IMG/VR virus record: IMGVR_UViG_3300044641_001763
Span: 1-57,078 of that record
Strand: one strand, 5' to 3'
Length of the DNA: 57,078 nt
From: a virus
Shown here: positions 1 to 57,078 of the stretch, piece by piece
Layout: each line of letters opens with the position of its first letter
Position numbering within the stretch: the first letter of the stretch is position 1
Notes under the pieces: generated by a model
Databases searched by the model: none
Told to the model about the DNA's origin: nothing
The model's input: the letters and a program-made list of their open reading frames with translations, nothing else
Position numbers and translations under genes: made by a program

Positions 1-50
1 CGAGAACCTGTTACTCTTGGGAGTGCCGCACAAGGGGTAACAGGTTCTCG
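1..50. repeat. Foldback inverted repeat at the contig end
   Basis: Bases 1-14 are the exact reverse complement of bases 37-50, with a 22-nt spacer. The other copy of this locus, at the right end of the window, reads differently upstream of the shared sequence (56942-56952 does not match bases 1-11). Bases 1-11 therefore look like a chimeric foldback added during library preparation or assembly, not genome sequence. Confidence 0.7.
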
Positions 51-137
51 GATTCAGGAGTTGATGAATCCGTACACCGATACTGTAGTCAACGAGATGG
101 AGCGGCTGCAACAGCAGGCCATGCAAAGGTCGTTGTT
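12..137. repeat. Left copy of the 126-bp terminal repeat
   Basis: This stretch is identical to 56953-57078. It lies inside a coding region whose frame is continuous when the two ends are joined, so it is the overlap of a circular assembly and not two genomic copies. The implied unit length is 56,941 bp. Confidence 0.95.
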
Positions 138-888
138 GCCTACGATGAAAGCCGGGTTCGTCGGTACTGGAGGACTTGGAGGCCAGCGGTACGCCGGAGC
201 GCTAGGTCAGGCGTTGACAGATGCTCAGAGAAATCTGACGGGGCAACAGGCGGCGGCTTTGCAAACCGGGTTTTCTGAAGCACAGAAGACAGCCTTGGGC
301 GAACTTCAGTTTTTGACGCAGGCAGGAAAAGAGCAGGCCGCAACGGCCAAGATGGAGCAGGATCTAGGTTTGACCGGCGCTGGTGCTTTGACAAAAGCTG
401 GAGCCGAACGTCAGGCCTATGAACAGAGCTTGCTGGACTACCCGTTGAAGACTGCAACGACTGCTTCGGGTTTGCTACGCGGGTATCAAACGCCGCTGTC
501 AAGTGAGAACATTCGTGTCGGGCCGGGGCAAGCGGGTCAATATCAGAAGTCGCCGCTTGAAAACATTCTTGGTGTTTTGGGAATAATTGGGGCGGCAACT
601 GGAGGGCCAGGAGCTGCCGGAGCAAGTCCGCTTGGATTAAGCGGTTTGGGTATCGGCAAAGTGCTTGATTGGGGCAAAGGACTGCTGGGCAATCTTGGTC
701 TTGATACTGGGTTTGTAAAACAGACTGCAAATAATGCATTACCTGGTCAGATAGGTTACGGTTGGAAATTTTTTGATAATGGCACCCAAATTGACCCACA
801 GGGGCGTTATTACTTCGACGGACAAATGGTGTATGACCCAGCAGCGTCAGTGCAGCCTGATATGTATAACACGTCTGAGGACGAATAA
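12..888 (+). CDS. Virion (ejection-type) protein, 3' part of gene split by the contig join
   Basis: Continuation of the gene starting at 56717. A TTG/ATG at 61-66 is internal and not the real start. The residues after the join are Gln/Ala-rich amphipathic helices. A Gly/Ala-rich hydrophobic segment follows (nucleotides about 560-700), as often seen in podovirus ejection proteins that insert into membranes. The C-terminus is short and acidic (TSEDE). The next gene starts 2 nt after the stop. The role is inferred from position and composition only. Confidence 0.8.
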
Positions 889-890
889 TT

Positions 891-2546
891 ATGGCTAAAG
901 AGGCGACTGCTCCAGTAAATTATCTGGCTCCGACAGATCCGGCGGCGGTTGAAGCTAACCGGGTTTATCAAGAGGCCTTGCAACGGCTAAACGAATCGTT
1001 GGATTTGCGGAAAAACCGCAGATTTGACCCGATGATGCTGGCTGCTGCGCAGGGATTTCTTGCGCCGACCCAAACCGGATCTTTTACCGAATCCCTTGGG
1101 CGTGTTGCCGGAGCGCTTGGTCAGACGCAGGAACAGCTCATCAAAGAGCAGCAGCAAGAAGCACAACAGCGGTTGAATGTTGCAAGCACTGGTCTAGAAC
1201 TCGAGCGCTTGAAGCAGAGAGAACGAGCGATTGGGTCGTTCCTTGGCGACGGTCAGCCTGCTGCCCCGCCCGCAGGGCTTCCGCCCGCCGCCCCCTCTAG
1301 CGCTCCTTCTGGTGCTCCCCCTGCCGCAGGAGGCCTCCCCGGCGTTCCGGCGAAGCCTACGGGGGGACTGGCTGCTGCGGCCCCTCCGGGGTTTGAGGGA
1401 GTCCAAGGCATTCAAACAATGCCGCCAAATCCTCAGTTTCTGTCCGGGCAAGACTATATCTCGTTGAACAGGTTTGAAAGAGGCAAAGCGTTCCCTGAGC
1501 TGTTAAAAGAAGCGCAGGAGCTAGATCAGAAGCGCTATGTGGCCAAAGAAGGTGGCGTGCAGGATATGCGCACCGGGATGTTCTATCCGTTCCCGAAAGG
1601 TGAACAGGTCGAGCGCCAGATTTATGGTCAGACGTACAAGGTTGATGGCCGAAGAGCTGCTCTGCTGGATATGTATGCCGGTAGCAATGACCCGAGGTAT
1701 CACTCCCTTGCCAAGCAGATTGTTGAAGGGCCACCTCGCTCTGCAGAAGGTAAACCGGAAGAAGGTAAACCGGAAGAGGGTGGCAGATTGTCTGAAGAGC
1801 AGCTTGCTGCGCGTCGAGCACAAGAGGAAGCGCGGGCAAAAAAACTTGGTGAAACAGCAGCAGAGCGCGAAGCCGCAATCAAAGAACAGACTGGCACTGC
1901 AAGACGGATTTATGGTCTTACGGGCCGCGTTGACAATGCGTTGAAAGAGAGCGGTTCGTTCTTTGGGATCTTCCAGCGTCCGGGTTTGATGAACGCTATT
2001 GGCAATCTTGTTTCTCAAGGATTGCAAACCCCAGGGGGTTCAATCAACCTGCCGGGTCTTCAGCAGTCAATTACTCAATTGCTTCCTGGAGTAAGACAAC
2101 AGGACTTGGACAACATCCAAAAAGCTGCGGCTGATCTTGCAGAGATGGAATTGTTGTTCACGAGGATTTATTTGCAAGGGCAAGGAGCTGTTACTGAGGG
2201 TGAGCGGCGGATTGTTGCGCGAATTCCTGGTGGCATTGCTAATTCACCAGATGTCGTTCGTTCACGAATGAGTCTGTTGCGAGAGCGGTCGCAGTACGAA
2301 ATCGACCTTGCCGACGCCTGGGGTTCCTGGCAGAAGAAACATCCTGGCGAGGACTTCTTGAAGTTTGAGCGCAGCGATCTATACAAAAACGTGCAGAACG
2401 ACTATGAAAAACGGATTGCTGCGCTAGAAAAACGGTTGCCTGCTATTGCGACAAGTCAGCGGACGCCTCCGGCTGGTAGCACGGCAAAACCGGAAGGCCT
2501 TGGTACGGCAAGAAACCGTTTAGATCAACTGCTGCAGGGGCAATGA
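891..2546 (+). CDS. Virion protein, coiled-coil with proline-rich linker (putative ejection protein)
   Basis: 551 residues, starting 2 nt after the previous stop. Residues about 1-115 are helical and Gln/Glu rich. Residues about 120-170 form a Pro/Ala/Gly linker (runs of PPAAP type). A charged segment with two copies of the heptamer GKPEEGK lies near residues 285-300, followed by a long helical C-terminal half. There is no catalytic motif and no recognised family. It overlaps the transglycosylase gene by 4 nt (ATGA), so the two are probably translationally coupled and act in the same DNA-delivery complex. Function is inferred from context. Confidence 0.75.
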   Translation: MAKEATAPVNYLAPTDPAAVEANRVYQEALQRLNESLDLRKNRRFDPMMLAAAQGFLAPTQTGSFTESLGRVAGALGQTQEQLIKEQQQEAQQRLNVASTGLELERLKQRERAIGSFLGDGQPAAPPAGLPPAAPSSAPSGAPPAAGGLPGVPAKPTGGLAAAAPPGFEGVQGIQTMPPNPQFLSGQDYISLNRFERGKAFPELLKEAQELDQKRYVAKEGGVQDMRTGMFYPFPKGEQVERQIYGQTYKVDGRRAALLDMYAGSNDPRYHSLAKQIVEGPPRSAEGKPEEGKPEEGGRLSEEQLAARRAQEEARAKKLGETAAEREAAIKEQTGTARRIYGLTGRVDNALKESGSFFGIFQRPGLMNAIGNLVSQGLQTPGGSINLPGLQQSITQLLPGVRQQDLDNIQKAAADLAEMELLFTRIYLQGQGAVTEGERRIVARIPGGIANSPDVVRSRMSLLRERSQYEIDLADAWGSWQKKHPGEDFLKFERSDLYKNVQNDYEKRIAALEKRLPAIATSQRTPPAGSTAKPEGLGTARNRLDQLLQGQ

Positions 2547-4060
2547 TGCTTACATTTTTGGATCAATTGGATGACGAGCAAGTTGCCAATGCCGAGATGG
2601 TTGCTCGAGCCGCTAGACGTGCAGGAGTAGATCCGAACTTGGCGGTGGCGATTGCCTTCAAGGAAAGTAGCCTGCGGGCCAATCCGCCTCGAGGCTCTTC
2701 CGGAGAGATTGGCATCATGCAGGTGATGCCGGGTACCGGGCGAGGGATCGGGTTCAACGAGAAGCAACTCGGCAACGTTGAGAACAACATCGAGGCGGGC
2801 ATCAAATACCTTAAACAAGCGCTGCAAGCCACGGGAAACGACCCGAAGCTGGCCGCGGTGTATTACAACGGCGGTCCTGGGGCGCTGCAAGCGTTGACGA
2901 GCGGGAAAGATCCGGACAAGCGGGTAATTGAGTACGTCCGGTCGATCAACTCGTTTGGAACGTTCGGAGCGCCTGTTAAAAAACCTGAACAAGCGACTGC
3001 AGAGCCTGTTGTTGCTGTTCCGCCTGCAGCTCCACCTGCGTCACAAGTTGAGGCAGCAGAGCCTCCAGAAACCGACGAAGAGCGAAACGCTCGGATCCAG
3101 CAGGCGATGGATGACCAACAGCGACGTATGGGTCAGATATACGGCGGCGGTATTGGCGCGGGAATCTCCGCAGGGCGTATGGTTGGGCAAGCAGGCAGCA
3201 ACGTCATTCAAGGGGCTGCACAGGCCGCTGGACGCGGTTTGCAGGCTGGAATGGGTCAACCCCCCGCAGGAGCGCCTCCTGCGCCTTCTGGCGGTCTTCC
3301 TCAGCCCCCTGCCGGGGTTCCTAGTGCCCCCGTCCCGACGCAACTTGGAGTGCCGGGGACATATGCTGCCGCTACGGGTCCGGGAAGTGCGACGTTCAAC
3401 TATGCTCGAGCAGTTGGGTTGCCAGAGATCGAGGCCGGGAAGGCGTTGGGTTACGGCAAAGGAACCGGAGAAACCTGGGATCTTATGCAGAAGCGTCAGC
3501 AGGGTTTGACGAACATTCAGCAGCGGTTTCCAAATGAGAGGTACGTTGAGAACCCGCGATTCGGTGGGATCATGACGCCAGATCAAGGGGCGGGTGGTGG
3601 CCCGAGGGCGCAGTTTGTGCAGCCAGAACAAACGGCGTTAAGGCCGACGCCTCGAGGAGGCGCAGCTCCGGGCGCTATGGTTCCGTTGCCTCCGACGCAA
3701 CCTATCCCTACGACCCCTCCGGCACCTACCGGATTGCAGGCGGTCACCGCCGAGCTTAGAGCGCTGGCAAGACCGGTGGTCGGAGCTTTGGGGACGGTAG
3801 CCCGGTACGCAGGACCGCCTGCTGGGTTAGCGCTCGCGGGGGGCGAGGCGGCTGACGTGTATAACGAGATGAAGAAAGAAGACCCCGATTACATCAAAGC
3901 GCTACTGTCTGGAATTACCGGCGCGTCCGGGGTGGCTGCGATGTTCCCGCCAGCGACGTTGCCTGCTGCGTTGATCGGTGGAACGGCGGGGATGGCCAAT
4001 TACTTGAGGGGACGGCAGAGTCAAGAAATTCCGCCCTCAATCGAATATACTGCTCCGTAG
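2543..4060 (+). CDS. Virion-associated lytic transglycosylase (SLT domain) with proline-rich and hydrophobic C-terminus
   Basis: 505 residues. The N-terminal 120 residues show a soluble-lytic-transglycosylase fold signature: catalytic Glu41 in KESSLR, GIMQVMP at 57-63 and YNGG at 108-111. Such domains cut the glycan strand locally so that DNA can cross the peptidoglycan at infection. The middle part is Pro/Ala/Gly rich. A hydrophobic Ala/Gly/Leu-rich region near residues 400-480 may insert into a membrane. The start overlaps the previous stop (ATGATG). It is the last gene of this rightward unit and is followed by a terminator. Catalytic assignment is firm; the ejection role is inferred. Confidence 0.88.
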   Translation: MMLTFLDQLDDEQVANAEMVARAARRAGVDPNLAVAIAFKESSLRANPPRGSSGEIGIMQVMPGTGRGIGFNEKQLGNVENNIEAGIKYLKQALQATGNDPKLAAVYYNGGPGALQALTSGKDPDKRVIEYVRSINSFGTFGAPVKKPEQATAEPVVAVPPAAPPASQVEAAEPPETDEERNARIQQAMDDQQRRMGQIYGGGIGAGISAGRMVGQAGSNVIQGAAQAAGRGLQAGMGQPPAGAPPAPSGGLPQPPAGVPSAPVPTQLGVPGTYAAATGPGSATFNYARAVGLPEIEAGKALGYGKGTGETWDLMQKRQQGLTNIQQRFPNERYVENPRFGGIMTPDQGAGGGPRAQFVQPEQTALRPTPRGGAAPGAMVPLPPTQPIPTTPPAPTGLQAVTAELRALARPVVGALGTVARYAGPPAGLALAGGEAADVYNEMKKEDPDYIKALLSGITGASGVAAMFPPATLPAALIGGTAGMANYLRGRQSQEIPPSIEYTAP

Positions 4061-4069
4061 TCTCCTCTT

Positions 4070-4093
4070 AGCCCCACAACTGGGGCTTTTTTT
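4070..4093 (+). terminator. Rho-independent terminator
   Basis: AGCCCC-ACAACT-GGGGCT hairpin at 4070-4087, followed by seven T residues. It lies 10 nt after the stop of the transglycosylase gene and ends the rightward virion operon. The T-run overlaps the stop codon of the convergent minus-strand gene. The reverse orientation lacks a T-run, so it should act on plus-strand transcripts only. Confidence 0.92.
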
Positions 4094-4307
4094 ATGGCTT
4101 GTGCTTCTCAAGTTGACGGGAAAGTTCCGGGCTGAATTCCGCAATGATGCTGACGCAGCGGCGGTGCTCTGCCTGAGCGGCTCGGATTCGGACAATTGCA
4201 GCGATGTTTTGCGCGAACTGAACGATGTCAACCTCATCTGCAATCAAAGCATTTTTGCGGGGCCGGTCGCTTTGAAAAAACACCTGCTTGATGGTTGACT
4301 CGTCCAT
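4092..4307 (-). CDS. Small hypothetical protein, last gene of the leftward early operon
   Basis: 71 residues from ATG at 4307-4305 (MDESTIKQVF...), which overlaps the TAA stop of the upstream nuclease gene by one base (TAATG). A longer in-frame extension inside the nuclease gene is less likely. The protein is charged and helical with no recognised motif. The downstream gene end runs into the convergent terminator. The tight coupling to the nuclease and SSB-like genes suggests a DNA-metabolism accessory role, but nothing in the sequence proves it. Confidence 0.65.
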   Translation of the reverse strand: MDESTIKQVFFQSDRPRKNALIADEVDIVQFAQNIAAIVRIRAAQAEHRRCVSIIAEFSPELSRQLEKHKP

Positions 4308-5065
4308 TATTGATGTCCGTTTTTGAGTTGCCAGAAGTTCAAAAGAGCGCAGAACATCTTCCAGCCGCGGGCAAGATCGTCTTGCGACCACTCAACCAGC
4401 TTGCTTAAACCCGGCACAGAACGAGAGACGAACACGTTCGCGCACCGGGCTTCGGGCATACCAAGTCCGACGCGATACGCGGCAAGCTGCATCAGGTGTT
4501 CGTCGTATGCATCTATTTTGTCCGCGTCGGTGAACTCTTTGGTCTTGATGTCCACGACTACGTTTTGCGGGGAGTGGAGATCGACCTTCCCGCCGAAACC
4601 GAGTTCATGGGCGAAGGGGCGTTCAGCAATCCACCCGTGGAATCCAAAGGCATCAGTAATCGTGCGAGTACAGCCTTCGACGTGTTCCCGATGCTTCTTA
4701 ACGGTTGCTCCTTCGTAGAAGCCTTGGATAGATGCGTGGATGTCTGTTCCGGCGTCTGCAGCCGCCCTCCCCTGCTCTTTTGAGTCTGCCAGGATACGAG
4801 CAATAAACACGTCTTCTGGCTCATCGTGCATCCGGGGGAGGGTGAGTGCTGCGAGAAGAACTTGACGTTGCATCCACTGGGTCAAACCGGGTTTGGCTGC
4901 GATGCCAAGAATAGTTGTGACGCTCGGGACAAGGTTGAGCTTGCGAGCGTCACGGAGGGTTGTAGGCCGCTGGCCTCCCTTGGCGGCTTCCACGGTGTAC
5001 ATGGGTTCGCCGCCACGGGTGTACCAATGGGTGGACTCTGCTGCGCGGGGGTCTTTAGAAATCAT
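4307..5065 (-). CDS. PD-(D/E)XK-superfamily exonuclease (RecB/Cas4-like fold)
   Basis: 252 residues. The nuclease core is readable in order: GTDIHASIQGF (about 106-116), FGGKVDL with Asp162, VDIKTKEF with Asp172 and Lys174, then the QLAAY motif at 193-197. These match the metal-binding D, (D/E)-x-K and Q-x3-Y elements of the family. The adjacent upstream gene encodes an SSB-like protein, as in phage recombination or DNA-processing modules, so a 5'-3' exonuclease role in recombination or replication-fork processing is likely. No separate annealing protein was recognised nearby. The ATG directly abuts the upstream stop. Confidence 0.85.
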   Translation of the reverse strand: MISKDPRAAESTHWYTRGGEPMYTVEAAKGGQRPTTLRDARKLNLVPSVTTILGIAAKPGLTQWMQRQVLLAALTLPRMHDEPEDVFIARILADSKEQGRAAADAGTDIHASIQGFYEGATVKKHREHVEGCTRTITDAFGFHGWIAERPFAHELGFGGKVDLHSPQNVVVDIKTKEFTDADKIDAYDEHLMQLAAYRVGLGMPEARCANVFVSRSVPGLSKLVEWSQDDLARGWKMFCALLNFWQLKNGHQ

Positions 5066-5706
5066 CAGAATGGGATGTCGTCGTCAACACTATCGTTGTT
5101 TGTCAGCGGCGTTTCATTGGCAAGTTCGTTTCGATTCTGCCATTCAGGCGCGGACTGAATTTTTTCCTTCAACGACCGGCTGAACGTCTCGAACAGGGCC
5201 ATGTCGGGTTCATCCAGGCTAAAGATTGCCAAAGTGTTGAACCCTTGAGGGAGACCGGTTTTTTTGATTGCAGCGGGGACGGGGTTCACCGACATGATGT
5301 TCGTGTATTCCTTACCGTTGTTGCCGATGGCCTTAGCTATAGACAGCATGGCCCAGTGTCCGAGGATGTTCTTCAGCAGGAAGCCTTTAAGCTCTTCTTT
5401 AGTGAAGTCACGACCGCGCCACCCGGCGAGGTCTTTGCGGAGTGAGGCTTTTTCACCCAGCATGTTGGTGTAGTTCTTTGAGATGGACAGGGGTTCGCCC
5501 TTAGACGTGATCAAGGTCTTTCCGTTGTCGTCTTCGCCGTGGACCTCGAACTGGATCATCAGCTTGTGCAGGTACTTGATCTCACCCTGGTACTCGCTTT
5601 TCTGGGTACCTAGATCAACGATGCGGTAGCACCGCGCAAGGTGCATTCCGGGGGGTACGGGTGTGAAGCTGCTTTCGTTTCCGCTATCGCGTGCAATCAG
5701 AGGCAT
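5065..5706 (-). CDS. Phage single-stranded DNA-binding-like protein
   Basis: 213 residues. The C-terminus is the acidic tail DSVDDDIPF, the signature used by bacterial SSB proteins to dock partner enzymes, preceded by a disordered Asn/Glu-rich stretch. The N-terminal 150 residues have a beta-rich pattern compatible with an OB fold but are not classical SSB. It lies upstream of the PD-(D/E)XK nuclease on the same strand with a 1-nt overlap. The function, coating ssDNA and recruiting the nuclease or host replication proteins, is inferred from the tail and context. Confidence 0.78.
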   Translation of the reverse strand: MPLIARDSGNESSFTPVPPGMHLARCYRIVDLGTQKSEYQGEIKYLHKLMIQFEVHGEDDNGKTLITSKGEPLSISKNYTNMLGEKASLRKDLAGWRGRDFTKEELKGFLLKNILGHWAMLSIAKAIGNNGKEYTNIMSVNPVPAAIKKTGLPQGFNTLAIFSLDEPDMALFETFSRSLKEKIQSAPEWQNRNELANETPLTNNDSVDDDIPF

Positions 5707-5873
5707 GGTTCGATTCCTATGGTTTCAAGAATGACTTTGGGGCGCTGTACGACGCCGCATTCGTATCGGATGATGGTCCAGTCGTCTTCAGTCGCCACGC
5801 CCGCCTGAGCGCGTTCTATGGCTTCCTCGACGCGCTGCTGTCGCTCGATCATAAGTTGATGAAATTCTTCCAT
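5697..5873 (-). CDS. Small hypothetical protein (58 aa), first gene of the leftward operon
   Basis: ATG at 5873-5871, preceded on the minus strand by GAGAAGGAGAAGCGA, a strong ribosome site. The protein (MEEFHQLMIERQQRVEEAIE...) has an N-terminal amphipathic helix and a short C-terminal part with one DDW and two cysteines. It overlaps the start of the SSB-like gene by 10 nt, so translation is probably coupled. No family was recognised. Its position nearest the divergent promoter means it would be the first product of the leftward transcript. Confidence 0.7.
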   Translation of the reverse strand: MEEFHQLMIERQQRVEEAIERAQAGVATEDDWTIIRYECGVVQRPKVILETIGIEPCL

Positions 5874-5938
5874 TCGCTTCTCCTTCTCTGTGGTGTAACA
5901 ACTTCAAATAATATAACATACGATTACAGGAGGCAACT
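5874..5938. promoter_or_regulatory. Divergent early promoter/operator region
   Basis: AT-rich 65-bp gap between the leftward SSB/nuclease operon and the rightward cro-like gene. The leftward strand has TTGCCT (5936-5931), a 17-nt spacer and TATTAT (5913-5908), a good sigma-70 match. The rightward strand has TAACAT (5914-5919), four bases, then TTACAG, a spacing repeated at other gene starts in this genome. AGGAGG at 5928-5933 is the ribosome site of the cro-like gene. The two promoters overlap, so one bound repressor could control both. Confidence 0.6.
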
Positions 5939-6139
5939 ATGACTTTGAGAGATTTTTTTAACGGTCAGCCGCGGGGTGCTGCGTCGAAGCTAGCGGTGCG
6001 GGTAGGCGTGACCCCTACTTGGATGGCGCTGATCACAAACGGGCTGCGGAAGCCGAGCCTGCGTCTGGCTGTTGAGATTGAGAAGGCGACTGACGGTGCG
6101 GTGACGCGTCAGGAGCTGCGTCCGGACGTGTTCGCATGA
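5939..6139 (+). CDS. Cro-like / YdaS-type helix-turn-helix regulator
   Basis: 66 residues, mostly a single helix-turn-helix domain: GAASKLAVRVGVTPTWMALI then TNGLRKPSLRLAVEIEKAT, typical of phage Cro/YdaS-type DNA-binding proteins that recognise short palindromes. The start is set by a consensus AGGAGG 5 bases upstream. It is the first rightward early gene, facing the minus-strand operon across a shared promoter region, the classical place for Cro. No partner CI repressor gene was seen. It overlaps the next gene by 4 nt. Confidence 0.85.
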   Translation: MTLRDFFNGQPRGAASKLAVRVGVTPTWMALITNGLRKPSLRLAVEIEKATDGAVTRQELRPDVFA

Positions 6140-6456
6140 ACTGGTACAAGTTCCCGCTCGAGCAGTACAGGGAGATTTCTAAGTACTTGCCTGACGCTGA
6201 AGACTTAGCGTTCCGGCGGATGATCGATCTGTACTACATGGGCAAGGGGCCGTTGCCGCTCGACAGAGATTGGTTGATGGCGGAGATCCGGCTTGACTGG
6301 GACTGTATCGAGCCGGTTTTGTATGGGTACTTCACCCAGACGCCGGAGGGGTGGATGAACGACTACCTACAGGCGGATGTTGTTGCTCGACTGAAGCGAA
6401 GCGAGACGAATTCTAAGAGTGGCAAACAGGGCGGTCGCCCGAAGAAAGGAGCATGA
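6136..6456 (+). CDS. DUF1376/YdaU-type replication protein, N-terminal domain only
   Basis: 106 residues: MNWYKFPLEQYREISKYLP..., with the YdaU/DUF1376 pattern of Y-x-F, L-x2-AFRRMIDLYY, then PLP and a DGW-like turn. The family normally continues through a variable linker into a C-terminal helical domain of the O-protein kind. Here the frame stops after a basic Lys/Arg/Gly tail (GGRPKKGA). A separate ORF at 7285-7563 supplies what looks like the missing C-terminal domain. Likely role: origin recognition in a host-dependent, lambda-like replication scheme. Confidence 0.85.
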   Translation: MNWYKFPLEQYREISKYLPDAEDLAFRRMIDLYYMGKGPLPLDRDWLMAEIRLDWDCIEPVLYGYFTQTPEGWMNDYLQADVVARLKRSETNSKSGKQGGRPKKGA

Positions 6457-6457
6457 G

Positions 6458-6781
6458 ATGAAGTGGCTTGCAGCTATCACGATAGCAGTTTCTTTCAACG
6501 TCCAAGCCGAGTTTTACTCGGGCAATGACTTGCTAAACAAGTTGAACTCAGAGAGCACGTTAGACCGTGCCTTGGCTTTGGGATACATCGCCGGAGTGTC
6601 TGACTACGGTACCAACGTGGTCAATTGCCTTCCGAAGTCCGTGACTCTCGGGCAGTTGAAAGACCTTGTACAGGCGCACTTGGTAAGCAACCCGTCCTCG
6701 AGGCACTTCTCTGCAGACAGCATCATCACAAACCTGCTGCAACGGACGTGGCCTTGTGCGCCACGCGGTAGAACGTCTTGA
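6458..6781 (+). CDS. Secreted Rap1a/Tai-family-like protein
   Basis: 107 residues from ATG at 6458, 1 nt after the previous stop. Residues 1-17 (MKWLAAITIAVSFNVQA) are a Sec signal peptide with an Ala-x-Ala-like end. The mature part has the order expected from the Rap1a/Tai immunity family: SGNDLL, GYIAGVSD, Cys57 followed by VTLGQLKDLV, a YL/HL-x-NP-x-SRH segment, and a final Trp-Pro-Cys100. The usual cysteine after SGNDLL is replaced (LNKLNS). In bacteria the family neutralises periplasmic amidase effectors. A phage role in guarding or modulating peptidoglycan hydrolysis is inference. Confidence 0.7.
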   Translation: MKWLAAITIAVSFNVQAEFYSGNDLLNKLNSESTLDRALALGYIAGVSDYGTNVVNCLPKSVTLGQLKDLVQAHLVSNPSSRHFSADSIITNLLQRTWPCAPRGRTS

Positions 6782-6819
6782 CAGGCTTTTAGCGAGCTTG
6801 TATCGTTCTCTTCGTTGGT

Positions 6820-6924
6820 GTGAGAGCCGACTGAGAGCCGTCTAGCAAGATCCCGACCCCGTAAGGGGTAGCCCAAGCCGCAAACTTGGGTCTCTCACCG
6901 GGGTCTTCCTAGACGGTTTTTTTT
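6820..6924 (+). ncRNA. Branched structured RNA ending in an intrinsic terminator
   Basis: The outer stem pairs 6838-6845 (CCGTCTAG) with 6909-6916 (CTAGACGG), eight perfect pairs, and is followed by eight T residues. Past a C-C mismatch, 6847-6855 pairs with 6899-6907 over nine pairs including one G-T. Two hairpins sit inside: ACCCC-GTAA-GGGGT (6856-6869, GNRA-like loop) and CCCAAG/CTTGGG (6872-6890). CTCTCAC (6892-6898) is unpaired but complements GTGAGAG at 6820-6826, allowing a 7-bp pseudoknot. TGAGAGCCG is repeated at 6821 and 6832. At minimum it is a terminator for the gene ending at 6781. The branched fold suggests a further RNA function. Confidence 0.6.
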
Positions 6925-6936
6925 CGTCCTTACGCC

Positions 6937-7200
6937 AGCCGTTCCGCTCACGCAGCAGTGCTCCTGCATGGGAGCCAGCGGAAAACACCGGCTAGTCATC
7001 ACCCTGACTGCACGCCGTCTAGCCTGTCTGCGAGGGACTAGGGAAGACGCCTGGGACAGCGGTGGTAGACCACCCAGGAATCGAAACAATCGCAGCCTCC
7101 GGGAACTCTGGCTACAGCATAGGACGCTGCAAGCGGGAGAGGTAGAGCTAAAGTGTTTGGCTCCACCCTGGGGGAACTATGCCCGAAGCATCTTCAGACT
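6937..7200 (+). other. Non-coding, strongly self-complementary region between the two replication ORFs
   Basis: No convincing gene. Successive helices can be drawn: AGCCG+TTCCGCT (6937-6948) with AGCGGAA+CGGCT (6977-6993), enclosing GCTCC/GGAGC (6960-6975); CCTG/CAGG around GGTGG-TAGA-CCACC (7050-7078); GCATAG (7117-7122) with CTATGC (7177-7182), enclosing CGCT-GCA-AGCG (7125-7135) and GGT-A-GAGC/GCTC-C-ACC (7141-7167). A third copy of CCGTCTAG lies at 7015-7022. This may be a structured RNA or, since it lies between O-like protein halves as lambda ori lies inside gene O, a replication origin. An AT-rich stretch follows at 7207-7260. Confidence 0.5.
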
Positions 7201-7222
7201 ATCTGTGAAGAAATTCTGATAG

Positions 7223-7268
7223 AAAAATTTCACAACCAAAGCCTGTACGTTTAAGATAAAGTTACAGC
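7223..7268 (+). promoter_or_regulatory. Putative sigma-70 promoter for the replication genes
   Basis: TTTCAC (7228-7233), 18 bases, TAAGAT (7252-7257), then AAAG and TTACAG (7262-7267). It precedes AACAGGAGAACAC, the ribosome site of the gene at 7285. The TAAnnT, four bases, TTACAG arrangement matches 5914-5929 and 9826-9841. Confidence 0.5.
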
Positions 7269-7284
7269 GTCAACAGGAGAACAC

Positions 7285-7563
7285 ATGAAACCTACAGATG
7301 TTTCAGACGAGTGCTGGTCAGACTTTCTGCGGCACCGCAAGGAGAAACGAGCCATTGTCACGCCGCGGGTGATTCGCATGATCCGAGACGAGGCTGCGCA
7401 GGCCGGGTGGTCACTTGAGCAGGCGCTCGATCACATGATGTTAATGGGCTGGCGCGGCTTCAAAGCCGATTGGGTTGAGCGCAAGGCGCAGAAGCAGGAT
7501 CTGTGGAACCACTTGGTCAACAATGTTGTGGAAATGCCATGCAAAGCTATTGTGAACGATTGA
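7285..7563 (+). CDS. C-terminal domain of a YdaU/O-type replication protein as a separate ORF
   Basis: 92 residues. The order W-x2-F-x3-RK-x2-RAIVT..., then EAAQAGWSLEQALDHMM and GWRGFKADWV is the C-terminal helical domain usually found after a DUF1376 or O-like N-terminal domain, the part thought to contact the helicase loader. Here it has its own promoter, ribosome site (CAGGAG) and ATG. The probable N-terminal partner ends 828 nt upstream. It overlaps the P-like gene by 25 nt. Either the initiator works as two subunits or the gene was split by insertion. Confidence 0.75.
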   Translation: MKPTDVSDECWSDFLRHRKEKRAIVTPRVIRMIRDEAAQAGWSLEQALDHMMLMGWRGFKADWVERKAQKQDLWNHLVNNVVEMPCKAIVND

Positions 7564-8087
7564 TCGACCGGTTCGGAGTTTTGTGGGGTCGGCAGAAGGT
7601 CGTCGCGCAGTTCGGAACAACAAAGGCCGAGATCGACGACACGAAAGCCGCCTGGGAGAACCAGTTGCGTTCGGTGTCGCCGGATACGATCCAGCGGGTG
7701 TTGCGGCATTTGCAGAGTGATCCTCCGGCATGGCCGCCGTCGTTGGCCGAGTGGATCTCCCTCTGCAAGCAGTTCAACGCGGTTGAGCATCGAATTGCAT
7801 TGCCGCCGCCCCCGAAGCAAGTCACTGACGAAGGCAAGCAGTTGATCGCCGAGGCCATGACTAACATGATGCAGACGGGCGACCCGTTGGGATGGGCGAA
7901 GTATCCCGGATCGGAGCTTGCGGTTCAGTTCATCGCTCGAGGCGCTCGTGAGGATCGTAGACTGCGAGACATCCTAGATCATCACTTGAGCACCGATGGA
8001 CGAGACTGCAGACGAGAAGACGCTCGCAAGGCGATCCGAAGCTTTCAGGCATCAATGCGAAGTCAACTGGCTGTTGCGCAAGATTGA
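7539..8087 (+). CDS. Replication protein P-like helicase loader
   Basis: 182 residues from ATG at 7539 (MQSYCERLIDRFGVLWGRQK); a start 36 nt earlier is open but lacks support. Features match the lambda P-type loader family: an N-terminal L-x2-RFG-x-LWG segment, a helix with W-x3-L (AAWENQLRSVS), and the hallmark AWPPSLAEWISLCKQF near residues 70-85. Such proteins load host DnaB onto the origin-bound initiator. The gene order (O-like C-terminal domain, then P-like) repeats lambda. The C-terminal third is helical and charged. Confidence 0.75.
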   Translation: MQSYCERLIDRFGVLWGRQKVVAQFGTTKAEIDDTKAAWENQLRSVSPDTIQRVLRHLQSDPPAWPPSLAEWISLCKQFNAVEHRIALPPPPKQVTDEGKQLIAEAMTNMMQTGDPLGWAKYPGSELAVQFIARGAREDRRLRDILDHHLSTDGRDCRREDARKAIRSFQASMRSQLAVAQD

Positions 8088-8229
8088 TGCAGCAAAGGAC
8101 AAGAAAGCAGCCATGCACGACTACATCGATCTTGTGAGGAAAGCCCGCGGTGATGCTGCCGCGGACAAACTCATCGCAGACAGTCGCGACCAGTGGGGCA
8201 AGGGCAACCGGGGAAACGAATGGAAGTGA
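7996..8229 (+). CDS. Small conserved phage protein with RHQCEV-x-WLL motif
   Basis: 77 residues, overlapping the P-like gene by 92 nt. The overlap is needed because the motif RHQCEVNWLLRK starts at residue 18. This motif resembles a family of short phage proteins often found near RusA genes; the family name is not certain. The C-terminal half is a Lys/Asp-rich helix (ARGDAAADKLIADSRDQW). The stop overlaps the RusA start by 10 nt. Function unknown. Confidence 0.65.
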   Translation: MDETADEKTLARRSEAFRHQCEVNWLLRKIDAAKDKKAAMHDYIDLVRKARGDAAADKLIADSRDQWGKGNRGNEWK

Positions 8230-8564
8230 CCCTGCCCTGGCCACCGTCGGTCAACACTTACTGGCGGATGTTTCAGAATCGGATGATCATCAGTCAGGCG
8301 GGGCGGCAATACCGTACAGCGGTGACTGAGCAGATCTTGATCCAGCGGGGGGCGAAGCACTACACCGCGCCGCTAAAGGTTGAGATCGAGGCTTGGAGGC
8401 CGGACAAGCGCAAGCGTGACCTTGACAACCTACTGAAGGCTGTGCTGGATTCGCTCGCGCACGCCGGGGTGTTTGAGGACGACAGTCAGATCGTGGACTT
8501 GCGCATCTACTGGGGTCCGCTGATTGGGGGAATGTTGAAAGTGAAGATTGAGGAAATCAAATGA
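8220..8564 (+). CDS. rusA: RusA-family Holliday junction endodeoxyribonuclease
   Basis: 114 residues, close to E. coli RusA length. The opening MEVTLPWPPSVNTYWR and the active-site block KRKRDLDNLLKAVLDSL with Asp67 and Asp69, then FEDDSQI with Asp88, correspond to the three catalytic aspartates of RusA. It cuts four-way junctions made during recombination or replication before packaging. The ATG at 8220 is chosen because the family starts with this LPWPPS-like strand. It is embedded in the replication operon with overlaps on both sides (10 nt upstream, ATGA downstream). Confidence 0.92.
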   Translation: MEVTLPWPPSVNTYWRMFQNRMIISQAGRQYRTAVTEQILIQRGAKHYTAPLKVEIEAWRPDKRKRDLDNLLKAVLDSLAHAGVFEDDSQIVDLRIYWGPLIGGMLKVKIEEIK

Positions 8565-8773
8565 ACGAAGCGAAGCCGTTGGATGTGATTTGGTTTGAGA
8601 CCCCGAAGGGAAGAGTCGGCGTCGTAAAGGTCGAAACCGACCGCGAGGACGTTGAGTATCGGATCGGCATCGCCGACGGGTTCTTGCGACATATGGACGT
8701 GCAGCAGCTTATCGCCTGGGGCGTGCACTTTCCGAAGGAAGCAGGCGAAGTATTGATGACAGCGAAGGATTGA
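8561..8773 (+). CDS. Small hypothetical protein
   Basis: 70 residues, starting in the ATGA overlap with the RusA stop. It is beta-rich at the N-terminus (VIWFETPKGRVGVVKVE) and helical at the end. No motif or family recognised. Codon use matches the neighbours and the gene is tightly coupled, so it is likely real. Confidence 0.7.
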   Translation: MNEAKPLDVIWFETPKGRVGVVKVETDREDVEYRIGIADGFLRHMDVQQLIAWGVHFPKEAGEVLMTAKD

Positions 8774-8774
8774 C

Positions 8775-9101
8775 ATGGACGTAAACCCAGAACTTGCAAT
8801 TGAATACTTGTTCAAGCACGGCAAGCGGTACGCAAAAGCGAAGGCGGAGAGGATCTATCTCGAGGAGTACAGGAAGAGTCTGAAAGCGATCTTGATGAAG
8901 CGAAGCTACGAGCAGACGGTCAACGCGCAGGAGCGCGAGGCGTACAGCGCTCAGGAGTACATCGACCTTCTCAAAGGCCTTAAAGAGGCCGTAGAGCGCG
9001 AGGAAGAGATTCGCTGGGGGTTGGTAGCGGCGCAGGCAAGGATCGAAGTCTGGCGTTCGCAAGAGGCTACAAATCGGGCAGAAGGCAGAGCAACTGTTTA
9101 G
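8775..9101 (+). CDS. Conserved phage coiled-coil protein of unknown function
   Basis: 108 residues, almost entirely helical and charged: IYLEEYRKSLKAILM, then AQEREAYSAQEYIDLLKGL, then EEIRWGLVAAQARIEVWRS. This block order is recurrent in phages of Proteobacteria beside recombination and replication genes, where it carries no function name. It starts 1 nt after the previous stop. A DNA-metabolism accessory role is inferred only from location. Confidence 0.75.
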   Translation: MDVNPELAIEYLFKHGKRYAKAKAERIYLEEYRKSLKAILMKRSYEQTVNAQEREAYSAQEYIDLLKGLKEAVEREEEIRWGLVAAQARIEVWRSQEATNRAEGRATV

Positions 9102-9110
9102 GGAAAGAGC

Positions 9111-9290
9111 ATGACAGACTTAACAGTCATTGAGACAAAATTGGTCGATCCGAAATCCCTGTGGGGGCGACCGTGGACGCGAGGTGCGGACGTGCAAAGT
9201 GTTTGGCGGCGGTACGGCTGGGTGCCACCAACGGAGTACCGGACAGACTGGCTCTTTGGGAAGAACCGGGAGGTCGTTGATGATCGATGA
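9111..9290 (+). CDS. Small conserved phage protein (59 aa)
   Basis: Starts at ATG 9111 after GGGAAAGAGC. The sequence is rich in Trp, Arg and Tyr, with VWRRYGWVPPTEYRTDWLFG in the middle and NREVVDDR at the end, the pattern of a short phage protein seen between replication and HNH genes. It overlaps the next gene by 11 nt. It is below common gene-length cut-offs but has coupled starts and stops on both sides. Function unknown. Confidence 0.7.
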   Translation: MTDLTVIETKLVDPKSLWGRPWTRGADVQSVWRRYGWVPPTEYRTDWLFGKNREVVDDR

Positions 9291-9477
9291 TCCGGAAGAG
9301 GAAGCGTGGCGCGAGCTGGAGCGCAGGATTAGGCGAACGCCGGTATCAATGACCGTAGCGCTCGAGGCGTATCTAAAAAACCGAGGCTTTAAAACTGCGA
9401 GTGACGTTGAAGTGGAACGGCACTTTCAGGCGGGGTGGATGGCCGCGGTCAGAAACCACAGGGAAAGTAACGATTGA
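9280..9477 (+). CDS. Small hypothetical protein, acidic N-terminus
   Basis: 65 residues from ATG at 9280 inside the end of the preceding gene (GTTGATGATCG). MIDDPEEEAWRELERRIRR, then a helical segment with ALEAYLKNRGFKTASDVEVE and QAGWMAAVRNHR. No recognised family. Its stop overlaps the TTG start of the HNH gene. Confidence 0.65.
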   Translation: MIDDPEEEAWRELERRIRRTPVSMTVALEAYLKNRGFKTASDVEVERHFQAGWMAAVRNHRESND

Positions 9478-9821
9478 CAACGCTTGCTGAACGTCAGCAC
9501 ATGGGACGCGTGGCCGAACTGGGCTGCGCCGTCTGCCGGAGGATGGGGCACCCTGGAACGCCCGCGGAACTCCATCATCTGCGGGCCGGGACAGGGGCTG
9601 GAAGACGCGCAAACAACTGGTGTGTCATTCCGCTATGCCCCGAGCATCACAGGGGCAACACGGGCCTGCATGGCCTCGGGACGAAGGGGTTCCCGAAGCA
9701 CTGGGGCTACGGCGAGATCGAGCTGCTGCAGGACACGGTAGACCTCATAGAAAAAACCTATGGACAGGTGGCACCCCGATTTATAAATTTTTTTCCAAAA
9801 GAGATAAATTTCTCCCACTAA
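9474..9821 (+). CDS. HNH nuclease of the Ref/DUF968 type
   Basis: 115 residues. Zinc and catalytic residues are in the expected order: C18-x2-C21, H34-H35 in ELHHLRAG, then IPLCPEHH with C55, H58 and H59. This matches the family of the P1 recombination-enhancement nuclease Ref and related phage HNH proteins, which act on recombination intermediates. The TTG start at 9474 overlaps the previous stop and gives the family-typical AERQHMGRVAELGCAVC N-terminus; an ATG at 9501 would cut this short. It is the last gene before a promoter gap. Confidence 0.85.
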   Translation: MTTLAERQHMGRVAELGCAVCRRMGHPGTPAELHHLRAGTGAGRRANNWCVIPLCPEHHRGNTGLHGLGTKGFPKHWGYGEIELLQDTVDLIEKTYGQVAPRFINFFPKEINFSH

Positions 9822-9888
9822 CGTCTAACTTAGTGTTACAGTTCTATCCATGCAGTCGCCGACTGCGACAACAGCGAAGGAAAGCGAA
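9822..9888 (+). promoter_or_regulatory. Promoter and structured leader of the small-gene cluster
   Basis: TAACTT (9826-9831), four bases, TTACAGTTCTA (9836-9846), then a perfect hairpin GCAGTC-GCC-GACTGC (9852-9866), CAACA, and the ribosome site ACAGCGAAGGA (9871-9881) before the ATG at 9889. The same box, hairpin and CAACA order returns at 14742-14785. No clear -35 was found at the right spacing. Confidence 0.5.
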
Positions 9889-10173
9889 ATGGCTACTCTG
9901 ACCAACGACATTGACACCCTGGGTTCCCTGCTCAAAGAGATCGCCGATCTCGAGGCCCGCGCCAAGAAGATCAAGGACGGCATCAAGGACGAGGCCAGCC
10001 TGACCGGCCAGAAGCTCTGGGACGGCGAGCAGTTCCAAGTTCTGTACGTTGAGGCTAACGTCAGCACCGTTGACTGGAAGGCCTTGGCCAAGGAGCTTGC
10101 GATCCCTGCTGAGTTGATCGCCAAGCACACCAAGACCGCGGCCCGCTTCTCCCTGAAGTGCGAAGCCAAGTAA
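9889..10173 (+). CDS. Small conserved phage protein, coiled-coil plus Lys-rich C-terminus
   Basis: 94 residues from ATG at 9889; the strong AAGGAAAG ribosome site decides the start over an ATG 39 nt upstream that would sit inside the leader hairpin. The N-terminal half is a coiled coil (LGSLLKEIADLEARAKKIKD); the C-terminal half contains VDWKALAKELAIPAELIAKH and TKTAARFSLK. Codon use is strongly biased to C/G-ending codons, which suggests high expression. No family recognised. Confidence 0.75.
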   Translation: MATLTNDIDTLGSLLKEIADLEARAKKIKDGIKDEASLTGQKLWDGEQFQVLYVEANVSTVDWKALAKELAIPAELIAKHTKTAARFSLKCEAK

Positions 10174-10178
10174 TCACC

Positions 10179-10192
10179 GGGGCTTCGGCCCC
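10179..10192 (+). other. GC hairpin with TTCG tetraloop between genes
   Basis: GGGGC-TTCG-GCCCC directly after the stop of the 94-aa gene, with no T-run, so it is unlikely to be a full terminator. UNCG loops on GC stems are very stable and commonly protect 3' ends or mark processing sites. Confidence 0.7.
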
Positions 10193-10213
10193 ATTCAACT
10201 GAAAGCGAAGATC

Positions 10214-10423
10214 ATGAACAACGACGACATCAAGAATCTTTCCAAGTTGCTTGACGTGTTGTATGCGCTGGCTAACCCGAGCCGTAGCAACCCGCACGAC
10301 CTCGAGATCGCCCAGGCGTTCAACGCCGCGATGAAAGAGCACGACATCAACTACGCCAAGCTGGTGACGCTCAAGAGCCTCATGAACCGAAAGGCGGCGA
10401 TCCTGGAGACACACAATGAATGA
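10214..10423 (+). CDS. Small hypothetical helical protein
   Basis: 69 residues, MNNDDIKNLSKLLDVLYALA..., helical throughout, preceded by AAAGCGAAG as ribosome site. No recognised motif. It overlaps the next small membrane ORF by 8 nt. Confidence 0.65.
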   Translation: MNNDDIKNLSKLLDVLYALANPSRSNPHDLEIAQAFNAAMKEHDINYAKLVTLKSLMNRKAAILETHNE

Positions 10424-10511
10424 GCCAGTCTGGCTGACTGCCCTGAAAGCCTGCGCAATATTTGCGGGCTTTTATTTCTTCGTCGTGGTCATCTTTGGGA
10501 GTACACCATGA
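10416..10511 (+). CDS. Tiny single-span membrane protein (31 aa)
   Basis: ATG at 10416 inside the previous gene's end, stop overlapping the start of the next gene (ATGA). One transmembrane helix is clear: KACAIFAGFYFFVVVIFG. The tight coupling on both sides argues it is translated. Possible roles include a small inner-membrane effector; no homology is recognised. Confidence 0.5.
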   Translation: MNEPVWLTALKACAIFAGFYFFVVVIFGSTP

Positions 10512-10921
10512 GCAGGAAGCTGTTGCGGTCAGTGTTAATTAACCTGCGCCTGATCGACTGTCGTGACGAGATCACTGCCTATCAAATCGGGAAAGTCGTC
10601 CGGGCAATCGAGGAGCACCTAACCGAGACGCGAGCGTTAGCGCGGCACGACAGCCCTGACACGAGCAAGGCCGCGGCCTCCCTAGTTAGCTTGACGAAAC
10701 TCGAGGCGATGGTGCTGGACGCAATTGCGTCATACGGGCCTTCAGGCTGCATCAGCGATGAGATAAGGGGGAAGCACCCAGCGATCCCTTACAGCTCGAT
10801 CACGGCCCGTTTTGCGGCTCTGATGGACCGTGGCTTGATCGAGGATACGGGTCAACGCCGAAAGGGCGGTAGCAGCCGGATGCAACGCGTAGTCAGGCTA
10901 TCAACAGCGGCGCATCGATAA
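10508..10921 (+). CDS. Winged-helix DNA-binding protein of the phage type
   Basis: 137 residues. After a variable helical N-terminus comes HDSPDTSKAAASLVSLTKLE, then a winged-helix C-terminal domain: VLDAIASYGPSGCISDEIRG, SSITARFAALMDRGLIEDTG and a basic wing QRRKGGSSRMQR. The 'SPDTSKAA' plus winged-helix arrangement recurs in phage early regions. The likely role is a transcription or replication regulator; its target is unknown. A 16-bp palindrome 31 nt downstream of its stop could be its site, but that is speculation. Confidence 0.75.
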   Translation: MSRKLLRSVLINLRLIDCRDEITAYQIGKVVRAIEEHLTETRALARHDSPDTSKAAASLVSLTKLEAMVLDAIASYGPSGCISDEIRGKHPAIPYSSITARFAALMDRGLIEDTGQRRKGGSSRMQRVVRLSTAAHR

Positions 10922-11000
10922 AAAAATTTCATCGTAAAAACTCAACACAACGCGCTAGATCTAGCGCACAATAGAGTCTCTTACAGCGAAGGAGCAACAA
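10922..11000 (+). promoter_or_regulatory. Intergenic control region with a 16-bp perfect palindrome
   Basis: GCGCTAGATCTAGCGC at 10952-10967 is a perfect palindrome, suited to a dimeric regulator. It is followed by CACAATAGAGT, TTACAG (10981-10986) and the ribosome site ACAGCGAAGGA (10983-10993) ahead of the ATG at 11001. An AT-rich AAAAAATTTC stretch precedes it. The palindrome sits where a repressor would overlap a promoter. Confidence 0.55.
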
Positions 11001-11243
11001 ATGATTGAGACCCGGATTTCTGGCATCCCCTGCCTGATCGAAGTCACCGTGTTCAGCCACTACGCGGGGCGTGACACCTGGGGCAGTGACTGGGACTACA
11101 ACGGCGGCACCGAAGTCGAGTTTGAAGTGTTGGATCGCCGCGGTCGTCCTGCTCCTTGGCTTGAGCGCAAGCTGACTAGCAAGGACTACGACCGGATCGT
11201 CGGTGAAATCATCGACTCGTCACAAAAATCCCGCTACTTCTGA
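11001..11243 (+). CDS. Small conserved phage protein
   Basis: 80 residues with strong ribosome site. A beta-rich start (RISGIPCLIEVTVFSHYAG) is followed by WGSDWDYNGGTEVEFEVLDRRG and a helical end with KDYDRIVGEIIDSSQ. The composition and block pattern resemble short proteins found repeatedly in phage early regions without assigned function. Confidence 0.7.
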   Translation: MIETRISGIPCLIEVTVFSHYAGRDTWGSDWDYNGGTEVEFEVLDRRGRPAPWLERKLTSKDYDRIVGEIIDSSQKSRYF

Positions 11244-11251
11244 GGTCAATC

Positions 11252-11449
11252 ATGCTTGCATATTGCGATTACATCAGCGCCGTCACAACTCTGGGACTTA
11301 AGAACTTGGACGCCGAGTCCAAGATTCAGACAATCGGTTATCCGGAGATGGATCTGCACCCAGACGGGTACATGGTGAGCACCAAGCGGACCATCATGGT
11401 CCAGGACAAAAACGGCAAGAGCTACCGTATTACGGTGGAGGAGGCGTGA
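11252..11449 (+). CDS. Small hypothetical protein
   Basis: 65 residues, MLAYCDYISAVTTLG..., with an apparent beta hairpin near the C-terminus (STKRTIMVQDKNGKSYRITV). It lies 8 nt after the previous stop and its stop overlaps the next start. No family recognised. Confidence 0.65.
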   Translation: MLAYCDYISAVTTLGLKNLDAESKIQTIGYPEMDLHPDGYMVSTKRTIMVQDKNGKSYRITVEEA

Positions 11450-11838
11450 TGAAAATGTTGAACACAGAGCACCAGAACGCCGCGTGTCGAGCGCTGCTGG
11501 CCAACGTTGTGCTGCTGGCTGTTGCGGACGCGTGTTCGCAGCCGCCTAAGCGGCGCACAGATGAGAGACGACCGTCATTGCCGATCAGCACCGAGGCTTT
11601 CACCGCGATGCGGTTCCTGTTCGACGAGTCGTTTTCGGGATTGACGGAGTACACAACGTGGCTAGACATTGACCCAGGTCAATTCAGATCCCGGATGCTG
11701 ACGATCATGCACGATTCGAGTCCGGTATCAATCAATGGGTTTGATGCGCTTCAACGCCGCAATTTCAAGTTCAACTACGTCCACTGGTATAAGTCCAAGA
11801 ACCTTGACTTTTCAGACCTGGAGGAAACAGATGATTGA
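11449..11838 (+). CDS. Hypothetical phage protein
   Basis: 129 residues from ATG at 11449 (TGATG overlap). The N-terminus, NAACRALLANVVLLAVADAC, could be an amphipathic or weakly membrane-associated helix. Then a Lys/Arg/Pro linker and STEAFTAMRFLFDESFSG, the recurring part of this phage protein type. No catalytic motif seen. It overlaps the next gene by 8 nt. Confidence 0.7.
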   Translation: MKMLNTEHQNAACRALLANVVLLAVADACSQPPKRRTDERRPSLPISTEAFTAMRFLFDESFSGLTEYTTWLDIDPGQFRSRMLTIMHDSSPVSINGFDALQRRNFKFNYVHWYKSKNLDFSDLEETDD

Positions 11839-11995
11839 TTGGGCAGAGGGCCATCACGCAATGAAGCAATTGGTGCAGGAGCTGTACGAAGTCATGCTCA
11901 AGAATGACAACGTAAAAGCAAGAGATATTTGTCAGCAAATTATTGTTGAAGCGCGGCTTACTCGCGCAATGATTCAGGAGAACAAAAATGTTTAA
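11831..11995 (+). CDS. Small helical hypothetical protein (54 aa)
   Basis: ATG at 11831 (AGATGATTGATTGG). MIDWAEGHHAMKQLVQELYEVM and a second helix ending in QENKNV; a two-helix protein. It overlaps both neighbours by 8 nt, which supports translation. Confidence 0.6.
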   Translation: MIDWAEGHHAMKQLVQELYEVMLKNDNVKARDICQQIIVEARLTRAMIQENKNV

Positions 11996-12197
11996 CGAAC
12001 TCAAATCCGTCCCTTTGAAACGCGACTACACAAAGGACAACGATCAACTCGAACGAGCGATTGAAAAAGTAAAAACAAAGTACCCGCATATGTTCCTGCA
12101 GCAGCACGAGCTGAAGAACAGAAAGTTCATGGACGAACCTGCGTCACCGATCCCGATGGAGTCAGCTTTGTATTTGATTCAAGCGGTGAAAAAATGA
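11988..12197 (+). CDS. Small hypothetical protein
   Basis: 69 residues, basic and charged (KRDYTKDNDQLERAIEKVK), no recognised motif. AGGAGAACAAAA upstream provides the ribosome site. The stop overlaps the next ATG (ATGA). Confidence 0.62.
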   Translation: MFNELKSVPLKRDYTKDNDQLERAIEKVKTKYPHMFLQQHELKNRKFMDEPASPIPMESALYLIQAVKK

Positions 12198-12496
12198 CAC
12201 GAGACGGCATCCTGAAGATGGCGAAGCAGGCCTGTCATCCGCATGAAAAAGCGATCTTTGCATCGCCGTGGGGCGAGGAGTGGGTGTTGAAGTTCTTCGC
12301 GCTCATCCAGCAGCAGATGCTCTTTGACGGCATCCACACCTGCAACGATCAATGCCAGCGACCGGCGTGTGTTACGGTCAGGAAAGCGGTGGAGAGAGAA
12401 AGAGAGGCTTGCGCTTTGTCAGTGGAGCAGGCAGGGATCGACGGCTACGGCACCCTGGCCGCGGCAGCAGCAATCAGAGCACGGGGGAGCCAATGA
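12194..12496 (+). CDS. Conserved small phage protein (MTRDGIL.../EREACA type)
   Basis: 100 residues. The start MTRDGILKMAKQA resembles the common phage opening MTxDDIIRMAREAG. The C-terminal part KAVEREREACALSVEQA followed by GTLAAAAAIRARG is a recurrent phage ending. Two cysteine pairs (C-x3-C type, HTCNDQCQRPAC) suggest metal binding but are not a defined domain. Function unknown. A remnant of a related gene lies at 13373. Confidence 0.7.
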   Translation: MTRDGILKMAKQACHPHEKAIFASPWGEEWVLKFFALIQQQMLFDGIHTCNDQCQRPACVTVRKAVEREREACALSVEQAGIDGYGTLAAAAAIRARGSQ

Positions 12497-12750
12497 GCTA
12501 CACATCCGGGCCGTGGCGGGTCAGGCGGTCCAATCACAGTGACAAATATCGCTACGTTCAAATCGGCAAGGACGAAAACTACACGACGCTCGACCTGCTC
12601 GCAGACGACGCGAGACTGATCTCAGCAGCACCTGATCTGTACGAGGCGCTGCAAGAGATTGTCGATGCGACAGATACGGGCTGGGAGCATCTTGATGCGA
12701 CGTTTACACGAGCGCGGGCGGCGTTGAAGAAAGCAAGGGGGCAAGCATGA
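12493..12750 (+). CDS. Conserved small phage protein (SGPWRV...AAPDLYEAL type)
   Basis: 85 residues from ATG at 12493, overlapping the previous stop. Begins YTSGPWRVRRSNHSDK and contains DDARLISAAPDLYEALQEIVD, a pattern recurrent in short phage proteins with no assigned role. The C-terminal helix is basic. Confidence 0.72.
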   Translation: MSYTSGPWRVRRSNHSDKYRYVQIGKDENYTTLDLLADDARLISAAPDLYEALQEIVDATDTGWEHLDATFTRARAALKKARGQA

Positions 12751-13376
12751 GTTACATCGTCGCAAGCCTGCCACCCCTAAAGTGCTTTGTGCGCCGAGAG
12801 TACTTGTACAACTTCACCAAGGGGCACGGTGAGCTAGAACCTGCCATCTGGACCAGCATCAAGGCGCTGCGCGGTCAGGTGTTCCGGATCGAATCACTGT
12901 TGCCAAGCTACGGGGCGCTGTACGACAAGCTGCCGATCAGCGCCTACGTCTGGAAAGAAGACCACGGCGACTTGCCTATCGACACGCTGCAACTGTGGGA
13001 CTGCATGGGCTACCGCTTTACCGTGTGCGAGAAGATCGGCTTGCGTAACTTGGGCGTAAAGTTTTTGGGCAAGGACAAGCAGTGGCACCACGGGCGCTAC
13101 CTGTTCACGGTGGACTTCTGCGCTGACGGCATGGACGCTGACACGGGTTTTACTGAGCAGGCCGAGGAGCACAAGAGCTTTAACTTCATCCGGCTGGAGA
13201 ACGGCCAGTTCGCCACGCAGCCCAACAACCGCTGCCTTTGGTACGACCAGAGCCTGATCCCTGCTGAGGTTAAGTTCCCAGACTTTCAAGCAGCTAAAGA
13301 TTTTTACACCGTTGACGGCACGCGCAAGTGGTCTGCTGGCGACGATTGGTTTTACGACATACAGGAGCGAACATGA
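12747..13376 (+). CDS. Hypothetical phage protein (209 aa)
   Basis: 209 residues, no signal peptide or membrane span. Aromatic-rich throughout (FVRREYLYNFTKGHGELEPA, YVWKEDHGDLPIDTLQLWD, WHHGRYLFTVDFC). It is the largest gene of the accessory cluster and has high G/C at third codon positions, implying good expression. The 4-nt overlap at both ends couples it to neighbours. No family with a known function recognised. Confidence 0.72.
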   Translation: MSYIVASLPPLKCFVRREYLYNFTKGHGELEPAIWTSIKALRGQVFRIESLLPSYGALYDKLPISAYVWKEDHGDLPIDTLQLWDCMGYRFTVCEKIGLRNLGVKFLGKDKQWHHGRYLFTVDFCADGMDADTGFTEQAEEHKSFNFIRLENGQFATQPNNRCLWYDQSLIPAEVKFPDFQAAKDFYTVDGTRKWSAGDDWFYDIQERT

Positions 13377-13414
13377 CACAAGATGACATCATCCGAGCAA
13401 GGGGTGAGAGATGA
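13373..13414 (+). pseudogene. 13-codon remnant of an MTxDDIIR-type phage gene
   Basis: ATG at 13373 reads MTQDDIIRARGER then stop. MTQDDIIR is the usual start of a longer phage protein (compare the 100-aa gene at 12194), but after eight residues it jumps to the ending ARGER, which also ends the next gene. The join lies in a 20-bp direct repeat, so a deletion or recombination between repeats probably removed the body of the gene. Confidence 0.5.
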
Positions 13415-13415
13415 A
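13396..13415 (+). repeat. Direct repeat (first copy) at a stop-start junction
   Basis: AGCAAGGGGTGAGAGATGAA, identical to 13614-13633. Each copy holds the end of one gene, a ribosome site (GGGTGAGAG) and the next ATG. The pair flanks the gene at 13411 and marks it as an exchangeable cassette. Confidence 0.85.
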
Positions 13416-13632
13416 TAAACCAACAGGAGGCCCAGCGTTCCCGACGGGGACGGCATATCAAGGCATGACGCTTCGCGATTATTTTGCGGCGAAGGTGATG
13501 CAGGGCTTGCTTGCGGGTCTTGATAGAGATGCTCGTCGATTTATGGAATGCCAAGAAGAGCCGATAAAAACACTAGCAGAGGCAAGCTGGTCAATGGCAG
13601 ACGCCATGCTGAAAGCAAGGGGTGAGAGATGA
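13411..13632 (+). CDS. Conserved small phage protein (GMTLRDYFAAK type)
   Basis: 73 residues. PTGGPAFPTGT followed by GMTLRDYFAAKVMQGLLAG and a last helix with SWSMADAMLKAR is a widely recurrent short phage protein with no known function. It sits between two copies of the 20-bp direct repeat. Confidence 0.78.
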   Translation: MNKPTGGPAFPTGTAYQGMTLRDYFAAKVMQGLLAGLDRDARRFMECQEEPIKTLAEASWSMADAMLKARGER

Positions 13633-13633
13633 A
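13614..13633 (+). repeat. Direct repeat (second copy) at a stop-start junction
   Basis: Second exact copy of the 20-bp sequence at 13396-13415, covering the stop of the 73-aa gene and the start of the 66-aa gene. Confidence 0.85.
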
Positions 13634-13829
13634 ACCCAAGTTCACCCGCATCATCGACGGCATCCCGTGCATGACGGTAACAGAGCATGATTGGATCGTT
13701 GGTCAGTTGCTTAAGATTATTGAGGGTCTGGTCGAAGGCGCAGAGCCAGACTGCGGCGATCCGGGATGCAAGGATTGCGAGGTGTGGCGACCGGCTCGTG
13801 CGGCGATTAAGGAGTTGAAGGAGGAGTAA
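13629..13829 (+). CDS. Small Cys-containing hypothetical protein
   Basis: 66 residues. Three cysteines cluster at CGDPGCKDC, suggesting a small metal site, followed by a helical end (PARAAIKELKEE). Start overlaps the previous stop by 4 nt. No family recognised. Confidence 0.65.
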   Translation: MKPKFTRIIDGIPCMTVTEHDWIVGQLLKIIEGLVEGAEPDCGDPGCKDCEVWRPARAAIKELKEE

Positions 13830-13831
13830 AC

Positions 13832-14155
13832 ATGAAGACAAAGCAAGAAATTAAAGACGAGATCCTTGAGCTGTATGGCGCTACCACGGCTCTGGGCGAG
13901 GCGATGAACGTGCTTCACGCGCAGCGCATGGAAAAGAGCAAGCAGATGATGGCGTTGAATCATATGCTCAAAGAGATGGGCGACGATGCGTCTGCGGAGC
14001 AGCCAGAGCAGGGGCAATGGGATGCCATACCTGACGCTTTCAATGAGTGGTGGAATGCCGATTACGACGACAGCACCAACCCGTTCAGGCCAGACAGCTC
14101 GGCTTATTGGGCGTGGGCCGGTTGGTCTGCGGCAAACAAGGAGAAAAACGGATGA
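13832..14155 (+). CDS. Hypothetical phage protein with AFNEWW...YWAWAGW C-terminus
   Basis: 107 residues. Residues 1-50 form a coiled coil (QEIKDEILELYGATTALGEA). The C-terminal half, AFNEWWNADYDDSTNPFRPD then SAYWAWAGWSAA, is an aromatic block recurrent at the ends of short phage proteins. Function unknown. It overlaps the zinc-ribbon gene by 4 nt. Confidence 0.7.
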   Translation: MKTKQEIKDEILELYGATTALGEAMNVLHAQRMEKSKQMMALNHMLKEMGDDASAEQPEQGQWDAIPDAFNEWWNADYDDSTNPFRPDSSAYWAWAGWSAANKEKNG

Positions 14156-14346
14156 GCATGTGTGTTGAGTGCGGGACATGGGATACCCGCACGACTGCAA
14201 CGCGAAGAGACACCCGATACAACTGGACATGGCGGCGCAAGCGCTGTAACGAGTGCGGTCACATCTGGGAGACGTACGAGATTCCTACCGATTGTATGGC
14301 TGAACCCAGCACGTGGGCGAACGAAGACGGGAGACTAATAAAGTGA
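14152..14346 (+). CDS. Small zinc-ribbon protein (NrdR-like N-terminal pattern)
   Basis: 64 residues from ATG at 14152. Two CxxC pairs (CVEC and CNEC) separated by a basic stretch WTWRRKRC, then GHIWETYE. This resembles the zinc ribbon of NrdR-like regulators (RRRRxCxxC...TYE) without the ATP-cone domain. It may be a nucleic-acid-binding adaptor. The stop overlaps the next GTG start. Confidence 0.68.
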   Translation: MSMCVECGTWDTRTTATRRDTRYNWTWRRKRCNECGHIWETYEIPTDCMAEPSTWANEDGRLIK

Positions 14347-14669
14347 GCTTGAAGATACAGACCTACGTTGACCTACTGGCGCACTTGAACGAAGGCGCAG
14401 TGAGCGCACAAGATCTTGCAGACCTGACCGGGCTACACGTAGAGACGACACGAGTGTTTGTAAAAGAAATGCACAAACGTGGACTGGTTCATATCGCACA
14501 GTGGGACAATCGCTATAACAGGCGCATCAAGCTGCCGATGTACAAACTCGGAGATGGAATTGACAAGCCCAAGCCCCAAAGACTATGTAGTGCTGAAACC
14601 ACAAAACGATACAGGCAGCGGCAGAAGCTCAGAGCGCAGTTCGACCCGTTCTACGCCATCTGCCGATAG
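14343..14669 (+). CDS. Winged-helix regulator
   Basis: 108 residues from GTG at 14343 (GTGA overlap with the previous stop). A winged-helix core is visible: YVDLLAHLNEGAVSAQDLAD, LTGLHVETTRVFVKEMHKRG, LVHIAQWDNRYNRRIKLP, followed by a basic helical tail (KRYRQRQKLRAQ). A transcriptional regulator placed just before the next promoter gap; its target is unknown. Confidence 0.75.
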   Translation: MSLKIQTYVDLLAHLNEGAVSAQDLADLTGLHVETTRVFVKEMHKRGLVHIAQWDNRYNRRIKLPMYKLGDGIDKPKPQRLCSAETTKRYRQRQKLRAQFDPFYAICR

Positions 14670-14799
14670 TCAACACCTATCAACATTGAACGCCGATTAA
14701 AATATATTTTGTCAAGCCTCACACAAGCAAAGCAAATTGGTTTACAGTTCTACATACGCGCTGCACACCGCAGCGTGCAACAACACAGGAGTAGATGAG
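14670..14799 (+). promoter_or_regulatory. Promoter gap with TTACAGTTCTA box and hairpin leader
   Basis: No gene fits in this 130-bp gap. An AT-rich start (AATATATTTTGTCAAG, 14701-14716) is followed by TTACAGTTCTA (14742-14752), then an 8-bp hairpin CGCGCTGC-ACACC-GCAGCGTG (14757-14777, one G-T pair), CAACAACA and CAGGAG before the ATG at 14800. The arrangement repeats the leader at 9836-9881 with different stem bases, which points to a conserved structure. Confidence 0.55.
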
Positions 14800-14979
14800 A
14801 TGGATTTCAGCACTATGACTCTGCGCGAACTGTCCGACTGGGTAGCTGCAAACAATCGCGGCCTGTTTGACACGGGCGAATTCCCTTCGGTCGATGATTT
14901 GGACGAAGAAGAAGAGATCGACGCGAGAGAGGAATACGAGTACATGGCAGATGAAATTCTGATAGGGGTCTGCCGGTAG
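14800..14979 (+). CDS. Small acidic hypothetical protein (59 aa)
   Basis: ATG at 14800. Strongly acidic: DDLDEEEEIDAREEYEYMAD, after a TLRELSDWVAANNRG helix. Very acidic small phage proteins often mimic DNA or bind host proteins, but no specific family is recognised. It has its own promoter-like gap and leader and ends in a GC hairpin. Confidence 0.68.
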   Translation: MDFSTMTLRELSDWVAANNRGLFDTGEFPSVDDLDEEEEIDAREEYEYMADEILIGVCR

Positions 14980-14986
14980 ACCGGCA
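14971..14986 (+). other. GC hairpin spanning a stop codon
   Basis: TGCCGG-TAGA-CCGGCA; the loop holds the TAG stop of the acidic gene. No T-run follows. It is one of several compact GC hairpins found at gene ends in this cluster. Confidence 0.6.
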
Positions 14987-15018
14987 CTGATGAGTCCACT
15001 AACAGCGAAGGAGCAGAA

Positions 15019-15330
15019 ATGAACAAGTATGCAAATCACCACGGCTACAGCGACGTGACCCCCTATGAAGTCGTGCGCGTTATCAGTGACAAGACCATCG
15101 AGATCCGCGAGATGGACTCCGAGCGCGATGAGTCGGTCGAGCTGAAGTGGGCGGTTGGTGGCTTCGCCGGTCATTGCGTTAATCAGCGCGATCAGAAGTG
15201 GCACATCAAGAGCAACAGCGAAAACCGCGTGGTCCGCATCCGGCTCACCAAAAAAGGCTGGAAAGATGCTCACGGTGGTCGGTACGATCTGGCCGACCAA
15301 CCGCGCCGCTTCTACGATTACAACTTCTAA
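15019..15330 (+). CDS. Conserved phage protein of unknown function
   Basis: 103 residues with a strong ribosome site (ACAGCGAAGGAG). Block pattern: DVTPYEVVRVISDKTIEIRE, KWAVGGFAGHCVNQRDQKW, VRIRLTKKGWKDAHGGRYDL and a final RRFYDYNF. Beta-rich, basic C-terminal half. The order is recurrent in phage genomes without a known role. High G/C at third positions suggests strong expression. Confidence 0.75.
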   Translation: MNKYANHHGYSDVTPYEVVRVISDKTIEIREMDSERDESVELKWAVGGFAGHCVNQRDQKWHIKSNSENRVVRIRLTKKGWKDAHGGRYDLADQPRRFYDYNF

Positions 15331-15338
15331 TGACCGCG

Positions 15339-15352
15339 GGGGCTACGGCCCC
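15339..15352 (+). other. GC hairpin with TACG tetraloop between genes
   Basis: GGGGC-TACG-GCCCC, the same stem as at 10179 with the loop changed within the UNCG class. No T-run. It lies between a stop and the next leader, so an RNA-stability or processing role is likely. Confidence 0.7.
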
Positions 15353-15376
15353 GAACAAACAGCGAAGGAAATACAA

Positions 15377-15529
15377 ATGCTCTACATCGAATCTATCAAG
15401 CACGACCCAGAAGGCGTGTTCGCCATGCTTATCCTGCTGCCGTACAACACCGCGCACGAGCGCTTCTTCACCTCCATCGAAGAAGCAGAAGCCGAAGTCG
15501 CAGCATTCAACGCATTCTGCTCGAAGTAA
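15377..15529 (+). CDS. Small hypothetical protein (50 aa)
   Basis: ATG at 15377 after ACAGCGAAGGAAATACAA. MLYIESIKHDPEGVFAMLIL then PYNTAHERFFTSIEEAEAEV: a beta hairpin and a helix. No family recognised. Last gene before the packaging block. Confidence 0.62.
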   Translation: MLYIESIKHDPEGVFAMLILLPYNTAHERFFTSIEEAEAEVAAFNAFCSK

Positions 15530-15530
15530 G

Positions 15531-15561
15531 TTACACTCCGGGCATAAACAACCCGGAGAGG
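15531..15561 (+). promoter_or_regulatory. Hairpin covering the ribosome site of the small terminase gene
   Basis: CTCCGGG (15536-15542) pairs perfectly with CCCGGAG (15552-15558), loop CATAAACAA. The 3' arm contains the GGAG of GGAGAGG, the only plausible Shine-Dalgarno for the ATG at 15565. A TTACAC box at 15531 resembles the TTACAG box of other leaders. The hairpin could hold back terminase translation until it is opened. Confidence 0.55.
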
Positions 15562-15564
15562 AAT

Positions 15565-16185
15565 ATGCCCCAGGCAGAAACCCCGCGCACCAGAAAGGCC
15601 GCAGAGGCGAAAACACAGAAGGCAGACACTCAACCCACTGCCTCGCCTCCTGTCGGTCTACAGCCCAAGAAAACAGGCAGGCCTAGCAAATACACTCCAG
15701 AGATCGCACAACAAATGTGCGAGCTACTCAGTGAAGGTGTTCCGCTTAGGGAGATCTGCAGGAAAAATGGATTCCCTGAATGGCGCACTGTCTACGATTG
15801 GATGTACAGGGACGATCAGGCTGTAGCTTCTGGCGGAGGCGTCGGGCTTTCCGCAGCCATCGCCCGCGCACGGGAAGCTGGCTACGACGCAATGGCTGAG
15901 GAGTGCCTGATCATTGCCGATACGCCGAAGTTCGGGCAAAAGCAGGTGATGACAGAGGACGGCACGGCCACGACGCTCGAGGATATGCTCGGTCACAGGA
16001 AGCTGCAGATTGAGACGCGCCTCAAGCTGCTGGCCAAGTGGAATCCCAAGAAGTACGGCGACAGGACTACCTTGGCAGGGGACGCAGAAGCACCGATCAA
16101 GATCGAGGCGGAGTCCCAGGCGGAGAAGATGCTCGCCGCCCTCCTCACGAACGTCGAGCTGAAGCGTCAGAGTGAGTCTCGCTGA
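15565..16185 (+). CDS. terS: Terminase small subunit, Sf6-like
   Basis: 206 residues. After a disordered basic N-terminus, residues about 36-85 hold the DNA-binding helix-turn-helix: KTGRPSKYTPEIAQQMCELL, GVPLREICRKNGFPEWRTVY and DWMYRD. The middle contains AEECLIIAD and the C-terminal part ETRLKLLAKWNPKKYGDR, the typical Sf6-type small terminase end. It recognises the packaging site and regulates the large subunit. The stop overlaps the large-terminase GTG by 14 nt. Confidence 0.88.
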   Translation: MPQAETPRTRKAAEAKTQKADTQPTASPPVGLQPKKTGRPSKYTPEIAQQMCELLSEGVPLREICRKNGFPEWRTVYDWMYRDDQAVASGGGVGLSAAIARAREAGYDAMAEECLIIADTPKFGQKQVMTEDGTATTLEDMLGHRKLQIETRLKLLAKWNPKKYGDRTTLAGDAEAPIKIEAESQAEKMLAALLTNVELKRQSESR

Positions 16186-17584
16186 TCTTGCCGAGCCTGA
16201 GGTCCAAGCAGCCCTGAAGGCGCTCCCGCCGGTCAAGCGGCTGGCAATGGCGTGGCGTCTGACGTGGCTGCATAAGGCGCTACCGCACCAGATAGTGCCG
16301 CATGGCGACTGGTGGTCGATCTGGCTGATGCTGGCCGGACGGGGAGCCGGGAAGACCAGGACCGCCGCGGAGCAGGTCGGCTGGTGGGCATGGGAGCACC
16401 CCGACACCCGCTGGCTGGTGGCTGCTCCGACCTCCGCGGACGTGCGGAGCACCTGCTTCGAGGGCGACTCGGGATTGGTCACAGTCATCCCTTCGCCACT
16501 CATAGCGGACTACAACAAGGCCTTGCACGAGTTGCGGCTAGTCAATGGGAGCCTGATCAAGGGGATCCCAGCGAGCGAGCCTGAGCGCTTCCGCGGTCCA
16601 CAGTTCCACGGCGGGTGGTGCGATGAGCTGGCCGCCTGGGAGTACCTGCAGGACGCCTGGGACATGATGCAGTTCGGGATGAGGCTAGGTAAGCGCACCC
16701 GCCTAATATGTACTACCACGCCGAAGCCGAAGGACTTGATCCTCGAGCTGATGGCCAGGGAAGGCGAGGATGTCGCACTGACGACCGCCTCGACCTACGC
16801 CAACCTTGAGAACTTGAGCGAGAACTTCAAGAAGCAGATCCTGGCCTACGAGGGCACGAAGCTCGGCAGGCAGGAGATCTACGCCGAGATCATCGACCCG
16901 GAGGAGGGCGGCATCGTCAAGCGCGACTGGTTCCGCTTGTGGCCTGCTGGCCGGGAGTTCCCGAAGTTCGAGTACATCATCCAGAGTTACGACTGCGCAT
17001 ACAGTGAGAAGACACAGAACGACCCGACCGCCTGCATCACGTTTGGGGTCTTCAAGCCGGTGGACGGGCCGATGTCGGTCATGGTGATCGACTCTTGGCA
17101 GGAGCACCTGCAGTACCCGGACCTTCGCCCGAAGGTGGTCGAGGAGTACCAGACGGTGTTTGGCGAGGGTAGGGAAAAGAAACGGGTGGATCTAATATTA
17201 GTAGAGGACAAAGCCGCGGGGATCAGCCTGATACAGGACTTGCAGCGTGCTCACCTGCCTGTACGGTCGTACAACCCCGGCAGGGCGGACAAGGTCCAGC
17301 GGCTGAACATCGTGGCCAACATCATCGCTCGAGGCCGGGTATGGATCCCTGAGAGCGACCGCAGGACGGGGTTCGTCAAGGACTGGGCGGAAGGGTTCGT
17401 CAGTCAGATATGCGCGTTCCCTGAGTCAACCCATGATGACCTAGTGGATGCCTGCACCCAGGCGCTGCGGTACTTGCGGGACGGCGGCTGGCTCGAGATT
17501 GATCCTCCGCCTGAAGACGACTGGGACGAGGACGATTATGTGGACAGCGGGAAGCAACGGAGAGTGAACCCCTATGCGGTATAA
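16172..17584 (+). CDS. terL: Terminase large subunit (ATPase-nuclease)
   Basis: 470 residues from GTG at 16172. ATPase: Walker A AGRGAGKT at 55-62, Walker B GGWCDE with Asp151-Glu152, coupling motif TTTP at 181-184. RNase-H-like nuclease: Asp274 in QSYDCAYS, acidic block LVEDKAAG around 344-350 and HDDLVDA at 421-427. The motor pumps DNA into the procapsid and cuts the concatemer; Sf6/P22 relatives package by headful. The length is normal and the protein looks intact. Confidence 0.96.
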   Translation: MSLADLAEPEVQAALKALPPVKRLAMAWRLTWLHKALPHQIVPHGDWWSIWLMLAGRGAGKTRTAAEQVGWWAWEHPDTRWLVAAPTSADVRSTCFEGDSGLVTVIPSPLIADYNKALHELRLVNGSLIKGIPASEPERFRGPQFHGGWCDELAAWEYLQDAWDMMQFGMRLGKRTRLICTTTPKPKDLILELMAREGEDVALTTASTYANLENLSENFKKQILAYEGTKLGRQEIYAEIIDPEEGGIVKRDWFRLWPAGREFPKFEYIIQSYDCAYSEKTQNDPTACITFGVFKPVDGPMSVMVIDSWQEHLQYPDLRPKVVEEYQTVFGEGREKKRVDLILVEDKAAGISLIQDLQRAHLPVRSYNPGRADKVQRLNIVANIIARGRVWIPESDRRTGFVKDWAEGFVSQICAFPESTHDDLVDACTQALRYLRDGGWLEIDPPPEDDWDEDDYVDSGKQRRVNPYAV

Positions 17585-17750
17585 CAATGACGGGAAGCGG
17601 TTCTGTAGCAACTGTCGGCTGTTCAACGCGACAGAAGGCGGTGACTGGAAAGTGTCGGCAAATGGCAAGCACCGGCGCTGGATGTGCGGCGGTTGTTGGA
17701 GCCGCAGGAAAGGGCCGACAATAGACGCCCAAAAGAGTATGATCCCGTAA
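17574..17750 (+). CDS. Small zinc-finger-like protein (58 aa)
   Basis: ATG at 17574 overlaps the end of the terminase gene by 11 nt. Four cysteines form two CxxC pairs (Cys11/Cys14 and Cys38/Cys41) in a basic protein, MRYNNDGKRFCSNCRLFNAT...MCGGCWSRRKGP. A zinc-binding HNH-like or ribbon adaptor fold is possible but no catalytic residues are evident. Next to terL it might assist packaging; not proven. Confidence 0.7.
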   Translation: MRYNNDGKRFCSNCRLFNATEGGDWKVSANGKHRRWMCGGCWSRRKGPTIDAQKSMIP

Positions 17751-17766
17751 AACTTTAGGTGAGATT

Positions 17767-19728
17767 ATGGCCTCGATGGAGATTGAGCCGCCCCCGCCAG
17801 AACTAAAGGCGTGGGATCCGACGCTTCGTCAGCGTGCGTCTTCCGGCCTGCAGTCTGCGTTTATGGGCATGGGCGCGGATCCGTACAAAGCCCGTCAGCG
17901 GGCGGACACGATCATGGGAGGCCCGAGCAGTAATTTGCCAATGGAAGTAGGGGTGATGGACATCATCGCGGGTAAGAGCCTGCCTGTCACCGCGTTGATG
18001 ACGCCTTTCTATGGCGAAGAGACTGGCCGCAGTATTAAGTCAGCGTCTGAGGCGGCAGACCGCGGTGACTACATTGGAGCCGGGGTTGAGGGTGGATTTG
18101 CAGCGCTGAATCTGCTCCCTGCCATATCTGGGATCACTGGCCTTGCAAGGCGGGTGCTCAGAAAGGCGGACGAGTTCAAACCAATGGCGGTGCCTGAGAC
18201 GCCGAAGATTACAGAGAGCGCATATGAAACAGCCCAAGAAGGACCGTTCTACCGAGTCAAGCCGCGAATTGCTCAAGAAGCTGGACCAGCGAATCGCGGA
18301 ATACGAGAAGAAGTATCAACCGAACCTGTCGGAGGACCAACTGGCGGCGATGTTCCGGGACCAGTACCGGTCGATGTCAAGGCGCTAGTTGCGCAGTCGA
18401 GCAACTTTGTTAGGCGGGCTGCTGATGACTATAGCGTGCGGGCGCTGGGCAAGCCGTATGAGTTGCCGCAGATGCCGAAGGCCTCGCTCGCCAAGCAGAG
18501 CGGCATAGGCCGCACCTTCGAGTTGGCCACGACCGAAGATCCAGCGTACAAGCGGGCGGTGTTCGAGGCGTATGGCCAGCGGTTCCCGGACGTGATTGAG
18601 GCGTCTGGTGCCAAGAACTATGACCAGTTGATGGAGGCTGCGTACCGGCAGATGGCCAAGGAGGCCAAGGACCAGTTCAAGTCCCTGCCGGTCAATATGT
18701 CGTTCTATCGAGCCGGAGAGGGCGCGTACCGAGACAGCCCCGAGATGCTGCAGGACGTGTTCAAGAACCGTCACCTGTATGTGTATCAGGGCGGAGAGCC
18801 GCACAACTTCTTGAACGTCATGGACCCTGAGACAGGTCTGACGGCCAACGAGATGTTCCGGGCGGTGCATGACTTCTACGGCCACGCCGTGCACGGCAAC
18901 CCGTTCGGGCCGAAGGGCGAGGAGATCGCCTACGGTGCGCACTCGCAGATGTTCTCGCCGCTTGCCAGGATGGCGATGCTAAGTGAGACGAGGGGGCAGA
19001 ACTCGTTCGTCAACTACACGCCACTGAACGCCGAGCTGATGCAGCGTATCAACAAGCTAAACGGCATCAAGTATGAGGCGCGTCGGGCCAAAGACGGGAA
19101 CTTAGTTGCGGCGATGGACGCAGACCTAAAGGAGGCTTGGGGCGGTTTCCAGTTCGCGCCAAACAAAGCGCTGCTGCTGCCGCCGGAGTTCCTGAACCCG
19201 CAGTTCACGGGCGGAGTGCCGAGTTACATTCAGCCGATTATCAGGCCTGATCCGAGCACGACCGCGTCGGCTAGGCTGACGCACTTCAGCCAGTCGCCTG
19301 AGCTAGATTTCCTCGATCCTAAGAGGTACGGGACTGGAATCAAGGGCGAAGAGATGGGACGGCTGCAGAGCACGACCAATCCGGTGATGGAGCGGGCCTA
19401 CGCGTACATAGGAGAGAACCCGCGGCCAGAACCTGGACTGGGGCCGTACCGGTATGGCGCTGAAAGCCAGGGGCTGTATGACGTGATGGCTGACCCGGTG
19501 AACCTGCGCACACTGGCGGCGGAGGCCAACAGGACGCCCTATACGTCGCCGTATAACAAGGGGCTGACTGATCCTGGCCAAACCATGACGGACATCGAGC
19601 GGATGGCTAGGGAGTACGGTTACGAGGGCTTGATGAACCCTCAGCAGAGAACGGCGATCATGTTCAACCCGACGCCGGTGCAGCGGTACCAGCGGGGCGG
19701 ATTGGCCGCAATCAAACGGAGAGTGTGA
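17767..19728 (+). CDS. Polyvalent-type virion protein with HDFYGH domain and C-terminal ADP-ribosyltransferase-like domain
   Basis: 653 residues. Residues 1-130 are hydrophobic and Gly/Ala rich near LNLLPAISGITGLARRV. Residues about 150-210 form a Pro/Gly-rich linker. The central domain holds MFRAVHDFYGHAVHG (H368-x4-H373), EIAYGAHSQMFSPLARMAM and SETRGQNSFVNYTPLN. The C-terminal domain has THFSQSPELDFLDPKRYGTG (His506, Tyr521) and AREYGYEGLMNPQQRTAIMF, the layout of ART domains in phage polyvalent proteins that ride in the head and modify host targets. The end is YQRGGLAAIKRRV. It lies between terminase and portal. Confidence 0.75.
   Translation: MASMEIEPPPPELKAWDPTLRQRASSGLQSAFMGMGADPYKARQRADTIMGGPSSNLPMEVGVMDIIAGKSLPVTALMTPFYGEETGRSIKSASEAADRGDYIGAGVEGGFAALNLLPAISGITGLARRVLRKADEFKPMAVPETPKITESAYETAQEGPFYRVKPRIAQEAGPANRGIREEVSTEPVGGPTGGDVPGPVPVDVKALVAQSSNFVRRAADDYSVRALGKPYELPQMPKASLAKQSGIGRTFELATTEDPAYKRAVFEAYGQRFPDVIEASGAKNYDQLMEAAYRQMAKEAKDQFKSLPVNMSFYRAGEGAYRDSPEMLQDVFKNRHLYVYQGGEPHNFLNVMDPETGLTANEMFRAVHDFYGHAVHGNPFGPKGEEIAYGAHSQMFSPLARMAMLSETRGQNSFVNYTPLNAELMQRINKLNGIKYEARRAKDGNLVAAMDADLKEAWGGFQFAPNKALLLPPEFLNPQFTGGVPSYIQPIIRPDPSTTASARLTHFSQSPELDFLDPKRYGTGIKGEEMGRLQSTTNPVMERAYAYIGENPRPEPGLGPYRYGAESQGLYDVMADPVNLRTLAAEANRTPYTSPYNKGLTDPGQTMTDIERMAREYGYEGLMNPQQRTAIMFNPTPVQRYQRGGLAAIKRRV
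18224..18388 (+). CDS. Nested +1-frame ORF inside the polyvalent gene (54 aa)
   Basis: ATG at 18224 after GAGAGCGCAT. Reads MKQPKKDRSTESSRELLKKL..., a charged helical protein ending QYRSMSRR. In this frame codons end mostly in G or C (AAG, GAC, CTG, GAG, CGG), as in neighbouring genes. In the main frame the same bases give CGA, ATA, GGA and CCA-rich Pro/Gly sequence. The stretch may be a real overlapping gene, or an older gene whose frame was captured as a linker of the larger protein. Confidence 0.45.
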   Translation: MKQPKKDRSTESSRELLKKLDQRIAEYEKKYQPNLSEDQLAAMFRDQYRSMSRR

Positions 19729-21545
19729 TGCAAACCGAAGCAAGGCGTGAGCGCCTCAAAAAGATGCTTGGTGCTATGCCGACAGAACAGGCGATGCCTG
19801 AGCCGCAGATGGCCAGGGGTGGCAAGGTCAAGGACATTGTTAAGAGCGCTATAACCAGCGCGGCAGAGAAGGCGGGTATAAAGGCACCGGTGACGGCCAA
19901 CAAAGACCTGACGACCCTGCAAGACTTCCACACTTCGGTGATGGACCGGGTCCGCCAAGGCGCAGCCGAGACGCAGAACATGATCGAGTCGATGCCCTTC
20001 AAGTACGACAAGGGCCAGCGCGTGTTTACTGATGACAGCTTCAAAAAGAACAAGCCGCCCTACACGATTCTGGAGCGCACGCGCTTTGGCAATCAGGTGA
20101 TATACGACACCGGCGGCGGCATGAAACCCCGCAGAGATCCTGACACAGGTAAAGTCATGCGCACGCCCTACGAACCGGGCTATAAGGTGCGCCAAGGGGA
20201 CGGCGACGACTACATGGAGTTTGTCATTCCTGAGTCCGCAATCCGTGGCGACGTAGAGATGGCCAAGGGTGGTGCTGCAAAACAGAGAGTGGCGGAAACG
20301 CTAAGAGAAGTTGTTGAAGCCATCCGAGAAAAAGTTGGTCGGAACAAACCTAAAAAAGCGAAGGAAGACGATCATCCGTTAGTGTTTCCGCGAGCCGACC
20401 CAAAAAACAAGGAAGAGCTTCGCCCTATTGCGCAACGTATTGCGCAACAAATGACAAATGAGTTTGTCAGGCAAGATCCCAAGACAACAATGAATGTTGC
20501 AGGGAAGTCTAAAAAGCAGTGGCAACGCGAACAAAACATTCCCTTGGAAGTTAGGAATGTAGTGCCGCCAAAAGACGTGCCAAAAATTGATTACGAAAAG
20601 TATAAGGACTACGCGATTGTAGGTGTTCCAGGCGATCCGTCGCTTGGCGGAGTGTCGAGCAAAGGTTCCTTCGCACAAGCAGCGCGTCCCACTGTTGAAC
20701 TCACTCGTGTAGGCGACATCACGCCAGATTATCCTGTTCCTCTGTATGGAGGCCCAAGGTATGGCGATGAGGAAAGGTTTTGGGCATCAAACTATTCAGC
20801 AGCGCAGCCTGTTCAATCCAACGTTAATGAACTTGGAGCGCTGTACGAATCCCCTGTGTTGGGGCAGTACATCAAGATGGCCCCGGACTCTGCAAACTTT
20901 GCCTTGCATAATCTTGATTCATTGTTAGCAATTCAGCGCCCAGAGCAACTTAGCAAAGAGAAACGCGAGATCCTGAACGACTTGATTAGAAAGGGTTCAA
21001 AAAAGTATGGCCAGTTTCCTGGGTTTGCCGGAGTTGAAGACCCGGTAGATGTGCTGTTACAAGCTCAGATCAACTCAAAGTTGAGGAAGCACATTGCTGA
21101 GACGCTGACGAAGCCACAGATTACAGATGCTTTAGGTTTGCCTCTCGGTAAAGATGTTGTTGCAGCTATAACCCATCCGGAGCTGAGGAACCTAGAGACA
21201 GGAATTAGTGGCTTTTCTGTTGGGCAAATGACGCCCGGAGCTAAATTACAAAAGGGGTTGTCTGAACATCCAACGTATGACACAGACATTCCTGGCGCAT
21301 TAATCGGTCAAAGCAAATATCCTGTTCCTTATGAGATTGCGTTTCCGGACACTACGGCCTACGCTCGCAGTCAGCTCAAACCAGGGGTTCAAGAGTTTAA
21401 TATGATGAAATTGCTGGGGCCGAGAGAGCGAATTGATCAGCAGTACATCGACGAAATAAAGATGTTTGAAGAGCTAATGAAGCAATACACCGGAAAGAAG
21501 AAGGGCGGAGCCGTACAATCCGGTCTTTCTGCACTGCAAAGGTAA
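19725..21545 (+). CDS. Large virion-associated protein with repeated Gly-Gly motifs
   Basis: 606 residues, starting in the last codons of the previous gene. The short motif MARGGKV/MAKGGAA occurs near residues 30 and 180 and KKKGGAV near the C-terminus, followed by QSGLSALQR. The middle (residues about 205-580) is a globular domain with YAIVGVPGDPSLGGVSSKGS and YPVPYEIAFPDTTAYARSQL. From about 20,270 onward codons are richer in A/T than the first 180 codons, suggesting a mosaic. No enzyme family recognised. Position beside an ART protein and the portal suggests it is packaged in the head. Confidence 0.7.
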   Translation: MMQTEARRERLKKMLGAMPTEQAMPEPQMARGGKVKDIVKSAITSAAEKAGIKAPVTANKDLTTLQDFHTSVMDRVRQGAAETQNMIESMPFKYDKGQRVFTDDSFKKNKPPYTILERTRFGNQVIYDTGGGMKPRRDPDTGKVMRTPYEPGYKVRQGDGDDYMEFVIPESAIRGDVEMAKGGAAKQRVAETLREVVEAIREKVGRNKPKKAKEDDHPLVFPRADPKNKEELRPIAQRIAQQMTNEFVRQDPKTTMNVAGKSKKQWQREQNIPLEVRNVVPPKDVPKIDYEKYKDYAIVGVPGDPSLGGVSSKGSFAQAARPTVELTRVGDITPDYPVPLYGGPRYGDEERFWASNYSAAQPVQSNVNELGALYESPVLGQYIKMAPDSANFALHNLDSLLAIQRPEQLSKEKREILNDLIRKGSKKYGQFPGFAGVEDPVDVLLQAQINSKLRKHIAETLTKPQITDALGLPLGKDVVAAITHPELRNLETGISGFSVGQMTPGAKLQKGLSEHPTYDTDIPGALIGQSKYPVPYEIAFPDTTAYARSQLKPGVQEFNMMKLLGPRERIDQQYIDEIKMFEELMKQYTGKKKGGAVQSGLSALQR

Positions 21546-21551
21546 TAAGTC

Positions 21552-24110
21552 ATGGCCACACAGATGCCAATTGATCCCGAGTTCGGGAGGTTCGTGCAGG
21601 GCATACCGGACGATGCTTCTCCCGAGCAGCCGCCCGAGGAAGAAGTTGAAGTCGAGCTAACCGATGAAGACCTCGAGGAGTTGCCAGACGGGTCTGTAAG
21701 GGTACGGTTGGACACTGTTGGGCCAATGGAGTCCAAGGACTTTTACGAAAACCTCGCAGATACGGACATCCTAAGCTCCACCGAGCTGGCCACGATGGCG
21801 CTGCGGTTCTGCGAACTGGCAGACAAAGACAAAGAGGCCAGGAAGCAGCGCGATAAGCAGTACGAAGAGGGCATCAAGCGTACCGGACTGGGCAACGACG
21901 CTCCTGGAGGCGCGAACTTCCAGGGGGCGTCGAAGGTCGTCCACCCGGTAATGGCTGAAGCCTGCGTGGATTTTGCGGCTCGAGCGATCAAAGAGCTGTT
22001 CCCGCCAGATGGCCCAACCCGAACGAAGATCTTGGGTGACATCGATCAAGAAAAAGTAGCGATTGCCGAGCGCAAACGCGACTTTATGAACTGGCAGTTG
22101 ACCGAACAGATTGAGGAATTCGGTGACGAGCAGGAGCAGATGCTCACCCAGTTGCCGCTGGGCGGCTCTCAGTACCTGAAAATCTGGTACGACGAGAAGA
22201 AACGACGCCCTTGTGCGCAGTTTTTGCCCATTGACAACGTGCTGCTGCCGTTTGCGACCGCCAATTTCTACACGTCGCCGCGGGTAACCGAGGTTGACGA
22301 CATCTCCGAGTACGAATTCAAGACTCGGATCAGGTCCGGGCTGTATCGGGACACCAGTTATATCCGCGCCACGATGGATCCGGAGCCTACTGCAAGCCAG
22401 AAGGCCACGGACAAGATCGAGGGCAAGTCGCCCAACGAGAACGAGGACGGTTTGCGCCGGGTGTATCACATCTACACATGGCTCGAGCTGGAAGACGATC
22501 CTTATACGAAGGGAGAGTCGGCTCCGTACATCCTGATGATCGATGAAATCGACACTGAAGTGGTCGGTTTGTATCGAAACTGGGAAGACGGCGACAAGAC
22601 GATGACCAAACTCGACTGGATTGTCGAGTTCAAGTTTATCCCCTGGCGCGGAGCCTACGCTGTTGGTCTGCCGCACCTGATTGGAGGCCTTTCTGCGGCC
22701 CTTACAGGCGCTCTGCGGGCCTTGTTGGACTCTGCCCACATCAACAACGCTGCAACGCTGCTGAAGCTCAAGGGGGCCAAGGTATCGGGTCAATCGCAAC
22801 AGGTCGAAGTGACGCAGGTGGCCGAGATTGAGGCAGCTCCCGGCGTGGATGACGTGCGGAAGTTGGCCATGCCGATGCCGTTCAACCCGCCAAGTCCGGT
22901 GCTATTCCAGTTGTTGGGGTGGTTGACGAGTGCAGCCAAGGGTGTTGTGACGACTAGCGAGGAAAAGATCGCTGACGTTAACGCAAATGCCCCGGTTGGG
23001 ACGACGCAGGCGCTGATCGAGCAGGGTGCGGCGGTGTTTTCGTCAATTCATGCCCGGTTGCACAAGTCTCAAGCACGGATGTTGCGTATTTTGTCTCGGA
23101 TCAACCGTTGGTATCTGGATGATATGCAGCGTGCCGAGGTGGTTGAAGACCTTGACATCAAGCGAGAGGATTTTGCGCGGGTAACGGACGTAATTCCGGT
23201 GTCTGACCCGCACATTTTCTCGGAAACGCAGCGGATGGCTCAGACCCAGGCGGTCATGGCCATCATGAAAGACAATCCGGACCTGTTTAATCGTCGGGCA
23301 GTGATCCAGCGGTTCTTGAAGCAGATCAAAGTGCCGGGAATCAACGAACTGATGACGGATGTGCCGCCTCCGGCGAAGATGGACGCCGCTAACGAGAACG
23401 TGGCGATGTCAATTGGGCAGGCGGCGTTCGCATATCCGGAGCAGGATCACCTCGGACACATTCAGGCGCACTTGGACTTTGCGAAGAACCCGGTTTTGGG
23501 GTCGAACCCGTTCATTGCGCCAGGGTTCTTGCCGAAAGCCATCGAGCACATTAAGCAGCATCTGGTGTTGTGGTACCTGACTAGGATGAATGGCTACGTT
23601 CAGAAGGCGATGAACGCGAAGCTCGGCGAGTACGAGATGCTGGACGATCCGAAGGACGTGGATCGGCTATTTGCGCTTGCAAGCCAGCACGTTGACCTTG
23701 ATACTCAGCAGACCCTGCAGGGCATTATGCCGGTCATCCAGAAGATGATTCAGCAGCAACAGCAGTTCAAGCCGAAGCCTGACCTTACGCCGGATGGGCA
23801 AGTGTTGTTGCAGACGAGCATGGCAGAAACGCAGCGCAGGCAGCAGCGTGATCAGGCTGAGATGCAGCTCAAGGACAAGCAGGTTGCCGCGGAGATTGAG
23901 CGCGAGATGCAGAAGCTGCAGTTTGAGCAGCAGAAGGCAATGGAAGAGTTGCAGCTTAAACTTGCGATTGCAACGGGTGATATGGAGTTGAAAGAACGCA
24001 TCGAGACGGCGCGATTGACGCGTGATGCGGCGCACATTGTCAACGACAAGGAGCGTATCGTCTTGGATTATCAAACCAAACTTGGAGGTTCCGGTGGCTA
24101 CCAGCAATGA
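21552..24110 (+). CDS. Portal protein, P22-like
   Basis: 852 residues, long like P22-type portals. After an acidic disordered N-terminus (PEEEVEVELTDEDLEELPDG) come a conserved clip/wing region (ANFQGASKVVHPVMAEACVD, FAARAIKELFPPDGP), MLTQLPLGGSQYLKIWYD, PWRGAYAVGLPHLIGGLSAA and NANAPVGTTQALIEQGAAVF. The last 150 residues are a Gln-rich coiled coil (barrel-like), as in P22. It forms the dodecameric DNA channel and docking site for terminase and the gp4-like adaptor. Order terL, effectors, portal, scaffold, capsid is normal. Confidence 0.9.
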   Translation: MATQMPIDPEFGRFVQGIPDDASPEQPPEEEVEVELTDEDLEELPDGSVRVRLDTVGPMESKDFYENLADTDILSSTELATMALRFCELADKDKEARKQRDKQYEEGIKRTGLGNDAPGGANFQGASKVVHPVMAEACVDFAARAIKELFPPDGPTRTKILGDIDQEKVAIAERKRDFMNWQLTEQIEEFGDEQEQMLTQLPLGGSQYLKIWYDEKKRRPCAQFLPIDNVLLPFATANFYTSPRVTEVDDISEYEFKTRIRSGLYRDTSYIRATMDPEPTASQKATDKIEGKSPNENEDGLRRVYHIYTWLELEDDPYTKGESAPYILMIDEIDTEVVGLYRNWEDGDKTMTKLDWIVEFKFIPWRGAYAVGLPHLIGGLSAALTGALRALLDSAHINNAATLLKLKGAKVSGQSQQVEVTQVAEIEAAPGVDDVRKLAMPMPFNPPSPVLFQLLGWLTSAAKGVVTTSEEKIADVNANAPVGTTQALIEQGAAVFSSIHARLHKSQARMLRILSRINRWYLDDMQRAEVVEDLDIKREDFARVTDVIPVSDPHIFSETQRMAQTQAVMAIMKDNPDLFNRRAVIQRFLKQIKVPGINELMTDVPPPAKMDAANENVAMSIGQAAFAYPEQDHLGHIQAHLDFAKNPVLGSNPFIAPGFLPKAIEHIKQHLVLWYLTRMNGYVQKAMNAKLGEYEMLDDPKDVDRLFALASQHVDLDTQQTLQGIMPVIQKMIQQQQQFKPKPDLTPDGQVLLQTSMAETQRRQQRDQAEMQLKDKQVAAEIEREMQKLQFEQQKAMEELQLKLAIATGDMELKERIETARLTRDAAHIVNDKERIVLDYQTKLGGSGGYQQ

Positions 24111-24237
24111 TCAGATGCACATTCCGATGCACAAGCGGATCGCAATGGGTGAGAAGCTCGACGGCACGTCGTTGCAACCCAAAGGTCAACAGAAGCAACA
24201 ACAGGGAGGGCTATCGCAGAGCCAGAAGAAAAAATAA
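24094..24237 (+). CDS. Small basic protein after the portal gene (47 aa)
   Basis: GTG at 24094 sits 4 bases after a perfect GGAGGT (24084-24089), which decides the start and shows the ORF is translated. VATSNDQMHIPMHKRIAMGEK... ends in a Gln/Lys-rich tail (QQKQQQGGLSQSQKKK). It overlaps the portal end by 17 nt. Possibly a small head protein; no family recognised. Confidence 0.7.
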   Translation: MATSNDQMHIPMHKRIAMGEKLDGTSLQPKGQQKQQQGGLSQSQKKK

Positions 24238-24423
24238 GTGAGGACGATTGGCGACCTTATAGGTCAAATTAAAGCGTCACAGGCTGAAATAGCCTTGTCC
24301 TTGGCGGCTGGGAATGCGCCTACATGGGACGCTTATCAAAGACTTGTCGGGAGGCATGAAGGGCTGCAAGATGCCTTGGACATTCTCGACAACCTAATGA
24401 AGGATGATGATGAACATGAATGA
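24238..24423 (+). CDS. Small helical protein (61 aa)
   Basis: GTG at 24238 immediately follows the TAA of the previous gene. Mostly helical: MRTIGDLIGQIKASQAEIAL, AGNAPTWDAYQRLVGRHEGL, then an acidic DDDEHE end. The pattern (helix, W-x-x-YQRLVG, helix) is recurrent next to portals in podo-like phages. Function unknown. Confidence 0.7.
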   Translation: MRTIGDLIGQIKASQAEIALSLAAGNAPTWDAYQRLVGRHEGLQDALDILDNLMKDDDEHE

Positions 24424-24847
24424 ACCGGAAGCGGTGAACACTGCTGAATTGGCTTGGGCATTTCCGAGCGTAGACCCCGGTGCAAAACCTCTTGGTGGCC
24501 GTATTTTGGTGCAGTTGCGGCGTACTAAAAACAAGACGACAAGTGCCGGGATTATTTTGGTTGAAGAAACCAAAGAAACCGAAAAGTGGAACAACATGGT
24601 GGCAAAGGTCATCGAGATTGGTCCGTTGGCGTTCAAGCATCGAGACACGATGCAATCATGGCCGGAAGGCTCGTGGTGTAAAGCCGGGGACTATATCCGC
24701 GTACCCAAGTGGGGCGGAGATCGATGGGAAGTGAAAGTGCCTGGGGAACACGACAAGGAAGACCCTGCGCTGTTCATGATCCTGAACGACCATGAAGTGA
24801 TTGCCAAGGTAACTTGCGATCCGTTGGCCATGAGGGCATTTGTATGA
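24404..24847 (+). CDS. GroES-like co-chaperonin (Cpn10)
   Basis: 147 residues; the exact ATG among several near 24404-24416 is uncertain. The Cpn10 fold is readable: PLGGRILVQLRRTKNKTTSA, GIILVEETKETEKWNNMVAK, VIEIGPLAF, and a C-terminal GDYIRVPKWGGD with ILNDHEVIAKV. Residues KNKTTSAGIIL correspond to the mobile loop that binds GroEL. It probably adapts the host chaperonin for folding the capsid protein, as T4 gp31 does. It is placed between portal and scaffold. Confidence 0.85.
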   Translation: MMMNMNEPEAVNTAELAWAFPSVDPGAKPLGGRILVQLRRTKNKTTSAGIILVEETKETEKWNNMVAKVIEIGPLAFKHRDTMQSWPEGSWCKAGDYIRVPKWGGDRWEVKVPGEHDKEDPALFMILNDHEVIAKVTCDPLAMRAFV

Positions 24848-25767
24848 ATACCGAACCGAAAGTCAAAGAAGAGTCGTTTGACGTTACGGAAGAGAAAGAC
24901 GGTTCCGTTGTCGTTGAACTGCCGGATAACATTGAATCGCCGGATCAACCTGAGCAACAGGCCGGTGATGATGAGGACCGTCCGGACGATACTGACGCAG
25001 TGCGTGCCGCACGAAGGGCGCGGCGTCGGGCAAAAAAAGAATATATTAAGCAAACTAACCAAGAGAAAGACCATCGATTGGTTCTGTTGACGAAGCAGAA
25101 CCAGGAGTTGATGGAACGGCTTTCTGCGGTTGAGCGGAAGACGCATTCTGCGGACTTAGCGCGACTTGACTCTGCTATTTCGGACGAAGAGAGTCGGTTG
25201 GAGTTTTTCAGGCGCAAGATGCAAGACGCGACTGATAATTCTGACGGGACTGCGTTTACAAAAGCGCAAGAGTCTTGGTACGAGTCGCGACGTAAAGTCG
25301 AAGCGATGCAGGGCATTAAGCAACGGGCGGTGCAGGCAACTAATAACGAGTCTGGCCCTGCTAATCCAAAGTTGGTTCGATTGGCGAATCAGTGGATGGA
25401 AAAAAACCCGTGGTATGACCCGAATGGTGGTGACGAAGATTCTCAAATTGCCAAAGTTGTAGACAATAAGTTGGCAGCAGAGGGTTGGGATCCAACGTCT
25501 GATGAATATTGGGACGAGTTTGATCGTCGCTTGCAGCAACGGCTTCCGAGTCGTTATACTGACGATCAGCATGAGCAACCAAGGAGAAGGCCTCGAAGTG
25601 TAGTGACTGGTTCTGGTAGGGAATCGCAGAATTCACGAGGAAACACTTTTGTTCTGGAACCTGAACAGGTTCGAGCGATGAAAGAAGCTGGTTTTTGGGA
25701 TGATCCATCAACTCGCAACCGAATGATCAAGCGGTACGCCGAACAAGCACGAAACAATAGGGGCTAA
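24844..25767 (+). CDS. Scaffolding protein
   Basis: 307 residues from ATG at 24844 (ATGA overlap). Acidic N-terminus (DEDRPDDTDAV), long coiled coil in the middle (about residues 60-160), and a basic helical C-terminus (NRMIKRYAEQARNNRG), the standard build of a P22-type scaffold that binds the coat protein by its C-terminal helices. It is directly upstream of head and capsid genes. It would be lost from the mature particle. Confidence 0.82.
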   Translation: MNTEPKVKEESFDVTEEKDGSVVVELPDNIESPDQPEQQAGDDEDRPDDTDAVRAARRARRRAKKEYIKQTNQEKDHRLVLLTKQNQELMERLSAVERKTHSADLARLDSAISDEESRLEFFRRKMQDATDNSDGTAFTKAQESWYESRRKVEAMQGIKQRAVQATNNESGPANPKLVRLANQWMEKNPWYDPNGGDEDSQIAKVVDNKLAAEGWDPTSDEYWDEFDRRLQQRLPSRYTDDQHEQPRRRPRSVVTGSGRESQNSRGNTFVLEPEQVRAMKEAGFWDDPSTRNRMIKRYAEQARNNRG

Positions 25768-25769
25768 TC

Positions 25770-26306
25770 ATGGATTCTCGTCTGAAGAAATCTCTCTCTG
25801 CCGGTGGACGCGAAACTCGCGCCAGTGAGGACGCCAACCGGTCTGCACCTGAAGAAAAGTTCGTTTCATCGCAGGAACGTCGCAAGATGTGGAGTGATGA
25901 GTGGACACAGAGTGCGCTGCCAAAGTTGCCCGATCTTCCGGGCTGGCACCTTTGCTGGTTATCAACGACCAACAGCTACGACAGTATTGATAAGCGAATT
26001 CGGCTCGGCTATGTGCCTGTAACTCAGGACGAGATGCGCGGGTTTGAAAATTATCGCGTAAAAGCTGGAGAGCACGCTGGTTATATCGCCTGCAACGAAA
26101 TGCTCCTGTTCAAGATTCCAATTGATATGTACCAGGACATTATGTTGCAGATGCACCACGAGAAGCCGATGGAGGAGGCGGAAAAGATCCGCGTCCAACT
26201 CGAGAGTTTGCAGGGTGCGCGAGACTCGTCAGGTAAACACCTGGGGAGAGTTGAAGGCGAGGGCTTTGGTGATATGGACCGTCACGTTCCGGTTCCAATT
26301 TTTTAG
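25770..26306 (+). CDS. Conserved head-region protein of unknown function
   Basis: 178 residues. Disordered, charged N-terminus (SLSAGGRETRASEDANRS), then LPGWHLCWLSTTNSYDSIDK, RIRLGYVPVTQDEM and LLFKIPIDMYQDIMLQMHHE. This protein commonly accompanies scaffold and MCP in phages of this architecture. It may be a minor head protein. No motif indicates catalysis. Confidence 0.72.
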   Translation: MDSRLKKSLSAGGRETRASEDANRSAPEEKFVSSQERRKMWSDEWTQSALPKLPDLPGWHLCWLSTTNSYDSIDKRIRLGYVPVTQDEMRGFENYRVKAGEHAGYIACNEMLLFKIPIDMYQDIMLQMHHEKPMEEAEKIRVQLESLQGARDSSGKHLGRVEGEGFGDMDRHVPVPIF

Positions 26307-26335
26307 AACCGGGTCAATCAATCAAGGAGTAAATT

Positions 26336-26908
26336 ATGTCTGCGACTAATGCTCCGTTCGGTCTGCGCCCCGCGTTCCATCCAAGTGGTTTGGATCGCGC
26401 TCAGGCGCTGGCTGGCGGTATCGCGTCGGGATACAACACCGACATTCTCAAGGGCCAGCCCGTCAAGCTGGACACTAACGGCAACATCGTTGTTGCGGCG
26501 GCAGGTGATGCGTTCCAAGGTGCCTTTGCGGGCGTCGAGTTTACGGACACTACCGGTCGTCGTCGCGTCTCGAACAACTGGCCTGCCAACACGGCATACC
26601 AGACCGGTTCTTGCGTAGCGTATTTCTATAACGATCCCAACATCGTTTATGAAATTCAAGCTGCGGGTTCGTTGCTGCAAACCTCGATTGGCGACATGGC
26701 TGATTTGAGCAACACTACTGCTGGTTCGACGGTCACTGGTCTGTCGCAATGCACACTGTCAACCTCGTTGGTGGGTGGTGGCAACAGCGCTCAGATGCTG
26801 ATTCGCGATCTGGCTCCGTACCCTGATAACGATTGGGGAGATGCGTACACGATTGTGCGCGTAACGATCAACGAGTCGCAGTTCAATGCGTCCGTGAACG
26901 CCATTTAA
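26336..26908 (+). CDS. Head decoration-like protein preceding the capsid gene
   Basis: 190 residues, start after AAGGAG. Begins SATNAPFGLRPAFHPSG and is beta-rich: GQPVKLDTNGNIVVAAAGDA, FQGAFAGVEFTDTTG. Proteins with this start recur just before MCP genes and are considered structural, probably decorating or cementing the capsid. Placement and composition support the role; no measured evidence. Confidence 0.72.
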   Translation: MSATNAPFGLRPAFHPSGLDRAQALAGGIASGYNTDILKGQPVKLDTNGNIVVAAAGDAFQGAFAGVEFTDTTGRRRVSNNWPANTAYQTGSCVAYFYNDPNIVYEIQAAGSLLQTSIGDMADLSNTTAGSTVTGLSQCTLSTSLVGGGNSAQMLIRDLAPYPDNDWGDAYTIVRVTINESQFNASVNAI

Positions 26909-26920
26909 GAGAGGTGAATC

Positions 26921-27835
26921 ATGGCCGCTCCAATGCGTAGTACCGACTTTCGGTCAATTGTTGAACCGATCCTTAATGAATGTTTTGATGGTGTTTACGA
27001 CCAGCGAGCTGACGAGTGGAGCCGAGTGTTCCGCGAGCAGCAGGGCATTCCCCGCAATTATCACGAAGAACCTGTCCTGTACGGTTTTGGCGCAGCGCCT
27101 GAGCTGGCTGACGGCACCCCGGTGACGTATCAGCAGGGTGGCGTACTGTTCCTGAAGCGCTATGTGTACAAGGTGTATGGCCTTGCCTTCGCCCTGACCA
27201 AAGTGTTGACGGAAGACGGCGACCACATCCGTATTGGTTCGGTTTACGCTCGCCATCTGGCGCAGTCGCTCATTGAAACCAAAGAGACGCTTGCCGCGAA
27301 CGTGCTTAACCGCGCATTCAACGCTTCGTATCCTGGCGGTGACGGTGTGGCGCTGAACAGCAATGCGCATCCGATTGTCAACGGCACGTTCAGCAACTTG
27401 CTGACGACCGCGGCAAATCTGTCGCAGACCTCGCTCGAGCAGATGCTGATCCAGATCCGTCAGGCTGTTGACAACAACGGCAAGAAGATCCGTTTGGTTC
27501 CGCGTCAGCTTGTTGTGGCTCCAGGCAACGTCTTCCAGGCTGAAGTGCTGCTGAAGAGCGTGTTGCGTGCTGGCGTGGCTAACAACGACATCAACCCGAT
27601 CAAGTCGATTGGCTTGCTCGATGAGGGTGCCGCGGTTATCTCGCGTCTGACCAGTGCGACTGCTTTTTGGGTTCAGACTGACGCGCCTGAAGGCATGAAG
27701 CTGATGATGCGTCGTGGTCTGGAAAAGACGATGGAAGGTGACTTTGAAACCGACTCCATGCGGTACAAAGCGACCGAGCGTTATGACCTCGGCTTCACTG
27801 ACCCGCGTGCGATGTACGGCACTCCTGGTGTTTAA
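26921..27835 (+). CDS. Major capsid protein
   Basis: 304 residues with a high-expression codon pattern. The sequence has HK97-fold-like blocks: SIVEPILNECFDGVYDQRAD, RKYVYKVYGLAFALTKVLTE-like central segment (at KRYVYKVYGLAFALTKVLTE), LIETKETLAANVLNRAFNAS and a C-terminal ALSEAATVI-like part (FETDSMRYKATERYDLGFTD). It follows the scaffold and decoration genes. The family assignment is by order and pattern, not by profile search; a role other than coat is unlikely. Confidence 0.85.
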   Translation: MAAPMRSTDFRSIVEPILNECFDGVYDQRADEWSRVFREQQGIPRNYHEEPVLYGFGAAPELADGTPVTYQQGGVLFLKRYVYKVYGLAFALTKVLTEDGDHIRIGSVYARHLAQSLIETKETLAANVLNRAFNASYPGGDGVALNSNAHPIVNGTFSNLLTTAANLSQTSLEQMLIQIRQAVDNNGKKIRLVPRQLVVAPGNVFQAEVLLKSVLRAGVANNDINPIKSIGLLDEGAAVISRLTSATAFWVQTDAPEGMKLMMRRGLEKTMEGDFETDSMRYKATERYDLGFTDPRAMYGTPGV

Positions 27836-27858
27836 GCAACCGAGAACGGAGAAACATT

Positions 27859-28887
27859 ATGGCCCTCACTAATTTCCCGAATGGGATCACTAGTTTCGGG
27901 GTGCCTGTTCTCGGAACCATCGGCGGCTTGCCGTTTACTGGAAACTACTATTTTGTAGATCCATTGAACGGCGCTGATGGTAACGATGGCACGCCTGAAC
28001 TGCCGCTCAAAACGTTGTACGGCGCTTTGGCTAAATGTACTGCTGGCAACAACGATGTGGTTCTTCTGATGGGCGATGGTACTTCGGCGGGTTCTGCCCG
28101 TCTGAGTACGGCGCTTGCTCAGGAAATTAATTCGTCTGCGACCAACGGTACGCTGAACTGGAACAAGAACGCCACTCACTTGATTGGTGTTTGCGCTCCG
28201 ACTTCAGTAGCTCAACGAGCGCGTATTGCTCCGCCAGCGGGCACCTATACTGCCGCGACTTTCAACGCAACCACGTTTATCAACGTGACTGCGTCGGGGT
28301 GTTACTTTGCGAACCTGTCTGTATTCTGCGGGTTTAGCACGGGTAATGCTGCGATGATTGCGTGGCAGGACAGTGGTAGTCGGAATGCGTACTCGAACGT
28401 CAACATCTTCGGCATGGCGGATGCAGCGTCTGCTGGAGGCGCGAACGCTCGGACGCTGAAGCTGCTTGGCGGTGGTGAGAACACGTTCATCAACTGCACC
28501 TTGGGCGGTGATACGGTGGCACGAAGCGCAGCAAATGCTACTGTCGAGCTGGCTAACGGAACAGCGCGGAACTCGTTCATTGACTGCGTTTTCCCCTTCC
28601 AGGCTTCCGCTGCAACGCCCGTTGGTCTTCGGGTTACGCAGGGAGGCATGGATCGGTACGCGCTGTTCAAGGGGTGTACGTTCATCAACAACGTGGGTTC
28701 TACTTCAACCACGCTATCGGCGTTTGCAACGATTGCAACGTCGTCTGGCGGGCAGGTTGTTGTTGCAAACACGATGATGGTCGGCATTACCGAGTTCGGT
28801 TCTGATGCTGCGTCACTGGGTCAGATTTACGTTGATATGGCCGCGCCGTCTGCAAGCGCTGGCGGTATCGCCGTGAATCCGTCCTAA
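27859..28887 (+). CDS. Right-handed beta-helix virion protein after the capsid gene
   Basis: 342 residues. YFVDPLNGADGNDGTPELPL KTLYGA is the usual entry of pectate-lyase-like beta helices; repeated short strands follow (ATFINVTASGCYFANLSVFC, GGENTFINCTLGG, ARNSFIDCVF, YALFKGCTFINN). No catalytic Asp/Glu triad is obvious, so it may be a capsid-surface spike or adhesin and not an enzyme. A beta-helix protein directly after MCP is unusual; tail spikes normally lie in tail modules. Confidence 0.75.
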   Translation: MALTNFPNGITSFGVPVLGTIGGLPFTGNYYFVDPLNGADGNDGTPELPLKTLYGALAKCTAGNNDVVLLMGDGTSAGSARLSTALAQEINSSATNGTLNWNKNATHLIGVCAPTSVAQRARIAPPAGTYTAATFNATTFINVTASGCYFANLSVFCGFSTGNAAMIAWQDSGSRNAYSNVNIFGMADAASAGGANARTLKLLGGGENTFINCTLGGDTVARSAANATVELANGTARNSFIDCVFPFQASAATPVGLRVTQGGMDRYALFKGCTFINNVGSTSTTLSAFATIATSSGGQVVVANTMMVGITEFGSDAASLGQIYVDMAAPSASAGGIAVNPS

Positions 28888-28892
28888 ATTTA

Positions 28893-28908
28893 CGGGGGGA
28901 AACCCCCG
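28893..28908 (+). other. GC hairpin with GAAA tetraloop
   Basis: CGGGGG-GAAA-CCCCCG 6 nt after the stop of the beta-helix gene, with no T-run. Ribosome site AAAGGAG follows. Likely an mRNA-stability or processing element. Confidence 0.7.
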
Positions 28909-28923
28909 ATAAAGGAGTGTGAC

Positions 28924-30042
28924 ATGGGTCAGTTTAAGCCGATGGTGAAGATGAAAACCACGGAGCCGTCTATTGAGCTGAAGCTCAAAAAAGGCGGTAA
29001 GGTGGAGAAGAAGATGCAGATGGGCGGGGATCCAGGCATGGCCCCTCCCGCTGCAATGCCTGCTGCGATGCCTGCACGAGGCGGCATGATGGGTGCGGGA
29101 GCGCCTATGAAGCCGTCTATGGCCTCTCGTCGTCGTGCGATGCGTGCGATGCCTTCTGGTGCCGGTCCTGCGGCTCCTGTGGGCATGGCGGGTCGCATGA
29201 TGAAAGAGGGCGGGGAAAGTACAGCGTTGCAAGAACACGCTGACAAACCTGCTAGCAAGGCTCACAAAGGTCTGAAGACTGGTGGTGTGGTGATGGGTCA
29301 AGCCGGATACAAACACGGCGGGGTCATCAACACTGAAGGCCAGGGTGGCAAGTACCGTAACACCAAGATGGACACTGCGAAGCCTGATCATTCCTCGGCA
29401 AAAACCGGTGGTGTGAAGATGGGCAAGCCTGGAGGGTATGCCACGGGAGGCGTTGCGAAGAGCAATGCTGGTGGCTACAAGAAGGGCGGTGTAGCCAAGA
29501 TGATGGGTGGCGGCATGGCTTACATGGAAGGTGGTGCCGCAAAAAAGGCTTTCGCGGCGGGGGGAGTTGTTGATAGCGGTGCCCCCGTCGCGATGCCTCA
29601 AGGCCGCAAAAAACCTAGTGCTCCTGTATCAATCAACGCATCGTCTGGCACCTTCAAGAAAGGCGGCAGCGTAACTGCTGCTGAAGGCCGCTTGCAAAAG
29701 AACTTTAAGAAAGAAAACGCCCCGGCTATGAAAGCAGCCAAAGCGGATTCAAATGAGGTTTACAGCAAGTACGGCAAGAAGATGAAAGACGGCGGCGTTC
29801 CGTCAGCGGTTCGTGACCAGAGGCAGACTGAAGAAAATCAGCGGGCCTATGCAAACTGGGAACGATCGCAGACGCAAGAGAACGAAGCCATGAGGAACGC
29901 CATTACGGGTTTCCCGCGTAAAGTGATGAGGGGCATCAAGGGGTTGTTTTCGTCAAACGCGCCGAAGGGCAGCGTGACTGAAACCGAGAAGTCGGTGACA
30001 GTGACGCCAGCCAAGAAGCGCGGAGGCGCGGTTACTTGTTAA
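28924..30042 (+). CDS. Glycine-glycine-motif repeat protein (virion-associated, basic)
   Basis: 372 residues with at least ten copies of a short motif of the form K/x-x-GG-V/A: LKKGGKVEK, LKTGGVVMG, YKHGGVINT, AKTGGVKMG, YATGGVAKS, YKKGGVAKM, FAAGGVVDS, FKKGGSVTA, MKDGGVPSA and KKRGGAVTC. It is rich in Lys, Met, Ala and Gly and probably disordered. The basic nature suggests binding to DNA or to the head interior. The same motif occurs in other virion genes here. No enzymatic domain. Confidence 0.72.
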   Translation: MGQFKPMVKMKTTEPSIELKLKKGGKVEKKMQMGGDPGMAPPAAMPAAMPARGGMMGAGAPMKPSMASRRRAMRAMPSGAGPAAPVGMAGRMMKEGGESTALQEHADKPASKAHKGLKTGGVVMGQAGYKHGGVINTEGQGGKYRNTKMDTAKPDHSSAKTGGVKMGKPGGYATGGVAKSNAGGYKKGGVAKMMGGGMAYMEGGAAKKAFAAGGVVDSGAPVAMPQGRKKPSAPVSINASSGTFKKGGSVTAAEGRLQKNFKKENAPAMKAAKADSNEVYSKYGKKMKDGGVPSAVRDQRQTEENQRAYANWERSQTQENEAMRNAITGFPRKVMRGIKGLFSSNAPKGSVTETEKSVTVTPAKKRGGAVTC

Positions 30043-30046
30043 ATTA

Positions 30047-30070
30047 GCGGGGGCTTCGGCCCCTGCTTTT
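30047..30070 (+). terminator. Rho-independent terminator with TTCG tetraloop
   Basis: GCGGGGGC-TTCG-GCCCCTGC, eight base pairs including one G-T, followed by TTTT. It lies 4 nt after the stop of the GG-motif gene and may end or attenuate the head transcript. Confidence 0.8.
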
Positions 30071-30084
30071 GATTGGAGAGATAA

Positions 30085-30366
30085 ATGTCAACATTGACAA
30101 ATGTATTTTCGGCGCACGCTGATGGAACAGGAACAATTTACGCTGGCGCGACAAATCTCTCTGGGTATCAAGTTGCCTCTGGTGGGGTTGCTGGGGAAAT
30201 AGTTTTTCGTGATGGGGGATCAGGAGGAACTGTTCGTTTGCGCATTAACATTACAACAAATACTGCTGTAATTTCAACATTAATTCCGGGTAACGGAATT
30301 CGTTTTAATACCAACATTCATGTAACTTTGCCTGCTTCGGCGTCCGTAACCATTTTCTGCGGTTAA
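30085..30366 (+). CDS. Small beta-rich virion protein
   Basis: 93 residues, Thr/Gly/Ser rich beta strands (GTIYAGATNLSGYQVASGGV, VRLRINITTNTAVIST, FNTNIHVTLPASASVTIFCG). The coding DNA is more A/T rich than neighbours, suggesting separate origin. It may be a decoration or fibre-cap protein; no specific family. Confidence 0.65.
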   Translation: MSTLTNVFSAHADGTGTIYAGATNLSGYQVASGGVAGEIVFRDGGSGGTVRLRINITTNTAVISTLIPGNGIRFNTNIHVTLPASASVTIFCG

Positions 30367-30368
30367 GT

Positions 30369-30893
30369 ATGCCAAGCAAATCATTAGCCCAGCATCGTTT
30401 GATGCAAGCCGCCGCTCACACCAAGGGCGGCTTTGGTGGTGTGCCTCAAAAGGTCGGCAAAGAGTTTGTCAAGGCCGACAAAAAAATGAACGACGGCGGA
30501 GTCGCTCAATCCTTGAAAAAGGCGGGCTTCTACGAGCCTTCCAAAAACCAGTCTGAGCGGGAGGCCATCGTCAACAAAGTCACGACCAAACCGCAACGAT
30601 TAAAAATAGTTGAGAAGTTGTTTGCTGACAAAAAGTTGAAAAGCGGCGGTAGTGTGTCACTTGCTGTTGGTCGCGGTGAAAAGTTGCCTGTTGAGAAAGG
30701 TGCTGGTCTTACAGCCAAGGGCCGAGCAAAATACAATGCGGCAACGGGGAGCAACTTAAAGGCACCACAGCCTCAAGGCGGCGCACGCAAGGATTCGTTT
30801 TGCGCCAGAATGTCGGGTATGCCCGGACCAATGAAAGACGAAAAGGGCAAGCCAACGCGCAAGGCAGCGGCCTTAAACAGATGGAAGTGCTGA
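30369..30893 (+). CDS. Basic virion protein with DUF6321-like C-terminus and GG motifs
   Basis: 174 residues. MPSKSLAQHRLMQAAAH opens; two GG motifs (MNDGGVAQS and LKSGGSVSL) follow; the C-terminal 60 residues match the phage domain I recall as DUF6321 (GAGLTAKGRAKYNAATGSNL, KDSFCARMSGMPGP, LNRWKC). Strongly basic, so DNA binding or head packing is plausible. It overlaps nothing but the next gene begins 1 nt on. Confidence 0.72.
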   Translation: MPSKSLAQHRLMQAAAHTKGGFGGVPQKVGKEFVKADKKMNDGGVAQSLKKAGFYEPSKNQSEREAIVNKVTTKPQRLKIVEKLFADKKLKSGGSVSLAVGRGEKLPVEKGAGLTAKGRAKYNAATGSNLKAPQPQGGARKDSFCARMSGMPGPMKDEKGKPTRKAAALNRWKC

Positions 30894-30894
30894 T

Positions 30895-31956
30895 ATGGCC
30901 TACTCGGGAACTGTCGGAACAACTGTCATTCAAGTCCAGACTCTGATTGATCACGGTGCGCGTCGTGCTGGCAAACTCGCAGAAGAGCTGACTTCTGAGC
31001 AGGTATTGAGTGCTAGGGAGTCGCTTTTTTTTCTGTTGTCGAACCTGATCAATATTGGCATTCAGTATTGGGCAATCGACAAAAAGATCTATGGGTTGAA
31101 TGCTGATCAGTACGTCTACAAGCTGCCTGTTGGCGGCAACGACGTGTTGCAGGCCTTGTATCGGCGCATGAACAGGCCTTCTGGGTCGTATGAAACGACT
31201 GCTGGCGGCATCGTTGAAAACGCGTTTGACTCAAATATAGACACAATTTGCACCCAATCAGCTCCGAATGGGTCTATATCCGTCAATTACGGGGCCAATA
31301 ATCCGGTTTATATTGGTTCAATTGGCATTTTGCCGGGTGTAACAGGCAGTATTGACTACATTTTGGAGTATTCCGAAGACGGGTTGTCGTGGAGTACGCT
31401 CTATGATCCCGGTGTTCAAGCCTGGGTGAACAACGAGTGGATTTGGCACGATGTGGAGCCGGGTCAAACGGTGCAGTTTTACCGGATTCGGGCTAGAAAT
31501 GGGTCTACGTTGTCGCTGCGAGAGCTGTATTTCGGGAACAATTCGACCGAAATCACGATGGCGCGGCTGAATCGTGATGACTACACCAACCTGCCAAACA
31601 AAAACTTTACTGCCAACCAACCCTTCCAGTATTGGTTCAATCGAACGATTCCCCAGGCGGAGATTACGCTTTGGCCGGTACCTTCGGACCCCTTTGTTCA
31701 GATGACAGTGTGGTACTCAAGGCAGATCATGGACGTGGGTGATCTGTACGGCGAGCTAGAGATCCCCCAGAGATGGTATTTGGCGGTTGTTAATATGCTG
31801 GCGCATCAAATGGCGCTCGAGCTTCCCGGAGTTGCTACGGATCGCATCAGTTACCTTGAGGGGCAGGCGGACAAGTACCTGACGCTTGCTGAAGTTGAAG
31901 AACGAGACAAGTCTCCAATCTACTTTGCGCCAAACATCAGCGTCTATACGAGGTAA
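30895..31956 (+). CDS. P22 gp4-like tail adaptor with inserted discoidin-like domain
   Basis: 353 residues. The N-terminal helices (ESLFFLLSNLINIGIQYWAI) and C-terminal part (YWFNRTIPQAEITLWPVP, IPQRWYLAVVNMLAHQMALE, YLEGQADKYL) match the gp4-type portal-to-tail adaptor. Residues about 100-216 are an extra beta-sandwich segment: FDSNIDTICTQS, SIGILPGVTGSIDYILEYSE, DGLSWSTLY, FYRIRARNGSTLSLRELYFG, resembling F5/8-type (discoidin) carbohydrate-binding folds. gp4 normally is only ~165 residues. The insertion would project from the head-tail collar. Confidence 0.75.
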   Translation: MAYSGTVGTTVIQVQTLIDHGARRAGKLAEELTSEQVLSARESLFFLLSNLINIGIQYWAIDKKIYGLNADQYVYKLPVGGNDVLQALYRRMNRPSGSYETTAGGIVENAFDSNIDTICTQSAPNGSISVNYGANNPVYIGSIGILPGVTGSIDYILEYSEDGLSWSTLYDPGVQAWVNNEWIWHDVEPGQTVQFYRIRARNGSTLSLRELYFGNNSTEITMARLNRDDYTNLPNKNFTANQPFQYWFNRTIPQAEITLWPVPSDPFVQMTVWYSRQIMDVGDLYGELEIPQRWYLAVVNMLAHQMALELPGVATDRISYLEGQADKYLTLAEVEERDKSPIYFAPNISVYTR

Positions 31957-31958
31957 TC

Positions 31959-32294
31959 ATGCCAAGATTCCTCGACACGCTAGGCTATTCAGACATAGCC
32001 ATTGCGGTCTGTGATCGATGCAAGATGAAGCGCCCGCACGCGGTTATGAGGAGCGATCCGAACTTCCCAGGTTTGCAGGTATGCAATGAAGGCTGCGCGG
32101 ACGAATTTGATCCGTACAGATTGGCTGCAAGAAAGACAGAGCGGATTACAATCAGGTTTCCGCGACCTGATTTGTCTGTTGCGGTGGACCCGAACAACCT
32201 GACCACAGGTGGCGACGGCAATTACGTTGTGTCTCCGGAGCAGAACACGCAGACCCCAGAGAACAACGGCAACTTGGACAGCATTGAGGTGTAG
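31959..32294 (+). CDS. Small Cys-rich virion protein
   Basis: 111 residues. CDRCKMKRPHAVM then GLQVCNEGCADEFDPYR give two pairs of cysteines for a zinc site, and a disordered Asn/Thr-rich tail follows. This protein usually accompanies the gp4-like adaptor in such phages. Function unknown. Confidence 0.7.
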   Translation: MPRFLDTLGYSDIAIAVCDRCKMKRPHAVMRSDPNFPGLQVCNEGCADEFDPYRLAARKTERITIRFPRPDLSVAVDPNNLTTGGDGNYVVSPEQNTQTPENNGNLDSIEV

Positions 32295-32295
32295 T

Positions 32296-34929
32296 GTGGC
32301 GAATGTAACGATTACCCAATTACCGGCAGCGGGGCCAATTACCGGAACGGAGTTGGTGCCAGTCGTTCAGGGTGGTCAGACTGTTCGCACTACCGCAGCC
32401 GCTCTGGCCGGATCTCCCGTACAGACTCAGACGTTCCTGACGCTCAATCAAGAGCCGACGCTGATTAACAGCCGTTACTTGCAGGGCGGAACCGGTATTG
32501 GGCTGCTAGACAACGGGGCGTTGTCGTACCTTCAGGTGGTCCTAAACGGAGCCTCTGGGAGCCTGGAATCGGCTGCAAACGGCATTATTGTCAAGACAGG
32601 CGGAACGACGGTCACCAACCGATCTATTGTTGTGACCGGGAACGGCTTGGCCATCACAAACGGCGACGGTATTGCTGGCAACCCGACAATTGGATTGACG
32701 GGTCTGGCGTTGGCCATTGCTCAGGTATCCGGCACTGGGATGTTGGCGGTTGTGGGTGGATCTACGATTGCTGGCCGACAGTTGCTTGGTACGGCCAATC
32801 AGATTGATGTTGCGTTCGGTGACGGATCGAATAGTCCAGTGTTTTCGCTGGCTACGAACCCAATTCTTCCGGGAACGGGAGCGGTAACGGTTCCAAAGGG
32901 TACGAGTGCTCAAAGACCGGTTGGTCAAGACGGGATGATTCGGTACAACACCGATACAAGCGCGCTGGAGGTGTATGACTCGGGTTCTTGGTCGAACTTG
33001 CCCACTGGCGCGGTTACGCTCATCAATACTGGAACGGGGCTGACGGGTGGTCCTATAACGTCTTCTGGGACGATTTCGATCGCTCCGACGGGGATTGCTG
33101 CTTCGACCTACGGATCTGCGGCAATTGTCCCGGTTTTGACGGTCAATGCTCAGGGACAGATTACTGGTGCGATTGATACGCCGATCTCTATTGGTACCAC
33201 TCAAATAACGTCTGGGGTACTGGATGTTAATCGAGGCGGCACTGGGATCGGGTCATACAACAATGGGGACTTGATCTATGCGTCAGGAGCTACGACGCTG
33301 GTATCGCTAGCTATTGGTGCTCCCGGTGACGTTCTGATTTCATCAGGAGGCGCTCCTCAATGGGCGGCTTTCTCGTCGGTAGCAGTTACGACGTTTGATG
33401 GCGGCACTACGGGATTGACCCCGTCTACGCCAACCGCCGGAGCAGTATCTTTAGGCGGCGTGCTTGTCGGAGAAAATGGCGGCACGGGTGTTAATAACTC
33501 TGGCAAGACGATTACGCTCGGTGGGAACCTAACGACCTCTGGCGCATTTGCTCTGACGCTAACTCAGACCAATACGACGAACGTCACGCTGCCAACGACG
33601 GGCACATTGGCAACGTTGGCCGGGTCTGAAATTCTGACCAACAAAACAATATCTGGTGCGCTAAACACGTTAACGAACATTCCTAATGCTGCGCTTGATA
33701 ACTCAAGCGTCACTATTGGGTCCACGTCAGTGTCATTAGGTGCGTCAACGCTAACGCTGAATGGATTGACTTCGGTAGCGGTAACTCAAGGTCCGTTGAC
33801 TGCTTTACAGTTAGCCACTAAACAGTATGTTGATGATGCGGTGTCGTCGGGCATTAATATTCATCCGCCAGTAAGGGTAGAGACGCCCGCGGCGTTAAAC
33901 GCCACCTACACTCCTGGCGGAACAGCAGTCACAGTAACGGACATTTCCGGCAATAAAACATTTACGTTTTCTACGTCACCGAGCTTGTCAATCAACGATC
34001 AGATTGTTTTTTCTTCGACCTCTAACGGCATTGTTTCAGGAACTGCGTACTATGTTTTCTCAGTGCCTGCCGCAAATCAGGTCACTCTTTCGTTGAGTTA
34101 CAACGGCCCTGAATTAACAACGTTCATTAATGGCTCTGGGTTGACAATTGCTGGCCTAGTCAATGCAGGCGTCGGTGCAACTCTAACCAACGCCGGAACA
34201 AAAGCTGCGTTACAGATCGATGGAGTAAACCTTTCAGTTACAAATCGCGTTTTGGTTTTGAACCAAGTCAATGCGTATGAGAACGGGGCCTATACGGTTA
34301 CAACCGTTGGAACGCCTGACCCCGGTGGTACTAACTGGGTTTTGACTCGAGCGTTAACAGAAGACAAGTACAAGCCAGATAGTACGACCGGCATGGGTCA
34401 AGGCGACTACTACTTTGTTCAAGAGGGTAATACAGGAGCGGGTCAGTCGTATGTGTTGACGACACTTAACCCGATCATTATTGGTACTACAAATCTAACG
34501 TTCACTCAGTTTTCTTCGTCGCAGGTGTATTCAGCGGGAACGGGTTTAACTCTTTTTGGCACGCAATTCAGTCTTACCGCTCCGGTGACTGCTGCGTTGG
34601 GAGGTACGGGACAAACGTCCTACACGGCAGGCGATCTAATCTACGCCACGGCCTCTACAACACTTTCAAAGCTAGCCCTTGGGGCATCGACTTATCTGTT
34701 GACTTCAAGTGGTACTGCCCCGCAGTACACTGATCCTGCTTCTGTATCGGTGGGATCGGCCACAAACGCAACGAACACAGGCATCACTGCAAGCAGTGTA
34801 AATGCTGATTACTATTTGACGGTAGTCAGTGCAACTACTGGCAATCTGCCGCAGTTGGTAGCGACGGGATTGACCGCAAACCCATCCACCGGGAAAATCA
34901 CTGGTGGCATCGCTGGAGGTACCTTCTAA
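32296..34929 (+). CDS. Tail fibre protein with repeated Gly/Thr/Ser beta modules
   Basis: 877 residues from GTG at 32296 (the TAG of the previous gene lies 1 nt upstream). Low-complexity beta repeats throughout: GTGLTGGPITSSGTISIAPT, GGTGIGSYNNGDLIYASGAT, GGTGQTSYTAGDLIYATAST; one globular part near residues 540-760 (IHPPVRVETPAALNATYTPG...KYKPDSTTGMGQGDYYFVQE). It ends KITGGIAGGTF. The opening VTITQLPAAGPITGTELVPV is the fibre-attachment type seen in podoviruses. It overlaps the next ORF by one base. Confidence 0.82.
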   Translation: MANVTITQLPAAGPITGTELVPVVQGGQTVRTTAAALAGSPVQTQTFLTLNQEPTLINSRYLQGGTGIGLLDNGALSYLQVVLNGASGSLESAANGIIVKTGGTTVTNRSIVVTGNGLAITNGDGIAGNPTIGLTGLALAIAQVSGTGMLAVVGGSTIAGRQLLGTANQIDVAFGDGSNSPVFSLATNPILPGTGAVTVPKGTSAQRPVGQDGMIRYNTDTSALEVYDSGSWSNLPTGAVTLINTGTGLTGGPITSSGTISIAPTGIAASTYGSAAIVPVLTVNAQGQITGAIDTPISIGTTQITSGVLDVNRGGTGIGSYNNGDLIYASGATTLVSLAIGAPGDVLISSGGAPQWAAFSSVAVTTFDGGTTGLTPSTPTAGAVSLGGVLVGENGGTGVNNSGKTITLGGNLTTSGAFALTLTQTNTTNVTLPTTGTLATLAGSEILTNKTISGALNTLTNIPNAALDNSSVTIGSTSVSLGASTLTLNGLTSVAVTQGPLTALQLATKQYVDDAVSSGINIHPPVRVETPAALNATYTPGGTAVTVTDISGNKTFTFSTSPSLSINDQIVFSSTSNGIVSGTAYYVFSVPAANQVTLSLSYNGPELTTFINGSGLTIAGLVNAGVGATLTNAGTKAALQIDGVNLSVTNRVLVLNQVNAYENGAYTVTTVGTPDPGGTNWVLTRALTEDKYKPDSTTGMGQGDYYFVQEGNTGAGQSYVLTTLNPIIIGTTNLTFTQFSSSQVYSAGTGLTLFGTQFSLTAPVTAALGGTGQTSYTAGDLIYATASTTLSKLALGASTYLLTSSGTAPQYTDPASVSVGSATNATNTGITASSVNADYYLTVVSATTGNLPQLVATGLTANPSTGKITGGIAGGTF

Positions 34930-36143
34930 TGGCACAGGCCGGATTTACGCCCATATCGCTGTACTTCAGCACTACAGCGGCGGCAACGCCGTCTGCGGGC
35001 AACTTAGCCAGCGGCGAGTTGGCAATCAACATCACTGATGGTAAGTTGTTCTACAAGGACAACGGCGGTGTTGTTCAAATTATTGCCACTGCTTCTGGAG
35101 CGGCGTTTACTTGGCCCGCAGCCGGAATCGCAAATTCAACGGGATCATCCTGGGGCACGTCGTACACGACTAGTGGAAGCGGAACTGTAGTTGCGCTGAC
35201 TACGTCTCCGACGTTTGTCACGCCGGTTCTTGGGACGCCCTCGTCCGGAAACCTGTCGAACTGTACGAACCTATCTTTGACCACCGGGGTGACCGGAACG
35301 CTGCCTGTCGGGAATGGCGGCACAGGAATCACCGCGGGAACTTCTGGGGGGGTACCGTACTTCTCTGCGACTAATACGATTGCATCGTCGGCGGCACTAG
35401 CTGCAAACGCAATTGTGATCGGCGGCGGAGCTGGAGTGGCTCCGGCAACTACGACTACAGGCACGGGGGTTCTGACCGCGGTAGGGAACCAAGTCAACAC
35501 GACTAATGGTCTGGTCACGCAAACGGCCACGTTGACCTCTAGCGCTCTGCTGCTAGGCGGCGGATCTGGGACGGGGATTTCCTCAACGACGACCGGCACG
35601 GGTGTAATTACGGCGGTTGGAAACAACGTCAATACAACCGGCGGGTTGGTGACGCAGTCTGGAACCTTGACGGCCAGTGCAATCTTGATTGGTGGCGGAT
35701 CCGGAGCGGCGATCACCTCGACGACAACCGGAACCGGAGTTCTAACTGCTCTGGGCAACAACGCAAACGCCACGGGCGGTTTTACGACCATCAACGGCAC
35801 TGCTACGCTCACCAACAAGCGGATTGACCCTCGGGTATCTAGTACAGCCTCCACGGCCTCTATCACCCCGGATATTGCGTCTTTTGACCAGTACGCGGTG
35901 ACTGCACAGGCTGCTGGCCTAGCGATCAATGCCCCGACTGGAACGCCGGTTGACGGGAATAAGTTAGTCTTTCGCCTGTTGGATAACGGAACGCCCAGAG
36001 CATTGACCTGGGACGGGACGTTTACGGCAATCGGGGTTACCATTCCTACAACCACAACTGCAAACAAAACGACGTATGTTGGGTGCATCTACAACGCGAA
36101 CAACACGCGCTGGGATGTGATCGCAGTGACAACTCAGGCTTAA
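34929..36143 (+). CDS. Tail fibre protein with three 45-residue tandem repeats
   Basis: 404 residues. N-terminus FTPISLYFSTTAAATPSAGN with GELAINITDGKLFYKD (fibre attachment). Nucleotides about 35450-35810 encode TTTGTGVLTAVGNQVNTTNG..., repeated at 45-residue spacing (third copy truncated); repeats differ mostly at synonymous sites, so they are not recent. The C-terminal domain (DQYAVTAQAAGLAINAPTG, LLDNGTPRALTWDG, NTRWDVIAVTTQA) is a common fibre tip. Start ATG overlaps the previous stop. Confidence 0.82.
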   Translation: MAQAGFTPISLYFSTTAAATPSAGNLASGELAINITDGKLFYKDNGGVVQIIATASGAAFTWPAAGIANSTGSSWGTSYTTSGSGTVVALTTSPTFVTPVLGTPSSGNLSNCTNLSLTTGVTGTLPVGNGGTGITAGTSGGVPYFSATNTIASSAALAANAIVIGGGAGVAPATTTTGTGVLTAVGNQVNTTNGLVTQTATLTSSALLLGGGSGTGISSTTTGTGVITAVGNNVNTTGGLVTQSGTLTASAILIGGGSGAAITSTTTGTGVLTALGNNANATGGFTTINGTATLTNKRIDPRVSSTASTASITPDIASFDQYAVTAQAAGLAINAPTGTPVDGNKLVFRLLDNGTPRALTWDGTFTAIGVTIPTTTTANKTTYVGCIYNANNTRWDVIAVTTQA

Positions 36144-36146
36144 ACC

Positions 36147-36416
36147 ATGATTAAGATTGACTTCTCATTTGAAACCCCTCACGGCAAGTTCGCTGACGCC
36201 CTGCATCTGCCGGACGATCACACGTTTACGGAAGCAGAGATTCAAACCATGAAAGAGCAGCGCCGCGACAACTGGATTGCTGTGGTGACCGCGCCTCCGG
36301 TTGAGAACGGCAACACGCAAGAAATTGACGGAGAGGTGTATCAGAAGCTCGAAGGTGTTCCGCCTGCGGGAGCCAAGTTGATTGAGATCGAAGGCGTCTG
36401 GTACTACAAGGTGTAA
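36147..36416 (+). CDS. Small protein between fibre genes (possible fibre chaperone)
   Basis: 89 residues: MIKIDFSFETPHGKFADALH..., then NWIAVVTAPPVENGN and WYYKV end. Its size and place between two long fibre genes fits a fibre-assembly helper, but no match to known chaperones is seen. Confidence 0.6.
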   Translation: MIKIDFSFETPHGKFADALHLPDDHTFTEAEIQTMKEQRRDNWIAVVTAPPVENGNTQEIDGEVYQKLEGVPPAGAKLIEIEGVWYYKV

Positions 36417-36419
36417 GTC

Positions 36420-39400
36420 ATGGCAGATCGCTACTGGGTTGGTGGCACAGCAAACTGGGATGGTACTGCTGGCACAAAATGGTCAGCGACGTCAGGAGGC
36501 GCAGGCGGAGCATCTGTGCCAACTGCAGCAGATGATGTTTTTTTTAATGCTGCTTCTGGCGTTGTTACTTGCACGATTTCTGGGTCAAGGGTTGCAAAAT
36601 CAATTAATTGCACCGGATTTTCTGGAACTTTAGCTGGCACATCATCCCCAACGTTAACAATTTCCGGCTCATTGACTTTGTCATCGACGATGACAGTAAC
36701 GTATTCTGGGACAACTACATTCAATGCAACTGGAACACTAACAAGTTCCGGAAAAACGCTTGGCGCAATTGTCATAAACGGTTCTGGTATCACTGTAACT
36801 CTTGGAGACGCTTTGACATCTTCAAGCACTATTACATTGACCCAAGGAACATTTAATACGGCAAGTTATAACGTTACGGCTACAAGGTTAATATCCACGT
36901 CAGGCAGCACGAGAAGCATTACCTTGGGGTCTAGTCAACTTACTTTTAGTGGATCTGGCTCATCAAATATTGCCGTACAACTAATTCCAACCGGACTTAC
37001 ATTAAGCGCAACTTCGTCAACAATTACTCTTAATGGCTCCTCTCCATATCTTCAAGGGTCAAGTAGCGCAACAACTGGAGTGTCGTTTGGTACGGTAGTG
37101 TTTTCAAATACAACAGCAACAGCAACACAGTCGGTTATTTCTGGGAACAATACGTTTGCTGGGTTGACGTTTAGTGGCCCATCATCCGTAGGGTCAAGAA
37201 CTTATTCGTTTAGCAGCTCTCAAACTATTAATGGAACGTTTTCCTCTACTGGCACTGCTGGTAATAGGCGAGTTGTTATTGGTTCCTTCACTTTTCCGCT
37301 AGCAATTACATTAAACGTCAATGGATCAACAAGTTTAACTGATGTTGATTTTGACAGTATTTACGTTGGAGGAACTTCTTCGCCAATTTCTGGCACCAGA
37401 ATTGGCAATTTATCAAATTGCGCAGGAATTACGTTTAGCACGCCAAAAACAGTTTATTGGGTAACAGTCGCTGGAGGGAATTGGGTTGACAATAATTGGT
37501 CAACATCAATTGGAGGAGCTGCTAGCCTTGATGCGTTCCCTTTGGCTCAAGATACAGCAAGTATTCAAAATACAGGATTGAATACAGCAGCAACAATAAC
37601 CTTTTCAACCAGCACGCTAAATTGGATTGGAACGTTAACGTGTTCATCAAGAACAAATACGGTAACGTTTTCAGGAACGCAGGGGTTAGAATTTTATGGA
37701 AATGTTACATTAAGTTCAGCAGTAACATGGTCAGCATCCGGAACTTGGAGTTTTTACGCATTAAAACAAACTCAAACTATTATATCGGCGGGCAGGACTA
37801 TTCCAGCGTTGACAATTTATAATCTTGATGGGGCGGTAGAATTAGGCGACGCAACGCAATCAGGGGCGGTTTTAGTTCAAAGAGGACTATTCAAAACAAA
37901 TAATTATAATTTAACGTGTTCGTCTTTGGATGGGAATAATAGAGGCGAAATAGCACTTGGGTCTAGCACTGTTACGCTATCAGGAAGTACAGCAATAAGC
38001 GCAACAGGGACGTGGACGCTAACGCCAGGAACGTCAACAATAAATCTTACGGCAGCAGATGCGTCAATATCTGGAGCCGCGACGTTTTATAACGTAAATT
38101 GGACCAATACAGGCAATACAGCTATTGTTTTTAATGCAAACAATCCAACTTTTAATAACGTAACAATTACTGCAAGAGCAACCACAGGGCTTGTGGATGT
38201 AACCTTGTTTGGAAACATTTCGCTTTCAGGAACATTAACAATAAGCGGGGCGTCTGCAATAAGAAGATTTAATGTAACGTCATCAACTAGGGGAACGCAA
38301 AGAACAATTACAGCAAATGCATTAAGCGCAAATGATTGCGATTTTAGAGATATTGTAATCGCAGGATCTGCTACAGGAACGGCGCCAACGCGTGCTGGGG
38401 ACTGTGGAAACAATTCAGGAATTACGTTTCCAGCAACAAAAACAGTGTATTGGAATTTGTCTGGAACACAAAATTGGTCAGCGACAGGATGGGCGACATC
38501 AAGTGGTGGTTCTCCTGCGGTTGACAATTTCCCATTAGCGCAAGACACTGCGGTTTTTAATAACACAGGCGCGATGGGAACTGTAACAATAAACGCTAAT
38601 TGGAATATTGGAACAGTAGATGCCTCAGCAAGAACATCATCGGCGTCACTTGGAATTAGCACAAATCAACCAAAAGTATACGGCAGTTGGACAAATCCAA
38701 CATCTGGCTTAAGTTATGTAATCTCGTCGTCTTCTGACGCAAGATTGATTTTTTGTGGTTCTGGTACGCAAGTGTTGACCGGAAACGGCAGGCCGTTTGA
38801 GTTTACTATTCAAGTTCAGGGTGTTGGCACCGTCGAGCTAGGCAGTGCAATAATCTTACAAACCAACACAAGTTATCTTCGCCTGCTATCCGGAACGTTT
38901 GACGCAAAAACATACAATATAACAACGTCTAAAGTTTACATAGAAGGGTCCACGTCTTTAACAGTAAAAATGGGAAGTGGGTTGTGGACTGTTTCTGGAA
39001 CTGGTGATATATGGTATTTTTTGAATTCATCGGCATTATTATTCTATAAAGAAACGGCAAATATTACGTTGTCATCAACTAGCACAACAGCAAGGACTTT
39101 TGATAGTTTTGGAGGGTCATATAACAAACTGACAATTGGCGGGGCATCGGGAATATCAACATTAACAGTTTCAGGTGAAAGCACTTGGACAGAGTGGGCT
39201 TCGACCAAAACAGTTGCGCATACGATAAATTTTGAAGCAATTCAAACAATAGGAAAATGGTCGATTACTGGCACGTCAGGAAACGTTGTAACTTTGGGAG
39301 GGTCGGTTCCTACGGGTCATGTTATTGCTGGATCAGCAACTACTGGCATCAATTTTCTAAGTATGGGTTCGTTTGCTTTAGCCGACACATCTCCTGGAGA

Positions 39401-41588
39401 GTTTTATGCTGGAGTGAATTCAACAGGAACTGCTGGTGCGCCTGTTTATAGAACGGCGACGCCAGCGGCTAGAACTTTGTATTGGGTTGGGGGCACTGGA
39501 AACTGGTCTGACACAAGTAAATGGTCTATTTCGTCGGGAGGTTCAGGAGGCTCTGCAATTCCAACATCTTTGGACGACGTAATATTTGACTCTAGCAGTA
39601 ATGCAACTGCTTATACCGCTACGATTAATCAAACAAGCCGATGTAATAATTTAACAATTAACGGCCCGGCCTCTGGAAATGTAACATTAGCGGGGTCGTC
39701 GGCGTTGATAGTTCATGGGAATGTAACGTTTCCAGCTACTGGGATGACCAGAACGTTTACAGGACCAATTACATTAAGCGGGTCAACATCAGGGAAAGTG
39801 TTTACAACGAATGGCATTTCTTTGGCCTCGCAATTAACTTTGAATGGGAATAATTGCGAATGGGCTTTAGGTAGCGCGTTGTCTACATCTCAGGATCTAA
39901 CTCTAAGAGTTGGAAAAATAGATACGGCAAACTATGCGCTATCAATCGCTAGCATAGCGGTAGACGGCCCTCCGCAATCGTTAACTCTCGAATTTGGTTC
40001 GTCTACGATATCAATGAGTGGTAGTGTTAATATTTATCATAGTTCAAGTGTTGGGAGCATAAGACCAAATATAACAATAACTGCAGGAACATCAACAATT
40101 CAGTTGTCTGGCACAAACGCAAATTTTTATGGAAACAATGCAACGTGGTATAACGTGTCGGTCACTAGCACAAGCACCGGATTTGTTTCGTTTTCTAATG
40201 GAGCAACGTTTAACGATTTAACGTTTGCTGCGCCAACGGTGAATTACGGGGCAAACAGGAGATTTTTATCTGGTTTGTTTACAATAAACGGCACGTTTAC
40301 TGTAAACGGCGGAGCCAATGCAACGTTTAGAACTCTTGTAGAAGGAGATTCATCTTTTCAGTTCGCTACAAGAAGAACTTTGAGTTGTAATGCGGTCAAT
40401 TTAACAGATGTTGATTTTCAACATATTGAAATTACAGGATCCGCGGCGCCCGCAACGGGGACAAGACTTGGGGATCGAAAAAATAATTCCGGTATTACAT
40501 TTACATCAAAAACTGTTTATGTTCGAGCAACCGGATCCACTAACTGGTCTTCAACGACAGCATGGTCAGCAACAGACGGCGGGACTGCTGATGTAACACA
40601 ATTTCCTCTAGCGCAAGACACTGTAATTGTCCCTGTATCATATCCATCGTCAGGATCAGTAATTACAATGGATGCTCAGTACGCTTATGGCTCCATTGAC
40701 ATGAGCGCAAGAACAACAAATACAGTAACGTTGAGCACAGGACCATCGGCGCGTCAAATTTACGGAAACTGGATAAACGGAACGGGAACCACAATCGCTG
40801 GCACAGAAACGTTGGAATTTGTAGGGCGAACAACGCAAACAATTACTAGTGCTGGTAAAACATTTACGCCAACAATTCTTGTTGCTAGCGTTGGAGGGTC
40901 GGTAACAATTCAAGATGCCTTAACAATAAACAAGGCTGGCACTGCTCTAAATGTCACTCATGGCACATTTGATGCAAATAATTATTCTGTTTCTTTAACA
41001 AGTTCTACAGGCACATTTTCTTCAAATGTAAGTTCAACTCGTACTGTAGCAATAGGATCTGCCACCTGGACTATATCTGGGTCAAGCACAGCGTGGCAAG
41101 TTACTACTTCAACAAATTTGACTGTTACCGGCACCGGCACTTTAACATTTACATCCGGGTCGGCAAAGACTTTGCAGATGGGTTCTGCTAATTATACAAA
41201 CATAACAGTAAATAATGGCGGAGCGGGCGCATTTACAATGTTTTTGGTAGGCGAATTAAAAAACATATCAAATACTTATAAATCAACCGGTGCAACGTCA
41301 ATAACTATTTCGAATTCATTTATTACGTTATCTAGTTTTACGGCAGAAGGAGAGGTTGGAAGAATTTTGACGTTGTCCGGAGGAAATTCGCCGACGTTAA
41401 AATATACTGATGTAAGCGTAATAGATTTGGATTACTGTAATGTTAGTGACATAATAGCTTTGCCAGGAACAACAAAATGGACGGCAACAAATAATTCAAT
41501 AAATTACGGGTCTTTTGGTATTGCGTTTGATGTAACAATTCCAGTCCTTCCTGCAACAGCAGCATTTTTAATGTTTATGCCAATGTAA
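36420..41588 (+). CDS. Giant AT-rich adhesin-like fibre protein (1,722 aa) with five repeat units
   Basis: Each unit opens with an aromatic entry: RYWVGGTANWDG (residue 4), TVYWVTVAGGNWVDNNWSTS (about 343), TVYWNLSGTQNWSATGWATS (about 674), TLYWVGGTGNWSDTSKWSIS (about 1018) and TVYVRATGSTNWSSTTAWSA (about 1363), then FPLAQDT or IPTSLDD and long Ser/Thr beta-helix stretches (LTISGSLTLSSTMTVT). The spacing is 331-345 residues. After the first 100 bases the DNA becomes strongly A/T rich, unlike flanking genes, indicating transfer. A hydrophobic end (VLPATAAFLMFMPM) closes it. Likely a receptor-binding or long side fibre. Confidence 0.8.
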   Translation: MADRYWVGGTANWDGTAGTKWSATSGGAGGASVPTAADDVFFNAASGVVTCTISGSRVAKSINCTGFSGTLAGTSSPTLTISGSLTLSSTMTVTYSGTTTFNATGTLTSSGKTLGAIVINGSGITVTLGDALTSSSTITLTQGTFNTASYNVTATRLISTSGSTRSITLGSSQLTFSGSGSSNIAVQLIPTGLTLSATSSTITLNGSSPYLQGSSSATTGVSFGTVVFSNTTATATQSVISGNNTFAGLTFSGPSSVGSRTYSFSSSQTINGTFSSTGTAGNRRVVIGSFTFPLAITLNVNGSTSLTDVDFDSIYVGGTSSPISGTRIGNLSNCAGITFSTPKTVYWVTVAGGNWVDNNWSTSIGGAASLDAFPLAQDTASIQNTGLNTAATITFSTSTLNWIGTLTCSSRTNTVTFSGTQGLEFYGNVTLSSAVTWSASGTWSFYALKQTQTIISAGRTIPALTIYNLDGAVELGDATQSGAVLVQRGLFKTNNYNLTCSSLDGNNRGEIALGSSTVTLSGSTAISATGTWTLTPGTSTINLTAADASISGAATFYNVNWTNTGNTAIVFNANNPTFNNVTITARATTGLVDVTLFGNISLSGTLTISGASAIRRFNVTSSTRGTQRTITANALSANDCDFRDIVIAGSATGTAPTRAGDCGNNSGITFPATKTVYWNLSGTQNWSATGWATSSGGSPAVDNFPLAQDTAVFNNTGAMGTVTINANWNIGTVDASARTSSASLGISTNQPKVYGSWTNPTSGLSYVISSSSDARLIFCGSGTQVLTGNGRPFEFTIQVQGVGTVELGSAIILQTNTSYLRLLSGTFDAKTYNITTSKVYIEGSTSLTVKMGSGLWTVSGTGDIWYFLNSSALLFYKETANITLSSTSTTARTFDSFGGSYNKLTIGGASGISTLTVSGESTWTEWASTKTVAHTINFEAIQTIGKWSITGTSGNVVTLGGSVPTGHVIAGSATTGINFLSMGSFALADTSPGEFYAGVNSTGTAGAPVYRTATPAARTLYWVGGTGNWSDTSKWSISSGGSGGSAIPTSLDDVIFDSSSNATAYTATINQTSRCNNLTINGPASGNVTLAGSSALIVHGNVTFPATGMTRTFTGPITLSGSTSGKVFTTNGISLASQLTLNGNNCEWALGSALSTSQDLTLRVGKIDTANYALSIASIAVDGPPQSLTLEFGSSTISMSGSVNIYHSSSVGSIRPNITITAGTSTIQLSGTNANFYGNNATWYNVSVTSTSTGFVSFSNGATFNDLTFAAPTVNYGANRRFLSGLFTINGTFTVNGGANATFRTLVEGDSSFQFATRRTLSCNAVNLTDVDFQHIEITGSAAPATGTRLGDRKNNSGITFTSKTVYVRATGSTNWSSTTAWSATDGGTADVTQFPLAQDTVIVPVSYPSSGSVITMDAQYAYGSIDMSARTTNTVTLSTGPSARQIYGNWINGTGTTIAGTETLEFVGRTTQTITSAGKTFTPTILVASVGGSVTIQDALTINKAGTALNVTHGTFDANNYSVSLTSSTGTFSSNVSSTRTVAIGSATWTISGSSTAWQVTTSTNLTVTGTGTLTFTSGSAKTLQMGSANYTNITVNNGGAGAFTMFLVGELKNISNTYKSTGATSITISNSFITLSSFTAEGEVGRILTLSGGNSPTLKYTDVSVIDLDYCNVSDIIALPGTTKWTATNNSINYGSFGIAFDVTIPVLPATAAFLMFMPM

Positions 41589-41630
41589 GTAACGACCAAT
41601 AAAAAAGGCATCAACTAAAAAGGCGCTCAC

Positions 41631-42083
41631 ATGGATGTGTCAAAAGCAATAGGTGCGGTAGCTGCAAGCATTGCGGCCCTTGGCGGGGGCTACACGTTGT
41701 TTGATAAGTTTGGATGGCTGGACACAGCGATCATCGAGTGGGTGCCAGAGCACTTTGAAGTTAAGCTCACCAAGATTGGTGAGCCGGTTGTAGTCACTGT
41801 TGCCCGGATTAAAAAACGGGATGACTGTTCGGTTGAGTCGTTTGTGCCAGCGATCAGGGATGGGAAGGGTGTGGTGCATGAAGCTACATCGTCAAACCCG
41901 AAGTTCTCTGGTCCCGCTGGTCCGGAGGTTGATACGTTTACGTACACGCTTTCAGTTAAGTCTGAAATGGCTCCGGGTAAAGGTACACTGTTGGCAACCA
42001 TCAAGTACAAGTGTCCAGAGGGGGATAGAACGGTCACCTATCCACGGCACAAGAACCTTAACTTTGACCTAGTGAGCAACTGA
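41631..42083 (+). CDS. Membrane-anchored hypothetical protein in the lysis block
   Basis: 150 residues with an N-terminal hydrophobic stretch MDVSKAIGAVAASIAALGGG, then a beta-rich soluble domain containing two cysteines (DDCSVESF and YKCPEGD). The position before holin and endolysin suggests a role in lysis or superinfection control, but no spanin or antiholin motif is recognisable. The stop overlaps the holin start (TGATG). Confidence 0.62.
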   Translation: MDVSKAIGAVAASIAALGGGYTLFDKFGWLDTAIIEWVPEHFEVKLTKIGEPVVVTVARIKKRDDCSVESFVPAIRDGKGVVHEATSSNPKFSGPAGPEVDTFTYTLSVKSEMAPGKGTLLATIKYKCPEGDRTVTYPRHKNLNFDLVSN

Positions 42084-42574
42084 TGGCACCTCTACTCGCA
42101 GGCATTGTCTCCTCTCTGATCCAGAACAACCTGCCGAAGGTCGCGCAAGCGGTGGTGGACAAGGGTCTGGATTACGTGCAGGAGAAGACAGGCATCGAGC
42201 TGAAGCCTGATATGAACTCTGACGAGGTGAAGGCGCTGCGTGAAAGCGCCATGAGGCACGAGGAGTTCATGGTTGAGCAGGCCAACAAGAACACCGCGGA
42301 TGCTCGGGCAATGCAGGTTGCTGCGCTCAATCAAGACGACAAGTTTGCCAAACGATTTGTCATGTATCTGGCGACGTTTTGGTCCGTCACGGCGGTGACC
42401 TACATTTTCTTTATTACCTTCGGAACCATACAAGAGAACAACGTGCGATTTGCCGATACGATTCTTGGATTCATGTTGGGCACGGTTGTGGCAACCATCC
42501 TGAACTTTTTTCTTGGGTCGAGCGCTGGCAGCAAAGAAAAGACCGAGGCGCTGGCTGCGGAGTTGAAGAAATGA
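42083..42574 (+). CDS. Holin (GTA/3TM-type)
   Basis: 163 residues. The N-terminal half is amphipathic/helical (LQKVAQAVVDKGL-like, HEEFMVEQANKNTADARAMQ); two membrane spans follow, FVMYLATFWSVTAVTYIFFI and ILGFMLGTVVATILNFFLG, with a charged C-terminus (SKEKTEALAAELKK). The layout matches the 3TM/GTA-type holin. It times pore formation so the endolysin can reach the wall. Overlaps the endolysin by 4 nt. Confidence 0.8.
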   Translation: MAPLLAGIVSSLIQNNLPKVAQAVVDKGLDYVQEKTGIELKPDMNSDEVKALRESAMRHEEFMVEQANKNTADARAMQVAALNQDDKFAKRFVMYLATFWSVTAVTYIFFITFGTIQENNVRFADTILGFMLGTVVATILNFFLGSSAGSKEKTEALAAELKK

Positions 42575-43110
42575 AAGAGAACTGGCCGTTTGCCTTCGCT
42601 CAGATGATCAAGCATGAGGGCGGGTTCACGGATGACGTGCGAGACATGGGTAACAGGCTACCTGATGGCCGCGCTGGGAGTACAAACCTCGGTGTGACGC
42701 AACGGGCCTGGGAGGCCTATGTTGGCCGTAAAGTGACGCATGAAGAGATGAGAGCGTTGACTCCGGAGCAGGTAAATCTGTTTTACAAGGCCAAGTATTG
42801 GGACGCTGTTAAAGCTGATGATCTGCCAGATGGCGTGGATTATGCGGTTTTTGACATGAGCGTAAACTCCGGGCCAAACAGGGCTGCGGTGACGCTTCAG
42901 CAAGCGGCAGGGGTGTTCCAGGACGGACTGATTGGACCAAAGACTATAGCTGCTGTTTGTGCCCTAGACGCTGATAAACTCATTGAAGACTTCTGTATTC
43001 GGCGTATAGACTTCATGCAAAGGTTGCCTTCGTGGGCAGACTTTGGCCGCGGATGGGAACGTAGGGTTGACGAGGTTGCTGAAGCAGCGCAAAAACTAGC
43101 ACAGGCATAA
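42571..43110 (+). CDS. Endolysin, GH108 muramidase with peptidoglycan-binding domain
   Basis: 179 residues from ATG at 42571. KHEGGFTDD with catalytic Glu16 and the following DMGNRLPDGRAGSTNLGVTQ are the GH108 hallmark. The C-terminal half (DYAVFDMSVNSGPNRAAVTL, VFQDGLIGPKTIAAVCALD) is the peptidoglycan-binding 3-type domain. It cleaves the murein backbone. Normal length; no signal peptide, so holin-dependent export is expected. Confidence 0.93.
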   Translation: MKENWPFAFAQMIKHEGGFTDDVRDMGNRLPDGRAGSTNLGVTQRAWEAYVGRKVTHEEMRALTPEQVNLFYKAKYWDAVKADDLPDGVDYAVFDMSVNSGPNRAAVTLQQAAGVFQDGLIGPKTIAAVCALDADKLIEDFCIRRIDFMQRLPSWADFGRGWERRVDEVAEAAQKLAQA

Positions 43111-43112
43111 AC

Positions 43113-43244
43113 ATGGAAACCGTCACGATTCCCGCGCAGGTGTTAAATCAAATCCTGCAGTACCTTGGGCAGCGACCGTATGTTGAGGTTGCAAACCTGA
43201 TCCATCAAATTCAGCAGGCGGCTGAACAGCAGGCCAAGGAATAA
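43113..43244 (+). CDS. Small hypothetical protein after endolysin (43 aa)
   Basis: ATG at 43113, 2 nt after the endolysin stop: METVTIPAQVLNQILQYLGQ..., ending QQAAEQQAKE. A short helical protein of a type often seen in phage lysis blocks. No membrane span. Confidence is limited by size. Confidence 0.62.
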   Translation: METVTIPAQVLNQILQYLGQRPYVEVANLIHQIQQAAEQQAKE

Positions 43245-43246
43245 AC

Positions 43247-43468
43247 ATGGATCAGCAGATGTTAATCAACATTGCTTTTGGTCTTGCCGGGGCATTTGGC
43301 GGTTGGATTCTGAACTCATTGTCGCGTTCAATTTTGCGGATTGAAGATCGGATTTCAGAGCTGCCGCTGCAGTATGTAACCCGCGACGACTATAGGGCAG
43401 ACATTGCGGACATAAAAGGGATGTTGGCCAGAATTTTTGACAAGCTGGACAACAAGGTGGACAAGTGA
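43247..43468 (+). CDS. Small membrane-anchored coiled-coil protein
   Basis: 73 residues. An N-terminal hydrophobic helix (LINIAFGLAGAFGGWILNSL), then a charged coiled coil (DIADIKGMLARIFDKLDNKV). This topology fits an inner-membrane lysis accessory protein; it is not an obvious Rz/Rz1 spanin, which would be longer or carry a lipobox. Its stop overlaps the next gene. Confidence 0.7.
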   Translation: MDQQMLINIAFGLAGAFGGWILNSLSRSILRIEDRISELPLQYVTRDDYRADIADIKGMLARIFDKLDNKVDK

Positions 43469-43857
43469 CCTCCGCCACCAAGTCTGACCCGGCCAAGTGG
43501 AAGAGGATTGTCTCTTCCGTAAAGGCGTCTGGGAAGGGCGGCAAGCCAGGGCAGTGGAGCGCCAGGAAGGCGCAGCTAGCCACCCAGAAGTACAAGGCCT
43601 CTGGCGGGGGTTACAAAGGCCCGAAAAAGGCCGATAATTCGCTCAGTAAGTGGACGAAAGAGGATTGGGGCACCCGGTCTGGAAAGCCGTCTACGCAAGG
43701 GTCTGAGGCTACGGGTGAGCGGTACCTCCCCCGGCGAGCAAGAGAGAAGCTAACCGCTTCGGAATACGCCGCGACGACACGAGCAAAGCGTGAGGGGACG
43801 CGGCAAGGTAAGCAGTTTGTCCCGCAGCCGGAGTCTATTAAGAAAAAGGTGTGGTGA
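43465..43857 (+). CDS. Basic phage protein of the DUF5872 type
   Basis: 130 residues. SDPAKWKRIVSSVKASGKGG, KPGQWSARKAQLATQKYKAS, LSKWTKEDWGTRSGKPSTQG and ERYLPRRAREKLTASEYAAT match the phage/aquatic family I recall as DUF5872. Very basic (many Lys/Arg), so nucleic-acid binding is plausible. The role in virus biology is unknown. Confidence 0.78.
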   Translation: MTSATKSDPAKWKRIVSSVKASGKGGKPGQWSARKAQLATQKYKASGGGYKGPKKADNSLSKWTKEDWGTRSGKPSTQGSEATGERYLPRRAREKLTASEYAATTRAKREGTRQGKQFVPQPESIKKKVW

Positions 43858-44492
43858 TGACTGTTGCAGCGGTAATGACGTATGACTCGCTAGTCAACGA
43901 CATCGAGACGTACCTCGAGCGTACAGATACGGCGACGCTTCAGAAGATCCCGCAGTTCATCATGCTCGCAGAGCAGGTGATTGCTTCGGAGCTAAAGTTC
44001 CTTGGTAACCTGACGGTTGCTCAGAGCACCATGATTGCCGGGGAACCTGTCATCGACAAGCCCGCTCGATGGCGCAAAACCGTGTCTATGAACGTAACGG
44101 TTGATGGCAAGAAGAATCCAATTTTACTGCGCAAGTACGAATATCTTCGGGAATATTGGCCAGACGCTGTTGATGTGGATGTGCCAAAGTTCTATTGCGA
44201 CTATGACTATACGCACTGGTTGGTTGCTCCGACCCCGGCGCAGGCGTATAGCTATGAGGTCTTGTACTACGAGCGCATTCAACCGTTGGACTCGACCAAT
44301 CAGTCCAACTGGTTCACGCAGTACGCTCCCCAGGCGTTGCTATATGGATCGCTTCTTCAGGCGATGCCCTTTTTGAAAAACGACGAGCGGATGGCTATGT
44401 GGCAATCTCAGTATTCCCAGATTATGGAAGTGCTGAAGGTTGAAGACATTTCGCGAGTTGGTGACAGGCAAACCCTAGTGAGGGATTCATGA
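43857..44492 (+). CDS. Head-tail adaptor-like protein
   Basis: 211 residues from ATG at 43857 (TGATG overlap). MTYDSLVNDIETYLERTDTA, IPQFIMLAEQVIASELKFLG, and WLVAPTPAQAYSYEVLYYER with YAPQALLYGSLLQAMPFLK match adaptor proteins that sit under the portal in short-tailed phages (SU10/T7 gp11-like group). It connects the portal to tail parts. Family named from pattern memory; not profile-tested. Confidence 0.72.
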   Translation: MTVAAVMTYDSLVNDIETYLERTDTATLQKIPQFIMLAEQVIASELKFLGNLTVAQSTMIAGEPVIDKPARWRKTVSMNVTVDGKKNPILLRKYEYLREYWPDAVDVDVPKFYCDYDYTHWLVAPTPAQAYSYEVLYYERIQPLDSTNQSNWFTQYAPQALLYGSLLQAMPFLKNDERMAMWQSQYSQIMEVLKVEDISRVGDRQTLVRDS

Positions 44493-45727
44493 GCTTTATT
44501 TCCCCTTTCACGGGCAACGTTATCCAGCCGACGGACGTATCGTTCCGCGCTATTACGTTGTCCACAGACGTGCAGTTGGAGTGGCCGATCAACGGCAGTC
44601 CTACGGATCAGCCAACTGCTCGGATCATGAATGTTACGGCTACGACTGGGGGCTTAAAGCTCAAGATGCCACCGGCCAATCAGGCGTCTGTAGGCGAAGA
44701 TGCGCTGATTCGCAACGTAGGCGGTACTACGTTTACCGTCACAGACTATGACGGCAACACGATTATCACGATTTTGGCCGGAGAAGCAAAGTACATCTAT
44801 ATCACCGCGAACCCGACGACCGCAGGAACCTGGGGCAACATTGCCTTTGGAGTTGGCACAAGTAACGCGGATGCGGTGACGCTTGCTGGGTATGGGCTAA
44901 AAGCCATTTCAACGACGCTTAATCAAGCTCATCAAGTAACGGCGTTTGCGTCTAACTACACGGCGTTGGAATCTGATCGAGCTGCTTCGTACTTGTGGAC
45001 GGGTGGTGCAGGAACGTTTACTTTAACCGCACCATCAACACTTGGTAATGATTGGTTTTTGATGATTCGTAACGGGGGTTCCGGTACTTTGACCGTGTCG
45101 CCCTCCGCTGGTTTAATAAACGGATCATCCAGTATTGCGATGCAGCCGTCAGATTCAGCAATTGTTCTTTGCTCGGGCACTGGGTTTTTTACTGTTGGAC
45201 TTGGAAAATCAGCGCAGTTTAACTTTACGCAATTGACTAAAGCTGTCACGTCTGGAAGCGTGACGTTGACAAGCGCAGAGGCCGCTAACGTTGTCCAGAA
45301 GTACACGGGAACGTTAAGCGGCAACGTGACGATTGTGTTGCCGCCGACCATTCAGGTGTACTACATCACCAATCAGACGGACGGCACTGGGGCAGGCTAC
45401 AACATTACATTCACCACCGGCATTCTAGGAGCAGCGGTTGCCGCAATTGGCGCAGGGCAACAGGCAATTTTGATTTGCGATTCCGTAAATATGTTGAACG
45501 CCAACACTACGCTAGCCGGTGGTGGTACGTTTTCGCTGTTAAATGGATCAGCGGCTTCACCATCGTTAAATTTTGCGTCTGAATCAACCACTGGCATCTT
45601 TCGTCCAGCATCAAATCAATTTGGAATTGCTGTTGCTGGAGTTCAAAAATTTGTTGCAACGTCATCAGGAATTTCAATCACTGGCACCGGTACGTTTTCG
45701 CAAGGCGTTTCAGGCGGTAGCTTCTAA
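44489..45727 (+). CDS. Tail fibre/tip structural protein
   Basis: 412 residues. The opening SFISPFTGNVIQPTDVSFRA, then LEWPINGSPTDQPTARIMNV and repeated beta strands (FTLTAPSTLGNDWFLMIRNG, LPPTIQVYYITNQTDGTGAG). The C-terminus (SGISITGTGTFSQGVSGGSF) ends GGSF, like the GGTF end of the fibre at 32296. It stands between two adaptor-type genes, so it is probably a hub- or fibre-attached protein. Confidence 0.75.
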   Translation: MSFISPFTGNVIQPTDVSFRAITLSTDVQLEWPINGSPTDQPTARIMNVTATTGGLKLKMPPANQASVGEDALIRNVGGTTFTVTDYDGNTIITILAGEAKYIYITANPTTAGTWGNIAFGVGTSNADAVTLAGYGLKAISTTLNQAHQVTAFASNYTALESDRAASYLWTGGAGTFTLTAPSTLGNDWFLMIRNGGSGTLTVSPSAGLINGSSSIAMQPSDSAIVLCSGTGFFTVGLGKSAQFNFTQLTKAVTSGSVTLTSAEAANVVQKYTGTLSGNVTIVLPPTIQVYYITNQTDGTGAGYNITFTTGILGAAVAAIGAGQQAILICDSVNMLNANTTLAGGGTFSLLNGSAASPSLNFASESTTGIFRPASNQFGIAVAGVQKFVATSSGISITGTGTFSQGVSGGSF

Positions 45728-47934
45728 TGACAGCAAAAGTTTTTGCCCTAGACACCAAAGCTGGAGTACAGCGCGACGGCACGTTATTTGACAAGATGTT
45801 CTATAACGATGGCCGGTGGGTGCGATTCCAGCGCGGGCGTCCGCGAAAGATGTTGGGCTACCGGGTCATTTCTAATCAATTGACCGGGCCTTCTCGAGGC
45901 ATCTGGGTTAACAGTCAGAACAATTTCTCGTCGGTGTTTTCTGGGTACTCTGACGGTCTTCAGGTCTTGTTGATTGACGACAACGGCGTTGGATCTGGTC
46001 TGCAAGATTTTAGTCTTAGCAATTTTACCGCCTCGCCGTTAAACCTTTGGCAGTTTGATGGATTTTACAGCGTTACCGGCGGCATCAATACTCTGTTGGC
46101 TCACCCTGGCCAGAATCTAACTTCTATTGATGACACGGTTGATACGCCTGTATTGATTGGCAACATCAACGGAACGTCACTAAGTCAGATTGGAGTGTTT
46201 ACTGACTCGGTAACAACGGTTAACGCAAGTGCGACTGTTACTTTGGGCGCTGCCAACCCGTTTATCGGTGCAGGACAGACAATTACAGGCGCAGGGATCC
46301 CTGCTTCAACGACTGTTGTATCGATTACGGGTACGTCGGTTGTCATATCTCAACCTGCTACAGCGTCGGCTACGGTCACGGCTACGTTCAACAACAACGT
46401 CAGCGTGTCGGGTGGCGTGGTGACGTTGCATCCGTATGTGTTTGTGTACGGCAACGCGGGGCTAATTCGGAACTGTTCTGCGGGCAACCCTGACGATTGG
46501 GTATCTGCTGACGCTAACGAGGTCAACGTGGCAACGGGCAAGATTGTGCAAGCCCTGCCGGTTCGAGGAGGCTCCAATGCGCCATCTGGTCTGTTCTGGT
46601 CTGTTGATAGCTTGGTTCGAGTGTCGTTCGTTGGAGGAACGGGAACTCCGGCGCAATACTGGCGATACGACATCATTTCGAGCCAAACATCAATTTTGTC
46701 GTCTCAGTGCGTAATTGAGTACGACGGCATTTACTATTGGATTGGGGTAGATCGGTTTTTGTTGTACAACGGGACAGTTAAAGAAATCCCGAACGACATG
46801 AATCAGAACTACTTTTTTGACAATCTGAACTACAACCAGCGTCAGAAGGTCTGGGCGACCAAAGTTCCGCGGTATGGCGAGATCTGGTGGTTCTATCCTC
46901 GAGGCAACGCAACCGAATGCACTGACGCAATTGTGTTCAACGTGCGCGAACAGACGTGGTACGACGCAGGTGAAGCAATTGGTGCGCGGCGGTCTGCCGG
47001 GTATTTTTCGCAAGTGTTTGCGTTTCCGATTGCTGCGAGCTGGCAAACGTTGCCTGAAAACGTTGTGTTCTCTGGCCCGTTTGACTTGGTCAACGGTAGC
47101 GAATTTCTGTTCTCTGACACTTACAACGTTGATATTGATGACCGATTGGTCGTGTCAGGAACTGGCATTACGGCTGGAACAACTGTTGTCAGCATCACCA
47201 GCTCGAACGTCAAGACGCTGGGTTCGATTACGCCAGGATCTGGGTATGCAAACAATACCTACACTGACGTGCCCCTGACCGGTGGGTCTGGTTTCTTGGC
47301 CACTGCAAACATTACGATTGCAGGCGGTGTTGTGACTGTTGTGACGATTGTTGACCGCGGCGCTGGGTACCAAGTCGGTGATGTGTTGAGTGCTGACGAT
47401 GCTGACCTGGGTGGCGGCGGAGGATCCGGGTTTAGCATTCCGGTCACGGCAATTTATGCTCAGGCGATTGAGCTATCGGCTGCAGCAACGGCAACGGCTA
47501 CAAACGTGTTGACGTTTCAAAACCCGCCTGATCGGATTCAGCTATGGCAGCACGAGATTGGTGTTGACGCCGTTGATGGACAGAATGTGTCTGCTGTTGA
47601 AAGTTTTTTTGAGACAAACGATCTTGGCTGGGTTTCCGGAGGACCGTCGCAACCGGCAATGGAAGGTGCGAACAGATGGTTGCGGGTTGAGCGGGTAGAA
47701 CCGGACTTTTTGATCAACGGCGAGATGGAATTGATTGTTACGGGCCGTCCCTATGCGCAGTCTGAAGACAAGGAATCCGACCCGTATGTTTTTAACGTTA
47801 ACACCAACAAGATTGACATGAAGGAGCAGCGCAGGGAGTTGCGACTGCGGTTCAGGTCAAACACAGTCAACGGCAACTATCAGGTTGGGCGAGTCATTAT
47901 TAGCGCGGACATTGGTGACGTAAGAGGCTACTAA
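45727..47934 (+). CDS. P22 gp10-like tail protein with inserted Ig-like repeats
   Basis: 735 residues. The N-terminal gp10-type part (GVQRDGTLFDKMFYNDGRWV, RFQRGRPRKMLGYRVISNQL), the central propeller-like region (YDGIYYWIGVDRFLLYNGTV, KEIPNDMN) and C-terminal GRPYAQSEDKESDPYVFNVN match the tail stabilisation/hub family. Two inserts share GxGIxAxTTVVSIT (near residues 188-222 and 473-500), the second followed by a Gly-rich AGGVVTVVTIVDRGAGYQVG. They probably decorate the tail hub. Confidence 0.75.
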   Translation: MTAKVFALDTKAGVQRDGTLFDKMFYNDGRWVRFQRGRPRKMLGYRVISNQLTGPSRGIWVNSQNNFSSVFSGYSDGLQVLLIDDNGVGSGLQDFSLSNFTASPLNLWQFDGFYSVTGGINTLLAHPGQNLTSIDDTVDTPVLIGNINGTSLSQIGVFTDSVTTVNASATVTLGAANPFIGAGQTITGAGIPASTTVVSITGTSVVISQPATASATVTATFNNNVSVSGGVVTLHPYVFVYGNAGLIRNCSAGNPDDWVSADANEVNVATGKIVQALPVRGGSNAPSGLFWSVDSLVRVSFVGGTGTPAQYWRYDIISSQTSILSSQCVIEYDGIYYWIGVDRFLLYNGTVKEIPNDMNQNYFFDNLNYNQRQKVWATKVPRYGEIWWFYPRGNATECTDAIVFNVREQTWYDAGEAIGARRSAGYFSQVFAFPIAASWQTLPENVVFSGPFDLVNGSEFLFSDTYNVDIDDRLVVSGTGITAGTTVVSITSSNVKTLGSITPGSGYANNTYTDVPLTGGSGFLATANITIAGGVVTVVTIVDRGAGYQVGDVLSADDADLGGGGGSGFSIPVTAIYAQAIELSAAATATATNVLTFQNPPDRIQLWQHEIGVDAVDGQNVSAVESFFETNDLGWVSGGPSQPAMEGANRWLRVERVEPDFLINGEMELIVTGRPYAQSEDKESDPYVFNVNTNKIDMKEQRRELRLRFRSNTVNGNYQVGRVIISADIGDVRGY

Positions 47935-48191
47935 TGGCCGCGAGTAACGCATTCGTCTATGATCCGAGGTATCACACCTTTGAATCATGGGCGTGCTTGA
48001 TGGTCGAACAGTACGCTGCGCAGCAACTGTCTATCCCAACAGCAGACACAGACTGGAAAGCCTGGGGGCAAGGATTGCTTGCTATTGACGTGTTTACAAA
48101 CGAAGCAGTCCCGGACCCTGCTCAGTTTGGCGAATGGTTCGATTGGGCTGCGGCGTTGTTTGGCGCAATCAATCCGGGGATGCCTCAATGA
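47934..48191 (+). CDS. Small conserved protein of the tail module
   Basis: 85 residues, aromatic-rich (NAFVYDPRYHTFESWACLMV, FGEWFDWAAALFGAINPGMP). The start overlaps the gp10-like stop by one base and the stop overlaps the next gene. It recurs next to gp10-like genes in such phages. Function unknown. Confidence 0.7.
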   Translation: MAASNAFVYDPRYHTFESWACLMVEQYAAQQLSIPTADTDWKAWGQGLLAIDVFTNEAVPDPAQFGEWFDWAAALFGAINPGMPQ

Positions 48192-48841
48192 ATTGGTGTA
48201 ATGACTCGCCTGCGTGGACTAGCTGTTGCCATGCGTTGAGCATCCTGTTTCCGGCTTGGGAACGGGCGTTTACAGTAGTTGCAGCGCACTACAAGCCTCA
48301 CGTCTCGCCTGAGCTGGCGCATCGTATAGATTCGTTCATCAAAGAAGAAAACGCTCACGCTAACGCTCACGAGGCCTACAACCGTAGACATAACTTGTTG
48401 GAAGCACAAGAGCAAGAGATGGCCAAGACCGCGGTCGTCCATCGCCGTCCGGGCCGCAAGTTTTGGCTAGGGACTATGGTGTCCATCGAACATCTGGCGG
48501 CTTGTATGGCCAGGATGTATATGGGTCGTTTTGCTGGCCAAGAGGGGCGAGATTACAAGCTGTTTGAGTGGCACTCGATGGAAGAGTTGGGTCACAAAGA
48601 TCTAGCGATGGATGTCTGGAACGAGATGGGTTTTGATGGGCTTGATGAGATTGCCAAACAAAACCAGCAATACGTTTGTACGTTCATTATCAAGTATGTG
48701 GCGAGCAGGACTAACTGGAAGTCTCCCGTAGCTATCTGGGACTTTGTGAGGTGGTTCTGGGTCATGACATGGGAAGTATTCATTCCAATGCGGTACATTC
48801 TGGACGACGGATTTCATCCTAACCAGCGGGTGGTTGCATGA
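48188..48841 (+). CDS. Ferritin-like di-iron protein (PF10118-type metal-dependent hydrolase)
   Basis: 217 residues from ATG at 48188. Four-helix di-iron ligands occur in order: Glu25 (FPAWERAFTV), Glu54-x2-His57 with His61 (FIKEENAHANAHEAYN), Glu101 followed by His102 (MVSIEHLAACM), and Glu133-x2-His136 (WHSMEELGHKDLAMD). This E...ExxH...E...ExxH pattern and the flanking sequence match the predicted metal-dependent hydrolase family PF10118/COG3687. The C-terminal part has hydrophobic helices (VRWFWVMTWEVFIPMRYIL). Bacterial relatives are uncharacterised. Its place inside the tail operon is unexpected. Confidence 0.82.
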   Translation: MNWCNDSPAWTSCCHALSILFPAWERAFTVVAAHYKPHVSPELAHRIDSFIKEENAHANAHEAYNRRHNLLEAQEQEMAKTAVVHRRPGRKFWLGTMVSIEHLAACMARMYMGRFAGQEGRDYKLFEWHSMEELGHKDLAMDVWNEMGFDGLDEIAKQNQQYVCTFIIKYVASRTNWKSPVAIWDFVRWFWVMTWEVFIPMRYILDDGFHPNQRVVA

Positions 48842-49305
48842 ACGTTTATCCAGTGGACTCGAGGCAGACGATGCTGAAGCCGCAAGACATTTTTGCGGTG
48901 GCTTCGCACGAGTACAAGCCAGGAATTAAAGCCGCCGCGGAAGCGGCTAAGAAGGCAGGGATGTCGCCGGAGCGGATGAGCTACGCCGTAATGATTTCAG
49001 AGTACAGCGATCCAAAATTGATCAGGATTCGCGCTGGAAACACGTTGTTTACGATTGCTGCCTTGCCTGATCGCATGGGGTTCGTGCGAGGGTACAACGG
49101 CGACATCGCACCGAACTACATCAACAACATGATTGAGCTAGCGCAGGCCGCAAGGAAGATGGGGTTTGATACGTTGCTTGCGTATGTATCGCCGGATGTC
49201 GTCCGAGCGGTCAAAGTAGCAATGCGACGTGTTGAAGGTATGTCTGTAGAGTTTGATCCGACCAACAGCGGAATGGTCATCACAACCGGTCCTAAAAGGG
49301 ATTAG
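48838..49305 (+). CDS. Hypothetical protein of the tail module (GNAT-like pattern uncertain)
   Basis: 155 residues. MLKPQDIFAVASHEYKPGIK, then a beta segment (YAVMISEYSDPKLIRIRAGN, TLFTIAALPDRMGFVRGYNG) and a helix-strand part (IELAQAARKMGFDTLLAYVS). The last part has the strand-helix rhythm of a GNAT fold but the acetyl-CoA loop is not recognisable. It overlaps the di-iron gene by 4 nt. Confidence 0.65.
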   Translation: MNVYPVDSRQTMLKPQDIFAVASHEYKPGIKAAAEAAKKAGMSPERMSYAVMISEYSDPKLIRIRAGNTLFTIAALPDRMGFVRGYNGDIAPNYINNMIELAQAARKMGFDTLLAYVSPDVVRAVKVAMRRVEGMSVEFDPTNSGMVITTGPKRD

Positions 49306-49307
49306 AA

Positions 49308-52300
49308 ATGGGCTGGGCAAGAAAAGAATTGGGGATTGAACTCAACCCTTTCCGGGTTGCAGAAAGCGCTCTGAATAAAATTGGCAACACCATAACAGCG
49401 ATTATGAACAACCCAATCCCGGCGATTTTGCAGGTTGCCGGGGCTATGATCGGTATCCCCCCATACGTTACAGCAGCGGCTGTTACTGCGGTTCAGGGAG
49501 GGGATTTTGAAGATATTGCTAAAGCTGTTGCAGTCTCTTATGTAACAACAGAGTTTTTGCAAAACACGCAAATTGGTGCAGACATCCGTAATTACACATC
49601 AAACCTGATAGCAGGGGATGTTACGGATTACATGATTGAGAACTTTGACATCTCAATGGACCAAGCGGTCACAGTAGCCAAGATGACTACGGCTGCAGTG
49701 AACGGAGCTGTTGTTGGCGGAATCCGTTCGACCTTGCTGGGAGACAGCATTGCAACAGGAATGGCGCAAGGCTTCTCTCAAGGTCTTGTGTACTCTGGGG
49801 TGGATAGTTACTTTGATGACCTTAACAAAGATCCAAACTGGGGTCTAGGCCCGAAGACCTTAAACCTTGTCAAAGGCGCAACAAGCACTGCACTCAACAC
49901 ATTGATTAGCGGGAAGGGCGACCCTGGTGCTGCGATTGGTAATTATCTTGCGTATGCAACGCTTAAAATTGGCGCGTCAGAAGCAAAAACGGCGTTCCAA
50001 AGGGCATACGACGAATACACCGGGAAAACAGACGAGGCAAGAAACGCTCAAGCTGCTTTTGTAAACACAAGAGCGGAGTACGATTCAGAAGTTCGTCGGC
50101 ATGACATGATTGCTGATGAAATTAGACAGCAAGCTGCTGCGCATAACGACATCCTTACTAATCAACTGGCCCCGATTCGCGCCCAATTAGAAAAAGAACA
50201 AGCCGAAGTCGAGATGCAGCAGATTTTTCAAAAGGACGCACTTAAAACATTTGAAGATAACAAGTGGGCGTATGAAAACTATGACGCTAAGTTAAAACAG
50301 CTTGGGTATCAACTTGTTTCTGTACCAAGTTCAGAAGGTGGCGGTAATTACGATACTTATTGGGTTAAACAAACAGGCACGCAAATGGTGCCTCAATCTT
50401 ATAATGACGGAGATTACACGACTGTAAGTATGGTTGAAGTGCCTATTATTGATTATAACGTTTCTCCCCCTTCTCAAGAAAGTTTTGCCGTTGCAGCAAA
50501 TGCCGCTGGTGCGCAAGCAAACAATCACTATACGTTAGCGCAACAAGCGGCAGATCGGTACAAAGCTGTTGCTCAGTCAGAACAAACCAACAATTTGCTT
50601 GTGCAATTAGAGGCGATAAAAACAGAAATCGGACAAAAAACAGCAACTCTTAGCACGATTCGTCAGAATATTGAGACCCCTAAAGATGGCAACCTTGCAG
50701 AGCGTTTGAAAGTTGCTGCTGAGAGGTACGACAACAAATACAACTTGTATAAGTCCTCCGAGGAGGCCACGAAGCGAGCGGCAGAAAATTACAACCGCAT
50801 CATGGCGGAAGTTGTTGTTCGTGATGCAACGATTGATGCCATCAATGAGGGCGCTATTACGGTCACTGGCCGCAACGCGGACGGCAGCTTCACGCTTGAC
50901 AACGGGTTCACCGTCAAGGATGGGAAGTTCTTTCAGAACAACGAGCAGTTGTTTACGAACGCTGCTGGCCTATCGCAAAACGTACTTGAGCTGGCCACGC
51001 CTGACGGACAGGTCACGCGTTACGGCATGGATGCTGGCCGTCAACTATCTACAACGGACGTTCAAAATATCTTCAAACGTGATTACGGACTGAACGTATC
51101 GCTAGACGAGGCGAGGCGTTTTGCTGGGTCTGCGTTTGACAAAGTAGAGAACGCAAAACTGCAAGACTTTGCGATAGACAAGATCTCGCAAGAGTTCAAA
51201 TCCATCACAAACAAAGATCTGTCTGCTGCTCAAGCCAAAGAACTGTTAGTGCAACAAGACTCAGTAAAAGCCGCTCAAGAACGGGCCATCATTGAGTCCA
51301 ACTTGTATGTTCCTTCTGGCGAAGCACAAGACAGAATTGCCTTCGCTAAAGCTGCTGCAGAAGCTCAAAGACAAGGTAAAGATCGGTTTTCGTTTACGCG
51401 TTCAGACGGTCAAGTTGAAGATCATTTTATCGAAACTAATGCACAACGCGCTGCTGCTCAAGAGCGTGCGGTTATTGAAACCGCTCTTACAGAGCAAGTT
51501 GCTGGTTCTACAATTCAACCACAAAACTCGTTCAGAGAATCTGCAGCTCGAGAATTGCTTGAGTCTTACAAAAACCAAGGTTTGTCGCCGCAAGAAATTG
51601 ATCAGAAATTGTCTTCTGGCCAAGCTGCAAAAGATTTGAATGAAGTGTTGAATGTTAAACAACAGCAGATTGAACAACAAAAAACAAATGTTGAATCTGC
51701 AGAGAAAGAATTTGGAAGAAATAGCGCGGAAGCCAAAGACGCGTACAGGGAAGTTGTTGAAAACATGGCCGATTATGGCGGCTATGGGTACGAGAAAAAT
51801 GAAGACGGAACAATTTCTCACAAAGATCTTGGCAAACTTGACCCAGAAACTCTTGTTCCTGTGGATCGATCAAAATCGTGGACAGACCCTGTAACAGGAA
51901 AGTTGCATATTGAAATTACCGGAGTTGGTAGTGATGAAAAAATTCCGGCAAAAGATGTCTCTGCCCTGTGGGGTATAGGCAAGTCAGGAAACCCGCCGAC
52001 TATTGGCGGAGAGGCTATTTTTGGTGATGGTTCTGGAGTGTCGCCAGGGTCGCCTGGACTAACGCTTATTGCCGTTGACGATGGATCGGGAGATGCTAAT
52101 GCCAAGATGTTTGATGTTGGCAACGGGTTTGCACTGATTGCTTATTCAGACGGCAGAACCAAACTTGTCAAAAACGATGGCACAGTGTTTTTTGTTGACA
52201 CTGAAGACGCTAAAAAAGCTATGGAGAAGATGCCTGTTGTTACGGCTCCAACTATTGCTATTGATGGCGGCAAGAAAGAAGAAACTCCGCTGGAAAAAGG

Positions 52301-55300
52301 ACTAGGAGAATTTTACAAAGTTCTTACAGATCCACAGTTGGCCGACAAACTGTATCCAAAAACACCAGAACAACCGACTGTTCCAGCTCCTGTCACGCCA
52401 ACACCTGTTACGCCTCCAGGCACGCCGGAAGCGCCCGTTACTCCTCCAGTCACTCCTGAAACGCCTGTTACGCCTCCGGTAACTCCGGAGACCCCCGTGA
52501 CGCCTCCTGTCACGCCTGTTACTCCCCCAGTAACACCCGAGACGCCGGTTACTTCGCCTGTCACGCCCAGCAACGAAGTTGAGCAATTGCGTCAGCAGTT
52601 GACGCAGCAAATCCAAGCAGCGCAGGCCACGGGCAAAGCCGACGTTGAGGCTGTCCAGCAGGCTGTTAATACGGTTGCGGCTAACCTGGGGACAACCAAG
52701 GAAGAGCTGCTGCAGAGGCTAGGAACCAGCGAGACGCAGTTGCGCACGGACATTACGTCGCAGGTCGGTGGTGTTGAAAACAGGTTGACGCAAGCAATCA
52801 ATCAAGCCAAGCAGTCAGGCCTTGATGGGGATGCTGCGCTTCAGGCGGCTATTACGAAAGTTTCCGGTGACCTGGGAACAACGAAGACAGACCTGCTATC
52901 GCAACTTAGAAAGACGGAAGAGCAACTTCGCGCTGATGTGGCGTCGCAAGTTTCTGGCGTTCAGACACAGATTGGCGGCGTTGAAAGCCGATTGTCAGAG
53001 GCTATCACCCAAGCTAAAGCAGCAGGAATGCAAGGCGATCAAGCGCTGCAGTCTGCAATTGATAAAGTTGCCGGGGATGTTGGAACAACGAAAGCGGATT
53101 TGCTTGGGCAACTGGGCAAAACGGAACAGCAACTGCGATCAGACTTTGCTAGCCAGCTAGGCGGTGTTCAGGCCCAAATTGGTAATGTTGAATCTAGGTT
53201 GACAGATGCAATCGCTCAAGCTCGTTCTGCAGGTTTAGAAGGAGATCAAGCGCTACAGGTTGCAATAAACAAGGTTTCAAGCGACGTAGGTCTGACAAAA
53301 ACAGACCTTCTTGCTCAGTTGGGCAAAACTGAACAGCAGCTTCGATCTGACCTTTCAAGTCAAATTGGTGGCGTTGAATCTCGCTTAACTGATGCAATTG
53401 CTCAAGCTCGGCAGTCGGGCATGGCGGGCGATGCGGCGCTGCAGGCAAGTATTGACAAGGTTGCAGCCGAAGCCGGACTCACTAAAGAACAGCTATTGAC
53501 TCAGCTTGGCAAGACTGAAGCCCAGCTCAGACAAGATGTGGGTGCTCAGATTGGCGGGGTTGAATCTCGTTTGACAGAAGCTATTGCTCAAGCGAGGCAG
53601 TCTGGACTAGACGGAGAGGCCGCGCTGCAAATCGGATTGAACAAAGTAGCGTCTGATCTGAACATCACAAAAGACCTTGTGCTGGAGCAGGTTGGCAAGA
53701 CTGAATCTCAACTTCGCACTGACTTTGCCGAACAACTTGGCGGAGTGCAACTGCAAATAGAGAAGGTTCAGTCCGACTTAAACAAGGCGATTGCAGACGC
53801 AAAGTCTGCGGGCGCTTCGGATGTAGAAGCGGTTCGAAACGCGGTCAATCAGGTTGCCACTGACCTTGGAACTAACAGCACTGCGTTGTTGTATCAACTT
53901 GGAACGACTGAGACGCAACTGCGGTCGGAAATGCGTTCCGGGCAAGAGGCTACGCAGGAGCAGATTCGAGAGCTTGGTTCTGTATTCATGCAGCAGTACG
54001 ACGCTTTGAGCGCAGCGCAGAAGCAGCAGTTTGACGCCTTGGTTGAGCAAGGCGCAAATATGCAGACGGCCATGAACACAATTCAGGCAGACATTCAGTC
54101 TGAGTTGCAGAACGTTGAAAGCAGACTGACGTCCGCGGTGGCAGCTAACGAGGCGGCTGGACTCTCGAGGGACCAAGCGCTTACCAAAGCGATTGGAGAC
54201 GTCGCCGCAAACGTTGGGTTGACCAAAGAAGACTTGTTGTCCCGCATGGGTCAAAGCGAAGCGGCTTTGCGCGAGCAGTTTGCCGCGGGTCAAACGCAAA
54301 CCCAGCAGCAGATTGCAAACCTTGACGCGAGCACGCAGGCGAAGTTTGCACAGATGTCTGAAGCCCAGAAGGCTCAGGCGTTGCAATTGGCTCAAACCTC
54401 TGGCGACCTGACTGCCGCAATTAACAACGTGGCGGCAACGACCACTGCGCAGATTGGAAACGTTGAGACGAGGCTTAAAGAGGCGATGGCCGCGAATGAA
54501 GCGGCTGGGTTGTCTCGCGATCAAGCGGCGGCAAAAGCAATTGACGATGTTGCTGCAAGCGTTGGGTCTACAAAAGCTGATTTGTTGTCGCAACTAGGAA
54601 AGACTGAAGAGACAATCCGCGGGGAGTTGGCCGCAGGGTTGGCAGGGGTACAGACTGGTCTTGAACAACAACTGGCTGGAGTGCAGTCAAGGCTGAACGA
54701 GGCCATTGCGGCTAACGAAGCTGCAGGCCTGTCTCGAGATCAAGCGATTGCCAAATCTATTCAAGACGTGGCCAGCAACCTTGGCGTAACAAAAGACGCG
54801 CTGCTTGCGCAGATGGGCACCACTGAACAGACCTTGCGTGGCGAATTGGCGGCTGGGTTGCAGGCGACGCAACAGCAACTAAGCCAGCAGATGCAGGCGC
54901 AGTACCAGCAACTGACAGAGGCGCAGAAAGCGGAGGTTGATGCCCGAGTCAGGCAAGGTCAAGACCTAACGGCTGCAATTACTGCTGTAGGTGCGCAGAC
55001 TGCTTCGCAAATCGCTCAGACAGAAGCTGCTTTGCGAGAATCGATTCAGCAGCTCGGCACGGATGTACAGGGTCAGTTCAACCAGATGTCCGAGTCTCAG
55101 AAGGCTGAGGTAGCAGCCAGGGTTCAGCAGGGACAGGATTTGAACGCTGCTATCCAGAATGTCAGTCAGCAAACATCGCAGCAGATAGCGGCGTCTGAAG
55201 CTAGTTTGCAAGCTGCGATAGGCCAGCTTGGGACTAACGTACAACAGCAGTTTTCGCAGATGGATGCTGCGCAGAAAGCAGAAGTTGTTGCTCGAGTACA

Positions 55301-56714
55301 GCAGGGGCAAGATCTTCAGTCTGCGATTACGAACGTTGGGTCTGAGATGGCGCAACGTATTGCAGAAAGCGAGCAAGGTCTTCGTACTGCTATTGGTCAA
55401 CTTGGGGCTGATGTTCAAGGCCGGTTTGACCAGATGTCGGACGCGCAGAAGGCCGAGGTGGCTGCTCGGGTGCAGCAGGGACAGGACTTGCGCGGCGCAA
55501 TTGACAACGTTGGCCAGCAGACGACTCAACAGATTGCTGCGTCAGAAGCAGCGATGCGTCAGGCTATTGGGCAACTGGGTACTGACGTTCAAACCCAATT
55601 TGGGCAGATGTCAGCAGCTCAACAGGCAGAGGTTGCTGCTCGAGTTCAACAAGGACAAGATTTAAGCGCTGCCATTCAGAATGTTGGTCAGCAAACAACG
55701 CAGCAAATTGCGGCGAGTGAAACTGCTTTGAAGGGTCAAATTTCTTCGCTTGGCGAAGATATGCAAAAGCAGTTCAACGCGATGAACGAGTCGCAACAAA
55801 CTCAGTTCAATTCAATGAACGAGGCGCAACAAGCAGAAGTCGCTGCACGCGTTCAGCAAGGCGAGACTCTTGACTCGGCCATCAAAACAGTGGGCCTCCA
55901 AGTTACGGAACTTGGAGAAAAGCTGACTACGGATGTTCAAGACATCCGTAAGACGATGGAAGAGGAAAACAAGCGCAAGCAAGCTGCGGATCGGGCTTCC
56001 GCAGCAAAAACGCAGCAAGAGCAGTTACTTCAAAAGGCCCAGCAAAACATCGCGGTTCCTGGCGCTGGAGGAGCAACTGGAGGAACAGAAGCTCCGACGC
56101 CCTCTCCGCAATTCAGGCAGGCTTTGACGACCGGGCAAGGTCAAGAAGCTAAGTTTGAGGGGCCGCTCGAGGAATTTTTGAAGAAGGTCGAGACGACTTC
56201 GTACACGCAACCGGCGGGACAAGCTATGCAACAGCCGCAACAACAAGTAACCCAGCAGCCGCAGGCCACGCAAGTGGCGCAGCAGCAAGGGCCAAACTAC
56301 TACTCATATGGCGTGTTCAACGAGATCGATTCGATCTTGAACCCGCTACAGAACATCATGCCTACGATGTTTGCCAAGGAGGGTGGCTTGGCTGCGCCGT
56401 TGATGGCAAAAGGTGGCTTGAATGTTGTGCATCATTCAGGCAAGCCTCGATTGGATTTTCGACAGGGTGCGGCGGTCAGTGGACCCGGTGATGGGCAGTC
56501 GGACGACATCCCTGCAATGTTGGCTGATGGGGAGTTTGTGTTCCCCGCTGATGTTGTTGCTGCTTTGGGGAATGGATCAACCAAGGCAGGAAGCGATAAA
56601 CTATACGACATGATGCATTCAATCCGGTCGTACCATCGATCGGCAAAACCGCAGGATTTGCCCCCGCCTGCTAAGAAGTCCCCGTTGGATTATTTGAAAA
56701 AGGCTAGGAGATAG
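49308..56714 (+). CDS. Giant coiled-coil ejection/tape-measure-like protein (2,468 aa)
   Basis: Layout: residues 1-230 hydrophobic helices (ITAIMNNPIPAILQVAGAMI), 230-1010 coiled coil and globular parts, 1019-1087 Pro/Thr linker (VTPPVTPETPVTPPVTP), 1091-1904 ten units of a 62-residue repeat, 1905-2205 five units of a 58-residue repeat, and a C-terminal module with MFAKEGGLAAPLMAKGGLNV and GPGDGQSDDIPAMLADGEFV (shared by tail-tape-measure C-termini). In podoviruses such giant proteins are ejected ahead of DNA and build the trans-envelope channel. The tape-measure alternative would need a long tail, for which no genes are visible. Confidence 0.82.
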   Translation: MGWARKELGIELNPFRVAESALNKIGNTITAIMNNPIPAILQVAGAMIGIPPYVTAAAVTAVQGGDFEDIAKAVAVSYVTTEFLQNTQIGADIRNYTSNLIAGDVTDYMIENFDISMDQAVTVAKMTTAAVNGAVVGGIRSTLLGDSIATGMAQGFSQGLVYSGVDSYFDDLNKDPNWGLGPKTLNLVKGATSTALNTLISGKGDPGAAIGNYLAYATLKIGASEAKTAFQRAYDEYTGKTDEARNAQAAFVNTRAEYDSEVRRHDMIADEIRQQAAAHNDILTNQLAPIRAQLEKEQAEVEMQQIFQKDALKTFEDNKWAYENYDAKLKQLGYQLVSVPSSEGGGNYDTYWVKQTGTQMVPQSYNDGDYTTVSMVEVPIIDYNVSPPSQESFAVAANAAGAQANNHYTLAQQAADRYKAVAQSEQTNNLLVQLEAIKTEIGQKTATLSTIRQNIETPKDGNLAERLKVAAERYDNKYNLYKSSEEATKRAAENYNRIMAEVVVRDATIDAINEGAITVTGRNADGSFTLDNGFTVKDGKFFQNNEQLFTNAAGLSQNVLELATPDGQVTRYGMDAGRQLSTTDVQNIFKRDYGLNVSLDEARRFAGSAFDKVENAKLQDFAIDKISQEFKSITNKDLSAAQAKELLVQQDSVKAAQERAIIESNLYVPSGEAQDRIAFAKAAAEAQRQGKDRFSFTRSDGQVEDHFIETNAQRAAAQERAVIETALTEQVAGSTIQPQNSFRESAARELLESYKNQGLSPQEIDQKLSSGQAAKDLNEVLNVKQQQIEQQKTNVESAEKEFGRNSAEAKDAYREVVENMADYGGYGYEKNEDGTISHKDLGKLDPETLVPVDRSKSWTDPVTGKLHIEITGVGSDEKIPAKDVSALWGIGKSGNPPTIGGEAIFGDGSGVSPGSPGLTLIAVDDGSGDANAKMFDVGNGFALIAYSDGRTKLVKNDGTVFFVDTEDAKKAMEKMPVVTAPTIAIDGGKKEETPLEKGLGEFYKVLTDPQLADKLYPKTPEQPTVPAPVTPTPVTPPGTPEAPVTPPVTPETPVTPPVTPETPVTPPVTPVTPPVTPETPVTSPVTPSNEVEQLRQQLTQQIQAAQATGKADVEAVQQAVNTVAANLGTTKEELLQRLGTSETQLRTDITSQVGGVENRLTQAINQAKQSGLDGDAALQAAITKVSGDLGTTKTDLLSQLRKTEEQLRADVASQVSGVQTQIGGVESRLSEAITQAKAAGMQGDQALQSAIDKVAGDVGTTKADLLGQLGKTEQQLRSDFASQLGGVQAQIGNVESRLTDAIAQARSAGLEGDQALQVAINKVSSDVGLTKTDLLAQLGKTEQQLRSDLSSQIGGVESRLTDAIAQARQSGMAGDAALQASIDKVAAEAGLTKEQLLTQLGKTEAQLRQDVGAQIGGVESRLTEAIAQARQSGLDGEAALQIGLNKVASDLNITKDLVLEQVGKTESQLRTDFAEQLGGVQLQIEKVQSDLNKAIADAKSAGASDVEAVRNAVNQVATDLGTNSTALLYQLGTTETQLRSEMRSGQEATQEQIRELGSVFMQQYDALSAAQKQQFDALVEQGANMQTAMNTIQADIQSELQNVESRLTSAVAANEAAGLSRDQALTKAIGDVAANVGLTKEDLLSRMGQSEAALREQFAAGQTQTQQQIANLDASTQAKFAQMSEAQKAQALQLAQTSGDLTAAINNVAATTTAQIGNVETRLKEAMAANEAAGLSRDQAAAKAIDDVAASVGSTKADLLSQLGKTEETIRGELAAGLAGVQTGLEQQLAGVQSRLNEAIAANEAAGLSRDQAIAKSIQDVASNLGVTKDALLAQMGTTEQTLRGELAAGLQATQQQLSQQMQAQYQQLTEAQKAEVDARVRQGQDLTAAITAVGAQTASQIAQTEAALRESIQQLGTDVQGQFNQMSESQKAEVAARVQQGQDLNAAIQNVSQQTSQQIAASEASLQAAIGQLGTNVQQQFSQMDAAQKAEVVARVQQGQDLQSAITNVGSEMAQRIAESEQGLRTAIGQLGADVQGRFDQMSDAQKAEVAARVQQGQDLRGAIDNVGQQTTQQIAASEAAMRQAIGQLGTDVQTQFGQMSAAQQAEVAARVQQGQDLSAAIQNVGQQTTQQIAASETALKGQISSLGEDMQKQFNAMNESQQTQFNSMNEAQQAEVAARVQQGETLDSAIKTVGLQVTELGEKLTTDVQDIRKTMEEENKRKQAADRASAAKTQQEQLLQKAQQNIAVPGAGGATGGTEAPTPSPQFRQALTTGQGQEAKFEGPLEEFLKKVETTSYTQPAGQAMQQPQQQVTQQPQATQVAQQQGPNYYSYGVFNEIDSILNPLQNIMPTMFAKEGGLAAPLMAKGGLNVVHHSGKPRLDFRQGAAVSGPGDGQSDDIPAMLADGEFVFPADVVAALGNGSTKAGSDKLYDMMHSIRSYHRSAKPQDLPPPAKKSPLDYLKKARR
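52578..55019 (+). repeat. Ten tandem coiled-coil repeats (class I) in the giant protein
   Basis: Unit consensus starts VESRLTDAIAQARxSGLxGD, ends with TKxDLLxQLGKTExQLRxD. Unit lengths are 65, 69, 69, 62, 62, 69, 116, 116, 73 and 113 residues. The basic 62-residue unit is lengthened by 7 (one heptad: VQTQIGG type), 11 or 51-54 residues. The long units carry an extra class II-like block, so the two repeat classes are related or mixed. Confidence 0.9.
55020..55925 (+). repeat. Five 58-residue repeats (class II) in the giant protein
   Basis: Unit of the form SEAxLRxAIGQLGTDVQxQF, then MSxAQKAEVAARVQQGQDLx and AIxNVGQQTTQQIAA. Four units are 58 residues exactly; the fifth is degenerate. Nucleotide identity between units is only moderate, so they are not recent duplicates. 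Confidence 0.9.
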
Positions 56715-56716
56715 TC

Positions 56717-57078
56717 ATGGCCATCACTCAAGGCGATCCGTTGCCAAGTATTACGACAACGGACACTAAGACCGAAACCGCACCGGAGTATTACACCGAC
56801 TATCTGACAAGTCTGTCTAACGCGGCATCAACCGCGATGCAAAGACCGGCATCACAAGCAATTGCCGGTTACGACACGTTGCAAACTCAGGGCTATGGAG
56901 CGTTGCCAGCGGCAGCAACTTCATATAAGACTGCTCTGCAATCCGCTCAAGATACTCTTGGGAGTGCCGCACAAGGGGTAACAGGTTCTCGGATTCAGGA
57001 GTTGATGAATCCGTACACCGATACTGTAGTCAACGAGATGGAGCGGCTGCAACAGCAGGCCATGCAAAGGTCGTTGTT
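56717..57078 (+). CDS. Virion (ejection-type) protein, 5' part of gene split by the contig join
   Basis: ATG at 56717 follows AGGAG just after the stop of the giant upstream gene. The frame stays open to the window end and continues in the same frame at base 12 of the left end, stopping at 888. Joined, the protein is 370 residues. This part is Thr/Ala/Gln rich, with a conserved-looking stretch around NPYTDTVVNEMERLQQQAMQ that is shared with the left copy. Its place between the 2,468-residue coiled-coil protein and the transglycosylase gene suggests an internal or ejected virion protein. No named family was recognised. Confidence 0.85.
   Translation, partial: MAITQGDPLPSITTTDTKTETAPEYYTDYLTSLSNAASTAMQRPASQAIAGYDTLQTQGYGALPAAATSYKTALQSAQDTLGSAAQGVTGSRIQELMNPYTDTVVNEMERLQQQAMQRSL
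56953..57078. repeat. Right copy of the 126-bp terminal repeat
   Basis: Exact copy of bases 12-137. A circularly permuted or circularised genome would produce this overlap, in keeping with headful packaging in P22/Sf6-like phages. A true short direct terminal repeat cannot be excluded from sequence alone, but it would be an unusual length and would fall inside a gene. Confidence 0.95.

Follow-up and report, generated by a model that had tools for sequence, protein, structure and literature searches.

A two-module structured RNA cassette between a standalone DUF1376 gene and a C-terminal-only O-like gene in a metagenomic phage

Introduction

Two open reading frames (ORFs) of a viral genome raise the question of whether a single replication initiator gene has been broken in two. 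The window, that is, the whole stretch of DNA analysed here (57,078 nucleotides), is a 57-kb IMG/VR virus record in which the genes of the locus of interest all lie on the + strand. A 106-aa ORF matches positions 1–107 of the 272 positions of phrog_6451, a primosomal family, and a 92-aa ORF further downstream matches positions 180–246 of the same family (1.4e-9), so that the two outer ORFs correspond to opposite ends of one protein family. An earlier note on this DNA had read them as the halves of one O/YdaU-type initiator, and had proposed that the DNA between them had grown around the replication origin or that the phage uses a two-subunit initiator. We compared the locus with its relatives among viral contigs, isolated phages and known RNA families, and assessed which account of the locus is best supported.

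Results

Genes of the locus

Profile searches confirmed the reported identity and order of the outer ORFs. The locus begins with a gene for a YdaS/Cro-like regulator (5939–6139; Pfam YdaS_toxin, 4.1e-9; phrog_35 transcriptional repressor, 3e-12), which is also kept upstream of DUF1376 in L002–L005 and L013–L016 (loci compared are given as L numbers). It is followed by the 106-aa DUF1376 gene (6136–6456), which matched PF07120 over the cut-off (3.1e-11). The 92-aa ORF (7285–7563) matched, in addition to phrog_6451, positions 219–291 of phrog_678, annotated as 'replication initiation O-like' (1.1e-13), and is overlapped by a gene for a P-like helicase loader (7539–8087; phrog_109, 6e-4), whose position next to the C-terminal-only O gene is conserved in relatives.

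The outer ORFs are separated by 828 bp (6457–7284), as had been noted, and the gap holds a Rap1a/Tai4-like secreted-protein gene (6458–6781) with a signal-peptide-like start (PF18602, 8.1e-18; phrog_3870, 1.8e-19). The remainder, described earlier as about 0.4 kb of self-complementary non-coding DNA, is in fact 503 bp without a gene; its self-complementarity was borne out. The + strand RNA of the non-coding part folds at -202.5 kcal/mol, compared with -167.2 +/- 6.3 kcal/mol for shuffled sequences (z = -5.6), and the - strand folds more weakly (z = -2.5).

The DUF1376 gene and the O-like gene

Relatives of the window's DUF1376 ORF are encoded at 15 viral loci, and the ORF is 47–76% identical to the standalone genes of L002–L016. 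At six loci (L006, L007, L008, L010, L013 and L016) a standalone DUF1376 gene of about 105 aa lies beside an intact full-length O gene, which carries its own DUF1376-type N-terminal domain. In a tree, one branch (support 100/99) split eight standalone DUF1376 sequences, that of the window included, from seven N-terminal domains of O. Because the tree puts the ORF in the standalone clade, it is a standalone gene and not the severed N-terminal half of O, and the missing part is the N-terminus of O. This placement, together with the coexistence of the standalone gene with full-length O in relatives, contradicts the idea of a single gene broken into these two ORFs.

The arrangement of DUF1376 with a C-terminal-only O is also present in the phage of L002–L005. 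DUF1376 passed the cut-off in only 2 of the 18 cassette-bearing records searched, namely the window and its sister G008 (most of these records are partial); therefore, a general partnership between DUF1376 and C-terminal-only O is unsupported. Similarly, tblastn at the loci with C-terminal-only O, on contigs that are partial, found DUF1376 in none except the L005-type phage, and a two-subunit initiator is not supported as a general rule.

The isolated-phage relatives of the C-terminal-only O are full length and have differing N-terminal domains; together with the full-length proteins of L006, L008 and L010, they agree with the earlier statement that O proteins are normally fused. The C-terminal-only O genes, including that of the window, formed one clade in 94% of bootstrap trees (support 89/89), and in the window phage the N-terminal, DNA-binding domain of O has been lost. 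A separate ribosome-binding site (RBS) and ATG serve the O gene, and there is no N-terminal exon upstream of it.

The same O-like C-terminal domain was seen with different N-termini in L105, L106 and L108 versus L107, L109, L110 and L111. The N-terminal part is of the DUF1376 type in some phages and of another, apparently winged-helix, type in others. Given this variety of N-terminal partners, the C-terminal domain behaves as an exchangeable module. A group I or group II intron within O was considered and rejected, as Rfam scans gave no intron match and there is no exon to join.

Structure of the RNA cassette

The gene-free DNA contains two RNA modules, A and B, and the aligned elements share the order promoter, A, terminator, B. 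The sigma70-like promoter (6778–6806; TTGACA-17-TATCGT) has a -35 box that overlaps the stop codon of rap1a. In nearly every aligned element a -35/-10 pair occupies the same position ahead of A, even though the remaining flank differs.

Module A (6813–6924, ~112 nt) matched its covariance model at 3.8e-17, the window itself being part of that model. Its P1 hairpin (6814–6831) has five pairs, and the loop of this hairpin pairs into the intrinsic terminator, forming a pseudoknot in which the loop strand 6820–6826 (GTGAGAG) pairs with 6892–6898 (CTCTCAC). The terminator stem (6837–6845/6909–6916) is followed by a T run (6917–6924). Across 31 sequences the pseudoknot was 100% paired, and both partners vary in six of its seven pairs. 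Compared with 500 shuffles, the structure was reached 0 times on four measures and three times on one, and it exceeded every slid control. In addition, the near-identical loci L130 and L131 differ by a compensatory change in the pseudoknot (TAGCAA/TTGCTA vs TTGCAA/TTGCAA). All alignments were built by sequence, and helix counts may be slightly off.

Module B, of a type that we call B1 (6928–7180, ~255 nt), is pseudoknotted, has several covarying hairpins and starts about 10–17 nt past the A terminator in most elements. It was recognized by nhmmer matches between 1e-8 and 1e-154 and by a comparison with the sister phage L005, which has no Rap1a gene at this site (the gene is absent from the locus throughout L002–L005) and keeps 259 nt of non-coding DNA at 79% identity. 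Of 54 pairs in B, 28 change on both sides; none of 500 shuffles reached the structure on any of the five measures, and it was also above the slid controls. A long-range contact between columns 155 and 277 of alignment A6 is C-G in 17 sequences, A-U in three, U-A in three and unpaired in one. The six-base loop-loop complement CUGCGA/UCGCAG is invariant, and by its invariance carries no covariation information. The pair counts exclude the 5' hairpin of B near 6944–6980 (CCGCT/AGCGG, CCCTC/GAGGG), whose two size classes are offset by a column in the alignment.

The window also holds an 18-nt repeat, 83% identical, at 6829–6846 and 7006–7023; it is the 5' strand of the A terminator (GACTGAGAGCCGTCTAGC), which recurs within B (GACTGCACGCCGTCTAGC). 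By eye, the repeat was absent from the other elements looked at.

Distribution and modularity of the cassette

Copies of the cassette were gathered by exact-motif scans and profile searches of IMG/VR contigs. A was carried by 129 loci and B1 by 119 (several per contig in places, and some contigs were sampled repeatedly); these comprise 53 different A and 58 different B1 sequences. Every carrier is a metagenomic viral contig, and a single cassette copy per contig was found in 18 of 18 contigs searched.

B1 occurs in at least two contexts. In one it lies upstream of the C-terminal-only O and P genes, often after ThyX; in another it lies between terminase and portal-region genes, and the C-terminal-only O was not found in those phages. 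On the contig of L007, whose O is full length, and L147, the A cassette adjoins the terminase genes. The promoter and the conserved RNA structure persist across these unrelated gene contexts, as expected of a trans-acting phage RNA.

The cassette is also modular. After A, B1 is replaced by other modules in L124/L132, L131/L143, L138/L140/L147, L134/L154 and L137, and the B1 model still detects some of the elements (L137, 4e-28; L149, 6e-27; L134/L144, 2e-6; L143, 0.002). L072 and L073 are 100% identical in O/P and 99% in B, yet they carry different A modules, with a 333-nt A-B gap that contains an ORF; L080 and L099 are 99% identical in B and 95% in O/P, yet their A modules belong to different size classes. 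By these comparisons of sequence, A alleles appear to have been exchanged between otherwise near-identical loci.

In some elements of either context (L073, L074, L081, L091, L139 and L142) an ORF of about 90 aa separates A from B. Its protein (MEG..RSRKKAVQQLHDATDPKFAVFMRSPSGHSAKF...) has no PHROG or Pfam family, and in L085 the gene lies upstream of B. In L075 the space between the modules is instead taken by a tRNA-like RNA (5782–5960); it scored 33.6 bits for Rfam tRNA, and ARAGORN did not call it. A long stem (GCGTTTTTTAGGTGG.../...CCACCTAAAAAACGC) closes off this RNA, which is overlapped by a weak, sub-threshold Y RNA-like YrlA match.

Directly upstream of A, about 40 loci from both contexts have a gene for a Cys-rich secreted peptide of about 48 aa. 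The gene of this peptide (...ACSTHTYFVNGRYVTCTTCCYGSNCNTNCF) lies about 10–170 nt before A, for example in L080, L099, L044, L029, L057 and L143. In the window and in L138 the slot is filled by a Rap1a-like gene; that of L138 is 42% identical to the window's and lies at the same distance from A.

Association with the C-terminal-only O gene

A protein search with seven C-terminal-only O queries gave 47 loci, with B upstream in 46 and A in 44. Contig ends truncate the three loci that have no A; one of these has no B either. Eight of the 46 B-bearing loci are in contigs that were found by the protein search alone and missed by the RNA scans. The queries came from cassette-bearing phages, and the search favoured that clade; because of this, and because the clade may reflect a single descent event, the link between B and the C-terminal-only O alone is not proof of joint function.

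The distance from B to O is mostly 102–116 nt and longer in some loci. In the window it is an A+T-rich spacer (7181–7284; 39% G+C) that includes the RBS of the O gene; such a spacer was found in the O context and not after the terminase-context copies. A search of 5700–8250 for lambda-type iterons gave no tandem repeat set, only isolated two-copy matches. Cumulative GC skew climbs through the window without a switch at the locus, a switch that many phages do not show.

Searches for known relatives

Rfam 15 gave no gathering-level match in the window, and low-threshold Rfam scans of the window and its relatives yielded only sub-threshold chance matches on A and B, by which a known RNA family was rejected. 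Near-threshold matches to the type II hammerhead ribozyme were seen at L155:3629–3687 (- strand, 33.5 bits) and L100:3144–3200 (27.6 bits), against a gathering threshold of 37.

Several A-B types searched by blastn against 50,697 phage records of sequenced isolates gave nothing convincing, nor did the window RNA searched by blastn against plasmids. An exact 19-mer scan of bacterial genomes returned one unrelated match (L103). Run with strict filters and without a positive control on 399 genomes from the phylum to which that match belongs, the A model found no element. The cassette is not described in the open-licence papers searched, which is weak evidence of absence from the literature.

Stenotrophomonas phage CUB19 (L108:2088–2225) and six phage S72-like records gave a weak match to the A model (E 0.008). 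The matched element has a long terminator hairpin, into which a strand lying upstream could pair, and is near a full-length O gene. It is possible that this is a distant A element in cultured phages.

Discussion

We consider it probable that the locus combines a standalone DUF1376 gene and a C-terminal-only O gene having a P-like loader with, between them, a portable cassette of secreted-protein gene and two-module RNA, that is, a non-coding 'moron' that acts in trans. The confidence that we attach to this and to three other readings is a judgement and not a computed value. The cassette would consist of a small secreted-protein gene, Rap1a-like here and more often that of the ~48-aa Cys-rich peptide, and the structured RNA modules A and B. 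A short A RNA would be made from its own promoter and would stop at the A terminator, and a longer A-B RNA may arise by partial read-through of that terminator or by transcription of the surrounding operon. The folded RNA may then act in trans on a function of the host or of a rival phage, and the lost function of the O N-terminus may be supplied elsewhere, whether by the solo DUF1376 protein, by a protein of the host or in some other way.

The cassette is present in one copy, has its own promoter, occupies unrelated insertion sites, exchanges alleles and has diverse B types, all of which fits a moron under diversifying selection; the partner genes common to both contexts are a further point in favour. 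Against this reading, the tie between B and the C-terminal-only O (46 of 47) is tighter than a free-roaming moron need show, a tie that common descent of one clade can explain. We give even weight to belief and doubt in a broader proposal, in which the cassette would represent a diversified, modular superfamily of phage RNAs with a promoter-driven, self-terminating, pseudoknotted A, interchangeable B types, optional cargo and an upstream secreted protein, moving as a moron and acting in trans in conflict between phage and host or between phages.

The main rival is that the RNA is a cis-acting regulatory leader, in which A would be a conditional terminator, riboswitch-like or similar to put and antitermination systems, and B a further leader domain, the two gating the downstream operon. 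A conserved intrinsic terminator does end A and separate it from B, one strand of the pseudoknot lies inside the terminator hairpin, and A-B is co-directional with the downstream genes; the weak A-like element of phage CUB19 and its relatives also stands directly before a gene. However, the downstream genes differ wholly among contexts (the C-terminal O and P genes, portal-region genes and others), A has its own promoter, and B, which begins so shortly after the terminator, is as elaborate as a trans-acting RNA. We therefore regard a cis-acting leader as unlikely, although it deserves to be weighed.

We assign little credence to a replacement of protein by RNA, in which origin recognition or priming, once the task of the N-terminus that O has lost, would have passed to the A-B RNA or DNA, working with the C-terminal-only O and P. 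The presence of B before nearly every C-terminal-only O gene, including those of contigs reached only by protein search, the lack of B at the O locus of the full-length O relatives examined, and the A+T-rich spacer between B and O speak for it. However, the same B1 RNA lies beside terminase in phages without the C-terminal-only O, and it is for this reason that we rate the reading low. One of the terminase-context phages encodes an unrelated HTH_36 protein, possibly an initiator (a role that is inferred), the locus has no iterons, and the C-terminal-only clade looks like one event, so that the link may be one of descent. The proposal of the earlier note that the insert had grown around the origin meets the same objection: any such growth was not peculiar to O, as the cassette is also found between terminase and portal-region genes without this O, and the phage of L007 and L147, with an intact full-length O, has an A cassette near terminase. 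Because the cassette also lies beside terminase in phages with other initiators, it does not appear to be part of the initiator.

Least credible of all is the view that an insert has divided a single O/YdaU initiator gene into two parts that now act as separate subunits. It could draw on the matches to opposite ends of phrog_6451 and on the same layout in the phage of L002–L005, but the standalone clade, the full-length O beside its members and the lack of DUF1376 in most contigs with C-terminal-only O already contradict it as an account of how the locus arose.

Compared with lambda-type O/DUF1376 (YdaU) systems, the locus is similar in that the 92-aa ORF is an O-like C-terminal domain beside a P-like gene and the 106-aa ORF is a DUF1376 domain; it differs in that there is no fused protein, DUF1376 is a separate gene of another clade, and only the C-terminal domain of O is left. 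Morons of phages are independently transcribed inserted genes. The cassette resembles them as an extra unit with promoter and terminator, present in one copy between unrelated phage genes, whereas its conserved and diversified part is a non-coding RNA and its protein partner is variable. The put RNA of HK022 and riboswitch-type terminators are structured 5' RNAs tied to the control of termination; module A is likewise a structured RNA associated with termination, but it is driven by a promoter of its own, stands ahead of very dissimilar genes and has a second large RNA after it.

GOLLD and ROOL are ornate, pseudoknotted RNAs of phages and prophages whose function is unknown; in GOLLD the 3' region is conserved and the 5' region less so, and the linker sometimes contains tRNAs (PMC12286853). 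The cassette RNA is also large, elaborate and pseudoknotted, and the tRNA-like RNA between A and B in L075 recalls the linker tRNAs of GOLLD. In contrast to both, the cassette has no Rfam sequence or covariance-model match, measures about 370 nt with two modules and an internal terminator rather than ~650–800+ nt, and is linked to a small secreted-protein gene. It would fall within 'large structured phage RNA' if the kind is taken that broadly, and as an RNA system we regard it as new, since neither its sequence nor its structure nor its two-module layout is matched by any known family.

To our knowledge, only a small number of large, structured RNAs have been described from phages, and GOLLD and ROOL, which have been studied most, have no known function. 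The cassette adds a further, apparently unlisted large phage RNA whose covariation is strong, whose boundaries are clear, whose alleles are swapped in nature and whose protein partners recur; its function is therefore testable by deletion and swapping. In addition, a clade of phages whose O protein lacks the N-terminal, presumably origin-binding, domain makes origin recognition in these phages a concrete question.

Follow-up and report, generated by a model that had tools for sequence, protein, structure and literature searches.

A conserved pseudoknotted RNA closed by a terminator: a candidate small-RNA gene and leader of a two-RNA unit in bacterial viruses

A short structured RNA that lies between a promoter and a terminator and heads a transcription unit is found in the late leader of lambdoid phages (6S RNA, from pR' to tR') and in HK022 put. 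RF02932 (Betaproteobacteria-1 RNA) is an Rfam RNA for which we know of no function, and no paper referring to it by name was found in the open PMC texts. The Hfq-associated small RNA RydC, known from Salmonella and Escherichia coli, has a 5'-terminal pseudoknot (PMC8383071), and GOLLD and ROOL are structured RNAs of phages and prophages that are of unknown function and often lie near tRNAs (PMC12286853). The locus analyzed here belongs to a 57,078-base IMG/VR virus record with terminase and portal genes, the whole of which is called the window. It contains a structured RNA ending in a terminator (RNA1) and, behind it, a second one (RNA2) (Table 1). Its sequence indicates that RNA1 is a discrete RNA gene, beyond an odd terminator.

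Across the whole window, RNA1 and RNA2 included, no Rfam 15 family reached its gathering threshold, and the best of five weak matches within 6400 to 7320 had an E value of 0.3, far below its gathering score. BLAST with the window and three relatives against 50,697 phage genomes retrieved one related record, the uncultured GenBank entry MW202484.1, in which the stretch holding RNA1 and RNA2 (L168, approximately 3924 to 4300) is annotated as a hypothetical protein. Model R2, the one applied to Pseudomonas phage PA11, found no RNA1 there, and none was found in the order to which G016 and the MAG of L113 belong (399 genomes), a result of little weight because the filters were stricter and a positive control was lacking. 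Within Rfam and the open PMC texts, RNA1 appears to be an undescribed and fairly widespread phage RNA family, carried by a family of freshwater bacterial viruses. Two other assignments were tried and rejected. Pistol and HDV-like ribozymes, whose strand order differs from that of RNA1, also gave no Rfam match, and a CsrA sponge with GGA in the loop is at odds with several loops that have no GGA.

Table 1. Positions of the elements of RNA1, RNA2, and the neighboring promoter-like sites in the window
Feature	Positions	Strand	Evidence or remarks
Sigma-70-like promoter, TTGACA-17-TATCGT	6778..6806	+	10/12 consensus matches; predicted +1 at 6814 or an adjacent base
RNA1, small RNA, ~111 nt	6814..6924	+	Fold strength, alignments, covariance model
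P1 hairpin, GUUGG (6814-6818) with CCGAC (6827-6831), 8-base loop	6814..6831	+	100% paired, two-sided change in 2/5 pairs (15-sequence set)
Knot strand a (GUGAGAG), inside the P1 loop	6820..6826	+	Alignments and independent pattern set
Terminator stem P2, 5' arm	6838..6855	+	98.4% paired, two-sided change in 8/17 pairs (15-sequence set)
P3 hairpin, ACCCC-GUAA-GGGGU	6856..6869	+	100% paired; invariant, thus without covariation evidence
P4 hairpin, GCCCAAG/CUUGGGU	6871..6891	+	Two-sided change in 7/7 pairs (15-sequence set)
Knot strand a' (CUCUCAC), just inside the terminator stem	6892..6898	+	15/15 paired, two-sided change in 4/7 pairs
Terminator stem P2, 3' arm	6899..6916	+	Pairs with 6838-6855
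Terminator T-run, 8 T	6917..6924	+	Relatives have T4 to T9
Segment 4 (CUUACGCCAGC), able to form 11 bp with 6814-6824 as an alternative pairing in the read-through RNA	6929..6939	+	MFE, covariation
RNA2 type I, conserved structured RNA following RNA1, overlapping segment 4 at its 5' end	6930..7180 (ends approximate)	+	26 distinct homologues
Promoter-like site of the downstream replication gene, TTCACA-17-TAAGAT, distinct from the RNA1 promoter	7229..7257	+	9/12 matches, consensus only

The predicted fold of RNA1 combines a terminator with a knotted 5' end. P2 consists of 8 bp, one C.C mismatch, and 9 bp, and encloses P3, P4, and strand a'. These 17 bp with one mismatch run into T8 (at least T4 in the parsed relatives), which is the form of an intrinsic (rho-independent) terminator. 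The P1 loop comprises eight bases (UGUGAGAG), seven of which pair with strand a'. The result is an H-type pseudoknot, with the 5' arm of P2 and the inner hairpins lying in its long loop. The minimum free energy of 6800 to 6940 is −73.3 kcal/mol, against −42.0 ± 3.9 kcal/mol for shuffles (z = −8.0). With the RNA1 covariance model the window scores 118.9 bits, being itself one of the sequences of that model. U.G pairs conserved in P1 and P2 point to an RNA of the + strand. An initial annotation made from the letters had described a stem of 18 steps ending in eight T, two hairpins within it, one with a GTAA loop (P3, the other being P4), and the complementarity of GTGAGAG to CTCTCAC; all of these are present in the sequence. 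It had started the element at 6820, which locates the element correctly but misses its boundary, as RNA1 begins six bases earlier with P1.

Homologues were collected in several ways. Of 80 related contigs found through a protein search, two (L075 and L080) have RNA1 and RNA2 at the same place; three patterns built on the conserved RNA behind RNA1 led to about 70 contigs; and, with narrow patterns, well over a hundred IMG/VR contigs with RNA1 were retrieved. The first 32 distinct copies fall into 15 with two inner hairpins, as in the window (A2), and 17 with one (A3). The initial annotation had named stem-breaking substitutions without compensation as counterevidence, and the RNA withstood that test: 98.9% of the cells are paired in A2 and 97.1% in A3. 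The knot is paired in 100% of the cells in both sets, is perfect in all 32 copies, and shows two-sided changes in 4 of its 7 pairs in A2 and in 2 of 7 in A3. None of 500 shuffles reached the observed percentage paired, the number of cells with two-sided change, or the covariation score; for two weaker counts in the 17-sequence set, the observed value was reached by 1 and by 35 of 500 shuffles. The branched, pseudoknotted RNA closed by a terminator that had been suspected is thus kept by compensatory change in relatives.

Because related sequences can beat shuffles without any structure, the knot was tested more independently with a pattern, GACTCCGACCCCNNNNGGGGT, that contains neither knot strand and was scanned over IMG/VR. 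The knot is present in all 56 distinct two-hairpin copies with enough upstream sequence, 40 of them outside the model (a count that leaves out L106, a contig-edge artefact). In each of the 56, at least six bases directly before CGGGGTC have their reverse complement in the P1 region, and in 55 at least seven do. These copies use 14 different 7-mers as knot strand, and when strands are paired across loci with different a' strands the match is mostly 3 to 4 or 6, rarely at least 7. P1 has likewise been rebuilt in many ways, as judged by eye (GUUGG/CCGAC, CUAGG/CCUAG, CUGC/GCAG, and UCGAUG/CAUCGA). The sole imperfect knot among 40 copies, with one mismatch, is that of L109 (5126 to 5222, − strand), apparently a recombinant of two RNA1 types. 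Two further observations concern more distant structures. In L113 (a Burkholderiales MAG) and L148, an RNA2 type I core is preceded by a divergent RNA1-like fold that has a 12-base a/a' complement and stays below a significant score with the models. Behind a truncated DUF1376 gene, L072 (− strand, approximately 5000 to 5200) has another terminator RNA, possibly a distant analogue, with two inner hairpins and, between them, CCGCCAA as the pairing partner of a hairpin loop.

This covariation bears on another explanation of the locus, namely, that the Rap1a gene simply ends in a common intrinsic terminator and that the extra complementarity arose by chance. The stem and T-run are indeed normal and lie just after that gene. 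Against this, P1, the knot, P2, and P4 covary, which already refutes the reading, a promoter-like site stands between the Rap1a gene and the element, and relatives have other genes upstream; we regard it as scarcely credible.

The position of the promoter-like site at 6778 to 6806 places the expected +1 on or beside the first base of P1. In the 36 distinct RNA1 copies compared, a −10-like hexamer ends 6 to 7 bases before P1 without exception (9 bases once, in L075), and the best such hexamers score on average 2.2 standard deviations above shuffles; the −35 boxes of the same copies are often weak or poor. RNA1 thus has a predicted promoter of its own, from consensus and fixed distance, and a terminator, with no open reading frame between them, as expected of an independently transcribed small RNA. 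The initial annotation had suggested a stable RNA processed from the 3' end of an early transcript. A 3' processed fragment of early mRNA was rejected because of the promoter-like site at P1, and an origin in an early transcript is not supported, RNA1 being found in both early and late gene regions.

Both models were run on 28 records, and every record with a match has RNA1 at one place only, the weaker opposite-strand matches overlapping that same place. Where marker genes are recognized, the context is early in 30 cases (NinB, thyX, O-like C half, or P-like), late in 29 (terminase or portal), and other in 12; 97 of 168 contexts have no recognized marker. The genes upstream also differ among relatives, the Rap1a gene being that of the window. 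Such varied early and late contexts favor RNAs acting in trans over control of one neighboring gene. The window has no tRNA. Its O-like replication initiator seems to be split into a DUF1376 N half (6136 to 6456) and a C half with its own ribosome-binding site (7285 to 7563), which flank the Rap1a gene, RNA1, and RNA2. In other contigs (L039, L041-L044, L047-L049, and L054), two DUF1376 genes are separated either by non-coding sequence that is conserved (GGCTACCCTTAGCGGGGGAAAAG or a shorter form) or by some different intergenic sequence.

Two further readings were considered. In the first, RNA1 would act in cis on RNA polymerase, like HK022 put or the lambdoid late leaders, which are read through by an antiterminator protein. 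A promoter and a short terminated RNA heading a unit, in early and in late regions, would suit this. The searched records, however, carry one copy rather than one per operon, the downstream O-like gene has a promoter-like site of its own, and the two-hairpin layout of put is not seen; this reading is improbable. In the second, the unit would be part of a replication origin, for instance as a primer or an origin-activating RNA, as its location between the initiator halves of the window and its single copy per searched record might suggest. About half of the marker-gene contexts adjoin terminase or portal genes instead, and we consider an origin function very improbable.

RNA2 type I, the second structured RNA of the window, has 92.2% of its cells paired in the 26 distinct homologues, with two-sided change in 18 of 35 pairs. 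Coding of 6968 to 7219 was rejected because the frame is interrupted in L075/L080 by a two-base gap and a stop. The distinct sequences downstream of RNA1 form a large single-linkage cluster of 101, including the type of the window, and smaller clusters and singletons that BLAST does not connect. At the place of RNA2, L165, L174, L181, L269, L225, L255, L305, and L307 have apparently structured RNAs that are mutually dissimilar. RF02932, as matched by its covariance model, lies directly behind RNA1 in at least three loci (L172, L177, and L188); it matches neither RNA1 nor the RNA2 of the window, so that the latter is not classed as a member. In the order of the MAG of L113, 4 of 399 genomes have RF02932 above the cut-off, and upstream of bacterial RF02932 no RNA1 was found by the models or, in six loci, by eye. 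Elsewhere, RNA1 and RNA2 are separated by a conserved open reading frame of about 90 codons (MEGEYRSRKKAVQQLHDATDPKFAVFMRSPSGHSAKF...; L107, L119, L121, and L141) or by a tRNA (L122), in both cases without a recognized promoter. For RNA2 itself, a simple consensus scan recognized no promoter in the window, the next promoter-like site being the one at 7229 to 7257.

The 5' end of RNA1 has a second partner beyond the terminator. The nested minimum-free-energy fold of the window joins it to the bases just past the T-run (segment 4), and at least six pairs between the 5' segment and segment 4 are predicted for 39 of the 40 sequences folded as read-through RNA. Duplexes formed within a locus exceed cross-locus ones in strength, none of 2,000 permutations being as low (n = 134), and have a mean z of −1.63 against shuffled targets, compared with +0.11 for other RNA1 13-mers; in several copies the pairing is weak. 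Segment 4 was first suggested by the data themselves and then checked on copies that were for the most part new, with statistics that ignore the kinship of the sequences. By estimate, the two folds lie on average 4 kcal/mol apart in energy, a rough figure that includes no knot entropy term or pseudoknot penalty. The pairing is found with several downstream RNAs that are unrelated, so segment 4 is assigned to RNA1. An exclusive, covarying partner beyond the T-run means that terminated and read-through RNA should fold differently.

These two partners can be interpreted as a cis-acting regulated terminator, similar to an attenuator or riboswitch, in which a factor or ligand would block the knot, reduce termination, and switch on RNA2 and what follows, with the short RNA as a by-product. 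A regulated terminator, also suggested in the initial annotation, is compatible with the sequence data because RNA2, or in some phages an open reading frame or tRNA, lies behind the terminator without a recognized promoter of its own; the two exclusive covarying partners of the 5' segment fit as well. Neither the knot nor the segment 4 pairing touches the arms of P2, however, so that among these two pairings there is no classical antiterminator, and segment 4 is transcribed only once the terminator has been passed. The downstream content also varies widely, RNA2 or another structured RNA being the usual neighbor, and loop sequences that vary freely give no sign of a conserved ligand site. A purely cis-acting switch is, on balance, unlikely.

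The reading that we prefer, and hold to be probable on the sequence evidence, makes RNA1 both a small-RNA gene of the phage and the leader of a unit of two RNAs, with a 5' end locked by the knot, termination aided by the knot, RNA2 made by read-through, and probable action in trans. Most transcripts would end at the T-run and yield a stable RNA of ~110 nt whose 5' end is locked in P1 and the knot. The knot would hold the emerging 3' side beside the 5' arm of P2, which would let this stem close in time despite its large branched loop. Read-through transcripts would refold, the 5' segment pairing with segment 4 at the expense of P1 and the knot, and would carry RNA2; the 5' segment would thereby tell the terminated from the read-through product. 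The RNAs would probably act in trans, because the unit precedes unrelated genes and is present in one copy per genome in the searched records. The best reading of the pseudoknot is that it protects the 5' end of RNA1 and probably helps termination. We infer the dependence of RNA2 on read-through from the consensus scan that recognized no promoter for it; alternatively, RNA2 could derive from transcripts entering from upstream.

A more specific version, which is possible but tentative, is a pseudoknot-gated terminator, in which the 5' segment would choose between the termination-driving knot, giving the stable ~110-nt RNA, and the partner behind the terminator, marking read-through. If true, the gate would control how much of each of two trans-acting RNAs is made relative to the other, the second belonging to one of several structured classes, RF02932 among them. 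The RNA1 family offers an unusually clear three-way covariation, and its physical linkage to RF02932 in some phages, together with the two-state fold, suggests a way for a knot to assist or gate intrinsic termination and makes the roles of RNA1 and RF02932 directly testable.

Compared with known systems, RNA1 resembles RydC in being a small RNA whose 5' end forms a pseudoknot, a likeness of form, homology aside, and its 3' T-run would be compatible with RydC-like binding of Hfq. The knot region of RydC, however, holds the seed for its mRNA targets, whereas in RNA1 the knot strand varies freely among phages (14 7-mers) and its partner lies inside the terminator stem. GOLLD and ROOL differ in size, with many hundreds of nucleotides against ~110 here, and neither the window nor any of the scanned relatives matched their covariance models. 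RF02932 takes the place of RNA2 in the unit, not that of RNA1. Lambdoid 6S RNA and HK022 put share with RNA1 a promoter, a short structured RNA, and a terminator at the head of a unit. A put-type arrangement, with a site in each of two early operons, was not found in the records searched, each of which has one RNA1 copy. Unlike 6S RNA and put, RNA1 is not fixed to one operon, occurs once per searched record, and has a conserved pseudoknot.
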